In this document: piece by piece, positions 1 to 64,000 of the stretch
How the letters are laid out: each line of letters starts with the position of its first letter
Numbering within the stretch: position 1 is the first letter of the stretch
NCBI GenBank assembly: GCA_020091685.1
Contig: CM034594.1
Location: 489,981 to 553,980 of the forward strand
Length of the DNA stretch: 64,000 bases
Source: Lutjanus erythropterus
Taxonomy: Eukaryota; Chordata; Actinopteri; Lutjaniformes; Lutjanidae
Direction of reading: 5' to 3'
Made by a program: the position numbers and the translations under genes
Notes under the pieces: generated by a model
Databases searched by the model: none
Told to the model about the DNA's origin: nothing
Seen by the model: the letters and a program-made list of their open reading frames with translations, nothing else

Positions 1-740
1 CTGGGTGTTTAGTGGAGGAACTTGTTAGCTCTCTGTCAAGCTAAAAGCCACAAACCACAATAGCAAGGGCAGAATACATCCATTGTGCATTTATCAAATC
101 CCTAAGGAAAGTTGCAGATAAATTAAATGTGAATAGAAGTCATTAGAAGCAAGTTAAGTGTAAGCCTCTGAATCAGAGCTACCTGGAAAGTGTTTGCAGA
201 GGGAGTCTTTATTATTGTTGAATATTACGTGTCACACAATGCAACCTTAATGGAATCCGATGACATGCACCACGCCGGCTAAACGGATTACTCTCCTCAT
301 GTCTCGCCCACCAGCACTCACCGCTGGCATCGCTTGCAACAAGCCACTGACTCAAGATTGCTCCAGTTTTGAACTTCCCACAGGGACTTCAATAACTGCA
401 ATTTATTACGTGGCAGTATAGAAACGGGGCAAGTTTTTTTTTTAACAGTCCCTCCGTCCCCCTCATTTTTCTTCGCTCCTCTATCGTTGTGTTCTTACTC
501 TGTTGTCACACTGGTTCCGATCGGCTACCCGCACATCACAAACCACCGTCTTGCTCTTTTTTTTTCTTCTTCTTCTCTTCTCCTCTGTCTCCAGCTCGAG
601 TACTCCTTCTGAGTCTTTCTCTCTGGGTGTGTGATTAGTCAGATTGAGAGCAGGTCTGCAGCTCCCTGATAGCATCCGTCTCCCCCACATGTTCCCGCCT
701 GGAACAAAATAACTTTGGAGTTAAAGAGCTGGAACTGTGA
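1..740. other. Non-coding flank with a candidate conserved block at about 215-425
   Basis: No gene is visible. The part at about 215-425 is high-complexity, non-repetitive sequence with TAATGG, CAATTTATTACG and ACTGCAATTT-type motifs. That texture resembles conserved non-coding elements near developmental and neural genes. The remainder holds T-rich and TTC-rich tracts around 430-600. The conserved-element reading is inference only, since no alignment was possible. Confidence 0.25.
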
Positions 741-822
741 GTGGTTGGTGGTGGTGTTGGTGGTGGTGCTGGTGTGTGTGTGTGTGCATGCATGTGTGTG
801 TGTGTGTTCGTGTGCGCGCGCG
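741..822. repeat. GGT/GT/GC microsatellite
   Basis: A GGT-rich stretch passes into GT dinucleotides and ends in a short CGCGCG run. Alternating purine-pyrimidine sequence of this kind can adopt Z-DNA. No gene lies beside it. Confidence 0.9.
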
Positions 823-1281
823 GTTGCTGCTATTTTTCTGCACTAAATAGGACCACTGGATACAGAGCAGGGATGGAGCTTGACTTTCATGAACATGAGT
901 GTTGTAGTTGAGGCCTCTGACTATGCTGCCATGTTAGAGATGTTTGTAAACTCACGCCTGCCAAAAAGAAACAATGTCACCTGTTTCTTGACCCGCAAAT
1001 TTGTAGAATTAATATTTTTTAATTAAGTGAGATAATGAAATAAGGGAATGAGTCAATTATTGCTTATAAAGGGAACAGAAAGTTAGACACAATATTAATA
1101 GGATACAGAGATATGGAATGTGAAGAAAATTACTTTATAAAACATACTTTTGGCTGTTCCTTACTTTTCACAAGACTTATAATGAGTTAGGATTTAATTC
1201 TAGACATTAGATTATACTTGTATTTTTAGGAAATTATTAACCGTAGGCATGTACTGACAAGGGCTTAAGTTAGAAAAGTAC

Positions 1282-1410
1282 TTTAACATTTTGGGAAATA
1301 TGCTTCATTGCTTTCTTGCTGAGATATACAGTATCTGTCCATTAAAAATGAAGCCATGACAGGGAGACATTAGCTCAGCCTAAAGACTGAAAGCAGGAAA
1401 CAAATGACAG
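1282..1410 (+). repeat. Fragment of a fold-back MITE common in spiny-rayed fishes
   Basis: The stretch begins TTTTGGGAAATATGCTT, continues with a GCTTTCTTGCTGAGA-type segment and ends TAAAGACTGAAAGCAGG. I recognise this order as one arm of a non-autonomous fold-back element that is frequent in percomorph genomes. Other copies in this window are at 2395-2842 and 33130-33510. The opposite arm is missing, so this is a decayed fragment. The family was assigned from memory. Confidence 0.5.
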
Positions 1411-1977
1411 AAGTGTAAAACGTTCATGATGGAGGGGAATTGGGAGCTGGTGCCAAATTGGTACAGGTTCCTAATTGGTACGTACCATTGATAAGCTCCT
1501 GGACAAATGATGCTATAGTCGGTATTTCTGTAATGTTATTTGTTCTAACATAACTTTTTTAAATATAGCATAGTATTTTTCAAGTCCTAACCATGCCCTA
1601 ATGATAACGAAACTGCCAGCATCAGATGACCATGCATTCGTGTTTACATTCTGTGCTCTCCAGTCATGGCTGATAAGGCTAAATGTTCTGAATCTAACCA
1701 AAATGAAACTAAATGCATCGTAAAAAAAAGGGAAATGAGAGAAATGGAGGTAACACCAGCAACTTCATGAGGACCTTACAAATGCAGCACTTTATAAATC
1801 TGAAGCAGTACAGTGTTTGCCTGCTTCAGCAAAGTGGCTTCTGCAGCTAACATTAAATCCTGAGTGCAGCCTCCCAGCTCCGATGCTGATGGGATTAGTC
1901 AGACAAAAAAATGCAACTGTCATGACCTTGTCAATCAAGGTAACCCTCTCATTATCATTATAAAATAAATTTGCAGT

Positions 1978-2212
1978 TATTAAGGGGATAGTTCACCCAA
2001 AAATGAAAATTCACTCTCTATCTACTCACCCTCATGCCGAGTGAGGGTCAGGTTAATTTTGTTTGTCCACAAAACACCGCAGAAGTTTCACTGGACAACA
2101 GTGTGAATGGTGCTGAGTTTTCAACTGGAAAAAACAACTGGAAAAAAACACATAAAATGCCTCCATAGTGCTTGTCTGGTGTCTCCTAAAGTCCCAACAT
2201 GCTGTTCGCACA
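1978..2212 (+). repeat. Interspersed repeat starting GGGATAGTTCACCC
   Basis: The motif GGGATAGTTCACCCAAAAAT is followed by ATCTACTCACCCTCATGCCG, a GTCCACAAAAC block and a CATAAAATGCCTCCATA block. This block order is a high-copy fish repeat, probably a non-autonomous DNA transposon. The copy appears diverged and 3'-truncated, and it runs into unrelated sequence near 2212. Confidence 0.5.
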
Positions 2213-2394
2213 CTGTCACACCACACACACCCAGTTCAGACAGTGCGCACATGAACATGGCTCCAAGCTGAGGCGCTGACACTCTGGTAAAAACATGGCG
2301 TAATTGACATTTTTTTTAGTCAACGTGGCATGTTGGAGCTGTAGGAGAATATCAGTATTGATTGCAGTATTGATAAATCCCATCAGGCACGTGC

Positions 2395-2842
2395 CACCCT
2401 GTAAACCCACATTTTTTTTTGTTTTTACACTGACATTTAAAAAAAGAAACAAGATATGAGCTTTCAATTAGGGAGCGTGAGGGAGACTATCTCTGTCTTG
2501 CTCTCTCTCCCCCACACATGCACTCACACCCATTATCAGTATTATAAGCCCATCTGGTGAGCTGTTTGCCAACATCGGACTTGTGAGGCCTCTTTTAACA
2601 TCCTGTTTGTGGTGTGAGACAAAGACAAACTACATAGCTGCTGTATTAAGAGGCAGGCAGATTTTATTACCTTCAGACAGAGCGAGGCTAGCTGTTTCCC
2701 CTGCTCCCAGTCTTCATGTTAATCTGGCTAACCATCTCATGGCTATAGCGTCATATTTAACAGGAGGACATAAAAAATGCACCGATCTTCTCATCTAATT
2801 GTCAGCAGGAAGGTGAATAAACATAATTCACCAACATTTTTC
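2395..2842 (+). mobile_element. Fold-back MITE interrupted by a 169-bp insertion
   Basis: The left part (about 2395-2480) has the CCTGTAAACCCACA, GTTTTTACACTGAC and AACAAGATAT blocks of the fold-back MITE. The right part (about 2652-2842) has AGGCAGGCAGATTTTATTAC, AGGCTAGCTGTTTCCCCTG and the GATCTTCTCATCTAA end. In intact copies known to me these blocks are nearly adjacent. Here they are separated by 2483-2651, which is an inverted copy of 6603-6771. The left terminus is hard to place. The element is non-coding. Confidence 0.5.
2483..2651 (+). repeat. Inverted duplication, copy 1 of 169 bp
   Basis: Read on the plus strand this segment matches the reverse complement of 6603-6771 over its full length, with one mismatch that I can see (A near 2645 versus G in the other copy). 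It starts GAGACTATCTCTGTCTTGC and ends near CTGCTGTATTAAGA. Flanking sequence on both sides is unrelated between the copies, and the match ends abruptly. This copy lies inside a MITE, so it is probably the derived one. Confidence 0.9.
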
Positions 2843-4070
2843 ATCGCTTTCGGGGTTATGAAATGACACCGATCAATAAAGGTTCTCCCCATGCTATTAA
2901 CACCAACGTGTGTGTGTTACAGGTTCATAAGTGTGAGCTCAGCAGCTCAGTTGAAGGTTCTGCTCACAGGGGCAACTTTCTGCTTTGTCAGGCACTGCTT
3001 TCCTGATGGAAAGAATAAAAGATTTACGCCTACTGACATCAAAATGCTACCGCTCCCTAGAACCACCATCAGCTTTAGCAACAGGCACTATTTCTCTCTC
3101 CCTTGTTTCCTTGACTCTCTGTCTTTATCTTTGGGGACCTGTGAGGCATACATGCGGGAATGGGTCTTAACTGCAGAGACTTGATGTGACAAGTGGGAGA
3201 GCAGGCACTGTGACCTGCCAACCTTTAAGCTGCCCGAGGCAATGTTCATTGAAATGAATTAGAAAAAGTCTGATTGGTATTTTGAAGGAAATAAGATGCA
3301 GCTCAGTGAGGGCAGCTGTCTGCTTGAATCACATATTCAAGCGATCAGAAAAGTCGAGTCACAAAAGGTGCTTTAGGGCAGGCGCTGTGTCCCAGTGGTA
3401 GAGCTATAATAAACTGTACCTGGCTGCAATATGTCAAGTGAATTTCAAGGCAGACCAGCTAGAAACCTCTGAGATCTCAGAACAATAACTATGAATATCC
3501 TTTTGCAGAGTTATATGGGATAGAGATTTGATAGACTTATTACTTTAAATGCTATTGTTGGAAAGTTGCTTTGGTCCTTGGAAATGTATTTCTAAAGAAG
3601 AAGAAAAAAAAAATCCCCTGAATAAGTTAGAGGGCTTGCAGCACCTTTTCCTCTCTTTCATTCCTCTTCTTATGCATGCAAAAGAATCCTGAAAACATTC
3701 CCAGAACAAACTCCAGTCACTTTGAAAATCCATTACTCCAACAATAAACAATCCATCTAATAGTTTGGGTGACAGTGGCATGCTTGAACTGAGTTAAAGC
3801 TCTCATGATTTTAATTCAGAAATATTGTTTGGTCTAAGGCCAAAAAATAGCCCATCGAGGACAAACCTCCTGCCGATTCAGGGCTATGGACAGCACCAGA
3901 AGTCACTGAACTGACATGTTCAGCAAGTATGTGGATTTTTGGAGCAATTGGCATTTTCTTTTGGGATAATGTATTTATTTGGGATAATGTTTTTACCTGT
4001 CAGACAAATGAGCTTTCAGTCCAAAGGAAATAAGTTGGAAAAACATGCACATCCTAAAATCCACTTAGGA
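2843..4070. other. Non-coding, no recognised feature
   Basis: No gene or recognisable repeat family is seen. A short segment near 3377-3410 resembles the first half of a tRNA-derived SINE (CCCAGTGGTAGAGC), but no second half follows. Short open frames here have no family resemblance. Confidence 0.5.
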
Positions 4071-4074
4071 TAAT

Positions 4075-4118
4075 AAGTAAATAAATAAATAAACAAACAA
4101 ACAAATAAATCAATAAAG
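4075..4118. repeat. AAAT/AAAC tetranucleotide tract
   Basis: Imperfect tandem AAAT and AAAC units. A short ATGCAC triplication follows at 4157-4174. Confidence 0.85.
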
Positions 4119-4377
4119 TTGTTACAAGAATTTATTATGCAGTTAAGCAATGTTTCATGCACATGCACATGCACAGGCTCTTCCTCAGACTTCTAAAATA
4201 TACAAAGTTGCCATCTTAAATACCCATAATACCTCCGATAAACCCCATGTGACATATCCCCACGTGTTACAAACAGTTAATCATGAAATATAGTGGAAAG
4301 ATACACATATCATGTTAAACAATTCATTCACAACACTAAAGTGTTGCTTAAAGAATCAAACATCATCAATATGAATC

Positions 4378-4455
4378 AGCATTAATACACAGCATTAAGC
4401 ATAACATTAGGCAAAAGCATCAGGCATAAGCACAAAGCAATAGGCATACACACAG
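4378..4455. repeat. Degenerate short-period tandem repeat
   Basis: Variants of GCATTAAGCATAA, GCATCAGGCATAAG and GCAATAGGCATA recur about every 12-16 bases. The units are diverged, which suggests an old simple repeat. Confidence 0.5.
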
Positions 4456-4601
4456 ACAGAATAATTAAGGGAATACGTAGTGTTTAGGTATAGCCAGACA
4501 TTTTTAGACCATTGCAGTCCTGAAATAATGTACCATCGGAAGAATGGGCAGTCCTAGTTGGGACAAGGAACCATTTACCCAGTCATCTGGTTAGCATAGC
4601 C

Positions 4602-5078
4602 CAGTGGTTTTTAAACTTTTTTGTGCTCAAGCCACGCCCAAGGACACGCTAAAACTTCAAGGCACACCTGTTTTTATATCTGTGCAAATTAGCTTCTATA
4701 TCTTATTGTTATGACTCTTATCACTCAGTAAACATTATTTTTATTCAGTAACGCCACTAATAAAATATTTAATAACAGAATAATTCATTTGAAACTTACA
4801 TTAAAACAATAACACTCCAATTTCAACCAGACAGGTCACAAAATTAAAATTAGCAGCGACAGACAATAATTCCCACCATCTGGCAACTGCATGAACGGCA
4901 AAAAATGAGGTTAGCTTTGCAGGAAGGTTTTTAAATGATTTTTAGGGTATACAATTTGCCTCTGTATTGGGTGTACAAAGTACTGATATATTAAATTAAA
5001 AATGCATTAATAACATTATTATTATTGCATTTGTCACAAAATTCCCCGGCACACCTGGACTTGCCACACACACCAGTG
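4602..5078 (+). mobile_element. Non-autonomous hAT-like element
   Basis: It opens CAGTGGTTTTTAAACTTTTT, a classic hAT-Charlie-type left end, followed by AAGCCACGCCCAAGGACAC. It closes in a CCCCGGCACACCTGGACTTG and CACCAGTG region, as such elements do. The AT-rich interior has no transposase frame. The right boundary is approximate because a GT-rich stretch follows it. Confidence 0.5.
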
Positions 5079-5279
5079 CTGAGGTACATTGGTGTGTGTG
5101 GCACCTCAAGGAATATTTTAATTACTGCCTGTGCCTGAAAATCACATCTCATCAACATCATTTAGTGTTAAAGGCATAGAAATGTCAGGCTACGCACAAA
5201 ATGGTGACAAAATAAGTAGTCACTCAAGTGTTGCATGCATTAGTCAGAGTGTGTTGTGGGGAGGGGGTTCTGGAGTTCA

Positions 5280-5502
5280 AGTTTTCCTCTTCCTTCATTT
5301 TCCCTCCCTCTGCATTTTCTCTTTGGTGCCTGGAGGAAAGAGCTCCGTGCTCTTGTTCTTTTGTGCTCTCCTGCTTTTCTTTCCAGGCTCATTCTCTTTC
5401 ATCTTCTCCTGGACCCTTATCCCTCCTCCTTCCTTCTACACTTTCTTTGCTTTCTCTTCCTCGTTACTCAGACCGTATGCGCGCGCACACACACACACAC
5501 TT
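5280..5502. repeat. Pyrimidine-rich tract ending in a GC/AC microsatellite
   Basis: The plus strand is strongly C/T-biased (TTCC and TCTC runs) and ends in GCGCGCACACACACACAC at about 5479-5500. Three overlapping open frames across it are rich in Ser, Leu and Phe because of this composition, not because of coding. Confidence 0.75.
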
Positions 5503-5539
5503 AGGATGCAAATATCCATCCAACATTATGTCTTTGTTT

Positions 5540-6602
5540 GAGGAAGCATAGCTGGCCAGAATACCAACGTGTGGAAGCCACCTGTGAGGCCTGTTCCCAG
5601 CAGCAGGAAGGAACTGATTGCTACGGAGCCTTCCTCAGCGATAGATGGACTTTGTTCACAAATGCTGGAGCACACATACGGCTGACTGACCTTGCTGAAG
5701 CCTCCACATGCCCTCCATTATGTTTGTAATAGAGTTTTCATCAGAGGCATTTTCACAATGTGTTGTTCACACGCAGAAAGACACAGTGTTCGCACTCCCC
5801 CACACATTTATATACAGTGGTTTTGGAAAAGCTTCACATGTCTCCTACGCTACATTTAATATGACAAGCCCACCTACAGGAGCAGATAGACACATTCATT
5901 GTCATTTGTAATAATGACAACGGAAGCATTCCCAATATGCAATACATTCTATACACTTTTGTGTCAAACATCCTCCAAGTTGTCAAGTATATCTTTAACT
6001 TACATTGTATTGCTGAGTCACTGTTTAATCGTTAAATCTCAGATGTCAAAAATCCTGAAAAAGTTACCACCAGAGCCCAATGTGATGATTCAAATTCGCT
6101 TGTTTTGTTAGAAGAAACAGTCCAAACCCCACATTTATTTGTTGTTTTTTTTTCTAAAGAAGAAAATGGGAAAAGCAACAAATTATTCTGTTTGTCGAAT
6201 TACTGAAAGAAATAATAGATTAGGAGATGTCAGTCAGTCAACTAAGTAAACTTTTCAACTAAGATCTGTGTTTTAGACGATATGAATCTTTAGGTATCGG
6301 TGGACTGTCAACTGTATGAACACGTAGTTTGGTCTCCTTAATGTGGCTGCAGCAGTTTCACATGAAATGCGTTTCTCAGCAGTATTTCCTCATGGTGATC
6401 ACAGCACTGCTTTCACACATACCTCCTAGTTTGCGGCTTCCCTCCAGTAATCTTGCAAGCACAATCCACCATGTTGCAACCATTTGTCAGCTTGCTGTTT
6501 TAATCACAGCTTTCCAGCAAGTCAGCTGGTCACTTTCTGCCATGCATTAAAGGTGATCGCTTGTTAGACCTTGATCACAGCAGTGACAAAGTGATTGAAG
6601 CT
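5540..6602. other. Non-coding, no recognised feature
   Basis: Mixed unique sequence. No gene, RNA gene or repeat family was recognised. Confidence 0.5.
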
Positions 6603-6771
6603 TCTTAACACAGCAGCTATGTAGTTTGTCTTTGTCTCACACCACAAACAGGATGTTAAAAGAGGCCTCACAAGTCCGATGTTGGCAAACAGCTCACCAG
6701 ATGGGCTTATAATACTGATAATGGGTGTGAGTGCATGTGTGGGGGAGAGAGAGCAAGACAGAGATAGTCTC
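6603..6771 (-). repeat. Inverted duplication, copy 2 of 169 bp (probable source)
   Basis: This is the reverse complement of 2483-2651 with one visible mismatch. It lies in otherwise unique sequence rather than inside a transposon, and it abuts a candidate conserved block (6840-7130). It is therefore the likelier original copy. The near identity implies a recent event or gene conversion between the copies. Confidence 0.9.
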
Positions 6772-6839
6772 TCTTGCCCCCATGCCACTGTGTCTGCCTA
6801 TCTCTGTCTCACAAAGACTCGCACTCTCACACAGACACA

Positions 6840-7130
6840 TACACTCGGCAGTGTAATGCAATCAGCAGGAGCAGCAAACACAAGCAGAGAACATCTGCGG
6901 AGCAACAGAAAGCCAAATCCTCTCCGCTGGGAGACAGTGACCATGGACACACCGGCATATGGATGGGCCAGAGCTTTCCAACGAGGCCAAATAATGATTG
7001 ATGCTAGCAGTCGCTCGCTACACAACAGTCTGTGCATACCCAATTCACCAGAGAGGCTCCGTCGCAGCCAAATGAGCAAATAAACCATAATTTCATTGTC
7101 ATTGACGATCAAATTATCCTGCTAGTCTAA
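6840..7130. other. Candidate conserved non-coding element
   Basis: Complex, non-repetitive sequence with homeodomain-like motifs (AATAATGATTGATGC and CATAATTTCATTG). No convincing reading frame is present; open frames on both strands lack family resemblance. Conservation is inferred from sequence texture only. Confidence 0.25.
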
Positions 7131-7600
7131 TTTGGACCAGGGTGCACATGGTTAGTAAGTTTCTGTTTTGCTGTATCTGCCAATGGGAAGGAAAAGAACA
7201 ATAATAAGAATGGTATTATGCCTTGTGTGTCACTGAAACTTTTAAGCTGAGAAATGCAATGCATCCGTTTTTGGCAGAATGCTGAGTTGGAGGATGACGA
7301 AAAATTCTGTAACAGCCATCTTAAACTTACAAGCCCCAGCATAAATCCCATCTAGCATTGAATTCATATTTGAAGTAATGTTGTTGGTATAAATCCACCA
7401 TTGTTACCAAGAAACACTTGTCTTTGGTTTAGCTGTGATAAGCTTATATTGCAAAAAATCACATCATATTATACAACTCGGTTACTATAAATAATATGAC
7501 AAATTTTGATGGTTTAGATTAATTAGTTATCCCTGACTAAGATTTTTTGAGTCAAATAAGATTTGGCAGTCCAATACAAATTCCTGTAAATCCTTTGGCC

Positions 7601-7752
7601 TTTATTTGACAGAGACAGCTGAAGTGAAGATAGGAAACTGAGTGGAGAGCAAAGGGCCACAGGTGGGAGTCAAACTAATGGCCGCTGCAAAGGACTGATC
7701 GCCTCAGTACACGAGGCGCAGGTTCTAACACCTGAGCTGCAGGAGTGTCCTA
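7601..7752 (-). mobile_element. tRNA-derived SINE, minus orientation
   Basis: On the minus strand a tRNA-like head is visible. An A-box-like part lies near CACCTGAGCTGCAGGAG (about 7730-7748, as written on plus). The plus-strand GGTGGGAGTCAAACTAATGG is the reverse complement of a B-box-like sequence. The tail follows as TTTATTTGACAGAGACAGCT with AGGAAACTGAGTGGAGAG. This matches a SINE layout common in percomorph fishes. It is diverged from a functional tRNA, so no tRNA gene is called. Confidence 0.6.
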
Positions 7753-8790
7753 CATCGTCCTATAGTTCAATTATAAAATCAGTGGACATGTGGAGCGTCT
7801 CTAATCCAGCTACAGCACTGCCGCTGTCCCCTGGCCCCTGGGCTGTACGCGCCGCACTCCTTCACATCGTGAATTAAAGTTTTCTTTTGACCAAACCAGG
7901 GTTGGTGATTGTTGAAAACCAAGATATTTTTGGTGAGTTTTATTTTATTTGAATGAAGCTGACGATTATGCTGTTTCTGGTGAGTTTGGTGAGAACAATA
8001 AATCAGCTGTTTCTAGTTAAAACATATCTTACTCTTTAAAAAGGGTCTCTCTCTGTTATAATCCTTTCTATGATGTCATCGGGCATAACAGTCTGAACCT
8101 GTCAGTGATCAAAAACAAGCACAAGCAAACAAGCAAGCACCATCTGCCCTGCGTGTTCTGCTGGTCTGCTCTGATGAACACCACGTCACGCTGCTTTCCA
8201 TTTCTATCACGCTTCTCCTCTTCCATCACAGTTAGTTTTGTGGTTTGAGGTGATTTAGAGACTTGATTCGTTAAGTTTAAAGAACGCCATACTGTTGCAA
8301 TGGCGCAGCTAAAAAACAGTAACTGAGACTTGTTTACCAACCACGCCGTTGCATTTTGTTATGAGGATCTTTTAATAAGAGCACCAGCTAATATAAAAAT
8401 ACAGTTTTGAGTCTCCATAATAATTCTTTAAAATGTTCTCCCTTTGCATTTTTGTCAGCCTGCGTCTTATCCTGTAACTGTAATGCAGACTGACTGACAA
8501 AGGAAAAAAAACATAAATGCTTGACTGGAAGAATCTCAGCTGACTGAGGGGTCTCTGACTGATGATATGAATCGTCAGCTATCAGGACGAAGCCCTAGTT
8601 TAGATATTTAACTATTTGTATTGATGGATGTGGGCTTTGTGGTGATCATTAATGGTGTGTAGTTTACTAATAATTTAATAACTGATATGATACACATCAA
8701 AATGACAGGGAAGTGTAGACAATTCACAGATCTATCAAAATATCTGAATGCTGTTTTGTTATAATTCTAGGCGTGCTTAGGCATACATCA
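7753..8790. other. Non-coding, no recognised feature
   Basis: Unique AT-rich sequence. No gene or repeat family was recognised. Confidence 0.5.
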
Positions 8791-8799
8791 GGCATAAAT

Positions 8800-9230
8800 T
8801 TCTCTTGTCCCATAACAGTACAAACTGGGCCCTGTTTTTGTGCTCTGCCAACCACGCAGTGACCTTGCAGCAGTGAACTGACAGTAAAGTGACGTTGCAA
8901 GCAGATGTTTTCTCACCTGCATCTGTTCTGTAGTTGTCTGCAACATATCCGGTGCTAAATGGGTTGAGGGCAGCATTAATGGGGAGGCAACCTGTGACAC
9001 ACTGCAATTTTAATATCAACACTAATTTCTGCACCCCTTCCACCATGTCTTATTGCAGGCACTGACTTTACAATGCTGCATGTGCACATAAAATAGATGT
9101 GGTTGATTAAATCCCGGCCTCCAGGTGGGGACAGCAGGTCTGCCATGTATTCCATTTGCAGCTTGTAATTTGAGGAATGTGGCGTGCATTTTCAAAGCGC
9201 TGCACAATTTCACACGAGTCATCCAGTGTT
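8800..9230. other. Candidate conserved non-coding block
   Basis: High-complexity sequence with AGCATTAATGG, TGCAATTTTAATATC and GATTAAATCCC motifs, the last resembling a TAATCC-type homeodomain site. It lacks simple repeats and transposon ends. Two overlapping minus-strand frames of about 70-90 codons have no recognised domain. The enhancer-like reading is inference. Confidence 0.25.
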
Positions 9231-10730
9231 GCTACCTAGATTAAATGTTTTGCAACTATAAGCACACTTTTTAAAACAGGAAAACAAACAAGTTCATGTG
9301 ACATTTTGCACAGGGTCCAAATTTCTGCAGTCTATAGTCAGAGCTGCAGTTATTATGAGCAAAATAGGAGATGGAGAAGTGAAGACAGACAGTTACATAT
9401 AAGCATCGCACATAATTGTTGACACAGCACTATTTCTATGTTTGACTGGAAAGTTGAAACTGTGGTCACCATTCTGGCTGCACCACTATGTTGCACAGAA
9501 AGAGCACCATTGTCTTTATCTGCAGAAAATTTGATATTTTATTAACTAAAAATCTGAAATCCGAGTATGAACATAAGAAATATGGAAATATTTGTATCCA
9601 ATCTCGGAAAAGTGTCAGCCCTAATATTTGAAAATGACCAGACACATCATCAGCTGTTGTGTGTGTTGGTCAAAACATACACACGTGTTCTTGGATGAAA
9701 CTTGCATCATGGCACACATTGTCTCTGCTGCATGCCTCATATTGCTCCGTGTACTGTGTGTTATATGTTTTACTGTACAAAGAGTTACTAGAGGAAATAC
9801 AGAGACATATTTTTGTATACAGACTGTGTGCCAGGTGTGTGCACATTTGGAAACAAATAGAAGCCTGACTAGCCAGTGAGATGATTGGTTACTTCCAGAT
9901 TGCACCAGATTGGCTGTCGATGTAAGAAGCCAAGCTGACCTGCTGATGCAGGTGTGACAGAATACCACCATAATTGCCAACAGCCCTTAATACACTTGTT
10001 TCCCCCCTTACTTAACCCATTATGTGGGTTGTGCACTCACCTTGATTACCAAAATAGGGCACCATGTGCCTTAGGGGAACAAGCCTGAATTTAAAAAGTT
10101 GTCCAAAGACCTGATGAAAAAAAACACAGAATAAACAAGCTTTCTTTTTTGTTTAGACCTTTTGTGCCACCACTACCTCCCTGTAGTAGTTTGTTAATGA
10201 AAGACAAGTATATGTTATTTCACACAGTGTCTATTCTGCTGTCCAGCTGCAGTAAAGAGACTGGTGTCTATTTAAACAAATATATAGACTTTTCTATGTA
10301 TTGTTGCTATATGTCTTTGAGACAAGTGTGTCCATTGATCTTCCATCTGCCCTCACACTGTGGCTCTGTTGCACAAAACAGTCAGGCTGTGCTTTACATG
10401 CACTCTGCATAGTGCTGCTATTTGTTACTGCATCTGTGCACTTTACACTGCAGCCTCTGAGGACATATCGGGTGGCTCAATTACTCACATGCATAAGTAT
10501 CCACAAACACCTCTATTGTCAGATGTATTTCCAGTGGTGACAACAATGCTTAAGGGGAAATTATTGTCTTGGAATCCGCAGAGTTTTATTGAAATGTGTC
10601 CATGTTAGTGTGTGACCTCTCCAACTAGAAACACAAAGACGTTTTTGTTGGCTGCAACAGGAGGATTTCCCAAAAGGCCAGCCTGAAGCTGACATGTTTG
10701 TTTCAGCAGCTTGTGTACCTCCACATCTCC
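9231..10730. other. Non-coding, no recognised feature
   Basis: Opposed short frames at about 9621-9980 occur on both strands and match no protein family I know. Nothing else stands out. Confidence 0.5.
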
Positions 10731-10731
10731 A

Positions 10732-10732
<1 letters not shown>

Positions 10733-10786
<54 letters not shown>
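10733..10786. repeat. AC microsatellite, about 26 units
   Basis: An uninterrupted AC run. It creates poly-Cys/Val frames on the minus strand that should be ignored. It is likely length-polymorphic. Confidence 0.95.
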
Positions 10787-10789
<3 letters not shown>

Positions 10790-11273
10790 TGTCACTTTTG
10801 CATGGTCCCATTTACTGCAGTTGATTTGACAGTGTGTACATATGTGAGTGTAATGTAATTCGACTTGCAGACTTCCTGAGTGTAATGAAACTCTTCTGCA
10901 GGAGCTGTGGCATGAGATTCAATAAGAAGGGTGACCTTGTTATTCTGTAAATATTGATATAAATAGTATGTCAATGTATTAATTAGCACTGTCCATGTTG
11001 TAATTTTTAGTACCTGATGTGATAACTTATACAGTCGTTGGTGAATGTGATCATCTATGGTGTTTGAAGTGCTGGAAGTCTCTCTACCATTTGCAGAATT
11101 TTTTTCTTTTACACGTCATGTGATGGAAACTACAACCAGTTCTCTACCATTCCATCCATCATCCACTTATCCATCTTATTCTCTCTTTAGTTTTTAGGCT
11201 ATCACCTCTCACCATGGAAATACCACCACAATGACATGTTGTTTCTCACAATTTATCAGCAAGTGACACATGC

Positions 11274-11320
11274 TATACACACACACACACGCACACACAC
11301 ACTCACACACACTCACAAAG
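11274..11320. repeat. Interrupted AC microsatellite
   Basis: AC units broken by GC and TC substitutions. Confidence 0.9.
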
Positions 11321-11829
11321 AAAAGCAGGGAAAGATAGAAAATTGAAGAATCATCCTTAAAAATCCTTCAGAGACAAAGACTGTTCAGTAATCTTAAAAT
11401 ACTGCATACTGAGGTTCAGGTATGTTAGATATTAGGTGTCATCATATCCACCAATAATTTATATTTCTGCTGTCAATCATTGTGTGAAAATATTTGTCAA
11501 TCTTTTTTACAATTTAGAAGTGACATTTAAGTCAGGGTAGCTGTGTGACTCTAAGAATTGAAATGTCTGTCATTTGATCCACCACTTTGGTCAGATTGAA
11601 CATTTATGCCTCTTTTGAGAAGGTTGCTGTGTGGGTATCTGTGTTGTAGCTATGATAGTGGCTCTACTAGTCTGTGTGGTAAGAAGTTGTAAGTTTCCCC
11701 AAATAAAATGTAAAAAAAAGTAAATTAAAGTGCAGTAAAGAAACCAATCAATCAAAGGCACAAGAGAACAGCAGAATTTTCTATTTATATTTGAAGGTGG
11801 CACAGATCATAAGGAAGTTTTTTTTCCAA

Positions 11830-13370
11830 TTGTGTGCAGCACAGTAGCTAAAAGTGGCTTCAACTTGTTTGGTTCAGAGTCAAGGTCACTAGCATTGTTG
11901 AGTGACTTATACGCTATAGCAGAGCTAGCAGAATTATAAAATATATTCTACAAGTTAATTAAAACACCATCAGATTGACCAACAACTTAATTCTTTTGTC
12001 CTTGCTGCCAAATACAATGATTTTATCTTTGAGTTGACGGACATTTTATTGCAACCAGCTGTATACCTGCTCTAAGAACTGATAGAGTGAGAGTCTGAGT
12101 CACCTTACTCACTTCTTGAACGAGATAAATAAATGAGTGTCATCTGCATAGCTGTGATAATTGTTGCAACTGTGTCATTGCCATTTTGTCTAATTTGATC
12201 TGGAGGGAGCTTTACGTGTTGAATAATAGCAGCCCAAGAGTCAAACCCTGTGGAACTCAACATATCATGGAGATCTGCTCAGTTTTATTTCCACCAACAG
12301 TCTCCATGCTGTGATGTGATCTGAAGCTGGATTAAAGGCTGTCCAAAAGACCATTTCCTTTTTAAAAAGTTGTTGAGCTGAATCAAAACAACCTTTTTAA
12401 TTATTTTTCCAATAAAGAGTGGATTGGAGATGGGTCTGTTATCCAAGTTGCCCTTATTCAGAAGGGGCATAGCAACTGCAGTTTTAAGTGATTTTGGAAT
12501 AATGCCGGATGAAAGTGAGCTATTGACAATTTTCAGCACATCCATTTACAAGAAACTGAAAACAGTTTTTGAAAAAGGCTTGTTGGCAGGGTGTCAAAAC
12601 AGCAGGTGGGTGAATTAAGATGTTTCAGTACATCTCCAGAGTTTTAGCAGTGATAGCACTGAATTTTGACAATCTAGCCAAATTGTTTCTGTGTGGTCGC
12701 AGCAGTCGTCTGTTTTCATTGTTTGACATGGAGGAATTCATGGCAAGTCATAGTTTTTCATTTAAAAAAGATGCAAACTCTTTACACTTATTGGAAGAAA
12801 GGAAGTTGAGGGATTAGTTTGCTTCTCAGTGCTTGTAAATAAGGTATGATAATTGTGTTGATAATTCTGTTGATGTTAGACTTAAATGATATCCTAGACT
12901 TATTTATGACAAAAATGTAAATTGAAAGCTCTCTTTTTAAAAAAGGCAAATATGTTCAATCTGACCAAAGCTCTCTTTAAAGATGTCATAGTGAATATGA
13001 AGTAGCAGCCATTTGCATTTAGCTTTCTTGTATTCTCTTTTCTGCCTTGTGATAGGTGGGATGTTTCTCCGTAGTGCTCTTTTCACCTTTTCCAGTGCAA
13101 TAGCATTAATAACTTCAATTATAATCAACATTTTAGAATTAAAATTGTCAAAGAATAAATTAGCGGAGTCTGGTTTCAGGCTTACTACTATTATATATAT
13201 TTTTATGACAGATCTGGCTTAGGCATTAGAAGGAAGTGACTTCTAATAACAATCCGGTGTGGACCCTTGTTTATGTGTGGCCCATTTAGATGCTGCAACA
13301 AATCAAACATTTTAAAATATTTTATTTTGTCTTTTGGATAAGCAATTTATGACAGTTTAGTCAAAATCTG
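11830..13370 (-). mobile_element. Decayed LINE (CR1/L2-like non-LTR retrotransposon), minus strand
   Basis: On the minus strand the pieces appear in LINE order. The end of the endonuclease domain is near 13230-13310 (FDLLQHLNGPHINKGPHRIV, matching the usual GPTHNRGHTLDLVI region). The linker KCKWLLLHIHYDIFKESF is at about 12970-13030. The reverse-transcriptase segment is SSGIIPKSLKTAVAMPLLNK with RPISNPLFIGKIIKKVV at about 12380-12520. Then come a VPQGLTLGLLLF block near 12220-12256 and the catalytic YADD at 12139-12150, followed by LQLN/KDKIIVFGS-like sequence near 12000-12060. Stops and frame changes separate the blocks, and there is no intact frame, so it is an old inactive copy. The 3' end was not found with confidence. 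Confidence 0.8.
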
Positions 13371-13561
13371 TCTGTAAACTGCCACATAGAGGAATAAGCC
13401 TTGTTGTGTTGTGACATTGTGTCTCTGCTGATGCTTGTGGAGGCTTGCTGACTCTGTGTGAGAGGCACAGACTTGCACAATGGTCAGTCAGTTTTTCAGT
13501 TTTTAAGCATAGCATATGTAGCACCAACTGCTAGTACTAATTTTGAACAGAAATTGCACAC

Positions 13562-15876
13562 TATAAGCCCTATATTATAACATGCACAAAACAGTGCACA
13601 GCACAGTTGTTATTGCTGGTTTAAGCCTGACGCACTCATTTCCAGGCCCAGCGCCAACATCAACAAGTTATGCCCATCTGTGTGCCCATGAGTGTGTTGG
13701 ACTTAATATAAGGTCTTGTCAGGTGCATTAATGGTGCATGGCTATCCTGAGGCAGCATAAAACGTTTTTGCCATTGGCCACCAAAACCTGATGTTAAGTC
13801 AACGGATCAGTAATTTGCTCTTATTTAGAAGGTCATGCGCATGCAGTCAAATGGAGTTGTTGATGGGATAGAAGACTGGGAGACAGCTACATCATCTAAC
13901 AACAGCATACCTGTCCCTCAGTTAAGACAAATGCTGCTATAAACTTTGCTTATCCCACCAGGCTGTAACAAACATCTTGAATGTTCTGTCAGATGATTTT
14001 TTTCTAGACTACTGCCAGCTGTCCATATGTACTCCCCATGGCTGTTAAAGTCACTGCTGCACTGCACTGCAAGAGGGTCATTTCAGCATTCCCTGAAATC
14101 ATGCATAGACTGATCAGTTTCCTCAGCAGAAATCTGTTCATTTCTCCAATTTGCTAAAGGTACCGCCATTTAAATAGCACATTTTAAAGGGAATGGGAGA
14201 TGACACTCTGATTGGTTTAATTATGCCCAAAACACACCTCTGATTAGTTTAATTAGATTAAGATACTAAATAGATTAAGAGACTAAATACAACCCCTTCG
14301 TGGCTTACTTTGCTTCCAGGTTATGTGCCATTTAAAGCTAGGGTAGGCAACATTGTTTTGGTATAATTGAGAAGTTCATAATAACATTTCAGCATACTGT
14401 AAATCAAGTGGTCTGAGAGAGAACTAGATTTCTGCACCTCCTCTTGGCTCTGTTTTCAGCCTTTAGGGATTCTGGCCCATGACAGTAGACTTAAATCAAT
14501 CACAGGTTGTCTCAGACTGGAAGCTCCTATTAGCTATTCTACTAGTGCAGCTGTGAGTGCATGTTCCTTCAGTGAGACTCAGTCAATGACAGAAACTCCT
14601 ACAGGAAAAGGTGCTATAAAACAGAATTATCAGACATAAAATCTTAAAAAGAGTCCAGATAATGAACAGCATGCTCAGCCCAGGAGTCTGTCAGCTCACT
14701 CAGTTACTTTTGACTTCACCTTCAGTTGTGTTTGTTCACATGTATCGAGGGGCTTTGCCAAGGGTCGAGAAAAGTAGTTGGAGCTGAGACACAAAACCGA
14801 CAGACAGCTGGCCAGAGCTGGGGAGCTGTGCAGGACAGGGTCAGTGGCAGACTGGAGCTTCTGGTAGAAGAAAACATTGATACTAGCTCCTTTTTTGGCA
14901 GGAAGGGAGCTTAGAGTGTATGTTTCAAACTTGTGGGATTAATAAGATTTATTTTCACTCCTGCATTTCAACTCTTTGCAGCAGTGACCCACGAAGAAAT
15001 TGCAGCCCTACGGACCAGCCAGATGAGAGTTCAGCATTTGTTTTTAAACTTTTGGGATTAAAAAGTGGATTTATCTTCATGTTTGCTTGTAAACCTGTGT
15101 GCAGCAGCGCCCATGGTGGAGCCAACTGCGCTGTTTACAGTGAGATTATTAGTCTCTCTGTCCATGTTGAATGCTGACTGGAGGAGAAATGTATTTGAAA
15201 TTCGCATTGTGATAGTAAAGTGATGCAGGATGTAAGGGACTTCTCTGGTGAGCATGAAGACTCAAACACAAACAACATGGGGCTTTGACGCTGGCATTTT
15301 TGGCCACTCTGAAGCAAACCATGTCACTGCTGATTTGCATTTCCATTACTGCTTATATCACGCTGAGCCATGCACAAGATTCACCGGCTCTAGAGCAGGG
15401 ACAAAGCGAGCCCAACTCGCCTCCAAGCAAGCTGCAGTCATGTGTCTCCGACAATGATCAAACTGTGACGAGCCTCCTTTTCTACCCCTGAACAAGCAAG
15501 TCAAAGTCTTTTTTTCAAAGTCTCTTTATGACCAGTTCTCAATACTTCTTCTAGCTTCACACTGAATCTTTATGTTTTGAAATGTAGTTTTTGTCCTCTG
15601 TTGCTGTTTTTACTTTCAGGTATCTGCTTTATTACACACAGTTGATGTCTGTCGGTCTGTGTTTGCTCACGATTGCCTCAGTTAACTGTTGCCTGCATGC
15701 ATGAAGTGTGTGCTGCTCGTCTGGTAGGAGGAGCTCAGGACGAAGAAAAAACCTAACTCAGATGAGACTCGACAGTCAACTGTTTTTAGACTTTCTACCT
15801 GCTGCAGCTTTAACCACCAAAAGAACTTTACATACCCCAAATATACTTTGTGCTATAGTTTAAATAGGGCCCTATA
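13562..15876. mobile_element. Non-autonomous DNA transposon (PIF/Harbinger-like), split by a nested element
   Basis: The left end AGCCCTATATTATAAC at about 13566 and the right end GTTTAAATAGGGCCCT at about 15858-15873 are imperfect inverted repeats. The left body (CCAGGCCCAGCGCCAAC, ATTGGTTTAATTATGCCCAA, CAACCCCTT) resembles a teleost element I recall with a GGGCCC terminus. It breaks off near 14330, where a second element begins, and only its terminus reappears after about 15815. No transposase frame is present. The family name is from memory and is moderate to low confidence. Confidence 0.45.
14331..15815. mobile_element. Nested non-autonomous DNA element, about 1.5 kb
   Basis: It starts TTTAAAGCTAGGGTAGGCAA and ends near CTGCTGCAGCTTTAA, so the ends share an inverted TTAAAGCT core. 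Interior blocks such as GATTTCTGCACCTCCTCTTG and AATCACAGGTTGTCTCAGA match a repeat I recall from fish genomes. Two diverged internal repeats occur: CTTGTGGGATTAATAAG near 14930 and CTTTTGGGATTAAAAAG near 15050. It has no coding capacity. The position inside 13562-15876 makes it the younger insertion. Confidence 0.45.
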
Positions 15877-17100
15877 TGTTTGTTGTTGGACAAATCATCT
15901 TTAATAGCATAATAAGACAATTAGAATCAATGTAATCTGAAAAATAGATAGGAGATTAATAAATATTTGATTGTATAATTATATTACTGTTACTAAAATT
16001 TGCAGACTAATTTTGTTTGTGTGACCTGTAGAATTAATAACATTCCATAACCTTCACTAAACTTTTTAACATGCTTAACAAGCTTACATAGAGAATGACT
16101 TCAGCATTTTAGCATAGTCAGTCTGAGAATTTTTGCATACCAAATTAGTGTTTAGCTCAAAGGACCTCTGTGGTTAAATAAAACCTTACAGAGTCACCCA
16201 AGACACACGAAACAGCAGAATCAAAGAAACATTTTCTCAGTCTTAGATTGCTTTCATGTTATCTTTTAAAATCAGAATTTCACATCAATATTTAGCATAG
16301 TTTGGAGTAAAACATCATGGTTTTGGTTATTTAAAGGCAGGAAAAGTCAATTTTACATCAGCCTTTAAAACCATAGACGAATCACTGCAGAAATCCTAGA
16401 GGAACAGCTCTGATTTTAATGCTTTGTCATATTATTCCCAAGCAGTAAATAAAGTGACTCACAGCAGATTCATAACTACCATGGTAATGCGCTTACAGTT
16501 TTATCTTCCTTTGATGTCAGCCATTAGTAATCATTCCACCGCAGCTTTATGTGTTTGACAAAACAGCCAAGGCCAAGCATTTTCTAATTAGCCCGTATTA
16601 TCTTGAAGTTTATTGCAGTCACTCTCAACAGGACTTCACCACAGTCCTCCTTCAAACAATACAGTTGCGTCAGCATTTTGCATTGTCTGCTTAACAAGGT
16701 TTGAATGTTTTGTATTCCTGTCTGCCAGTTGTGAGTGGGCTGCAGCAGACCAGAACAGGATTCCCTGTGACCAAGCCTTAGCTAATGATGAGTGAAAGGG
16801 CCTCTGTGTGCTCAGGCTCATAAATATCTATCTTTCTCTGTCTGTGTGTCGTTCTGTGTTTTAACACACTGCAGGCAGAGGAGTGTCTGCCAGGCTGCGA
16901 TTATGCCCATGGTAGCCGCTAGCAGTCATGTAATTATGAGCACCTTATTGTTGCCGCTCTTAAAAGACACACTTTCATTGTTGCTAAGAAGAGCGATAAA
17001 ACTAGGAAGGAAGATAAAAGGCACACAGACAGAGAGATAGAGTCCACAAGGGATGCTGGAGGGGACTCTTGTTCTGAATTATGCCTCGGATTTGTTGGAA
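15877..17100. other. Unique sequence with two candidate conserved blocks (16440-16640, 16880-17040)
   Basis: The first block has ACCATGGTAATGCGCTTACA and a TTTTCTAATTAGCCCG homeodomain-type site. The second has CATGGTAGCCGCTAGC and CATGTAATTATGAGC. Both are complex and non-repetitive. No gene is visible. Confidence 0.25.
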
Positions 17101-17109
17101 AAAATTACA

Positions 17110-17870
17110 TTAATTGTTTTTTTTTCTCCCATTTTTTTTCTTGCCTATCTCCTATTCATTCTTTCTCCTTTTCTTTCTCACCAAATGACTCATACACTCT
17201 GTCTTTCACTCTCTCCCTTCTGACCCCCACCCTTTCAGCAGCTCTCTCCACAAATTTCCCCTTCCTTACATCACATGCAGAAAATCAAAACATGAGAAGA
17301 AAGGTAAAAGGAGGAGTTTTAGCAGAGTGGCTTACAAGCAACTCATCTCAGTTTTTTTTCTCTCTCTTTTTTTTTGCCTCTCGTTCTTCTTCATTGGTGT
17401 AAAAGTACAAGGCTGACAGAATGTTCAAAGTCTTCAGGATCAAAGAAGAGCACTCTGCTTTTCTGAGTGATGGGGGTGGGATTGGATCCAGGGGGTTAGC
17501 TTGTGTCAGTCTGCATCATGCCTCTCTTTTCTCTCTATCCTCCACTGTCTGTCTTTCTCTTTCCCCTTGTTCTTCCTCTCTTCTCCTGTCACCCTCTACA
17601 TGTTTACTGTATCTCACTTTATCTCTCTCCCTCTGCCTGGTTTTTTGTTGACTTGCTCTCTATCTGTCACTCTTTCAACATCATTTCTCCCTATCTGTCT
17701 TCCTTAGACTCTGCTGCATCTCTCCCCATCTTACCTCCTCTCATCCATCCATCTACTTTTCTCCTCTCTGTCATTATCCATCCAGTTTTATCATTTATGC
17801 AGCTTTCTATCTTCCTCCCTCCCTCCACCTGTGCGTCTATCTCTCTGCTGTCTCTTTCATTTCCCATGGA
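17110..17870. repeat. Long pyrimidine-rich tract
   Basis: The plus strand is dominated by C and T over most of this span, with T runs, CTCTCT and CCATCCATC-like motifs. Overlapping Ser/Leu-rich frames here (about 60-134 codons) follow from composition. Such tracts can form triplex DNA when mirror-symmetric, which I did not verify. Confidence 0.75.
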
Positions 17871-17929
17871 GGCCCATAAGGCTGATGGCTATTCTAATCG
17901 GCTGTAGCAGTTTCAAACGTGGCATGACT

Positions 17930-18210
17930 TAATTTTCAAATTGATGGTAAATGATAAATCAAAGGCACCGTAATATTAAAGTGCCGGAAGGAATCCAAGT
18001 CCTTGAGGATGTGTGCTCACACTGGAGGCCTTTTTCTGGGTGGGTGCAATGGAATTCAATTAGGTTATTTCTCTGTTGCACCTACAAGAAAAAATCTCAC
18101 GTGTAAAATCACACTTTAAAGCCCTTGAAAGAGCTTTACTAGACAGGCTGAAGCCGTGTGCAAAGCAATTACTCACAATGTGTGTCAACCTTATGGTTTA
18201 GCATGCAGTC
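17930..18210. other. Candidate conserved non-coding element
   Basis: Complex sequence with AATTCAATTAGG, TAAAGTGCCGG and AAAGCAATTACTCACAATG motifs between a pyrimidine tract and AT-rich sequence. No frame or repeat was recognised. Confidence 0.22.
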
Positions 18211-21200
18211 CATCGTTGTTTCACTGCTGTTTCTCATTACTACACACAGCATGCTGCTAATAAAGCATAAAGGCTTCAAAATCATTTCCAAAGCGCTAAT
18301 ACTCTCTACTTCTGCATGGTTTCTTCTGTTGACAGACTGGTGTCACACTGTTGGCTTTTCATATGATTGGACATGTTAGAACGAATACAGGGATTCAGGC
18401 CACATCCACACTGCATTTGGATTATCTTTTTTTCAATTTTCTCTGTTTTGGCCTTCTATCAACACTGAGTTGGTGTTTCCACACCTGTAAATGGTTTTGA
18501 AAATAATAATAATTTCAAAAATGTCTGGCAACATAGTGTGATCATGTACTATAAGTCCTATAAACATAAGTCCTATACATACTTAATTATGTCGTTTGTA
18601 ATTGTCTTTGAAAGCTATGACCAAATACAACAAGACAAGAAAAACAGAAATGTTTCCTATACGTATAATATACAGAATACAATGAAACACAAAACTCTCT
18701 ACATTATGTGTGCATATTAAGCAAGGTTATTGTACAGGGGAGTTTTTAGTCCTCTTGCACTTATACTGGGATGTTCTGAATCTACGGAGATGGAAGGGTT
18801 TCAAAACTGTGAATGGAGTGGTTTGTGCAGGCCAGTTTAGACCTGGCTTTGTGGCAAACCTGCTGGTTGAAGAGGAACTATGGGTTCCTGTGGGTTACCA
18901 TACCTGGCAGTCATAGAGAAAGTGAGAACAGATTCTATAAATGGCGAGGACATAATTTTTCTATCTACATTAAAAAATTTAAGCTTCCTAAGGCAAAAAA
19001 AAACATTGCTATCCCCTCTTACAGACTACATTAGAATTAGCATCAAATTTCAAGTCATTAACAATGACTCTGCCAATAAATATATATGGCTCTATAAATT
19101 CAATGCCAATTTATTTAATGACTGTCTCAGAATCTACACAGTGAAAAGCTACATTTCCTGGTGTTCACATTTACACCAACCCCTGTCATATAAATACAGG
19201 CAGGGTGGAGAATTTAGAGTCGCAAAGACAGGAAGGTGTGATTCTGGGTTTGAATGTATTTTTTAAAATTTGGTAAGGGAGAATGGTCAACCTAAAACTG
19301 GCTCGTCACACACTCTGTTCACTTATCCATCCACCCCAACCTCTTCTATTGATGCTTTGCAGTTCAAATAGCAATGTCATGCTATGTCTGCTTTTGGTCC
19401 TCGCTCACAGAGCTGTTTGCCCCCCCCCCTGCTCCCCTGCTCAAAGCCACACCAGGCTCAAATAGCTCACTCCAAAAAAGAAAAATCTGCATTGTAATTC
19501 AGCTTTAGTTTAAACCATAGCCCGTAGGCCAAAACACACTAAATACATCAATAAACCCACATCATTTGAAGCTTCTATGGCATACTGCAGGCTTCAGATT
19601 TAAAATTCCAGCACCACAGAACCAGCAGTATTTTAGGAAAAGGTCGCTATTCGTATGTATCTATTTATTTATTCACTATTATTAATGTTAATAGTGAGAC
19701 AGCATCTGGACAGTAAATCATGATTTACAATAATACAGTGCAGTGACAGATGTTTCATGGAAGAGACGAGCATCAGTCTGTTTGTTACTGAAACAGATGT
19801 TTTAGTCTGCAGTGTATAAACCACATAACTGTACAGGAACATCAGGATTTATTACTAAAAAAGTTTTAAATCAGTCGGCAATTCACACACACTCTCCCCC
19901 AGCTTCCCTCCTCACTGCTGCCCCTCTCTCCTCCTACATAGTTGTAATTAATTGGCGTAGAGTAATTAAGTGTTTAAAACTACACAAGGTGGACATGGAG
20001 TAAAAAACATCACACACCACAGATCTTTACAGTAACACTGGGATTCAAGATCATTAACTGTTTAAATAAAGTTGGAACATCTGTCCATATTCACACGCTC
20101 ACTCCTTCTCCCTCCTACTCTCGCTCTCTGCTGCTCTCACTCTACATGTTGAGAAAGGTGTCTTTTTAGATTGCAGAATGAATCATTACTAACTGAAATG
20201 ATGTCTCCACATTCTTTTTCTTGTATAACCTTCCCTTTCTTTTTTAAAGTACTTTGTGAATTCCATTATCGAGCTTGCAACAGCTGAGTTCTGACTGAAA
20301 ATAGGCTGGGTGTCTGTGCAATGGGCACTTGGGCATGTGTCAAACTCACGGTGTGAGTGGTACCTGTGCAAAATTGGAGAGGGAGATAAGGTGATGCTCC
20401 ATCCTTTTAAAAAAGCCGCTCTGCGCTCCATCCAACCCTCCCTCGCTTGCACTCCTGGCTTGCTTCCACTCCACTGACATGCTCTGGTCCTGTCAGACAG
20501 AAAAAAATAATTCAGATGGCCACAACACATAAACAGAGCATAAAACAAGCATTTTCTAATGTAAAGACAGTTACAGTGTGGATGAAGACAGCAGAGTAAT
20601 TCAAACCTCCTGATTACAGTTTCAGCGACAGCAGTAAGAACAAAAGTCTAGCAGCAACTGGGCAACTGTATTGCATCTGTCTGTGATTGCTGCTGTTACT
20701 GACATATCTCTCTATTGTGACTTTTTAACATATAAATATTTAATCTCAATGTACTCAATGCAAAAGTTAAATTAGGCATGGTTAACAGAAGGCAATCAAG
20801 TTAAAATTTTACTTGCATTATACTTGCACATCTGACAGGGGAACACCTGCAACATGCTCAGCTGAACTCAAACACAAAATACCAGGAGAATGAATGGAGT
20901 TTTAACCTTGTATTTACCACTTTTGTTGAGCAATGTGCATTCTTTCTTTCCCATATCCTTAACATATAATCAAAATTGTATTGTTTCCCAAAATAAATGA
21001 TTAGGTAGATTAAAAAACGCAACAGTTTTCCTCTTGTTTTCTGAGTTTCAGTGCGTATTACAAACTTAGAAAATGATCTGTAATCTCGACTGTGCATGGG
21101 ACATTTTTTAAGCATTTCTAAATTTATCTGCATAAGTGTGAACCCAATTTTAATGACAATGAAGAAGAATTGGAATTTTGTCTGTATTCAGAGTCTTTCA

Positions 21201-22240
21201 TGGTTTGACGGTGAAATGCAAAAGCCTCCTTTTCAAATAATTAAGAAGAAACTAAAAGATTAATTTGTGGAATCACGTTCTGAAGATCACATATCTGTGG
21301 TGAGTAATGCACTACAATCAAACCATAATTCTAAGAAAAGATTCATGTAATTTTGTGCAAGCGCTTCAATCTGCCAATGAGATGACACAGGAGACGACAC
21401 AGTTGTTGGCATCGGCGTCTTTGTGGTCTTTTGAAATGATGCACAGTCTTGCTGATATGAGACCTGTAATAGCTTTGTCAAATACATGCAATTATGGGTA
21501 CAGATGAAAGGCTTGACACTCACCCACAGGCACACACACACTTACATGTTGTATTCCTCACCTACAGTGAAAAACGGGTTGCTAGTCTGTATCTGACTCT
21601 GACATTATGAGAACACCAGGTGCTCCGAGCAATAGTTCTTCGTCCCTAATGTGAAGTGTGTTGTTTTATGACTGCTTGTGTGTGAGTTGGGGTGTGTGTT
21701 TGAATCGGAGGAGGGGCAACAGAGTTATGGAGCTTTTGCCAGACTGGTGGCAGGTCTCTGCACTGTGGAATTGTTGGATAATGCTGGTGCAATACAGGTC
21801 AGGCTAATCCTGCAGAGAGAGGGATGTGTGTGTGGTCATGCGTAAGTGGCTTGTATATGTGTATGTATGTTTTATATGTGTACTATACAGTTCTTTCTCC
21901 CAGAAATTGAGTTGCTATACAACTAATGTGGAACATTATGTTTTTGAGGGAAATATTATGCAGACTGAAATATGTTTCTATTTATATGAGAACATTTTGT
22001 TTTTTAATGTATGCAAGTTGAAAAAATGTCGCTAATATAATATTATCCACTGGAACTGACTACAGCATTATTCAGAAGTAAGCGGTGTGTGTGGCATGAG
22101 AACTTTTTTTTTATATTTGACTGAAATCACAATCTTTCCCTAACCCTAAGTCCAAGCTTGGTTTGATTGTCTGTTAGCATCTCCATGCGCGTACCAGAGC
22201 AACTAGCTGATGAGAGTGAGTGTTCACCTTGAGTCACAGC
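18211..22240. other. Non-coding, no recognised gene
   Basis: AT-rich unique sequence. A short ATAAGTCCTATA duplication lies near 18548-18575 and a C run near 19420. Open frames up to about 128 codons (18880-19266) show no domain or coding-like composition. Confidence 0.5.
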
Positions 22241-22258
22241 TGCAGGATTCAAGTCAAA

Positions 22259-22450
22259 GGATAAACCTACCCAAAATAAGAAGATTTATTGCCTAAACCT
22301 ACCCAAAATGACAGCCTTCTTAAAATATGAAATGATGACTGTCATTGGCCAAACTCACCCAAACTAATGACCGTTATTGGCTAAACCTATCGCAAATGAT
22401 GATATTTTGCCTAAACCTACACAACATTATGATATTTCCTTACCTTAACC
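22259..22450. repeat. Degenerate tandem repeat, about 32-bp unit
   Basis: CTAAACCTACCCAAAATGA-type units start near 22261, 22293, 22348, 22381 and 22411, a period of about 30-33 bases with one unit largely lost around 22320. CCTAACCCTAAG upstream at 22139 is only two telomere-like units. Confidence 0.75.
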
Positions 22451-22751
22451 AAAGAAGCCTGGACGCATACCCTGAAATCTGGTGTTGAAGTTCTGCACTT
22501 TGTATGCATGCAATCCACATGAACCACCCCCTTGAAAGCCAGTGCATTATATAAACATTTAAAGGAAACACTGCCTATGAGTGTAATCTATGCAGGAGTT
22601 GTGTTTGTTACCACAATGTAATTAAGAAAATAATTTAGCAAAACACGTACATGATGTATAAGAGACAAGATTATACTATGTGTACCTGCATATTGCACCA
22701 GTTTGTGTAGAAGAGTATATCAGCCACTTTTGTGTGGAGAATTCCCCTAGG

Positions 22752-22786
22752 CTCTCTCACTCTCTCTCTCTTCCTCCTCCTGTCTC

Positions 22787-22828
<42 letters not shown>
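22752..22828. repeat. TC microsatellite
   Basis: TC-rich tract, uninterrupted from about 22790. It immediately precedes the GC-rich segment at 22850-23115. Confidence 0.9.
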
Positions 22829-22829
<1 letters not shown>

Positions 22830-22849
22830 ACATCGCAGCCCAACAAAAC

Positions 22850-23115
22850 ACTTTGAAATGCAGAGAGCGTCGGCAAGGACTGTGGCTAAGCCAGGGCTTG
22901 ATGCTGTCTTTCAGATAGGGTGAACTTTTAAAGAGCTGGGGAAATAGCCGAGCGCTGACGGCTGGGGAGAGAAGGGGACGTGGCAAGCAGTTGGGATCAG
23001 ACCAGAGCAGAGCCGGATCTCAGGGGCGAGCCATAAATAAATGAGGCCGGGCCACCGCACTGGCTGAGGTCCGGCTGTTTGGCCGCAGGGAGGGAGGAGT
23101 TGAGAGGGGGGCTGT
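22850..23115. other. GC-rich island in AT-rich surroundings
   Basis: This stretch is clearly richer in G and C than its neighbours, with several CpGs (AGCCGAGCGCTGACGGC, GCCGGGCCACCGC). It follows a TC tract and includes CCATAAATAAATGAGG. A tract plus GC-rich combination also marks the LSAMP promoter at 60.8-61.2 kb. It could be a small promoter or the first exon of a non-coding transcript, but I see no coding exon in it. Confidence 0.3.
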
Positions 23116-23559
23116 GGAGTAGCCGCTTCACATCTTTTGACAAGAAGTAGAATGAAAGGACAGTTTAAGAGTTGTGGAACTGGAGATAAGTAAACTCCTT
23201 CAGTATTTGTATGGTGAAGTTCGCTGGTCCCAGTAGTTGCTTGGCTCTTTAATATTTATGGGTGTATGGGAGCATTGATTGTTGCTTCAGTATTCAAATC
23301 ACTATGATCTGATGTGTCCACTGCTAATGATGTGTCTCGCTTTGGGAGAACATAGATTTGGTTTGTAAACAAGGCAGCATGCCTGCCTTCCTCTCAACTT
23401 CCTCTCTCTCCCAATGCGATTAGGAGTGTAATGGGGACATAATAGCACAGCAGACAGAAATGGTGCTCGAACGTGCCCATCTACAACCCCGCCACCCCTC
23501 CACTCCGCCCTTTTCCAGCCCCCCCATCCTGCTATTGCTCTGAGTCTAATTCCGTCTGT

Positions 23560-23740
23560 CTCCGCTTCTGCTCAGGGAAATACAATCAGAGCATAAGCCA
23601 TTGACAAATTCCCATTATATGCAATTTCATGGACGATAAACCCATTTGAAATCAGAATGATCCCCTGAATGTATGCAGGCGGCTCCCCCAATGAGCTAAT
23701 TATGATTTTTTTTCTTTTTTTTCATTATTTACTCTCATGA
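23560..23740. other. Candidate conserved non-coding element
   Basis: Contains CATTATATGCAATTTCATGG, CCATTTGAAATCAGAATG and GAGCTAATTATGATT, all complex AT-rich homeodomain/POU-like words without repeat ends. Regulatory function is inferred. Confidence 0.25.
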
Positions 23741-24253
23741 AACCCAGGAGACAGATTTCATTTCTTGAAATGGAACTGGGCAGATAAATGAGAGAAAAAT
23801 GTCAGTGTATGAGACAAAAACAATGGAAGAAACCCAAAAAAAAAAAAAAATGGCTTTGAGGGAAAACAACAAAAAACGGTTGTCTGAGGCAGAGGGTTTT
23901 TGACATACATCTCATCCTGCAGCACAATTTTGCCCAAACATCCAGTGTGCTTCCAACTGTTCTCTTAACTGTAATTTACCTTTCAGCCCAGTGCCATTTT
24001 CAGTCATGCAAGGAGCAATAAAGAGTAAATAAGAAGTTTTCTTCTGAATGTAATTTTGGAATTTTGTTGAAGAAAAATCATGTAGTAGATGACATTTAAC
24101 TGTTTCATTCATCATCTCCAAAAGTGAATGTGTAATCACTTTGTCAGCCAAGAACATACATTACTTGATATCCATTCTAAAGCAGCAGAACTTTCCACAA
24201 CTCTAAATTTTATCCTTGAAATCATAAGCAGCATATTTTTGAAATGTTGATAC

Positions 24254-25035
24254 TAGAGCTGTAATGATGTAATGAATGAATCAATTAGCTGTCAACAATT
24301 ACATTGATCATCAACTATTCTGATAATTGATTAACCATTTAAGTAATTCTTGAATAAGTCTTAAAGACAAAGAAAAGAACCCCCACACACTGTCTTGTTT
24401 ACAGTATTTATTTAATAATGACATTTTGGTCTGTCCAACCTTCAACCTGTGTGGGTGGGCTGCATCAAAACATCTCCACAGATACACAAACATAGAAACT
24501 GCCTAAATTTTCCATTCACCCAATCAGAGACCTGCTGATTGATGATCACCTCTCAACACATCATCAGCCATATAATAGCATTCAAAAGATACAAAATGAC
24601 ACAATAAATTTTAAATATCCAGATTGCCCTACAGGTAAAAAAAAAAATAGAAAAAAACAAGGATCATTATATACCATAAATCTCATCATACACTAAATAC
24701 ATCTATCCCCAAAAGCCATTAAATAGTCACAAGACTCTCTTTAAGTTGCACCTTCCTCCAGTGCACCTGCCATGCATTAAGGTGTGAATAGACATTTTTC
24801 AGTATTAAGAAAATAAAAGTAAAAATTCTCAGCCTCTTAAGTGCAAATAGTTTCTCAATATCTTTGAGTTGTGGACAGAACAAGGCATTTGAGAATGTCA
24901 TCTTGGGCTTTGGGAAACACTGACTGACATTTTTCACGATTTTCTTATTTTTATAGACCAGATGACTAATTGATTAATCATGAAAATAATTTACAGATTA
25001 ATAAATCATGAAAATAATCATTAGTTGCAGACTTA
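24254..25035 (-). mobile_element. Non-autonomous DNA transposon (TAGAGCTGCAAC-type MITE)
   Basis: The left end TAGAGCTGTAATGATG and the reverse complement of the right end (TAAGTCTGCAACTAATGATT) are diverged inverted repeats containing ATTGATTAA-type words. The inside has GGGCTTTGGGAAACACTGAC on the plus strand. This architecture is a very common fish MITE, probably hAT-related. It contains no transposase, and the short minus-strand frames inside it are not genes. Confidence 0.7.
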
Positions 25036-28000
25036 GTTGCTAATCATTTTGGAACCAAGTGTTCTATGTACCACTGACATTACAAGTACAAAATGACCAG
25101 GGCTTCCAAGCCTGTATACTGCTGCGATCAGTAGATTATAGCTACAAAGCCCCTTAAACACTGACGTGAGTGTGCACATCCTCAGGTGCACACACTCTCA
25201 CTTTCTACACAGCAAAAATAATCATCCATGCATCACAGTGTTCTTCTATTTTCTACAGTACATGTAAATGAAATGTTCTTCTCTAATTTGACTAGCACAT
25301 CTATTTCCCATCCCTCTCTCACTATATCTGTGAGTGTACATCCCACATTTGTTGCTACAGCAACAAGTGTGTCTTCCCTGCTCAAGGTAGTTGAAAATGT
25401 CACAGTGACAGGATTTCTGATATTCAAGATTGGAAAAGTGTCAAGTGTAAAAAGGTGTCAAGATCGGAAAGATGATTCAGAGACATTGTCCCACTGTGGT
25501 TTATCTTATTTCCTCTCTCAACAGCCTGCTTGCACAAACACCATCATGCTCAAAGAAGTCGCACAGTCTCATTCTTTACCCTTGGATTTTGTGGGATGAT
25601 ATCTTCTTGCAATTCAACCCCTTAATGCACAACATACATCACTTTACCTTTGGTATAAACACTATAAATCTTCTCATACTAAGTTGCCTTCCCTCTAACT
25701 TCACAACTCCTAATGTGTGAACACTGAAAATATATATATTTTTTTTACTGAAGTGAATACATAGCACAGTGCATACATATGCTTCTGTTTTGATGTACTT
25801 TTCCATTAGAGATATGAACCATGCATTGCACCAACCAAGCCACTCAGGACGAGTTACATCTTTGAAATGCTGCACTGATGATAAATAAATCCTTGTGTTT
25901 GTTGCAATAGGACTTTGAATCAGATGAGGGAGCATTAGGTTTCAAAACAATTCCATAATTCATACAGTTCTAGAGGTTGAGGCCCCATGCATGGAGCACA
26001 TACTGGCCCATAGATTATTTACAGCGTTACTGCATCTGTTGCTTTTGTTTGCCACGCAACACTTCACTTAAGTTAATGAAATTTCTGCAAAAGATTAGCG
26101 GGCAGCTCTGAATTGCCCCCAGCTTCTTCAGCAATAGGTCTGAGCAGCACAGTCATTATGTTTCTCATTCTTCATCCATTCTTAGACTGTACAGTAAACT
26201 CCAGCCTTCCTCTAAGAAATACTATGAATGTGGAATCATCAATCGTTACTGCTATAAACTAATTATGTACATCCAGATACGATTATGCTTCTAAGCATCA
26301 TGACAGTAAGGGCCACTTTTGACATAATGGTCCATCTCCCCAAAGAACAGTCTGATGATATTGGCTTTTTGATCTATATCTTAGCTCGATTACAGCATCA
26401 TTCCAATGAGACGGCTTATGTCCCTGGGCAGTTTCAAGGCCTGTCTGGTTTGGTGCAACAGTTGAGATTCAGAAGACGGAGAGTCGGACTCCCAGCGGAT
26501 CAGCACTCGCTTTTATTGGGAAGGTGGAGATGGTGATTTTATGTGAGTCATTTTTAGAGAGACCTTTACCAAATTGACACTGACATTTCTGGTAAGAGCA
26601 GCTAGAGCAGGAAATGAATCTTTAACCACTGAGTGTGCTGGACAGCACCATATGCCATGGTTTTTCAACTCAAGTCTTCACATTCCTCCATTTCAGCTTG
26701 ATTTCCCGTCATATCTGAGCTAGAGCTGATACAAACAGTATTACTGGACCATTTCAAGGTATCAGGGTAATTTATTATCTTTGTACAACGCAGGGTTGCA
26801 CAAGAAATGGGAGTTGTAGTTCCTTCCTTCATTCTACACACACAGGTAATATCTATAACAAAATGAAACAAAGCAATATATAGTTATTTACTTATATACA
26901 ATTACACAGACACACCCCGGAAATGATTCTGTGGTGCATCTTTTTTTTCATTTGCATCAGGTTGAATGTAAAGAACAACAAGAAGTTGGTGACGATAACT
27001 GAACCTTCGCTAAGCCCCACCTCCAAACAGCAACTGTCCAATCATAGCTTAGCAACAGTACCAAGAGCTGGCAAGCTTTCCATTTCTGTACATGTTGAAG
27101 GTCTGCTGGAGGCTGTGACAAGAACGATACTCGGCATTTAATGAGCTCTTATTCCGACTGTCTTCCACGATTGCAGTTCGACTGGTTGACCAGTCCGCTT
27201 CATGACTCAAGTCCCTGTGCTTCTTTTTTCCACGTTAATGAGTGTATTTCTGTCATCTATCATGTAGATATACCTGCCGTATTTCACCATCTGACCAATG
27301 TTTGGTGAAATGTAAACTAGCTTTAGCCTCAGTCTTTTAGCATTAATGTTATATCATGCATGGAGCTCTCGGGTAATTTTACATATACACTTTCACAGGG
27401 TTCTTGTTTTAAAACATGTAAGATGGACATGTTAAAACGTCAGCTGGAGACTTCTCAGCTGACTCAAGTCAAGTTAGCGTTAGCTCACATCAGCCAGCTA
27501 TGCTTATGAAATCTGCTTGTGAGAATCATAATTTTAACCAACAAAGTCCACCGTCATCAGCTAGACATGAGAAGCTGCTTTTGTTTACTTCTCTAAGGAC
27601 CTACAGACTTCCAGACCTCATGTTTCATTAATCAAACTCCCAAATTTGGTGTTAAATTTGCCACTCTAAAGTAAGCAAACAGTAACTAAGGAGGGCGGTG
27701 TTTAGCAAAGAGTCAACATGGTCGACGTCTTCACATAAAAGTTTGACATCTTGGAAACACTGTCCATCAACTTTGACTGTGTCTGAGCACGAAGCATCAT
27801 TAGTCAAACACAGAATCCTACTTCCCTTGTCCCACCAGAGTTCTGCACATTTTGTGCTGTCAGTTTGTAGTACGGTCTGCCCATCAAGTGTTACAGCTTG
27901 ATCCTGTAGAGCAGGTCTCTATGTGCAGACGCGGCAGCCTCTGAATCCCATTTCATCCGTTCATTTTCCTGACCCGGCATTTGCCAGAGATAGCCTTAAA

Positions 28001-30740
28001 TCCAAGCTGGGTTACTGTGGCTCTTACTCCCACTGTGCTCCACTCCTCCTAGGGTGGCCCTTGGCATTACATAGATGATGTGGTTAGGTGCTGAAAGACA
28101 CCATATGCACATTGTTGATCATTTCAAGGTCTGCTGCTCTTAAATCCAAACCAAATTCAAATCCTTTTTCAATGCCTATGAGCGTATTTGTGTCATAAGT
28201 GATGCATGTTTCAGCATAAGCCTGAAAAATAAACAATTAAAAGAAAAAAGTAGCAAAATGTGAAAGAACTACCGGTTGTTGCAACTAAAAGACTGCTGTT
28301 ACCATAGCAAAGAACTGGTGGAAAGAGTGTTTCACAGATTACATTCAGTTATTTAAGTTGTCTTGACCATACTGGAACAACAGCTTTTATGACAAACTTG
28401 GATCTGTTATAGAAACTGTATGTTGAAGGTTAAGTGCTCTTCATAATTTTGATCTTCAAAAAGATTAAATTCCTTAAAGCTTAAATTCTAGTCTGTTCTG
28501 TTCTTGAAATCTGCTGTAAATCTGCTATCTGCTGTAGCCCTTCACAGCATGACTGAACCATCGTGACATGTAATTCCCCTTTCTCACATCCTTGCTGTAA
28601 ACTGGCACCACATTAAATTGTATTAATGTAGCACTGTAATAAGCATCGCAGCCTTCCGTGTGAATGTTCAGAATTAGTGTCTTTTTAAGGCACTCATATA
28701 TTTTGCTTCAGATCTCGCGTAAGAGAATTTCTGCTTTGGTGCACAGCATTGTTTCTTTTTTTCTTTCCTCCATTTTAATTTCAGCTCACTGCTGTCTAAA
28801 TTTAAAAATATGTATATGAAAGAGAAAAAAAAAGGACGAACTTGCTGTTGTCAAGAAAAAATAAGTGAGTATCTGTCTGCACCATGTAAGGCATATAAAA
28901 TATTTGAAAAAATGGCTTTGATCCCCGAACAGTTTCTTCCCCTTGTATAACAACCTTTTACCATTGGGAAATCTTTCACATGTACTGCAGGGCATTACAT
29001 AAGGATTCAGAGTTCATTCAATTCTGCCTCTGCAAATTACATGAAAAGCTAAATTACAGAGGGAGCAATGCACAGATGTGTACCTGTACATACATGCACA
29101 AAATAGCAATGGTGATAGTCTAAACATTAGCAATATTTAGAATAAAGCAGTGTAGATGTAAGGTAAATTTAAAAAAACAACAACAAAGGTTTACTGCTGG
29201 TCAGCTGTAAAAATCAACCACTTCCAACCAAGTGAAATTCTATGGTTGTCATGGATGCGCAGGAAGCTCATTTAGAATAGAAAAGGACAAGGCACCCACA
29301 TGGACAAAAGTAAATTTGTTTTGTTCAATTTCTTTCACTTAAGTGGCCTGTGATTGGGCCTCACATGTGGCCAGAACTGTGCGCAGGTCACTGTCAGGGC
29401 TTCTGAATCATCACCCAGTGTGCCACAGATTCAGGTTTCTATATAGTTTCAGTTTGCTCCCCAAGAAGCCTGACTGCCTGCATGGGTGGGTGTTGACAGC
29501 TCCCAGCAGGCCTGCTAAACTAACCTCCTCATTAACCCAGTTACAGTAAGAGTGTCTTTGTCCCACCTGGACTATATACTGTATGCAAATAATCCCTTTG
29601 GTATTATCTTCAAATAGTAATACAGTGTTTGAACCAGGATGGTCTGGGAGGGGGTAAAAATGTAATACTTTTCTGGGGTATCACTGCTATATGCAAGTGG
29701 AACAATTAACCATACTTTGAAAACTGTACACCCAGCGAGTGCTACAAAGTAAAACTAACATAATACAGGAATTGATATTAGACTTATAAATCAATGTTTT
29801 ATACAACACTAAATACATTTTTAAATTCTCATGGGTAAAAAATAGGTTGAGAAGGGCAAATCAGGGCTTAATATATCACCCATATTTTACCTGAGGTAAA
29901 CTTTAAAGTTCCTGTGCATATAGAGTAATTTACTGCAAGTCATATTTAGTCATGATAACTATTATTATCATAATTAAAGTCTATTTAGTGGTGAATGCTA
30001 GTATTTTCCATTTAGGATAACAATCATCAATATCTATTAAGTCACATCTTGCAATTAAGCTGAAGATTCGTGTTGCTTCCGGGCTCCTTATTGACTGATA
30101 AGCTGACATTTGCTAACACTGGGTGCTACTCAGTCCCAAATGCCCAAAGATTCATGATTAAAATTTGTAATTAAAACATTATTCTGATATAATTGATATA
30201 CATACAATTGAGAAATTCTGACTATTGTCTGCTGTCTATTAGTGTTAACTGCTGGTTAGTGCTGACTACAATTCCAATGACCCTACATTGTTTACTGGCC
30301 AACATATCCATCAGTGTGCAGCTATTTGAGAACAGCGAAAACAAATATTCTTCACTAATTTTTTACGGATCAAAGTGATTCAACAGCATCAATCCTTCCC
30401 CTGATTTTATTGCGGACAATTAAACACAGGAAGTAGTAGCTGGACATTTTATGTAGACCCTCTGTAACAACTTCACAGTGAGTCAAATGGATGATTTACT
30501 ATGGTACTTAGATGTTAAGCCTATGTTAAGCATTAGCTTGGTAACTATGTTAATATTAGCCTGAAATTGGAATGTTGTTGCATCTCCACCTGATTTTTTG
30601 TTTCTGGGTATCTGGGAAATTATGCCTCAACCTGCTGAGAATGAACAGCGTTGATATTAGTTGATTGTTTAAATTATGGGAAATTAAAGAATCCATAACA
30701 TACTTTCTAATCTTTGGTCTTGCGAGAAGGTAGGTATTGT
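25036..30740. other. Non-coding; candidate conserved block 26030-26190 and repeat-like sequence 26660-27900
   Basis: The block at 26030-26190 (GCCACGCAACACTTCACTTA, AAAAGATTAGCGGGCAG) is complex and enhancer-like. From about 26660 to 27900 the texture (GTTGCACAAGAAATGGGAG, TAGCGTTAGCTCACAT, AGGAGGGCGGTG) resembles old dispersed fish repeats, but I could not define ends or a family. The frame at 26285-26536 has no recognised domain. The remainder is unremarkable. Confidence 0.3.
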
Positions 30741-30750
30741 CAAAAGACTC

Positions 30751-30833
30751 AAGTCATTGAAGTCATTGCTGTTAAAGTCAAGTCAAGCTGCAAGTCATTG
30801 ACGTCATCGCTGTTAAAGTCCAGGTCAAGCTGC
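30751..30833. repeat. Two-unit tandem repeat, about 41 bp
   Basis: Unit 1 (30751-30791) and unit 2 (30792-30833) share AAGTCATTGA, CTGTTAAAGTC and GTCAAGCTGC. Unit 2 contains a perfect TGACGTCA palindrome at 30799-30806; the matching site in unit 1 reads TGAAGTCA. Confidence 0.85.
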
Positions 30834-30839
30834 AAGTCT

Positions 30840-32845
30840 TTTTTTGATTCTGTTAGACCAAATCTAAAGTCACCAATTTTGGTAATCAAGCCTGACGCGA
30901 ATCTAAGTCATGTGACTCTGGTCCAGGCCTAATTTAATAAGCTCTAAATATCTAAATATTTTGTTTTAATTTGACATGAATTGCAGTATTTGTAAATGTT
31001 TGGGAATTTCACTGCTTTATAAATTTGTGCCTTGTATGATTTTGCATCATTACAGTGTGTGTTGAGTTTTGCAAGCTCCCTGACAAACCACATTTCAGGC
31101 AAAATCTCACCATTGAACTGCGTCTTTTGGGCAACTTTTTTCACAGAATGGGCCTAGACGGCAATCACAGAGGCTGATTACGCAATCAACTTCTGCTTTA
31201 CTCGACTTAAACTCATAAAAATTCATACAGGCGGCAAGCACAGAAAATGAAAAATCGTCAGGTATTTACATAAATCTAACCCTGTGTGTATTTTGAGTTA
31301 CACAGTAGCAGAGGCAGAGTCACAATGCAGACATGTGAAATCCTCCAGTAGCCCTTTGTACAAACAGCACCAAAATGTCCTCACTTTGGAGGCACTTTCA
31401 AACCTGATGCGAAGGCGTCAGATTTTCATGAGTGAGTGAAATGAGAGAACAAACACAAACCCAGTGACACAGGCTGGTGAATCCAGTTGTGTGAGGCAGG
31501 AGGTTCTTGTCTCCATCTGTTCCAATGAGGAGGGTCAGTACTTAGGGTAATGATGACGAGACAAAGAAGATGAGCCACATAGACTGACAAGCAAGAAATC
31601 TTGTCTGCTCAGTTATACTAACAACAGCAGTATGGGTGCAGTCAGCTGTAATCAACAGTTATTACAGTGTGTATTCACAGTGTGCAGAACTATATTTACA
31701 TGTGTTGAAAAGCCTGTGGTGACAAAGTAAAGTTTGGTGTCTATAAAATAAAAGATAGGTTGCATACAGAAAAACGTAAAGAAAATAAAAATGACAATCA
31801 TAAGGAGGTAAAATGTGAAACTGACCACCAGAATTACTGACATAAAGGAAATACTGTATAAGTAGGCAAGAAAAAGCTGCCAATGTGCATGAACTTAACA
31901 CTTCCCAGCAGTGTTTGCAATGGTGAAGTGTTTGTTTTAAACTTGAAGTGCTTCGTATCATTTTGTAGTTCAAGACCTCAAAATGTCCAAGAAGCACTTT
32001 CCTTTTCTGAAGTAAGCACAACTGTTATAAAATATCAGCCATACTTTAGGAAAGTTCAGCTTCATGTAGACTTAAAAACTGTTCAATGAGCTGCTCAGTG
32101 ACTTTCACTGATATTATTTTTGGACCAGCAAGTGCCTTTGTTCTCTTTTGATCCCTTTTCTCTTTTCTCTCCAGAATAGTTATGATGACTGTAACAAAGA
32201 GAATTAAATATGAGTGGCATGTTGGCCAAATATGAAGAGAACAAAGTAGGACAAAGAAACACATGCCATACAAACCATTAATTAAATTACCAGAAAGCTT
32301 TTTTTATTCATACTGTATTTAGTTGGGACATTTTTCTCTTCCTTTTTACCAATTAAATAGTCTAATTGAGCCCTCTTTGTTAATTCAACCATGTTTACTA
32401 TACGGGGGATAAAACTAAAAAAAAAACTATTTCTTCAGTACATACTTTTGAGCATTCTTAACTGTGTCTGCTTTGGGGGTTCCTCAAAGTGTTCACTCTG
32501 TTTGAAAAGAAGTGGATTCATTAACTTGTGAAGGGATTAAGTCTTTTTTGCTTTGAGTAGATTGGCAATCTGGTGAGGAAGTCAAGCTTGAGGAGAAAAC
32601 AGTTTGGCTTTCTAAAGTTAAGACTCAAAGAACAAATATAGAGAAACATACTCTATGTATTTCTCCCCAAACACCAGGCATTATCTACCATATCCTATTT
32701 GTTCGCTATATTGCTCATTGTCTCAACTTTGCTTGACAGCAGGAGGTCACAGTGAGCTTGTTAGCCCTCAATTTCAAAAACTCTTTTATCCCTCTGGGGT
32801 GAGAAGGGAAGCCAAAACATTAATCAGTACTTTTTCTGGAGTTAC
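30840..32845. other. Non-coding, no recognised feature
   Basis: AT-rich unique sequence. No gene or repeat family was recognised. Confidence 0.5.
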
Positions 32846-32847
32846 TG

Positions 32848-32848
<1 letters not shown>

Positions 32849-32879
<31 letters not shown>
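32849..32879. repeat. Poly-T run, about 31 bases
   Basis: Uninterrupted T run. It could be the reversed poly-A tail of a lost retroposon, but no retroposon body is visible downstream. Confidence 0.9.
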
Positions 32880-32881
<2 letters not shown>

Positions 32882-33129
32882 CTCTAAACATAAATGCTTC
32901 TGAATGGCTGCATTTTAGATATTGCCAAAGAAGAATAAGATAAGAAGATAGATCAATTAAATTCAACAAGAAATTATGGTAATAGAGTTAGTGCATTGTT
33001 TAGTTTTGTGGATAATGTGCATTTTAGCTGTTTTACCTAACCTGGAGATTCTTGTTTTCTTCCACATAGCCCTAGGCATATTGTAAAAAACAATGTTTGC
33101 AATTTTGGTAACTATTGTTATTTGTGTAG

Positions 33130-33510
33130 ACTAGAGACTAGATTAGAGTGATGCGACTCCTATGTCTGTATGAAAAATATAAGGTTACAATCAGCAAACA
33201 CTCGGGGCAACAGCTAGCCTGACTCAGTTCAACAGAAAATCCAGCTACCAGCACCTCTAATGCTCACTTCTTAAGAGACAAAAATACAAGAAGAACAATC
33301 TGTGATATAAATTGTTGCAGTTGCTTTTTTGTACAGATTGAGTAAGCAAGATACAACATGATAACTGTGAACTTTAGCGGTGTTGCTAAGTAGTTTTGCT
33401 CTGTCTTGTGCTAAGCTAAGCTAACCAGCTGCTAGCTACAGCAACATAGCATACAGACATCAGAAAGATATACATCATCTCATGTATGCCAGACAGCAAA
33501 AAAAACATAT
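33130..33510. mobile_element. Fold-back MITE, near-complete copy
   Basis: Contains AAGGTTACAATCAGC and CAACAGCTAGCCTGACT, then CCAGCTACCAGCACCTCTAA, then the opposed arm GCTAAGCTAAGCTAACCAGC with TGCTAGCTACAG. The two arms read in opposite directions, as expected for the fold-back element also seen at 1282 and 2395. It is non-coding and diverged. Confidence 0.55.
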
Positions 33511-36500
33511 TGTTTAAAATCACATACTTTCACAGAACTTTCACCCAGGAGCCTCAGATTTGTGTCCCATGTGAAAACCAGCATATTATTGCATTAGAAG
33601 TATTGAGGTACATAACATTACATGCACCATTTGACTTGTGTCATGTGACTTTTGTCTTGTGAATTGCTTCAATGATGTCATATAAGGTATGCAACAAAGT
33701 AATTGTAACCCGACTGGTCCCCCAAGTAGTTTTTCTGCGTAAATATACCCAAACTGAAAGTGTTTCACAACATGTTCCAAAAAGCTTTTCTGGTTATTTT
33801 TAGCCATGTCTAATACAGCTGCTAAAGGGTACCTGAGACACCGACTGATGATGACAAATCATCGGTATATGATGAGTCAGGATGAAAATGGGTTGATGGA
33901 AACTATTGCAACTGCCCTTACAAAGTATGGACTGCTGCATACACTCACAATTGGGACATATGGTTTTGTCATAACATTGCGCCTTGAACTTGAACCTCTT
34001 GTTCATGCAATCATCAAGTCCATAAGGTGAAATTTAAAGTAAAAAAGAAAAAGTATGCTATTTTAACCATAGCTAATTAGTTTTCATCTGTCTGCATTCT
34101 CTTGGTGGCTTGGTGGACGTGACACATCCTCCACTGTGCACAATACTGTGGGTCAGAATAACCAGAAAAGAATGCTAGCTTCTATACTGCAAAATGTGAC
34201 CAGATGCAGCAGGACATCATGGTACCTTTGGCATACTGTATTTGACATACTACGCATTAGTACACACTAAATCTTTATCTGGCACACTAAATACTATTGT
34301 AGCATGGGTACTGGAATGCACACATTGCGTTTGTATGTAGTCATTTCTTTTTTTTTTAATGCAGGTGGAATATTCAACACAGCTGTGTTTAATGTTTTGT
34401 TTGTTGCAATTTCCATTCAGTATTTGAATGACTGGTGGAGGGAGGTAATTGGTGGGCCATTGAATGAAATGTTTGGAGCTCGCTGGTGAATGCAGCGTTG
34501 ATTCAGTTAAGTGTTCACTCCTTCATAATTGCAAAGTCCTTCCACTGTGCTGTGCTATCTGGGATGAAATGAGTTATTTTCAAGTGTTTCGCCAGAGCCA
34601 TTATTACCAGAAATTGCCCAATAATGTGAGACTGTTGCACATCTATCTTTGGGATTTGATTATCATTTTTATTTTATTATTTTTCACCACCAGCCAATTT
34701 CAGCCAAACACAGATGCTGGCAAAGTTAGACAACTCACAGCTCTGCGGAAGAAAAGCAATCAATCAGCCAGGCATCAAAAGAGCACATACCCAGCATCTA
34801 ATGAATCACCACACTGGAAGATTTCCTAATCGCAGCAAAGCAGAGTACAGACTGCAATAATGATAGATGGCTACATTCTTCAACAGCAAGGATTTCTGTT
34901 GGATTCACAGTCAGTAAATTAGTCAAAGAGTGTCCTGAATGGTAGTGCAAAAACAATGATTTCAACAACAGAGCACTGCAGAGTGGGGATGGCATATATT
35001 TCATGATGTTACTATTACTGTACAGTATTTCCATATGTCACAGTTAGACTTCTTTGCAGTTGATGGAAAAGTCTTTTTTTTTAACCTCAAGACCTTGTTT
35101 TGACTTGGGAGCTTGTCAGTGTCGTGTCATGCCTTTAAAAATGCTTCTCCCTTTTTGAGCAGTTTATCACAATTTGTCTTATCTGAAGGAAGAATCTGCT
35201 TCACAAGGCTACCAGCCCCCCTGAAAAAAAAGACTTAAGAGGACTCTTGGCAATGCTTTAAAATGTTATTGATATAAAAATAGACACAAAGACTTGCCAA
35301 GTTTGTGTTTCATATCCTAACAATATCATTATTTTCAAACAAACCAATAATGATCTTTCAAATCTAGAACAGTCTGTTTTATGGCATTAGAATAAAGTTG
35401 AAGTTTCATTTTGATTTAACATGCATTCCAGTCTATTGCTTAAGACCCATCATCATGATAAGAGACAGCCAGAGCATGATTAAAATACTAAGAAACAAGG
35501 AACAAGGCTGAGGATATGGTAAAAAGCACAGCCAGTATTTCCGCCAACATGAGTTGAAGACTTTTCTTTTGAAACAGGACCAATATGGAACAATGCAAAT
35601 TCATGTTGGAATCTCCAAGCTTGTTCCCCACAAAATGAAACATTCTTGGCCTGTTCTAAAACAAGCTAGATATTCAAAAGCTTCCATTTTGAGATCAATT
35701 ATTACAGTCTAAGTGAAAGTAACAGGCTGTACACTGTTTGATATTCTTTTTCATGTCGCCTACACAAGACTTAGCCGCAAGAGATTGAAATATTATAGAG
35801 AAGCTAAAAGTGACCTCCAAAGGATAGCAACATAATGTCCTTAGATGCTATAAAACTGATTAATTAGGTCATTATATCCTGAGGAAATTTTAATAATTTT
35901 CTTTGAATAAAATAAAGCTTAAAGAGGAAAAACACTGCAGAATATTCATCCACTGTGCTCCTTTATTTGCATTGTGATGTAAAGGATTCCTCTACAGCTG
36001 TGTGTGGGCTGTTTTCTGCCTACTGGCAGTTCAAATGTTCCCCGTCATATTTTTAAGATCTCATTTTTACACTTCCAACTGTGCTGATGATGACATGTGG
36101 AATCTGAATGACTTTCAGACATTGCTAGTTTTGAGTTTTTGATCTATTCCTTTTGTCCTCAAAAAGGGTTTTTTTGAAGGGCTGCCTATCTGTCCCTCTG
36201 TGCACCAGACCGACAGTCAGTGCTGAACAATCAGGTCCGCCTATTCAGCCGGCTTTATAATTAGTCCTCCATGAATAGGGGCTGAAACATGAAATATCTA
36301 CCTCTTAGGACAGTTTCACACTTTGCACATTTGAAAACTGGCTTAATTGGGGCCAAACTCTGTTGCTATGAGATCTAATAGAAGGACATACAGAAACACA
36401 GCAGAAACAGACATTTCCAGATAAAAGCAAAGGGGTTTGCTTTGATTCTCCAACTAGATACAGCAGCTAACAAGGGAACCTTCTGAAACCACAAATACAG

Positions 36501-37570
36501 TTTAAACAATGTTTGATATGACATTTTCTTTCTATTGTCATTCACATTGAGTTTGTCCTATTTTAAAATACTTAAACACTTAAAACAAGTGTATTTTCGA
36601 GCGTCTGTCCTTGGATGATGCAAAACTCTGTTGTGTAGAATTCTATTGTGCGTGTGTGACTTTTATATGAACTGGTGACATTTTGTTATGCATTTGAATT
36701 GGCACAAATTATAAGCTGTGTCATTACACATATAAAACATTAAATGTAAACTGCAGTGTGTTTTCAGATAGAGCATTGTACCACTGAAAGAATAGTGCTT
36801 TCATGGAAAAATCGGCGTGAATAAAAAGCCAGAAGCACATCCCCCTGTGGAAAAACAGAGAATCAGTGATTGAGGCCATGACATTTTTGCTGAATGAATC
36901 ATATATTGCATAATATCTGTCGTATCTCTCAATAAATTATATTCCTTTTTTGGTCTCACATCTCTAATTGTAACTGTGAATGATTTTGAGTTCCTTTTGC
37001 TTCCACATGTGCTTACTGCTCTATACAGTATCACATTAAGGAACTTAACAGTGAGACGAAGTCTGCTGCAGTCACTCAAATGCAGTCAGTCTGTGAAAAT
37101 TTAGTGTACATTTAGGTGATACACGATGACACTTTCAGATACCTCGCAAAACCATGAAATACTGTCAAAGTTCAGTGATGTCAGGATGTGTAGAATCACT
37201 ATTCTATGAGCACAATTCTTGTATATCAGTTTAACCTCTTTTGTTTAAACATTAAAGTCAGTCACTTACAGTACAGTAGATGATAGGCAGTCGCTTACTG
37301 TAGGTTGGCAGCCAGCTAGGGGCTGCAGAGCACTACTTATATATTATTCATTTTAAAGTAGTTACAGTCCATCAGCTATACCGTCCTCCTCCTCCCACTG
37401 CGCTCAGCAGCAGAGCACGCTACACCACGGACTCACAGCTCCGCCTCTTCTTATGTCCCCCCAGGACGACCTCGATGTCGTCCTCAGTCTGTCAAACAGC
37501 CGAGCGCATAAGAAAAAAATGACTGAATTAACTTACACCACGCTAAGGCTGAAATCTTTCCCTCAGGAGG
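33511..37570. other. Non-coding; candidate conserved block at 36180-36390
   Basis: The block has CCTATTCA (36240-36247) and its inverted partner TGAATAGG (36272-36279) around a TTTATAATTAGTCC homeodomain-type core, then ACTGGCTTAATTGGGGCC. Elsewhere there is AT-rich unique sequence. The 121-codon frame at 34464-34829 has no recognised domain. Confidence 0.3.
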
Positions 37571-37577
37571 CTTAGAA

Positions 37578-38026
37578 TTTAAAGGACCAATGTGTAGAAT
37601 GTAGTTGCATCTCACAATGAAGTATTCCGTTCAATATTATTTCAGTTTAATATGAAAGAAAAGAGAAAAATCTCCATATTGGTGAGGCTGAAAATGGCAA
37701 TTTTTTTTTGCCATTTTGGATGAAAAATTACTTTAGAATTAACTGATTATCAAAGTAGTGTAATGATTTAAGTCATTTTTACCACTTGCACGATCAGGCA
37801 AGTCAGTTGTCCAGTTTACTTGCATTTTATTTGCCCCAGGCAGGTGGGCTGTCCTTACTGTAGGGCCCTGGTTTGGTTTGCTCTCTGCAGATATAAATGG
37901 CTCATTCTAACACACAAGGATTCTTATTTTCAGGTGATTATACACTAATTAAAACTTACTTATGAATTTATTACTTTCATATCCTGCCAGTAGATCTCCA
38001 TAAATCATACGCACTTGACTTTTAAA
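37578..38026 (+). mobile_element. Non-autonomous DNA transposon with TTTAAAGGACC ends
   Basis: The left end TTTAAAGGACCAATGTGTAG and the reverse complement of the right end (TTTAAAAGTCAAGTGCGTAT) form imperfect inverted repeats. The interior blocks AAATGGCTCATTCTAACA and TTCAGGTGATTATACACTAA are diagnostic of a MITE widespread in percomorphs. About 449 bp, non-coding. Confidence 0.75.
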
Positions 38027-40880
38027 TATCAGAATACACAATTTGCAGCCACGTGTAATAAAGTGTATTTTACTGTTGTGTAAATTGTCCTTGGACCTAT
38101 TTTTCAAGGCACTTTTCATTTGAATCATATTTTCTTGCAGAAGTATGTGAGAACTCTTCAACAGTACTTCTGAATTTCATTTAAAAACAAAATTGTATTC
38201 ACTTGTTAACAACAAGTTAAGTCAAGTCAGACGATAACTCCACTCAAAATAAATCTTTTGAGTATCAAGTATCCACTGCCTCTATGCATGAAAGATGTCC
38301 CTGAAATGTTTATAGGTTGTTTCTTCAGGGACAGCAGCTTGTTGAATTTTGATGGTGATCAAAAGTAAGTATTTAATACTTTGAATATCAATTTGGATTT
38401 TATCAATATCAAAAAGGGAAATATTCCACTACTCTTAAGAGGTGGTGTTGCTGACTGAATTGCGTCAAGGCCTAGTTGAGATGCTTGTGATGCATCTCCC
38501 AACAAGAGTGTTTTGCTTCCAACAAATCCAATGTTCTTATATAAAAGTACATTTTTTGCATCAGAAATGTCAATAGTCTGAGCTTGTTGTTTGCCTGAAT
38601 TCTTGGTGACCCTGATTGAATCATTAAATATTAACTGCATCAGTCTCAGACAGAAACAACAGAATCACGGGTCAGTTGTATTGTGCATGTGTGTGTCATT
38701 CATTTATGAATGGTGAAGCTTTTGTTTGAAGCAGTGTGAAGACTTCTGCTGAAAGTGCAAAGATTTAGTGAACGTCCAAAGTGTTCTACAAGTTGTCTTT
38801 GTCTGATTGCTGTGTTTTCATGTAAGGACAAACAATGCACAAAACAAGCCAATGTGTTTGATGGAGATAAGTTCCATACGAGTTAAGAACACATAAAATA
38901 ACAAATCAATCAATCAAAACATGCAAAAGAATATATTTTATTGTTGGTTGTGCAAATGCCTTGGTCTTATCCATTCCCACTGAATTAATTGTTGCCCGCT
39001 CTCTCTGCTTCTATAATTTCTGTCTTCAAAGAGTGAACATTGTGTGCGGCTATATTAGGACCATCTGTAAATTACAGCTCCAGAGATAAACCAAAGCAAT
39101 ATGTGTGCAACATGTTCAGTATGTGAAATGAAAACATAAAAATAAACTTGAATTTACAGAGCTACAGATCTGAAGATGAATTTGAATACCCAATTTCCAT
39201 GTAGAGTGATGTACAACAGAGACTGAATGAACACTACATCAGTCAGTGCAATTGTCTAAAAACTGACTAAAATAAATCAGATTTATACATACAGTGCAGT
39301 CACTGTAGTGGCTGTGTATAGACTAGGTTCTGTACACCAAAATACACCCCTCTATACCTTTAAAAATATATACTGTCATACTGCCAGCTTCATAACACAT
39401 GTTAGATACAGACTTTATAACTCAGAAAATAATTATAATAATAATCACAACAAAACAATAACCATGAGATTAAAGTGCTGACTACTTAAAAATGTGTTTG
39501 CATCCACAATGAACCACTCAGAAATGATAGTCCTTTTTATGCATACCCACGCAAGGCTGAAAATGGCTGAGTCCTTCACGTCTCACTTAAAACTGGTGCA
39601 AACACCTCCAAACATCCTTAAAGCTGAACGTCAGCACTTAAACCATAGTCATTCATCTTTTCTGCTTGATTAACACAATGAAAAACATATTGCTGTGCTA
39701 ATACTTGGGGACTACAGTATATATAATTTCATGTTAGTAATTAAGTCATTAAGTTTAATTATTTTTAATCACATATGTCTTGCACCATATGTGACATATA
39801 TGCCAGTATTTGGCTTAACAATGATAACACAAATGTTTTGTTGATAATCTTGGTTATTTTTACTTGTATTTCAGAGTTTGTCTTTTTCTGGAAAGCAATT
39901 AAAAACTGATGACTCATCAAGCACTTGGAGGCATATACTAAATTTGCAGCTAAAAATATGCTTTCGTGCAGTGGAGCATGGAATGAGAATATATGCATTC
40001 ACCAGACCGGATTGGAGTGTTTCTGGGAACCAGGCCTCACTGTACAAAAGCACAACTTCATAACTGAATTAGATGAATTGATCATATCTTATGAAGAAAA
40101 TATTTTCTGGTTTCCCCTCTGATGTCCTCCAATTGCTCAGCTGCAGCTCTCAGTAATTTAATTACAAATCATTTCTGTTGAACGAGATAGCTTTAGCTTA
40201 CTTGTTGCAAAATGAATCTGTTAGCTGTTAGCTGGAATACAGCAATGAAGTTGCCAATGGAGTAACAAACTAACTACCGCTAGTTTGGTTTGCTTCTCTA
40301 TAGGACCTTCAGTGACAATTTGATTAAGCCTAAAAGGACAAATATACATTCTCTCAGTCTGGAATATGTGTGTTGATATTAAATAGTAGCTTTCAATTGC
40401 AAGAAGACTTACATTTTGTCTGGAATTGTCATGGACAGCTGCTTTCAAGCACAACCTCGACCTAGCAGTATCAAGTTGACACAGGCCCTGTTTATGTGAG
40501 CCAGACTAGCTCACAAATTAATTCAATCTGGCACTTAGTTACACTACACTTGCATCATTATACAGGTTGGCAGGTGACAAGGGCTCATGAATATATTTCT
40601 TCAGTTTCTCCCTTAATATATATATATATATTTTTTTGTTTGTTTCATCTTGTGTGCCTGAAGCAGCTGAAATTGCAGATGATGTTTCACTGGAGTCATG
40701 GGTGCATATTGGTTGGAAGTAAAGTTTTGGGCAGTCTAGGGTAAAAACCTGTAATCATCAGCAGGCAGGACCCTGCTGTCCATGCCCTTTGCTGGCTTCC
40801 TAACTAGAGCTAGTGCAGCAGCAGATGGACCTGCAATGCTGTTCTGCACCACAAGGATCTGAACATGTGCGTGTGCACCG
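38027..40880. other. Non-coding, no recognised feature
   Basis: AT-rich unique sequence with a short TA run near 40618-40632. No gene was recognised. Confidence 0.5.

Positions 40881-40881
<1 letters not shown>

Positions 40882-40920
<39 letters not shown>
40882..40920. repeat. GT microsatellite, about 19 units
   Basis: Uninterrupted GT run. It encodes a poly-Cys/Val frame that is not a gene. Confidence 0.95.
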
Positions 40921-40924
<4 letters not shown>

Positions 40925-41689
40925 GTGTGTGTGAGTGTGTTGCTACCCCAGGACTCACCTCTGGCTTCTACCATAACAGACGGCTCTGGGTCATTATGGC
41001 AGGTCCAGGAATGACGAGTAATGCAGTGATGGATTATAGCTGGTGTGAATGCTCATGTGTGTGTATGTATGTACGTGTCTGTGTGAATCAGGTCACCTCC
41101 ACTCCCTCCTGACCTTCCCCAGTTTCCTCTATACCTCCTTTCTCCTTCTATCTATCTCTCCTCCCCTCCTTCTCAGCAGTGGCTCTCTGCAAAGGTTATT
41201 ATCGCAGCGAGAGAAGCCACAACTCTTTTAAAGTCAGTGTGGGATCCACACACAGCACATGCATGTGAACAGTTGTGTTGAATGAATCAGTGTAAAGCAT
41301 TAAACATGTTTCCCTATCTTAGCACACTTGTGAATAGCAAATATTCAAAACATACCGTCGGAGAATAGGACTACACTGCACTGTCATTTACCTGTTTCAA
41401 TTACAGCGTGCCTGACAAAAAACATTGTGCTTTGTAATAACATGTTGGAGCTAAACTGTAGTCTGCTGTTATCTTTTCAGTTTTATTTAATCTTAATCTT
41501 AGTTTTTTTATTTATTTTTTGTTTATAAACAGTGTGTACCAAAGTTGTGCAGGTGAATTTATTTTTCACCCTACCTGTCTAAAGCTTCCTATGTTTTAAG
41601 CAGGTCATAGGTCACTACAGTCAGGCTTACAAGTTGATTAACTTAACGATGGCTAAAAATCCCTAGAATACAAGCAACAGTGATGAAGG

Positions 41690-42660
41690 CAGGATGTTCT
41701 TTTACATTGCATTTCCAGTGGGGTCCCTTAAGGCGCTGTACTTGGTCCAGTTCAGTTTTCATCTTCTATATGCTCCCATTAGGTGGGTGTAGGCAAAGTT
41801 TCAAAAGTGGGGTGGACACAGTGAACACCCAGTAAATGAAAGTTATATATTGACAACGAAACAATTAACCTTTAAAATCAATTAACAATGTTTTATTCAT
41901 ATCTTTACTAAAGAAAATACAGTCCTTTGCTGCATCATCTGAATTATCTCTAAATGAAAATAGCTTAATACATTTTTAGTTAAAAATGCAAAGATTACCT
42001 TTGAAATTCTTTTTGCATCTGAATTACATTAATGATATGATAATATCTATAAATAAAAATCCTTATTTGAAATAAAATCATTTATCTATACCTGAATTCC
42101 ACCAGACTGACTCACAGCACATACACAGACACAGGACATGTCACACACACACCTACATACACACGCATACACACGACGTGCTCTTCACGTTTCTGTGCCA
42201 GTTTTATTGGCCATTGGGCTGTTTGTAGGCTGGTTTTGATCTGACATTTGGCTGGTTTTGTCAAACAGACCTGGCAACCCTGGTTGGTGGATTTTTCTAT
42301 TCTCCGCATAGTAACAGCAGTGTTCCTCACAAGCTGCATACAGTCCCAACAACCTCCACTAAGAAGGTTGTGTACTGTATGTTGCCTGAGAGACAAATCT
42401 GGGTTAAAAAAAAGTCAGCCAGTCAATCCAGATAAGTGTTATGTACCTCATACCTGGAGAAAGCAATCCATGTCTTTATATCCTTCTGCTTTAATTACTG
42501 CAACTCTTTGTATTTCAGGCATCTCTCAGTCCTTTTCATCCCGTCTCCAGCTAGTTTAAAATGCTGCATCAAAGATCTTAGGAAGGTCAAAAAAGATAGA
42601 CCAAATTATTTTCATTCTTGCCTTTCAGTTCAGCATCCTGCTCTTTGCTAAAAGTGTGTT
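41690..42660 (+). mobile_element. Fragmented LINE (CR1/L2-like) 3' part, plus strand
   Basis: At 41719-41749 the plus strand encodes GVP, a stop, then GAVLGP, the diverged GVPQGSVLGP block of a LINE reverse transcriptase. At about 42440-42620, in shifting frames, LEKAIHVFI, FNYCNSLYF, GISQSFSSRLQLV and RKVKKDRPNYFHSCL match the conserved C-terminal region (usually LEKVIHAFI..LDYCN..L, then SRLQLVQNAA). The stretch about 41800-42400 between them has no LINE similarity that I can see, so it is inserted or replaced sequence. Inactive. Confidence 0.7.
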
Positions 42661-43054
42661 ACCCCTCTCTTCCACTGGGTGTGGCTCTATGGCACTACAT
42701 TGATGCTTTTTTTGTTTCTTAGTGTGTATTGTAATCTGAGACGCAGATCATTTTTGCCTGCCCAATGTCAATGGCTTGCTCAGATTTTGTTGGTTACGTC
42801 ATTTTTCCTTGATTTTTTCCTTCAGATAATTGTGCTACTGTGAAATGTTTCATGGAGAATCTCTACTGGTGATATTGCAAACACCTCATTCACATCTTAA
42901 AAAAATGGCAAGATGCCCCAGTTACAATTACACACTTTTTGGGAGGGATGACAAATAAACATATTGGGAATCACTGGTTTGACCTTTAACAATGCATTGT
43001 GTTCTATGAGCTTAACATAGTTTAAATCATTATTATTTATTTATTCATAGTAAA

Positions 43055-43665
43055 ATCTTACTTTAAAAAAGTTACCAGTATCCAGAGAGAGTACTGAAAA
43101 TCTGCTCTCAAGCACAATTACTAAAATATTATTCAATTGCAAGTGAGAGTACAGGTGTCAGAAAAATACTTAAGTAAAAGCAGAAAGTTTTCTTTTAAAA
43201 AATACTCAGAGTATTGCTTACTTTTTAATTGTTGGTGTGTAATGCATTAACAATAGCAGGCATTTGATCAGAAGGATTTTTATTTCTGCAAGTCTTCTAA
43301 ATAACCCTCAGCTCCTGCTCTGTCCTGCTCAGTGGTCACAGTCACTTCTCCAAACCTCTGCCTGCACCTGCAATTTTTCCTTTGTTTTTTTTTTTTTTTT
43401 CATGTGTACGTAATGGATTTCATTGGTCCGTTTGTAATCAGATTGCCTTATGGGCACAAAAATACAGATGAAAGGTTTGGATATTAATTCAACTTGTACT
43501 CAATTATGATTTTAAAAGTAACCAAGTAGATTACATAGTGTAATGCATATGTGAGTACAAGAAAAGGTAAGGACTTGAAAATCTACTAATAAAAGTAGAA
43601 GTACCCCAAAAATTACTTAACTAAAATACTGTGAATATTTTCATTACTTCCACCTCTGCCAATAA
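43055..43665. mobile_element. Non-autonomous hAT-like MITE ('stepwise AGTACTT' type)
   Basis: Repeated words AATACTTAAGTAAAAG, ACTTGTACTCAATTATG, AAAAGTAGAAGTACCCC and AACTAAAATACTGTG surround a less repetitive middle. It ends with CATTACTTCCACCTCTGCC, the reverse of the GGAGGTGG-type start of this fish family. It is non-coding. The boundaries are approximate. Confidence 0.55.
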
Positions 43666-45530
43666 CCACAGCTATTAAATTCATATAGTGCAGGAAGTAG
43701 AATATAACTCTCTGAAATGTTAAAGTATGAATTATATAAAAAGGATATACTAAAGTACAAGTACTTCACAATTGTGCTTAACTTGGTTAAATGTACATAG
43801 CCACTTTTTACCACTCGGTGAGAGAGATTTGATTTTTATCATGTTACCTGCTTAAGTGCAGTCAGGCAGGTAGGATGATAATCATGGGCGTGCAGGTCAG
43901 GAGTGAGAAAGGGGATTTGTGATGTCTTGGTTGAGTGAGCTACCTTGAAACTACATTTTGTGACAAATGTTGAGAGTTGAGAGAGAAGATAGAAGAATGC
44001 TAGGAAGTGTTGTTTTTGTCATTTATATTCATGACTAAAACAGCAGTAATGTATGCATGGCTAAATCAGGCACCAGGGGCAGGCTGGCCAACTGGAACAG
44101 TGGGCGGTTGCCTGGTGGGCTGGTCAGCGCTCATATTTTAAGTCAAGAAAAAACTCCATGCAGTTTTGTATTTCAGCTGTGTATTGGTTGACTGGATCTT
44201 GGGTGTTTGTATGTGTGTATGTGCAAATGGGGTCATAAGTTTCACAAGCCATGTCTCTTGTCCCCTCACCACTTTTTTTTATTTCAGTACATTCTGCTCC
44301 TCACACTGAATGTTAAGCTGACAGTGTTCTGTATAAATTTGTGAAAATGTCACCTAACAAGTGAGCAGCTTGCTGCCTTGGCCAAGGCTCTGGTTGAAGA
44401 ATCAGAGTTTTCAGTTGATCAGACATACAGCTTTAAAAAAAGAAGGTAAATATTTATGGATTTAAAATTTGACTTTAAAACATGTCATTATGCTTCTTTG
44501 GATGTTGCTGACCTTATGAAAACTTACCACCACTGGAATCCATTGTATCCAACTTGAATTCAAGTTGACTACAGTCACTATTCTTTGTTTAGGCATTTTA
44601 TGTCTACAATGAAAGGGTAGATTTCGAGTTTGGGGGTGGACAACACTTTAAATAAATGATTGTCTGAACTTGGACTGAACCTTTGTCTATTGAAGGATGA
44701 AGATATTGATTTATTAAGTATAGTGTTATTGTTAACAAGGTTTGATACTCTTAACTCTAATTTACATGATTATTAGATGGCCTTTAGAGTTGAGTTGGAT
44801 CTGCATCAGCTACGTGATATTTACATCCACAAGTAACAGGTCTAATCCCCAAAACCTGTGACCCTCAATTCCATTTTGTTCTGAATAACAAAAACTTCAG
44901 TTTTGTTAAATAAAAAATACCATGAACACAGACAAACCCAGCTGGCATTCAGATTGAATTTCGTGCACTGAGTCTGAAAGAAAAGTTGAAATATTGGAAA
45001 ATGTTTTTTACACTCGGCTGAAGTTGAAAGGTTGATGTGTCCATAAAAGAAAAATGCGACAAAGTGCAACTGAAAATGGTTTACCCAATTAATTACAACG
45101 TGCATAAAGCATGTGACTTAAAGGTCCACTGAAACTTGAGCTTCACAGGAGTGATGAAGAACGGTGGCAGACAAAAGTGTCACATGTTCATTGATAAGGA
45201 GCTTGTAAAAGTCCTGGAATAATGTCCATACTGTTTTTGTTAGTTTCAGGTCTGGCTAGCACACTTTGCATTACATCATCTCACTTGAATTTTATTTTAC
45301 TGAATTTCTCGAATGTTACATGTTTATAGACCAGGAACGTGCGCTTGCCCAATTTTTATTAGCCTACACAGAGCACGGCTGGAAAGAAGACGTTGTGTTG
45401 TGTTGCAACAAAACTTGAGCCAGGTTTAACATTTTTGCTTTTTTTCATTATTTGTTTATTTGTGTTGTTTTTGCCAGAGATCTCAGTGTCAGGACCACCA
45501 ACGCAGTGGTCCTACTGAAATGAATAAGGG
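43666..45530. other. Non-coding, no recognised gene
   Basis: Unique sequence. A CTTAAAGGTCCACTGAAAC start near 45117 may be the end of another MITE, but no partner end was found. Confidence 0.4.
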
Positions 45531-45536
45531 AGCAGC

Positions 45537-45877
45537 TTTTTTTTTTTTTTTTTTTTTTTCTTTTGAACTGCAAGGCTGTTGTCTAACAGAACATGGCCAA
45601 AAGGATATAAGGGTCTTAGAATTATACAGTAAGTTGGTTTTTCTGAGATGATTACATTAATGTTGCCCTAGGCTAGAATGTAAACAGATGAGAGAGTACA
45701 GTTTCTTTTTCTTGGGTTATAAAGCTGTGTTATAGCTGACATATGGCAGTGGTGAAGATCCCTCGGGTGCTGTATGGTGTTGTACCCAGAGGCTCCAGGC
45801 TTGGCATTCCTTTGCTGTTCACATTTACTCTGTAATTCACCAGAGAGAGAGAGAGAGAGGGAGAGAGAGAGAGAGAC
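45537..45877. repeat. Poly-T run (45537-45559) and GA microsatellite (45842-45877)
   Basis: Two simple repeats separated by about 280 bases of unremarkable unique sequence. Confidence 0.9.
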
Positions 45878-46282
45878 ATTAATTCCTGTCAGGGGAGGTT
45901 TAGAGAGCAGATTCTAGTCTACATTGTTAGTTATGAAATAAGGCTATTATCCCCAGAAATGAAGCTTCTGCAGTTTCCCTTTAACACCTAATAAGCAATG
46001 AGTCATTCAGTGTTTTATGTTGGGTTGTTATTGACTTTTGTGGCTTGTGGCATTTCTTTCTCCCTTAATTATTTACTCTGCCCCTTAGCCTCTCTTCATT
46101 GCCCCTGTTTCTCACTATGTAGATAAAAACATGTCTTTATGATGATAGAGAAGATGGAGAGCACAGAAAGGAAAATGATGAGGATGACGAAGATGAAAAG
46201 ATAAAAAGAAATATGACTTGGGGAGAAAAAATGTGGGGATGAAGAAGATAAGGATGTGTCACAAGGGAGGAATAAAAAGAGA

Positions 46283-46485
46283 AATCTGCAACAACTGCCT
46301 GCAATTACTGTGCCTTCTTGTCCATGGCCCTCTAATTAGGAGAACAGAGGGAGAATGCAGATTAGAGGGGAGGGCCTGGAGATAGGCCTGTGGCTCTCCA
46401 GTCCTCTGAGAGAATCTCGTCCAGGGAATTGCTCTGTTCATACAAAACAATGAGGGGGTCTACATTATTCATCTCCGGGAGTGAG
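46283..46485. other. Candidate conserved non-coding element
   Basis: Contains GCCTGCAATTACTGTGCC (GCAATTA at 46301-46307) and CCCTCTAATTAGGAG (TAATTA at 46333-46338), then a complex segment to about 46480. The minus strand also has an open frame across 46362-46470 (MNNVDPLIVLYEQSNSLD, then DEILSEDW). I see no family match and no good splice-site pair, so I favour regulatory DNA over an exon. Confidence 0.3.
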
Positions 46486-49400
46486 ACACACAGAGACAGT
46501 GAGAGAAAAGGATGGAGTAAATCTTGAGTAGGGGTAGAGAGATAAGATATGGATGCACAGTGGACTGTTTTGGAAAAGACCCATTTAGATTTGGGCGTGT
46601 GTGTTTGTACAGCTATCTTTGTGAGGACCAGCATGGATTATTAACCCTGCAGAATGATGACACTTGTGTGTGTTTTTGTCCGTTTACTCTCTTCCAAAGG
46701 GTAATTTCACATTTGTGGTTTTGGTAAAGCTGAGAAATTCTTTTCCGCTATTTTACACACTCATTCATGGGTTAAATCCTTCTTAGCATAGATTCTCAGC
46801 CTTTCCAACTACCAATCACATGCTGTTTACTGGAATATGACTGGTAGCATTTTAGTTTCTAATTGTGCTGCTGTGCTGCCCTTCTTGGCTGAAATAACTA
46901 TACTCCCTGTGTTTTCTCCACAAGCTGTGAAGTCTTTAGAGGTTATTCAAATTTTAGGTTTTTATTCACATCTCCTCACACCAGACATTTCACTTAGCAA
47001 TTTTTATTTAAAAATGTTTATATTATTTTGTAATATTTATATTTAAGCTACTTGCTAGATGTCCCTCCTACCTTTAAAGGAATTGCTGAGCTATAAGAAT
47101 CATATCAGCTGCACTTTCAAAGCTGCATTCTTGTCCACTGCAGGGTCAATATATGCATCTATCTCAGCAGGGGGTTCCTGCAAGAGGAAAGTACAATTTA
47201 CAGATTTACACTGTTCACATGGAGCTCCAAGGGATTGCTTGAGGGCTTCGGTGCTGCAGAGAAACATCTGAGGGGGACACAAGTGCACTGGTTTCTTGGG
47301 ATTATTTTCAGACTTTTGTTTTAAACTTCAAATAAAAAAAGCTGAATGATAGCATCTGTTGGGCATGCAATCAAATTCTTATGTAAGTGAAGAGACTGCA
47401 GCAGTAAAACATGTAACTGATTTGTCTGTTAGGTTTCACTGTGCGAAGAGGTCTGAGAAAGGAGTCAAGCATTATAAACACTGGAAAGTTTTGTCATTTT
47501 TTTTTACCCTGCCAAGATGGTTTTGTGTTATATCTTGTTTGTCTGACTCTGTTTGTTACACTGCAAAAACAATAAGTGGAGAAATCTCCAAATTTCAAGG
47601 CCACACAAAACAACAAAATTAAATTTTAAGTAGGCTAAGTTCACCTCTGTTAACTTATTCTAAGTTTCAGTAACTCATTTTTTTTGTCATATTATGGAAA
47701 TATTTGCTTCTGATAGTTTATTCACCAAGTTACAGTAACAGTCTGTTCATTAAAACTACTTTAACCTTTCTAATGCAGTTCAATCTATAGGTTAACAAAG
47801 CTGGTACCTCATGATCAATATCTCTTTCTGAGAATGCATTGATGACCCAGTAGCAATGACAGGCAGGAAACTGATGAAAGGACTTTTACTCTCTTGGCAA
47901 AACAAGAAAAAACACTACAACCAGCAAGGCTATCCAACTAAGTCACTTGGCAGCTGTCAAACTATGGCCCAGAAACACAACTAAGATGCTAATCAGTGCA
48001 TGAAAAAGCTGATTCAAGATTCGCCAAACAGAAAGCACTTACAGGGGGTGCATAAATGCTAGGAAACAGGTGGAGATGATGGTTAGACAAGGAAGATTTT
48101 GGCTGGAAGTTCTCACAAGCAAGAACTGCCCCCACTACTGTGGGCGTGGAAGAAAGAGAAAACTAGATAGCTCCTCTGCTTCTCCCAGTGGCAAGATCAG
48201 CACCTTGGAGAGCGCCACAGCACACAGCCCTGACAGGAACAGTGATACCTTTCATGGGAACCAGATATAAACCACTGATGCACTATGAAAGTTGGGACTG
48301 GTTTAAATTAATCCCATTTTACTTTTATCATGGTTTTCTTTCATTTTGTTCAGAGAGAGGACCGCTTCATCTGAGACACAAAAAAGAACATTAAAAAAAA
48401 TCTCCATTGTGTAAAAAAACACAAATACAATGCAGGATTGAAAGTATATGCTAATGAAATCATAATGAAACGTTAGTCCAAATAAGAACTGGACATTTTT
48501 TTTGCAAAGTTCACCTGAAAGATTTTCTGACACTTTAAATTCCTACAAAAACAAAACAAAAAAACAATACTTTTTCACCAGTCCTCCTACATATGTTATC
48601 TAACCTTCACTGTGGAAGAGCCTGAAAAAATGTTCACCTTTGTTCAAAGTACCAATATTCCAAGGCTCTACTATAAGTACTCTCCAAAAATCAGTATGTC
48701 TTTAATCATGAAGGGCTTGATGGTAAATCACAGAATAATTTTCTATCACAGCAAAAACACTTTTAACGGATTGTGCGGCTTTGGTGGAGTTCTGCATGCT
48801 GAGTGCTTTCTAGGCTGAACATGTTTTTGTCATGTTCTAATTAAAATGTTTTTGTTAATTTAGAAAATCTATTGCTGTTCATTTCTGTCCAACAGGCAGT
48901 CATCTCAGTGGGATTACTCTGTCCAAAATGACAATCAGCAAGTAAAAAAAAAAACTGAAATGTCCCTTTAAGTTTGCAAAATTTAATTAAAATGAATAAA
49001 TCTGTGCATGAATGAGGCAATTTCACACCAATGCTTTTAATTTATGTAGACGCTCCTCAGAGTCATTTGGTGTGTGTGCATACTCTGAAAGTCTTAATTA
49101 GTCATCCATCACTTCTTGAAATGCATCCCATAATTTAGCAGATGAGAGAAACAACAACTTAAGTGAAGAGCGGTTATGTGATGGTTTGCATGGAATTAGT
49201 CTTCCATCGAGTCATACAGTGGCTTTGTGTTCACAAGGACAAGCTCCTTCGATCTGTCAGACTGTACATCCTTGTGCTTGTGCACAGAATTCATCTTGTA
49301 AGGTTTTCACCTTGAACATTACAGCTGCAGCCGACCAATCCTCCTCAGCTGGCCTCTATGTGCCTCAACTCTAATAGAACTGAATAGCAAGAGGAGGCAT

Positions 49401-49960
49401 GACCCTCAGGGGCCAACTCAAAGCAATTCTTTTGCAAAAAGATTGAGGAGATGGTGTGTGGGTGGGAATGGTAGAGCCAGTGTGTGATCATCTCCAGGAG
49501 AGGAGATGGATGATGTACAGTTACTAAAAGCTGAGGTCAGTTTTTGGTAATTTACAAATTTAGTGTGACTCACAGTATGACTGGCTTCCTAACCATGGGG
49601 CACTGGTGCATTTGCATTGCCAGTTGACCCACTGTAGACACAACTGCTGTCCCTTTTATTGTGGAATACAATGTGAGAGCAGAGGGTTTGATGAAACAAT
49701 CAGAGGGTGAGACAGTAGGTAAAATTACCTTCCATATCAAAGGCTGATTCTGTTTTACTGTTAATCTTTAACTCACCATGTTTATTATTCAGACTGTTTG
49801 TAAGCACTCTGAATCCATAGCACACAGATGTGGAATGCAACCTTATCTAGGAATGCTACTCAGGGATTTCTGCTGACCTTTTTTTTTTGTATTTCAGCTC
49901 AGAAAAGTCACAAGCTATTGCTTGGTGTGAATGAGCTGACAAAAAAGTTGCACCATGGTA
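46486..49960. other. Non-coding, no recognised gene
   Basis: AT-rich unique sequence. A short ATTTGCAT octamer-like word lies near 49610. Open frames of 60-90 codons show no domains. Confidence 0.5.
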
Positions 49961-49962
49961 CT

Positions 49963-50612
49963 TAAAGGCATAGTTCAGATTATTTGATGTGGAGTTGAAT
50001 TTATTGATGGTTAGTGTATTATCTATAGTTGATGCCGGTCGGATTACCCCAGTTAGGAGAAGCAGAGAGGGGCACCTGCATGGAAACTAAGCTACAGTAC
50101 TAAGTTTCAGTACTGCTGTGGATGGGTCATCTAAATAAACCAGTCTCAGTTTAAGTGTACACTATATTTAGAATATTTTCACAGCCTTATTTTACCATCA
50201 GACACACTGTTTGACAGGAAACCACGATTGTATAAGCCAAATATTGCTCTCCAAATCAACCAAATTCCATAGGTGAAATAAGTAATTTTATATTGTGGAA
50301 CCAATGGGTTGCTGGTATACCACTGCACTGATCTGTTGATTTGTTGTATATTGTATGACTTTAATATTTTAAAAGGGTAGTTCAGATTCACAGAAGTCAC
50401 ATGATAACAGGTGTTATTGTTTATTGGTAGTAGCGGTAGACCAGCAACCCCTGTGTTGTACAAAGTAACATGACTAATTTTACCTATGGACTCGTGTCGG
50501 TTTGGAGAGAGCAAAATTTGGTTTATATAATGGTAGTTTCCTGTCAGAAAATGCTGTCTGGCGGCAAAGTAAAGTGGTGAAAGTATTCTAAATATAGCGT
50601 ACACTTAAACTG
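49963..50612. mobile_element. Fold-back (palindromic) repeat element
   Basis: TTTAAGTGTACACTATATTT with TAGAATATTTTCAC at about 50151-50184 is the inverted partner of GTGAAAGTATTCTAAATA with TAGCGTACACTTAAAC at about 50578-50609. The similarity continues inward (GACAGGAAACCACG versus the complement of GTAGTTTCCTGTCAG), so the halves are long diverged inverted copies. The AGTTCAGATT start occurs twice, near 49970 and 50382. It is non-coding; the 141-codon minus-strand frame here is incidental. Confidence 0.65.
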
Positions 50613-53600
50613 ACATTGATCTATCCATCACATACATATATATATCTTTAATATACCTATAATAATACACCTAGAATGTGTGTGAGAAATCAAACCTTGG
50701 CCAGGTCATTTATTATAGGCCAAATACCATGAGAAAAAAAGTCCTGTTCTTACAAGAAAAAAAAAAAAAAAGAATTCCCATGGTCATTACGGAAAAGTTT
50801 GTGGTTTTACCTTTGTAGATCCAAGTGTATGGTTTATGAAGCAGCATGAAATATTCAATGTGTGGCTTGGGACCATAACAGCTTTTGGCAAAGCACATAT
50901 TGATGGAGAGTTTGAGCTGAAGAGGAAAACCAAATAGAAAACAAAAAAAGGCACCCCAGTTTATGAGATAATCCGAGCAGCATGCGTACACTCAACACAC
51001 AAAAAAGTACTTAATATGTTTATCTGACAGAACATACAGGCAGAAATGAAAATCATTTAGATATGATCACATTACACAGCACAGGTATAGAAGTCGGCCT
51101 ATAGATCTCAGGAACACACCATCTAACGTCTGGGGAAGGAAATCACTCTTCAGCAGCCAGCCCTGTTCAGTTCACATCACAGGTCTGCACAAAGAAAACA
51201 ACATCAGAACTGCAGTTCAATTAGACATCTGCTCTCACACAAAAACCACTCACAGGCCAGCTTCAACTTTGTCAAGGTTACGCATTTATGCAAAGGAGGC
51301 CCGGACGGTGGCTTTTGGAGTGCCTTTTTTATGCCTAATGTGTCTTTTGAAGTGTGTTTTGTGTGTTGTCTTATGCAAGTAGGTGTTGGCAGCCTTTGCA
51401 GGTAGGCATTATGCCAGTATAAACAGGCTTCTTTGGGAATGCATAACACATTACTCAGATGTTAATCTAACCAAAAGCAGAGGGGAAATGGAAAAAAAGA
51501 AAAAAAAAAATAGGTGACCATTTGTCACTTTCATCTCTTGCCACAACAAGTTATTATACATGAAGTATGCACCTGCCATGTTGAATAAATATTCAGCCAG
51601 AGATTGGTCATTGACTTATCAGCTGGTGTATTAGAAGGTTGGTGTTTAAAGATATTTATCAGTTGAATTAAAGAGATAGAAACAAAAATTGCTGGAGTGT
51701 GTTCACTATGTAGTTTTCCCTTTAAACTTACAACTATCACTGAAGCACTTTGTCCACAATGTCCAAGCCTTGTGCCAAAGTTTTGCCTTATTTTATGTTT
51801 CTGCTGACAGAGAGAAAGACGGATGAGAGCAAGGCTTCAGGCCAAGGTGCGTTATGTTGCGTGTGTGTGTTGGTGGTGATACAGTATACTGCTGAGTATG
51901 TTGCTGGGTATCCTTTTTCCTGCGTATCATGCATTTTGTTGCCAAGACTCAGGTTTTGATAGGAATGCCAGGGCAAATTATGCATGCACTCCTTTTTTAT
52001 AAAGAGAAGAAAACTTGTTCTCTTTTTATCTCTTGTGTCAGTGTTTTTGTCCTGTGCACACACATCCACTTACTTTAAGTGTGTGTGAGGGGGGGCATGT
52101 TGTGCTAATGCAGCCTACTCTAGTTTGACACAGAGCATAGTTGGCTCGGAAAACCAAAAAAGAAAAAAAAAGAAAAAAGATGGATCCAATCCGAGGGGCA
52201 AGCCTGGATCATTGATCTTCTATAGCTCATGGCAGATCTGAGTGCCATTTGTTTTCATGCAGAGGTTAGATAGTGCACAATGGAGGTGGAGGAAAAATCA
52301 CAATCCTATTATAGAGCCTCCTCTTGTTGAAACTTTTCTGCTGTTTGTGTTTCATAGGCCATATTGATCTGGAACCCAAAGATGGAGAATACATCATGGA
52401 AAGAAATTCAACCAAGAGGAGGCTTATACAGAAACACAAAACACCCAATTCCTATTCAATCAAAATGACTGACAGAAAAAAAAATGCATTGGAAGGAAAA
52501 CACAATTTCCTAAATATTTTGGACTTAATGGGTTATTAGTGAAGTCTTTTATGTTTCAAGCTAGTTATTTTCATCATCCACTGCTTTTCATTAACTTCAC
52601 TAGAAGGTGGGAGAACTACAGAGAGGATTTCACAAAACGAAATTTTGAAACCTTTGAGCCTCCCGAGGACTGCAGCTCCGTCAGCTAATGGAGCTGAAAA
52701 CTTTATTTCACTCAGCCAAAATTACTTCTCAATATATAGCCACTGAGGACTATATTGATTACCTCACATTTTATTACATGTTGTCGGAGTGGAAGCAAAC
52801 TCTATAAGCCAGTGGCCATCAGCTCACTGCAGTGAGGCAAATATGCTGCTGTTGCTGTGGCTGGGAAGCTGGAAGTTTGTGCTCTACCGCCTTTATGCTG
52901 CTGCTGAGGTTTGCTGCTGACCTTTCTACTGGCACAATATTTGAAATCAAAATCTGCATGTTCATACTGACAAAGTTCTGGTTTTGCTTCCAAAATGAAG
53001 TAAAAAATTTGGCTTTGATGCAGCAGTGTACATATGCTGATCAGCGAAAGTTGTTGAGACTTTTGTGCAACCCAGTTACTCTCTGTCCTAAATGCAACAC
53101 CAGTGCCTGCAATAGGTCAGTTGTATTAGGTGAGTGTGGGCTTTTTGTGTGTGCATGCACAATTTGTCTGGGTAAGATTTTACTCTTTCTTCTCCACCAC
53201 TTTTTCTACTCCCACTGTGACTACCATCTGTGGACACTATTAAGTGAACAGACTTTGAGTTCACTGCAATGTGAACTCAGTGTGATAGTTGACAGCAGTT
53301 TAACAGCCATTTTTGGATGAATTTTGATGCCTTCTGGGTGCAAGGTCAAGACAGAAATGCAGTGTTACTGAAAACTAACACTTGGCCAGTGATGCCAGTA
53401 GATCATTATATATAATTTTATTCAGATAAAGTTGCTAAAAGTGACATGCATTGCTGCTAACAAGTAGCAAGTCCCTGCTCCCTCCCAACTACACAGAAGT
53501 ACACCTGTCAAACAAGAATAAATGCTGCTTGTGTTGGCATAAGTGATATGGAGCTTATGCTAACAACCAGTCACACATGCCAGTCCTCAAGCTGGTGTGA

Positions 53601-53820
53601 CCTTGAGGTTTAACTTGCTATTGTGAACTCTAACATGCAGTCCATGCTGGTACTGTACAGTAGGTGTAGGCACAATCATCTGTCACTATGAATGTGGTAA
53701 TGTTGTTATTTTTTAACAATATGTATATGCAAAATATGATAAGATTTGCCACAACCGGCTCAACATTATGGGTAGTTTTTCAAATGGATAACCTCCTTCT
53801 TTGATATTTCATTGATTTAA
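50613..53820. other. Non-coding; candidate conserved blocks 52180-52450 and 52600-52800
   Basis: Both blocks are complex and free of simple repeats (ATTGATCTTCTATAGCTC; CCAAAATTACTTCTCAATAT). The longest open frame of the window (52832-53320, 162 codons, Cys-rich) lies just beyond. It lacks a recognised domain, and its length is not surprising for 64 kb of AT-rich DNA. Confidence 0.25.
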
Positions 53821-53829
53821 TCCCATGAC

Positions 53830-54230
53830 ATCTCCAAGAGGCTCACTGGTAGAACCAGCATCCTGGTACTACCCCAGCTGCCCACCACTCAACTCTATAT
53901 GCCACCGCTCACTTCACTTCATCCACATTCACTGGGATACCACCTCTGCCTGCTTGATGATGTTGGCTACCGGCTGCTTCCTAGCTAGGCCAAGCAGTCC
54001 AATAGCTTTCCAGCCTGACTTCCACTTGGGATGAGACACTAAGATGTTTTCCACTTTTGCTCATGTGCTTCCTCCATTGTCTCTACTCACGGCACTGGAA
54101 GCTGGATAAGACCCACCTGCTTGGTACGTTTTGACCAGAGGGCAATACTGGGGCTGAGGCTAGTGTAGGTTATCTCCTCTGGGAATTTCAGCTGCCTTTT
54201 AAGGTCCATCTTCATCTCTTAGTCACTTGC
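53830..54230 (-). mobile_element. 3' fragment of a non-LTR retrotransposon with restriction-like endonuclease
   Basis: The minus strand at about 54095-54215 encodes MKMDLKRQLKFPEE, then ITYTSLSPSIALWSKR, then TKQVGLIQLPVP, then VETMEEAHEQK. This follows the pattern of the C-terminal nuclease-like region I recall from fish and cnidarian site-specific-type LINEs (P/D...W..., then ELTVPWE...EEA.ERK). Stops break it, and no reverse-transcriptase domain remains nearby. The assignment is by pattern only. Confidence 0.45.
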
Positions 54231-55455
54231 CGTGGCCAGGACCCCTCATATTTCTCTAATAAAGACGGGGAATTTCCAAGAGACTGGTTTGAAAAACAAT
54301 GGTCAAAATCAGGGCAACGGAGGCTGAGATATGCTGAATTTTGCTTCTTAGAAAAGGTCAAGCCTCAAAAACACTAGATCCCATGCTTTGTACAATACAG
54401 CTAAATAGTGTCTTTCCTAAGACTAAAAGCCAATGTCTTTCAATCTCCAAGCACCTAGTTTGTAATGTAGGCTGACTGTTTAAAATGATAATCTCCAAAC
54501 CCAAGAAGGGATAATCCTGGTGACATCACTATGGCATCCTCAGTTATTTTTACCAAGTTGACAAAGCTCCTACTGAGCCACAAACAATGTTATGCAACTG
54601 TTTTCACAGATTGGGTAATAATAATTGTGATAAGTAAACTGATTTTTAAAGTGTACAATCACCAGTGTTCCCCTTTAAATGGACTGCACAGTCCAATAAA
54701 AAGCTTTGACATAAGCATACTTTATATTTTTTTCTGTAAGGAATATTTCAAGTAAGAATACATAACCTACAGAAAGTGTCAGGATGACAAAGGTGTTACA
54801 GAGAGAAACAGCAAATGATGAAATCTAGGCAGTGATGATGAATCCAGGTAATACTGATGAAATCCAAGCCATGGTATGGTGTTATAAAATATGTGCAGCC
54901 ATTGCCACTCTGGCAATGCACAGTTGTATTTTCTATTCCCTACTGAACAAATCTTCCAAAGTAGAAGAAGCCTTGCTGACTTTATTCTATTACATGACAT
55001 TGTTTCTTGATTGCAAAGGACTGATAAGAACCAGCATGACTTGAAATACACAATAGCAGATTATGTAGCTCGTAAGTACACAGAACAATGGATATAAAAC
55101 ACGCATCACATTCTGAGTGCAATGTACTTGGATGAAATGTGAAAGCAAATTATAATAACCAGTTGTTACACTCTATTGTTATAAAATTAAACTTACTCCA
55201 GGGATACAAACACATGTCTGGTGAAAAAACAGCACAATATTTGATAAATAGGAGCATTTAATATATTTAGATCAGTATGAGGTAGACAGATGTTACATTA
55301 AGCTACATGCAACATGCAGCATTAAGGGTTTTTTTTCTTAAATAGAAAAGTAACATAACTGGGAAGTAGTATGTTAACTACATAATTCAATTATTTCCTC
55401 AATGTCTGGCATAGTAGTGAGCGAGGGGGGTCCAGGGGCATCCAGTAGCATGCCA
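54231..55455. other. Non-coding, no recognised feature
   Basis: Unique or old repeat-like sequence. No ends or family recognised. Confidence 0.45.
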
Positions 55456-55460
55456 CCCAC

Positions 55461-55515
55461 AAAAAAAAAAAAAAAAAAAAAAGGAAATAATAATAATAAT
55501 AATAATAATAATAAT
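55461..55515. repeat. Poly-A run followed by AAT microsatellite
   Basis: About 22 A residues (55461-55482), then AAT repeats (about 55485-55515). An A run with a microsatellite is typical of a retroposon tail, but no body was recognised upstream. Confidence 0.9.
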
Positions 55516-57300
55516 TTGGCTGTAAAAGTTCAAATTTAGTGGTCTCTAGCACATAATGTAATGCCACCATTTTATCAAATACACAGGTCTTAATTATTGC
55601 ATGTTTTACTGACTTTGCCTACCTGATTGTAAACATGCAGTGAATTTTTGTAAAGGAGAATTAGTGCATTTTATTGTGCATTTTTGCCCACACAGTCTGT
55701 TAATAGCTATCATGGGCAGTAGGGGCAGGTATGATTGAAGTTTTATGTCATGCATGTGCATACGAATGCATTTTCACACACAAATCTGTTATCCCCTCTG
55801 AGCTGCAGATTTATGAATACATACATGAATGCATTTATCAAACATAATAAACTCACTTTTTTCAGCCACAAAGTCACTGAAAACAGAGAACAAGACACAG
55901 AGTGACCAAGATATGCACTGCCCAGCTATATAAGCATTACAGACAGACTAGAGAGAGGCTGCAAGTGAACACATCGGCTTAACAATACTGTTATTTGCTG
56001 ATATCATACTTGGAGGAGAACACAAGTTTACCTGATTGCTAGTTCCGCTCCTCTGATCAAAGTTGCTAAGGCATACAGGCTCTGAATCAACAGAGCAGGT
56101 GCCATTTTATTTTCATGCCACTGACTAAAGCCTTGATTCTCTGATGCCTTTATTTTAATATTTTCAAATGTTGACTGAACTAACATCATAGAAACAGCAC
56201 AGGTCAGTTCTGTTTTAAGAGCAGAGAGTCATATATCTATATTACTTTGTCCAGTGCTGAGTCCTTCCTCTTTGATCAGTGGGGCTGAGCAGAGTCGCTT
56301 TGCCAGAGTCATTATGACTAATGAGATTTGGAGAAAGTCAGGGCACCTCATAATATGTATTAATAAAACACTCTACAGTGGCTGCCCTTTGATGCAGACC
56401 TTCTGTCAAAAAATTACAAAAGGCCAAGTCGCGTTTTGCTAACAAATACTGGGAACATTTGCAGGTTTGAACTTAGGCTCTAAACAAGTGCTGGCTTTAG
56501 TATAATTTATGATGCAGCGTGACTGTTGTTGCCAAGTGTGAAGAAGCAGAGATGTGATTTCTAGTTACATTACATTAGTCTCTGGTGTGTTCCAATAAAA
56601 TCACTTCCTGGGGCGTTCCTTGCTATCACCTTCTTAAGTTGAACTTCACAGACTTGAATAATAGATGATGCTCTGCTTCCCCTCAAAGAAGTTAATTCCC
56701 TTTATACCATTGTTGTTTCATCATTTATCTGTCACAGACAGCAGTACGTGTCATAGAAGATACCAATTATTATGTATTTCTCCTCACTCTATCATGTATT
56801 AACACTATTATTGTCATTTTACGGTACAGTACTGCTGCTTTTGCAGCAGATGCAAAGAAATTATGTTTTTTGGTGTTTTTGCCGTACATATGTACAACAC
56901 ATATTCATTATATACCTGTCATCATTCCTGAATTATAGAGACAAACAATGAGGTGGTTCAAAGAGTGAAATTTGCTGTATTTATATCACTAGTTTACCAG
57001 ATTCAATGAGAAAGCAGTTTTACGTCTGTGCTTAGTCTGTGCTGTCTTCTATTATTTGGCTCAGTTGTCTTCAAATGGAAGGTATTGAGAAGTTTTTAAC
57101 TTTAACTCTTCCCAGAATGAGCCACATTTTTCTACAGTTATTGTTGCATTTATTTACAGTGTATTATGTACAGTTTCTATTGTGTACACTGCAGCAGAAT
57201 TTATGGCCAGGTCTGCTATCTAACCACAACACCACCCAAACAGGAGCGTCCGACTAGCATGATAATGACCCCTCTGTCTTCCAGCACAGTTTGTCTATGT
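55516..57300. other. Non-coding; candidate conserved block at 56245-56450
   Basis: The block contains GTCATTATGACTAATGAG, ATAATATGTATTAATAAAAC and AAGGCCAAGTCGCG, complex and enhancer-like. No gene was seen. Confidence 0.25.
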
Positions 57301-57305
57301 GTGTC

Positions 57306-57308
<3 letters not shown>

Positions 57309-57340
<32 letters not shown>
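57309..57340. repeat. GT microsatellite
   Basis: About 16 GT units. Confidence 0.95.
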
Positions 57341-57343
<3 letters not shown>

Positions 57344-57519
57344 CACGCCTGTGTACTCCAATGTGGGATAGAGCAAGGGATCACTGGCCTTTTGTTAGGA
57401 ATTGGTTAAAGCTGCCATGTCCCTGGCCTCCCCTCCTCCATCTCTGTCATACAAGAAAGATTTCTACTTATTACACACACACAGTCTCTCAGACCACAAG
57501 CAGACTTTTGAGAATTTGT

Positions 57520-57775
57520 AACTAAAAATACAGCTAAAAGCCACTTGGGAGCCCTTCTCGTATACATCTGTATGCGAAGGAGCGTTTCGTCCCTCCACTT
57601 CAGAGCCCAATAGTCCCATTTTAAGTGGTCTTAATGCACATGCTGTTTCATGAACTGCACAATCTCCAAGATAGCTAAAACCTCCAGAAGCTGTGAGGAA
57701 ATGGTAACAGGCACTGATTATTAAGGGCCAAGCAGGGAGTAGCTGTGTGAACATCCCTCGCTGAAAACATTTTAG
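57520..57775. other. Candidate conserved non-coding element
   Basis: Complex sequence with TGGGAGCCCTTCTCGTATAC, TTAAGTGGTCTTAATGCACA (an NKX-type AAGTGG core) and CACTGATTATTAAGGGCC. No splice-bounded frame is present. Confidence 0.28.
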
Positions 57776-58554
57776 TGCTTGTTAACTAATGCAGTAACAT
57801 CAGCAACTCTGTACACTCCCTGGTATCAACTACTTCATTGCAATTCCTTTTCAGTTGCACGTACTTCTGTACTTACATTTTGTCTAATCTAGCTGTAAAG
57901 CCTACAGCACATGTCACAGTAGGCTACAGCATGGCTGTAAAACAGGGGTTTGTGTCTGATCTGGTGCTTAAAATCTGCTGATGCTGGAAATAAGGCTTAA
58001 CCACATCACCTCGGACTGGTTCAGTCAGGCTGCTGGTGAACAGAACAGGATTACTCCTTGTTGTACGTGCTCAGAACAATTGCATTTTACTATGTAGAGA
58101 TAAGAGGAAATGATCACGCAAGTGTGTGCAACATGAACATTATATAGAATCATTCTACATTCATATATGTTAGTGCTCATTTTCTTTTCAGCCAAGGACA
58201 CCTTACAAAAAAGAAAATATCCCCCCTGTGCATGTCCCTTTTAATCATTTGATGTATATTTTGTCATCTTCTTAGTTAGCTGAAAGAACAACAAAAGAGA
58301 GATATATTAAATAGATATTAGACTTGCATTAAAAATATATGTACCATGTAGGGTGGGGAATAAACTTGAAATTAACTTCAAAATTTGAACACGCACCAGC
58401 CACTGACAGATAAAAGATCAAATTCACCAGCCACTTTCATATTTTACCAGCATTTGGCTGGTGGCTGTTGCTAATTTCCTACCTTACTAATTTCAGCATT
58501 AATGGGTAACGTGTGGGCGATGCATGCCTGACTGGTGGGAGAAAGACTTATATA

Positions 58555-59128
58555 CAGTGGAAACCTCTTGGAATGATCACATCTGTGGATGATTACTAAA
58601 TAAATTTTTCTTTCTCTTTATTTCTCAGGCATGTTATCATCTAATGGACATTTGTATATTTATTACATGAATATAAAGTAACAAAACAGACAGTTTTGCT
58701 ATTTGTTGAATTTTATTGACTATTTCTACATACAGTACAGTACAGCTAATTGAGGTTTTGCTACTGCATGTCCTTGGCTCATTTCTGGCAGTTTTTTCAT
58801 TGAGGGAAAATCACTCTTTGCTGTCATGAATCCAATGTGCACATAGCAGCAGCCTCAGGTACCCAGCTGGAGGCAGACGGGTTACCTCAAGGCAAAGTAT
58901 CATCATGGGAGCAAAGTAAAAAAGAAAAAAATAGAATTACCATAGTTATAAATTATTTTCCATATGTCATCATGTATGAAGAGACCCTAACGCTGTGAGC
59001 AGACTACTTAATTACTATAAGCAAATTACTTAAACGGCATATGTATAAAAATGATTCTGTCCCAAGGTTTTTGATCCAGATAAGCAGTTGATGACTGTAA
59101 CTGTGATCACTACAAGTGGTTTCCACTG
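58555..59128. mobile_element. TA-flanked MITE of the Tc1/mariner (pogo-like) type
   Basis: The left end CAGTGGAAACCTCTTGGAAT, with GATCACA following, pairs with the right end whose reverse complement is CAGTGGAAACCACTTGTAGT, also with GATCACA following. That gives inverted repeats of about 30 bases with few differences. Both ends are flanked by TA, the usual target duplication of this superfamily. Length is about 574 bp. There is no transposase frame. Confidence 0.8.
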
Positions 59129-59279
59129 TATATCCATAATTTAACATATTGAAAGAGTAACAGATTGTTAGATCAGAATGCAATCTATGAACTATGTTTA
59201 AAAAATAAAATATTATTCATTAAACTATACAACTTTTGTAAATAAATAAACAACATTTTTATGTCATGATTATTTTAGT

Positions 59280-59343
59280 GAATGAATCTGAAAACTTTTC
59301 ACGGACCCCCTGGGGGTCCCAGGGCCCCTATTGAGAGCCAGTG
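59280..59343 (-). mobile_element. Terminal fragment of a hAT-like element
   Basis: GGACCCCCTGGGGGTCCC followed by GGGCCCCTATTGAGAGCCAG is the typical right end of a fish hAT element, where the complement begins CAGTGGTTCTCAA. The matching left end was not found. Confidence 0.45.
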
Positions 59344-59539
59344 ATATATATCTTTCCCACGTCCTGTACTTAAATCCATGTGTAGAGTTTGAGCACTAGT
59401 GCTAAAGACTTTATGTGTCTGATTCTAAATTATTAACCAAACACCCCCAGAGACAAAACAAAAATGTGCCGTGCAGGGAATGACAATGATTCACATTAGT
59501 ATTAATGTATTTTCTGAATCAAATAAAATGCTAAATGCA

Positions 59540-59830
59540 CTGCTTAAATTGTTACTCTGCAGTTCATTAAGCACATCGTGGAATGAGCATTAGATCATGG
59601 CCTATTAAGCCGGTGCTTGATTGGCAAGTGGTGAAATTAGAAGCTCATTCTGCATTAATATTTCTGTTGAATTGGCAAGCACACACCTTCAAAACTTGTG
59701 TCCTTGCTTAGGTTGAAAGTGGATGTAATTACCCACAGAGCTAGCGCCTCATGGCAGTCATGGCAGTCGAGGCAGTCTAGACAAGAGGTGATTACGTCTG
59801 GTTAAGCTATTCACTGCTGGGCTTCGCCCT
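59540..59830. other. Candidate conserved non-coding element upstream of LSAMP
   Basis: Complex sequence with two direct TTGGCAAG copies (59621-59628 and 59672-59679), which are NFI-like half sites, plus AGTTCATTAAGCAC and GCATTAATATTT. A short threefold GGCAGTC repeat lies at 59750-59778. Its position about 1.4 kb before the LSAMP exon makes a regulatory role plausible. Confidence 0.3.
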
Positions 59831-60014
59831 GTTCATGGTCACCAGTGTGTTTGTGCTCTTGGGTCTGTTTTCCTCTCCTTCTCCACTCAATTGATTCTGC
59901 TGTGAAAGAGACAAATGTAAGTCAGAGGAAGAATGGAACAGAATGTTTTATAATTTATAATAGCATGTAGTTCACTGTCACGATGTAAAAATCATAACAT
60001 TTCAACACTATTTA

Positions 60015-60300
60015 GTTAAAGGCATAATATGCAACTCCCTTTCAATTATCCCTGATGAACCACTAGAAATGTGTGGTAGTGGAGGTATCTGCAGAGACCC
60101 CACCCTCTGTCTGTATTTCCTTATTTTCTTATTATTTTGTTGTGCTTTTGATGCTTTACTAAACCAAACAGTCTGTATTTGACATCCTGGGAATGAGACT
60201 CAACAATTAACTATATTTCTGGTGCTTTTATGAACAGCTCTGACACCTTTAAAAACTCCAAAAATGTATCACCATAATATGTTTTTTTTTTAATTTCAGG
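60015..60300. repeat. TTAAAGGCATAATATGCAAC-type interspersed repeat
   Basis: The start TTAAAGGCATAATATGCAAC and the ACCCCACCCTCTGTCTGTAT block resemble a dispersed fish repeat. The end is uncertain. It lies only a few hundred bases upstream of the LSAMP promoter region. Confidence 0.35.
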
Positions 60301-60405
60301 TTTCACTGCTGGCTACCTGACAGCACACTGAAGTTATGTAATTTCCCCCACACTTAATCATAATTAACTACAGAAAGTCTTATTCACCAGAGGCTTCGGG
60401 GTCTA

Positions 60406-60424
60406 ATGCAAATCTACTTTGCAT
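60406..60424. promoter_or_regulatory. Paired octamer (POU-type) sites in inverted orientation
   Basis: ATGCAAAT (60406-60413) is followed after a few bases by TTTGCAT (60418-60424), giving a near-palindromic pair of octamer sites. Class III POU factors bind this word and are expressed in developing brain, which suits LSAMP. Binding is inferred; two octamer words this close are unlikely but not impossible by chance. Confidence 0.4.
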
Positions 60425-60739
60425 GAAAGTGTTGGGGAGCCTCTGCTCTACATAAGTGAATATCTGTGAGCATACAGTTTGTTTGAAGACTAATGATAAC
60501 GTGATACTGTAGCGATCCCCGCTGAGACCTTGTCTCTCTGCTTGGCTTCACCTCCAGGCAGGTAAGAGCACATGGTTGGGTGTAGATTACCACCTGTGGT
60601 ACTGGTCAGGATGGGCAGTTTTCAGTATCATTCCCTGCCTGTCTACTTTGTTGTCACAAGATTCCTCTTTTCTTTCTTTTTTGTTTCTTGTTTAAAACTT
60701 CTTTCGCCTCTGTTCTTCAATCCTCACGCAGTTGTGTCT

Positions 60740-60859
60740 CACTGAAAGGGACCTCAGGTGGTGCTGTTGTCCTGACAACCAATAAGGGGAGCATCACAGT
60801 CAGGCGGCTGGATAATCTGAGAGAGAGAGGGAGAGGGAGAGAGAGAGAGAGAGAGAGGG

Positions 60860-60911
<52 letters not shown>

Positions 60912-61179
60912 CACAAGCCTGCCTCTCTCCATCTCCGTGGCTGGCTGCGCCGTCCCTTTACGCGGAGAGCATTACGCATCAGTGGACTATAGAGCGACGA
61001 TCGCACGTAAAAGTCTTTCAGGAAACCCGTCTCAGGCATACCTTCCGGACTGCTTTGGACTTAAATCCATCCGGCGTTTTCCTCCGAGAAGTCTGGACAA
61101 CTACTCTTCTTCTCCCTCTCCCTCTCTTTTTTAACCCTTGGATCTATAGCTGCCGAGAGGCGCGCTCCTGTGCTTTAAA
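60740..61179 (+). promoter_or_regulatory. LSAMP: LSAMP promoter and 5' leader
   Basis: A CCAAT box lies at 60779-60783, followed by a long GA tract and then a GC- and CpG-richer stretch from about 60940. No TATA box is seen near the expected start, so initiation is probably dispersed. From 60909 to 61179 there is no ATG, and an in-frame stop (TAG, 61147-61149) precedes the start codon. The 148-codon frame beginning at 60688 is an artefact of the GA repeat. The exact transcription start cannot be seen. Confidence 0.6.
60819..60908. repeat. GA tract in the LSAMP promoter
   Basis: About 90 bases of almost pure GA units, broken only by a few GGG and one GCGACA interruption. Such purine tracts in promoters often exclude nucleosomes or form triplex DNA. 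The length is likely polymorphic. Confidence 0.95.
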
Positions 61180-61334
61180 ATGCAAGTCGGACGCAAGTCG
61201 TGTTGGAGGCAATTGCAGGCTTCTTTTTTCAGACTGCTGTGTCTTATCCCCACAGGATTCCCCGTCCGGAGTGTGGATATGCAGCGGGCCACCGACAACA
61301 TCACCATCCGCCAGGGCGACACAGCGATTATAAG
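61180..61334 (+). CDS. LSAMP: First coding exon of limbic system-associated membrane protein
   Basis: LSAMP is a GPI-anchored neuronal adhesion protein of the IgLON family with three Ig domains, acting at the outer cell surface in axon guidance and synapse formation. This exon encodes 51 full codons plus two bases. It comprises a basic start ([13 protein letters not shown]), a hydrophobic stretch ([13 protein letters not shown]) and the mature N-terminus [20 protein letters not shown], with an N-glycosylation sequon at Asn40. It aligns without gaps to the human exon as I remember it (LLRLLCLLPTGLPVRSVD.., then DNITVRQGDTAILR), so residues 1-28 are probably signal peptide. OPCML and NTM read VPVRSGDATFPKAMDNVTV here and fit less well. 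The start is the first ATG of the leader, with A at -3 and an in-frame stop upstream. The exon stops at AG|GTAAGA, phase 2. The other exons lie outside the window. The gene is partial only because of the window edge. Confidence 0.93.
61233..61255 (+). promoter_or_regulatory. Acceptor-like tract inside exon 1
   Basis: A pyrimidine-rich TGTCTTATCCCCACAG ends at 61255, followed by GATTCCCC. It would split codon 26 (Gly) in phase 1, just before FPVRSVD. In OPCML and NTM, and as I recall LSAMP, transcripts from a distant alternative promoter join the common sequence at exactly this Gly. This is likely the acceptor for an upstream exon 1a. A second AG at 61231-61232 follows another T-rich run. Use as a splice site is inferred. 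Confidence 0.5.
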
Positions 61335-61377
61335 GTAAGAGTCATCCTCCAACTTTCCTCTCCCTCCGAATGCACAC

Positions 61378-61402
61378 AGCAGCAGCAGCAGCAGCAGCAG
61401 CA
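61378..61402. repeat. CAG trinucleotide repeat, 8 units
   Basis: An uninterrupted CAG run starts about 43 bases after the exon 1 donor, on the transcribed sense of LSAMP. It is intronic for the recognised transcript. Confidence 0.95.
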
Positions 61403-62070
61403 TCCCTTCCGGAGCAGGGCAGGCAGCTGCGTGCTTCAGATCGCAGTACCAAAGGTGGTCATCCAACGGACTGTCTTGATTTGTTGATGTAGATAATTTC
61501 TGGTCAGATTTTCCCTGCGGTAAACTTCAGTTTACCTCAAGATTGCAGAAAAAGTAAACGGAGAGGATTGGATGAGAGGTTTTCAACTTTTATCTCACCA
61601 ACCAGTCCGAACAAAAATCCCGATGTTACTTCTGTAATTCACATAATATCCCTGCTGGGGCAATGACTCTATAGTGGTCTAATTCCACCCCCTTTGCCTT
61701 ATTCCTATATGGATTTATGTGCAGTTTCGGAGTGTGTGTGACATGACACACAGAGGCTGTTCTCACCGAGGTTCCTGCTGTTTTTTTTTACTTAATTCAA
61801 GAAGCTCTCCATACGGCGAAGTGCGTCACAGGGTCCGGAGATGCTATTTGCGGGCGTATTAATGGCAAAGACGCGGATTTTAAACACAGATAAGAGGATG
61901 ATGAGAGGAGACGGAGAACTGTGCAGTCTTGTTTAGATTTTCACGAATTACTGCGGGGTGTTTAGAAGAGATTTATCGCAGCCTGCAGGGAACAAGTAGG
62001 TGAAGTCGCATCAGTGTCAAAAGGGACGTTAATTCAATTCAAACTCCTCCTCTGTTCGCAGCCGCATAAA

Positions 62071-62078
62071 TATAAAAG
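62071..62078 (+). promoter_or_regulatory. TATA-like site in intron 1
   Basis: TATAAAAG preceded by GCCGCATAAA in the CpG-rich part of the intron. It is a perfect TATA-box word; a start would fall near 62100. No exon with coding sequence is seen downstream. Confidence 0.3.
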
Positions 62079-62224
62079 CTCCAGTCCGAGAATCCAGTTT
62101 TGTCTGTTACATGGAGACAGTTTTTTGTGTCCGTAATAGCCTCACATCCCACTTAATCACTTCCTAGACAATGCAAGCTGTCTGCTCTGTGGTATTGTGA
62201 TACTGCTGGGCAGATGTCAGTGAC

Positions 62225-62266
62225 CACGTGACCACGAGCCATGTGTTTGTGGCAAGGCTATAAATA
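62225..62266 (+). promoter_or_regulatory. E-box plus TATA-like site in intron 1
   Basis: CACGTG (62225-62230, in context GACCACGTGACC) lies about 30 bases upstream of TATAAATA (62259-62266, context GGCTATAAATACAAG). The spacing and quality resemble a focused promoter. No product is recognised, so this is tentative. Confidence 0.35.
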
Positions 62267-64000
62267 CAAGCGGATTTAGATTTTTGGTTGGTTTTTGTAA
62301 ACAAGGTGCTTCGCCTCCCCCAGCCCCAGTTCATTTCTTCACCCACCCCCCTCTCAGAATGGGATGCAGTGGATAAAGAGGCCAAGTCCCTTCTTCCTCC
62401 GTTGCGCCCTATGGGACCTTAGTTTAGAAAAAAATATGAAATCTAGTCCGTGGCAAAAGACTTAATTGTGTCACAAATTACACTTTGGGGCTTGACCAGT
62501 AATGATATCAGGGCACTGAAACAGTAAACTACCACTGGTATTTTAATACGTATAAATAACTATTAATAAAATAACACAAATAGAGAAAAAAATGTATATA
62601 TTAACCTGAATTTTGAAAATAATCAAATATACATGTATATACAAATGGTGCTGTTGCATCACTTCCAATGCACAAGTGACATCACTTATGTTAGTTGACA
62701 TATGTAACATACTTTAAAAAAAAAAAAAAACTCCTCTATGATCTCGCTCAAAACTTACTCAAGTAGTTTTTATGGCTAAACCAAACCAAACTGCGACCAA
62801 TTTGACTTATGTAACATAGCTAGGTCTGGTAATCCTGTTACTGCTGGTACTCTCCACTGGAAATATGTATCATTTTGGGAGTAGCTGGCAATCGACCTAT
62901 GCTGTTGTGTAGGTATAAAGATGTGTTCGAAAGAACAAGCTAGGTCCGATGCTCATGTGACTACATTCTGATATGAAATTACACAGGCATTGTAGCCCCA
63001 GTGGCCAACATTATCTTTTGGTGGGAAAAAGTCATGATGTCACTTACACAACTTTTTCATAGCGTTGTACTTAAATTGTTTCATGACCAACTGTGATTGT
63101 CTTTACTTGTAAAATGATCTTTCAAATTGACAAAATTCATATGTGTAATCCATGGCACAGTTTAAACGGGACTGAAACAGTACAGTTCATCTTTTTTTTT
63201 TTTTTTCTAAAGTGAGGTCCCATGTTGGCCCAGCAGAAGGGGAGGGACTTGGCCCATGTGTGGGAATGCTGCATACACACAGAACGTTCAGTCACATTGA
63301 TTTTTTCTTTCCTTCCCTCAGTCTTTCTTTGTCATCTTCCCACTTACAGCCTGTATTTACAGTACTATCACCCAGTCTCACTTAATGAGTGTGAGAATAT
63401 AGAATTCAATTATGGGATAGACCTTTAACACAGCCTGTCAACAAGCCTGCAGACACACAGTCACACTTCTTGTCACACCTGCCCCAAGCTTCCTCATATA
63501 GGTACACACAGACACATCCACACACACGCATACACACAAACAGAATAAATCCTGTTAATGGATTCCTTCTTGCAACCGTCTACCATCCATTCAGGTATCT
63601 GCTGATCAAATTAGTCAATTGACTCAGTTACTGCTGAACTCACCAGGGGTCACAGCTATTTGTTTCACTTCCCAAATCCAATTGACTGCGTCTTTGCTAT
63701 ATTCAGTCGTTTAGTCACCCAGCCAGCCTGATTCCTTTAAAGGTAATGGCAAGCTTAGTTTTCTCTCAGCCACAGCCAAATTAGATCCTCTTTTCCAAGA
63801 AGACACTTGCATCACAAGTCCAGTATTTTACCATCATCTCAGATAAATGATCTTTGAATAATTATCTGTGGTGATCACTCAGTGAGTGTCATAATTAATT
63901 TCATGTCATAATGTTTCTTGTTGGCATTAGTGATCATGTTTATTTATTGTCAGTCACGCAACGATAAACTGCAACTCAGCCCCCTGTGGCTCCATCGAAA

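Follow-up and report, generated by a model that had tools for sequence, protein, structure and literature searches.

How did a 169-base segment come to lie, in inverted orientation, in the middle of a repeat in the genome of Lutjanus erythropterus, with its counterpart 4 kb away? The question arises in a window of 64,000 nucleotides (assembly GCA_020091685.1, contig CM034594.1, positions 489,981 to 553,980 of the forward strand), where positions 2483–2651 are the reverse complement of positions 6603–6771. A first-pass annotation, made from the letters of the window, had described the two copies as differing at one base and as lying between unrelated flanks, and both descriptions held when the copies were aligned exactly. 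Identity was 168/169 with one mismatch (E 3e-84 in the within-window comparison, and again in a base-by-base check), the match could be extended to 175 bp (2480–2654 and 6774–6600) with three mismatches when one mismatch was tolerated per edge, and the sequence flanking the 175-bp match gave no alignment between the two copies. By their coordinates, the copies are separated by 3951 bases (2651 to 6603). The genome was then searched for further copies of the 169-base unit, as the annotation had suggested, and the segment was found at exactly two places, 2483–2651 and 6603–6771, among 937.6 Mb in 444 contigs; this two-copy count is strong, not absolute, as the whole-genome search leaves simple repeats and very frequent words out of account. 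The sequences on either side of the second copy (6300–6602 and 6772–7100) each found only themselves in the genome search. An all-against-all comparison of 264 kb of the same contig, comprising the 200 kb upstream of the window and the window itself, returned 28 self-matches, of which four reached 85% identity over a length of 50 bp or more; the pair under study was the strongest, and each of its two copies was covered by no other self-match in this sample. The inverted copy is confirmed. An assembly or library artefact that made one of the copies chimaeric is very improbable, given that the copies differ by one base, that the window is without any N, that a single 47.2-Mb contig contains both copies, and that the recipient site shows a small loss from the repeat in which it stands. 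The features of the locus are collected in Table 1, where the copy at 2483–2651 is termed the patch and that at 6603–6771 the donor.

Table 1. Positions, strands, and supporting evidence for the features of the locus (numbered from the first base of the window)
Feature	Position	Strand	Basis
Probable left inverted arm of the interrupted MITE copy	1268–1402	−	Profile score of 33.0 bits
Interrupted fold-back MITE, part left of the patch (centre)	2411–2482	+	Profile match at 2411–2476; case from the join with the right part
Inserted patch, recipient copy of 6603–6771	2483–2651	+	168/169 identical; found twice in the genome search
Right arm of the interrupted MITE, right of the patch	2652–2835	+	Genome matches and profile score
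Donor (template) copy in single-copy surroundings	6603–6771	−	Identity; donor flanks match only themselves

The identity of the interrupted repeat was approached from the right side of the patch. The right flank (2652–2900) had at least 40 matches in the genome, itself included (40 scored of 545 candidates), and the other 39 listed matches were spread over many contigs with identities of 71–86%. Nine of these copies (L026–L034) were aligned, and some of them, including L027, L028, L032, and L034, shared a centre to the left of the arm. When L027 served as the query, at least 42 matches were obtained, again counting the query (40 of 2845 candidates scored). On the basis of these searches we built a family profile from 22 copies, namely L027, L028, and 20 more from the L027 search (21 of the 41 other matches were used in addition to L027); the copies were selected for an L027-like centre, and the left flank of the patch played no part in choosing them. 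Comparison of the profile with the window placed 2411–2476 at model positions 138–196 and 2652–2835 at model positions 209–393, on the same strand and in the same order. Taken separately, the right part scored about 117.1–117.6 bits and the left piece, a weak match, 6.3 bits. Joining the left flank directly onto the right part raised the profile score from 117.1 to 133.5 bits, a value reached by none of 7000 control joins (maximum 130.0) in which the left flank was replaced by random genome pieces (3000), AT-matched pieces (3000), or shuffles (1000). By eye, 24 of the 30 bases that end in GAGC to the left of the patch agreed with the family majority.

Several searches that used the left side by itself were negative. 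The left piece was absent at E 0.01 from the profile scan of the 264 kb, the left flank found only itself in the genome search, and BLAST of this flank against the nine single family copies gave nothing convincing. Fold-back pairing between the two recipient flanks was at chance, with 81 of 200 shuffles scoring as high (30 of 200 when the joined flanks were compared with themselves); the failure of this flank-against-flank test is explained by the result of the genome search with the right flank. We take the two sides of the patch to be consecutive, collinear parts of one fold-back MITE, a case that rests on their collinearity, and the earlier claim that both neighbours of 2483–2651 belong to a single such element is borne out by the profile and the joined-flank score.

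The span of 2395–2842 that had been proposed for this MITE fared less evenly, for the membership of 2411–2476 and 2652–2835 stood whereas the element itself may be larger, with a probable left arm at 1268–1402. We infer that 1268–1402 and 2652–2835 belong to one element, which would set its full extent. Alignment of 1200–2482 with the nine family copies yielded the arm matches and one 30-base match with no shared interior, partly because a different dispersed family occupies 1980–2348, in the stretch that separates the MITE centre from its probable left arm; scoring 40 of 4277 candidates gave at least 59 matches for that family, the query among them. The right end of its matches often fell near 2348, and inverted matches were seen beside several of its copies.

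Other family members show what the repeat looks like when nothing interrupts it, which makes the interrupting segment, 2483–2651, the new copy and 6603–6771 the template; the interrupted MITE thereby fixes the direction of copying without an outgroup. The same collinearity bears on a different history, in which the 3.95 kb interval was inverted by staggered breaks that left one inverted duplicate at each end. Such an inversion predicts exactly the observed layout of two inverted copies flanking one interval, but it also joins flanks that were not formerly neighbours. Here the sides ending at 2482 and beginning at 2652 are consecutive in one MITE, with centre and arm collinear at a level matched by none of the 7000 controls, so that they were neighbours before the patch arrived, and we consider the inversion extremely unlikely. 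The GC skew of the 3.95 kb interval (−0.071, compared to a background mean of −0.001 with an sd of 0.042 for 66 windows) was not telling. Nor was the Markov log-likelihood of the segment in the context of the donor and recipient flanks, the sign of which flipped with flank length and model order and for which native flanks won in 55–62% of the controls. With regard to relative age, 147 of 188 aligned columns in the right part of the MITE were identical to the family majority, corresponding to a divergence of approximately 22%, in comparison to 0.6% between patch and donor. The patch is thus the younger of the two and arrived after the MITE had aged; this comparison gives an age order only.

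The junctions of the patch can be read against the uninterrupted family. In the alignment of the joined flanks with the 22 family copies, six family columns were missing at the junction, and all 22 copies have bases there; pairwise alignment with the family majority instead placed four missing bases at the junction and two just to its left. The two alignments show a loss of about 4–6 bases from the target. The 30-base flanks shared no direct repeat of 5 bases or longer, indicating that no target duplication was made, and inverted repeats within the 169-base segment were not above the level of shuffles, in keeping with the earlier statement that the ends of the patch carry neither terminal repeats nor a target duplication. 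These results weigh on the possibility that the 169-bp segment is itself a small mobile element that inserted into the MITE. Its occurrence at two places agrees with such an origin, but two copies were all that the genome search returned, and we observed neither several copies with the same ends, nor terminal repeats or a target duplication, nor an Rfam match at the gathering score in positions 1–12000, nor a tRNA in the window; we regard a mobile element as scarcely credible. As expected, the 169-base segment had no match in the phage collection, and a 29-base piece of it had none in viral or prokaryote contigs.

By the anchored score, microhomology at the junctions is at chance. This score was 1 per end, and of 3000 random pairs 44% did at least as well; for the 175-bp version of the match it was 0. 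At least two of three edge bases matched on both sides, which occurred in 3% of random cases, by a measure settled on once the data had been seen. The sequence next to the right edge of the donor is CT/CA-rich and contains a 12-base inverted match (6756–6767 with 6798–6809). A hairpin at this edge was considered and rejected, as the folding energy of 6745–6825 was no better than that of shuffles on either strand (z values of −0.21 and −0.64).

From these sequence comparisons, the locus is very probably a class-2 or MMBIR-like templated insertion, in which an inverted 169-base patch was copied from single-copy DNA 4 kb away into an old MITE. This is the explanation that the first-pass annotation had preferred to carriage by a transposon, and the two copies, the collinear MITE pieces, and the lack of any mobile-element signature speak for it. 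In the proposed sequence of events, the fold-back MITE was already old and diverged when a break parted its centre from its right arm, some 4–6 target bases were lost at the break, and the gap was closed with an inverted copy of single-copy DNA from 4 kb further right along the chromosome. The trigger may have been a double-strand break or the collapse of a replication fork, and the template was presumably the nearby DNA of the same chromosome or of the sister chromatid. Three routes could lead to this product: the resected right-hand 3′ end might fold back on its own strand and copy 6603 to 6771, the left-hand 3′ end might switch to the opposite strand of the intact duplex, or end joining might capture a ready-made local DNA fragment. 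The junctions, with an anchored microhomology score at the chance level, do not tell template switching from fragment capture.

The position of the donor bears on the source of the patch. By simple arithmetic, if donors came from random places in 938 Mb, the probability of one lying no more than 4.1 kb away would be about 9e-6, which favours a local DNA template over fragments or RNAs from anywhere. The patch could in principle have been templated by RNA, with a transcript of the donor reverse-transcribed into the break, and this is one of the models published for class-2 insertions, put forward for human cells (PMC5110952). Neither end of the patch has a poly(A) run, judging from the junction letters, and this is no argument against RNA because class 2 lacks poly(A). 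A donor just 4 kb off is unexpected if transcripts are drawn genome-wide, and we judge an RNA template to be quite unlikely, with a nascent local transcript as its possible form.

Mutations of this kind are already known, and the locus adds one further example. Templated insertions have been reported from the human germline and from cancers (PMC5110952, PMC8421209), and they occur at complex insertions in humans as well (PMC5120786). Human class 2 templated sequence insertion polymorphisms lack a target duplication or poly(A) and have a microdeletion, microhomology, or added bases at their junctions (PMC5110952). The present patch resembles them in being a copy of an identifiable, ordinary genomic locus with no duplication of 5 bp or more, no poly(A), and a small target loss, a microdeletion of 4–6 bases; it differs in that their templates come from distant regions, whereas the donor of this patch, known from a single assembly, lies at a distance of 4 kb. 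MMBIR-type templated insertions, which include germline variants in people, are likewise inverted copies of a nearby template (PMC8421209); in that work the templates were sought within 100 bp, whereas here 3951 bases lie between the copies and the microhomology is not above chance. Short-range template switches in great apes also left reverse-complement copies of nearby sequence fixed in the germline (PMC7954356), but those copies have a median length of 12 and a maximum of 128 in the gold-standard set, shorter than 169, and much closer templates.

Fold-back templated insertions at breaks in yeast, which are inverted copies too, bear on the first route (PMC11724301). There, one end is primed and the other is joined with 0–5 bp of microhomology; the insertions, mostly 5–34 bp long and ranging from 2 to about 150 bp, make use of an imperfect inverted match of 10 bp beside the break, with a 41-nt loop. 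Extensive resection suppresses these insertions (PMC11724301). In contrast, the patch described here has a length of 169 bp and would require a loop of 4 kb, and a search of its edges found no inverted match of that type. The long resection that a 4-kb fold-back needs and the missing inverted match count against a simple transfer of the yeast model to this locus.

The event itself is an ordinary mutation; what sets the locus apart is that a single event is well polarized, with the interrupted repeat revealing the new copy, the prior state of the target, and the approximate number of bases lost. An abundant repeat family amounts to a set of known empty sites, and in this capacity it could show, from one assembly of a repeat-rich genome, at what rate templated insertions arise, how long they are, and from what distance and in which orientation they are copied. 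A broader proposal would be that fold-back MITEs are recurrent germline break sites, patched with inverted copies from several kb away by long-resection fold-back synthesis, and that MITE copies thus keep a record of such repairs for which a single genome, with no outgroup, would suffice; we hold this proposal to be speculative and unlikely.

The remainder of the window was surveyed for genes and for other repeats. A Pfam scan of 30 of the 172 listed open reading frames gave no match at the curated cut-off, with two weak matches below it (60586–61131 and 20192–20647). Another copy of the interrupted MITE family occurs at about 33086–33486, with an inverted arm, a centre, and a forward arm. A 490-base element at 50135–50624 is 70% identical to its own reverse complement and is one member of a large family (7003 candidates, with 80 matches from the 40 that were scored, mostly one per orientation at the same place). 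The 200 kb upstream of the window contains two inverted pairs that are perhaps the arms of young MITEs, one of 114 bp at 95.6% identity with approximately 229 bases between its members and the other of 54 bp at 92.6% identity with approximately 445 bases between them.
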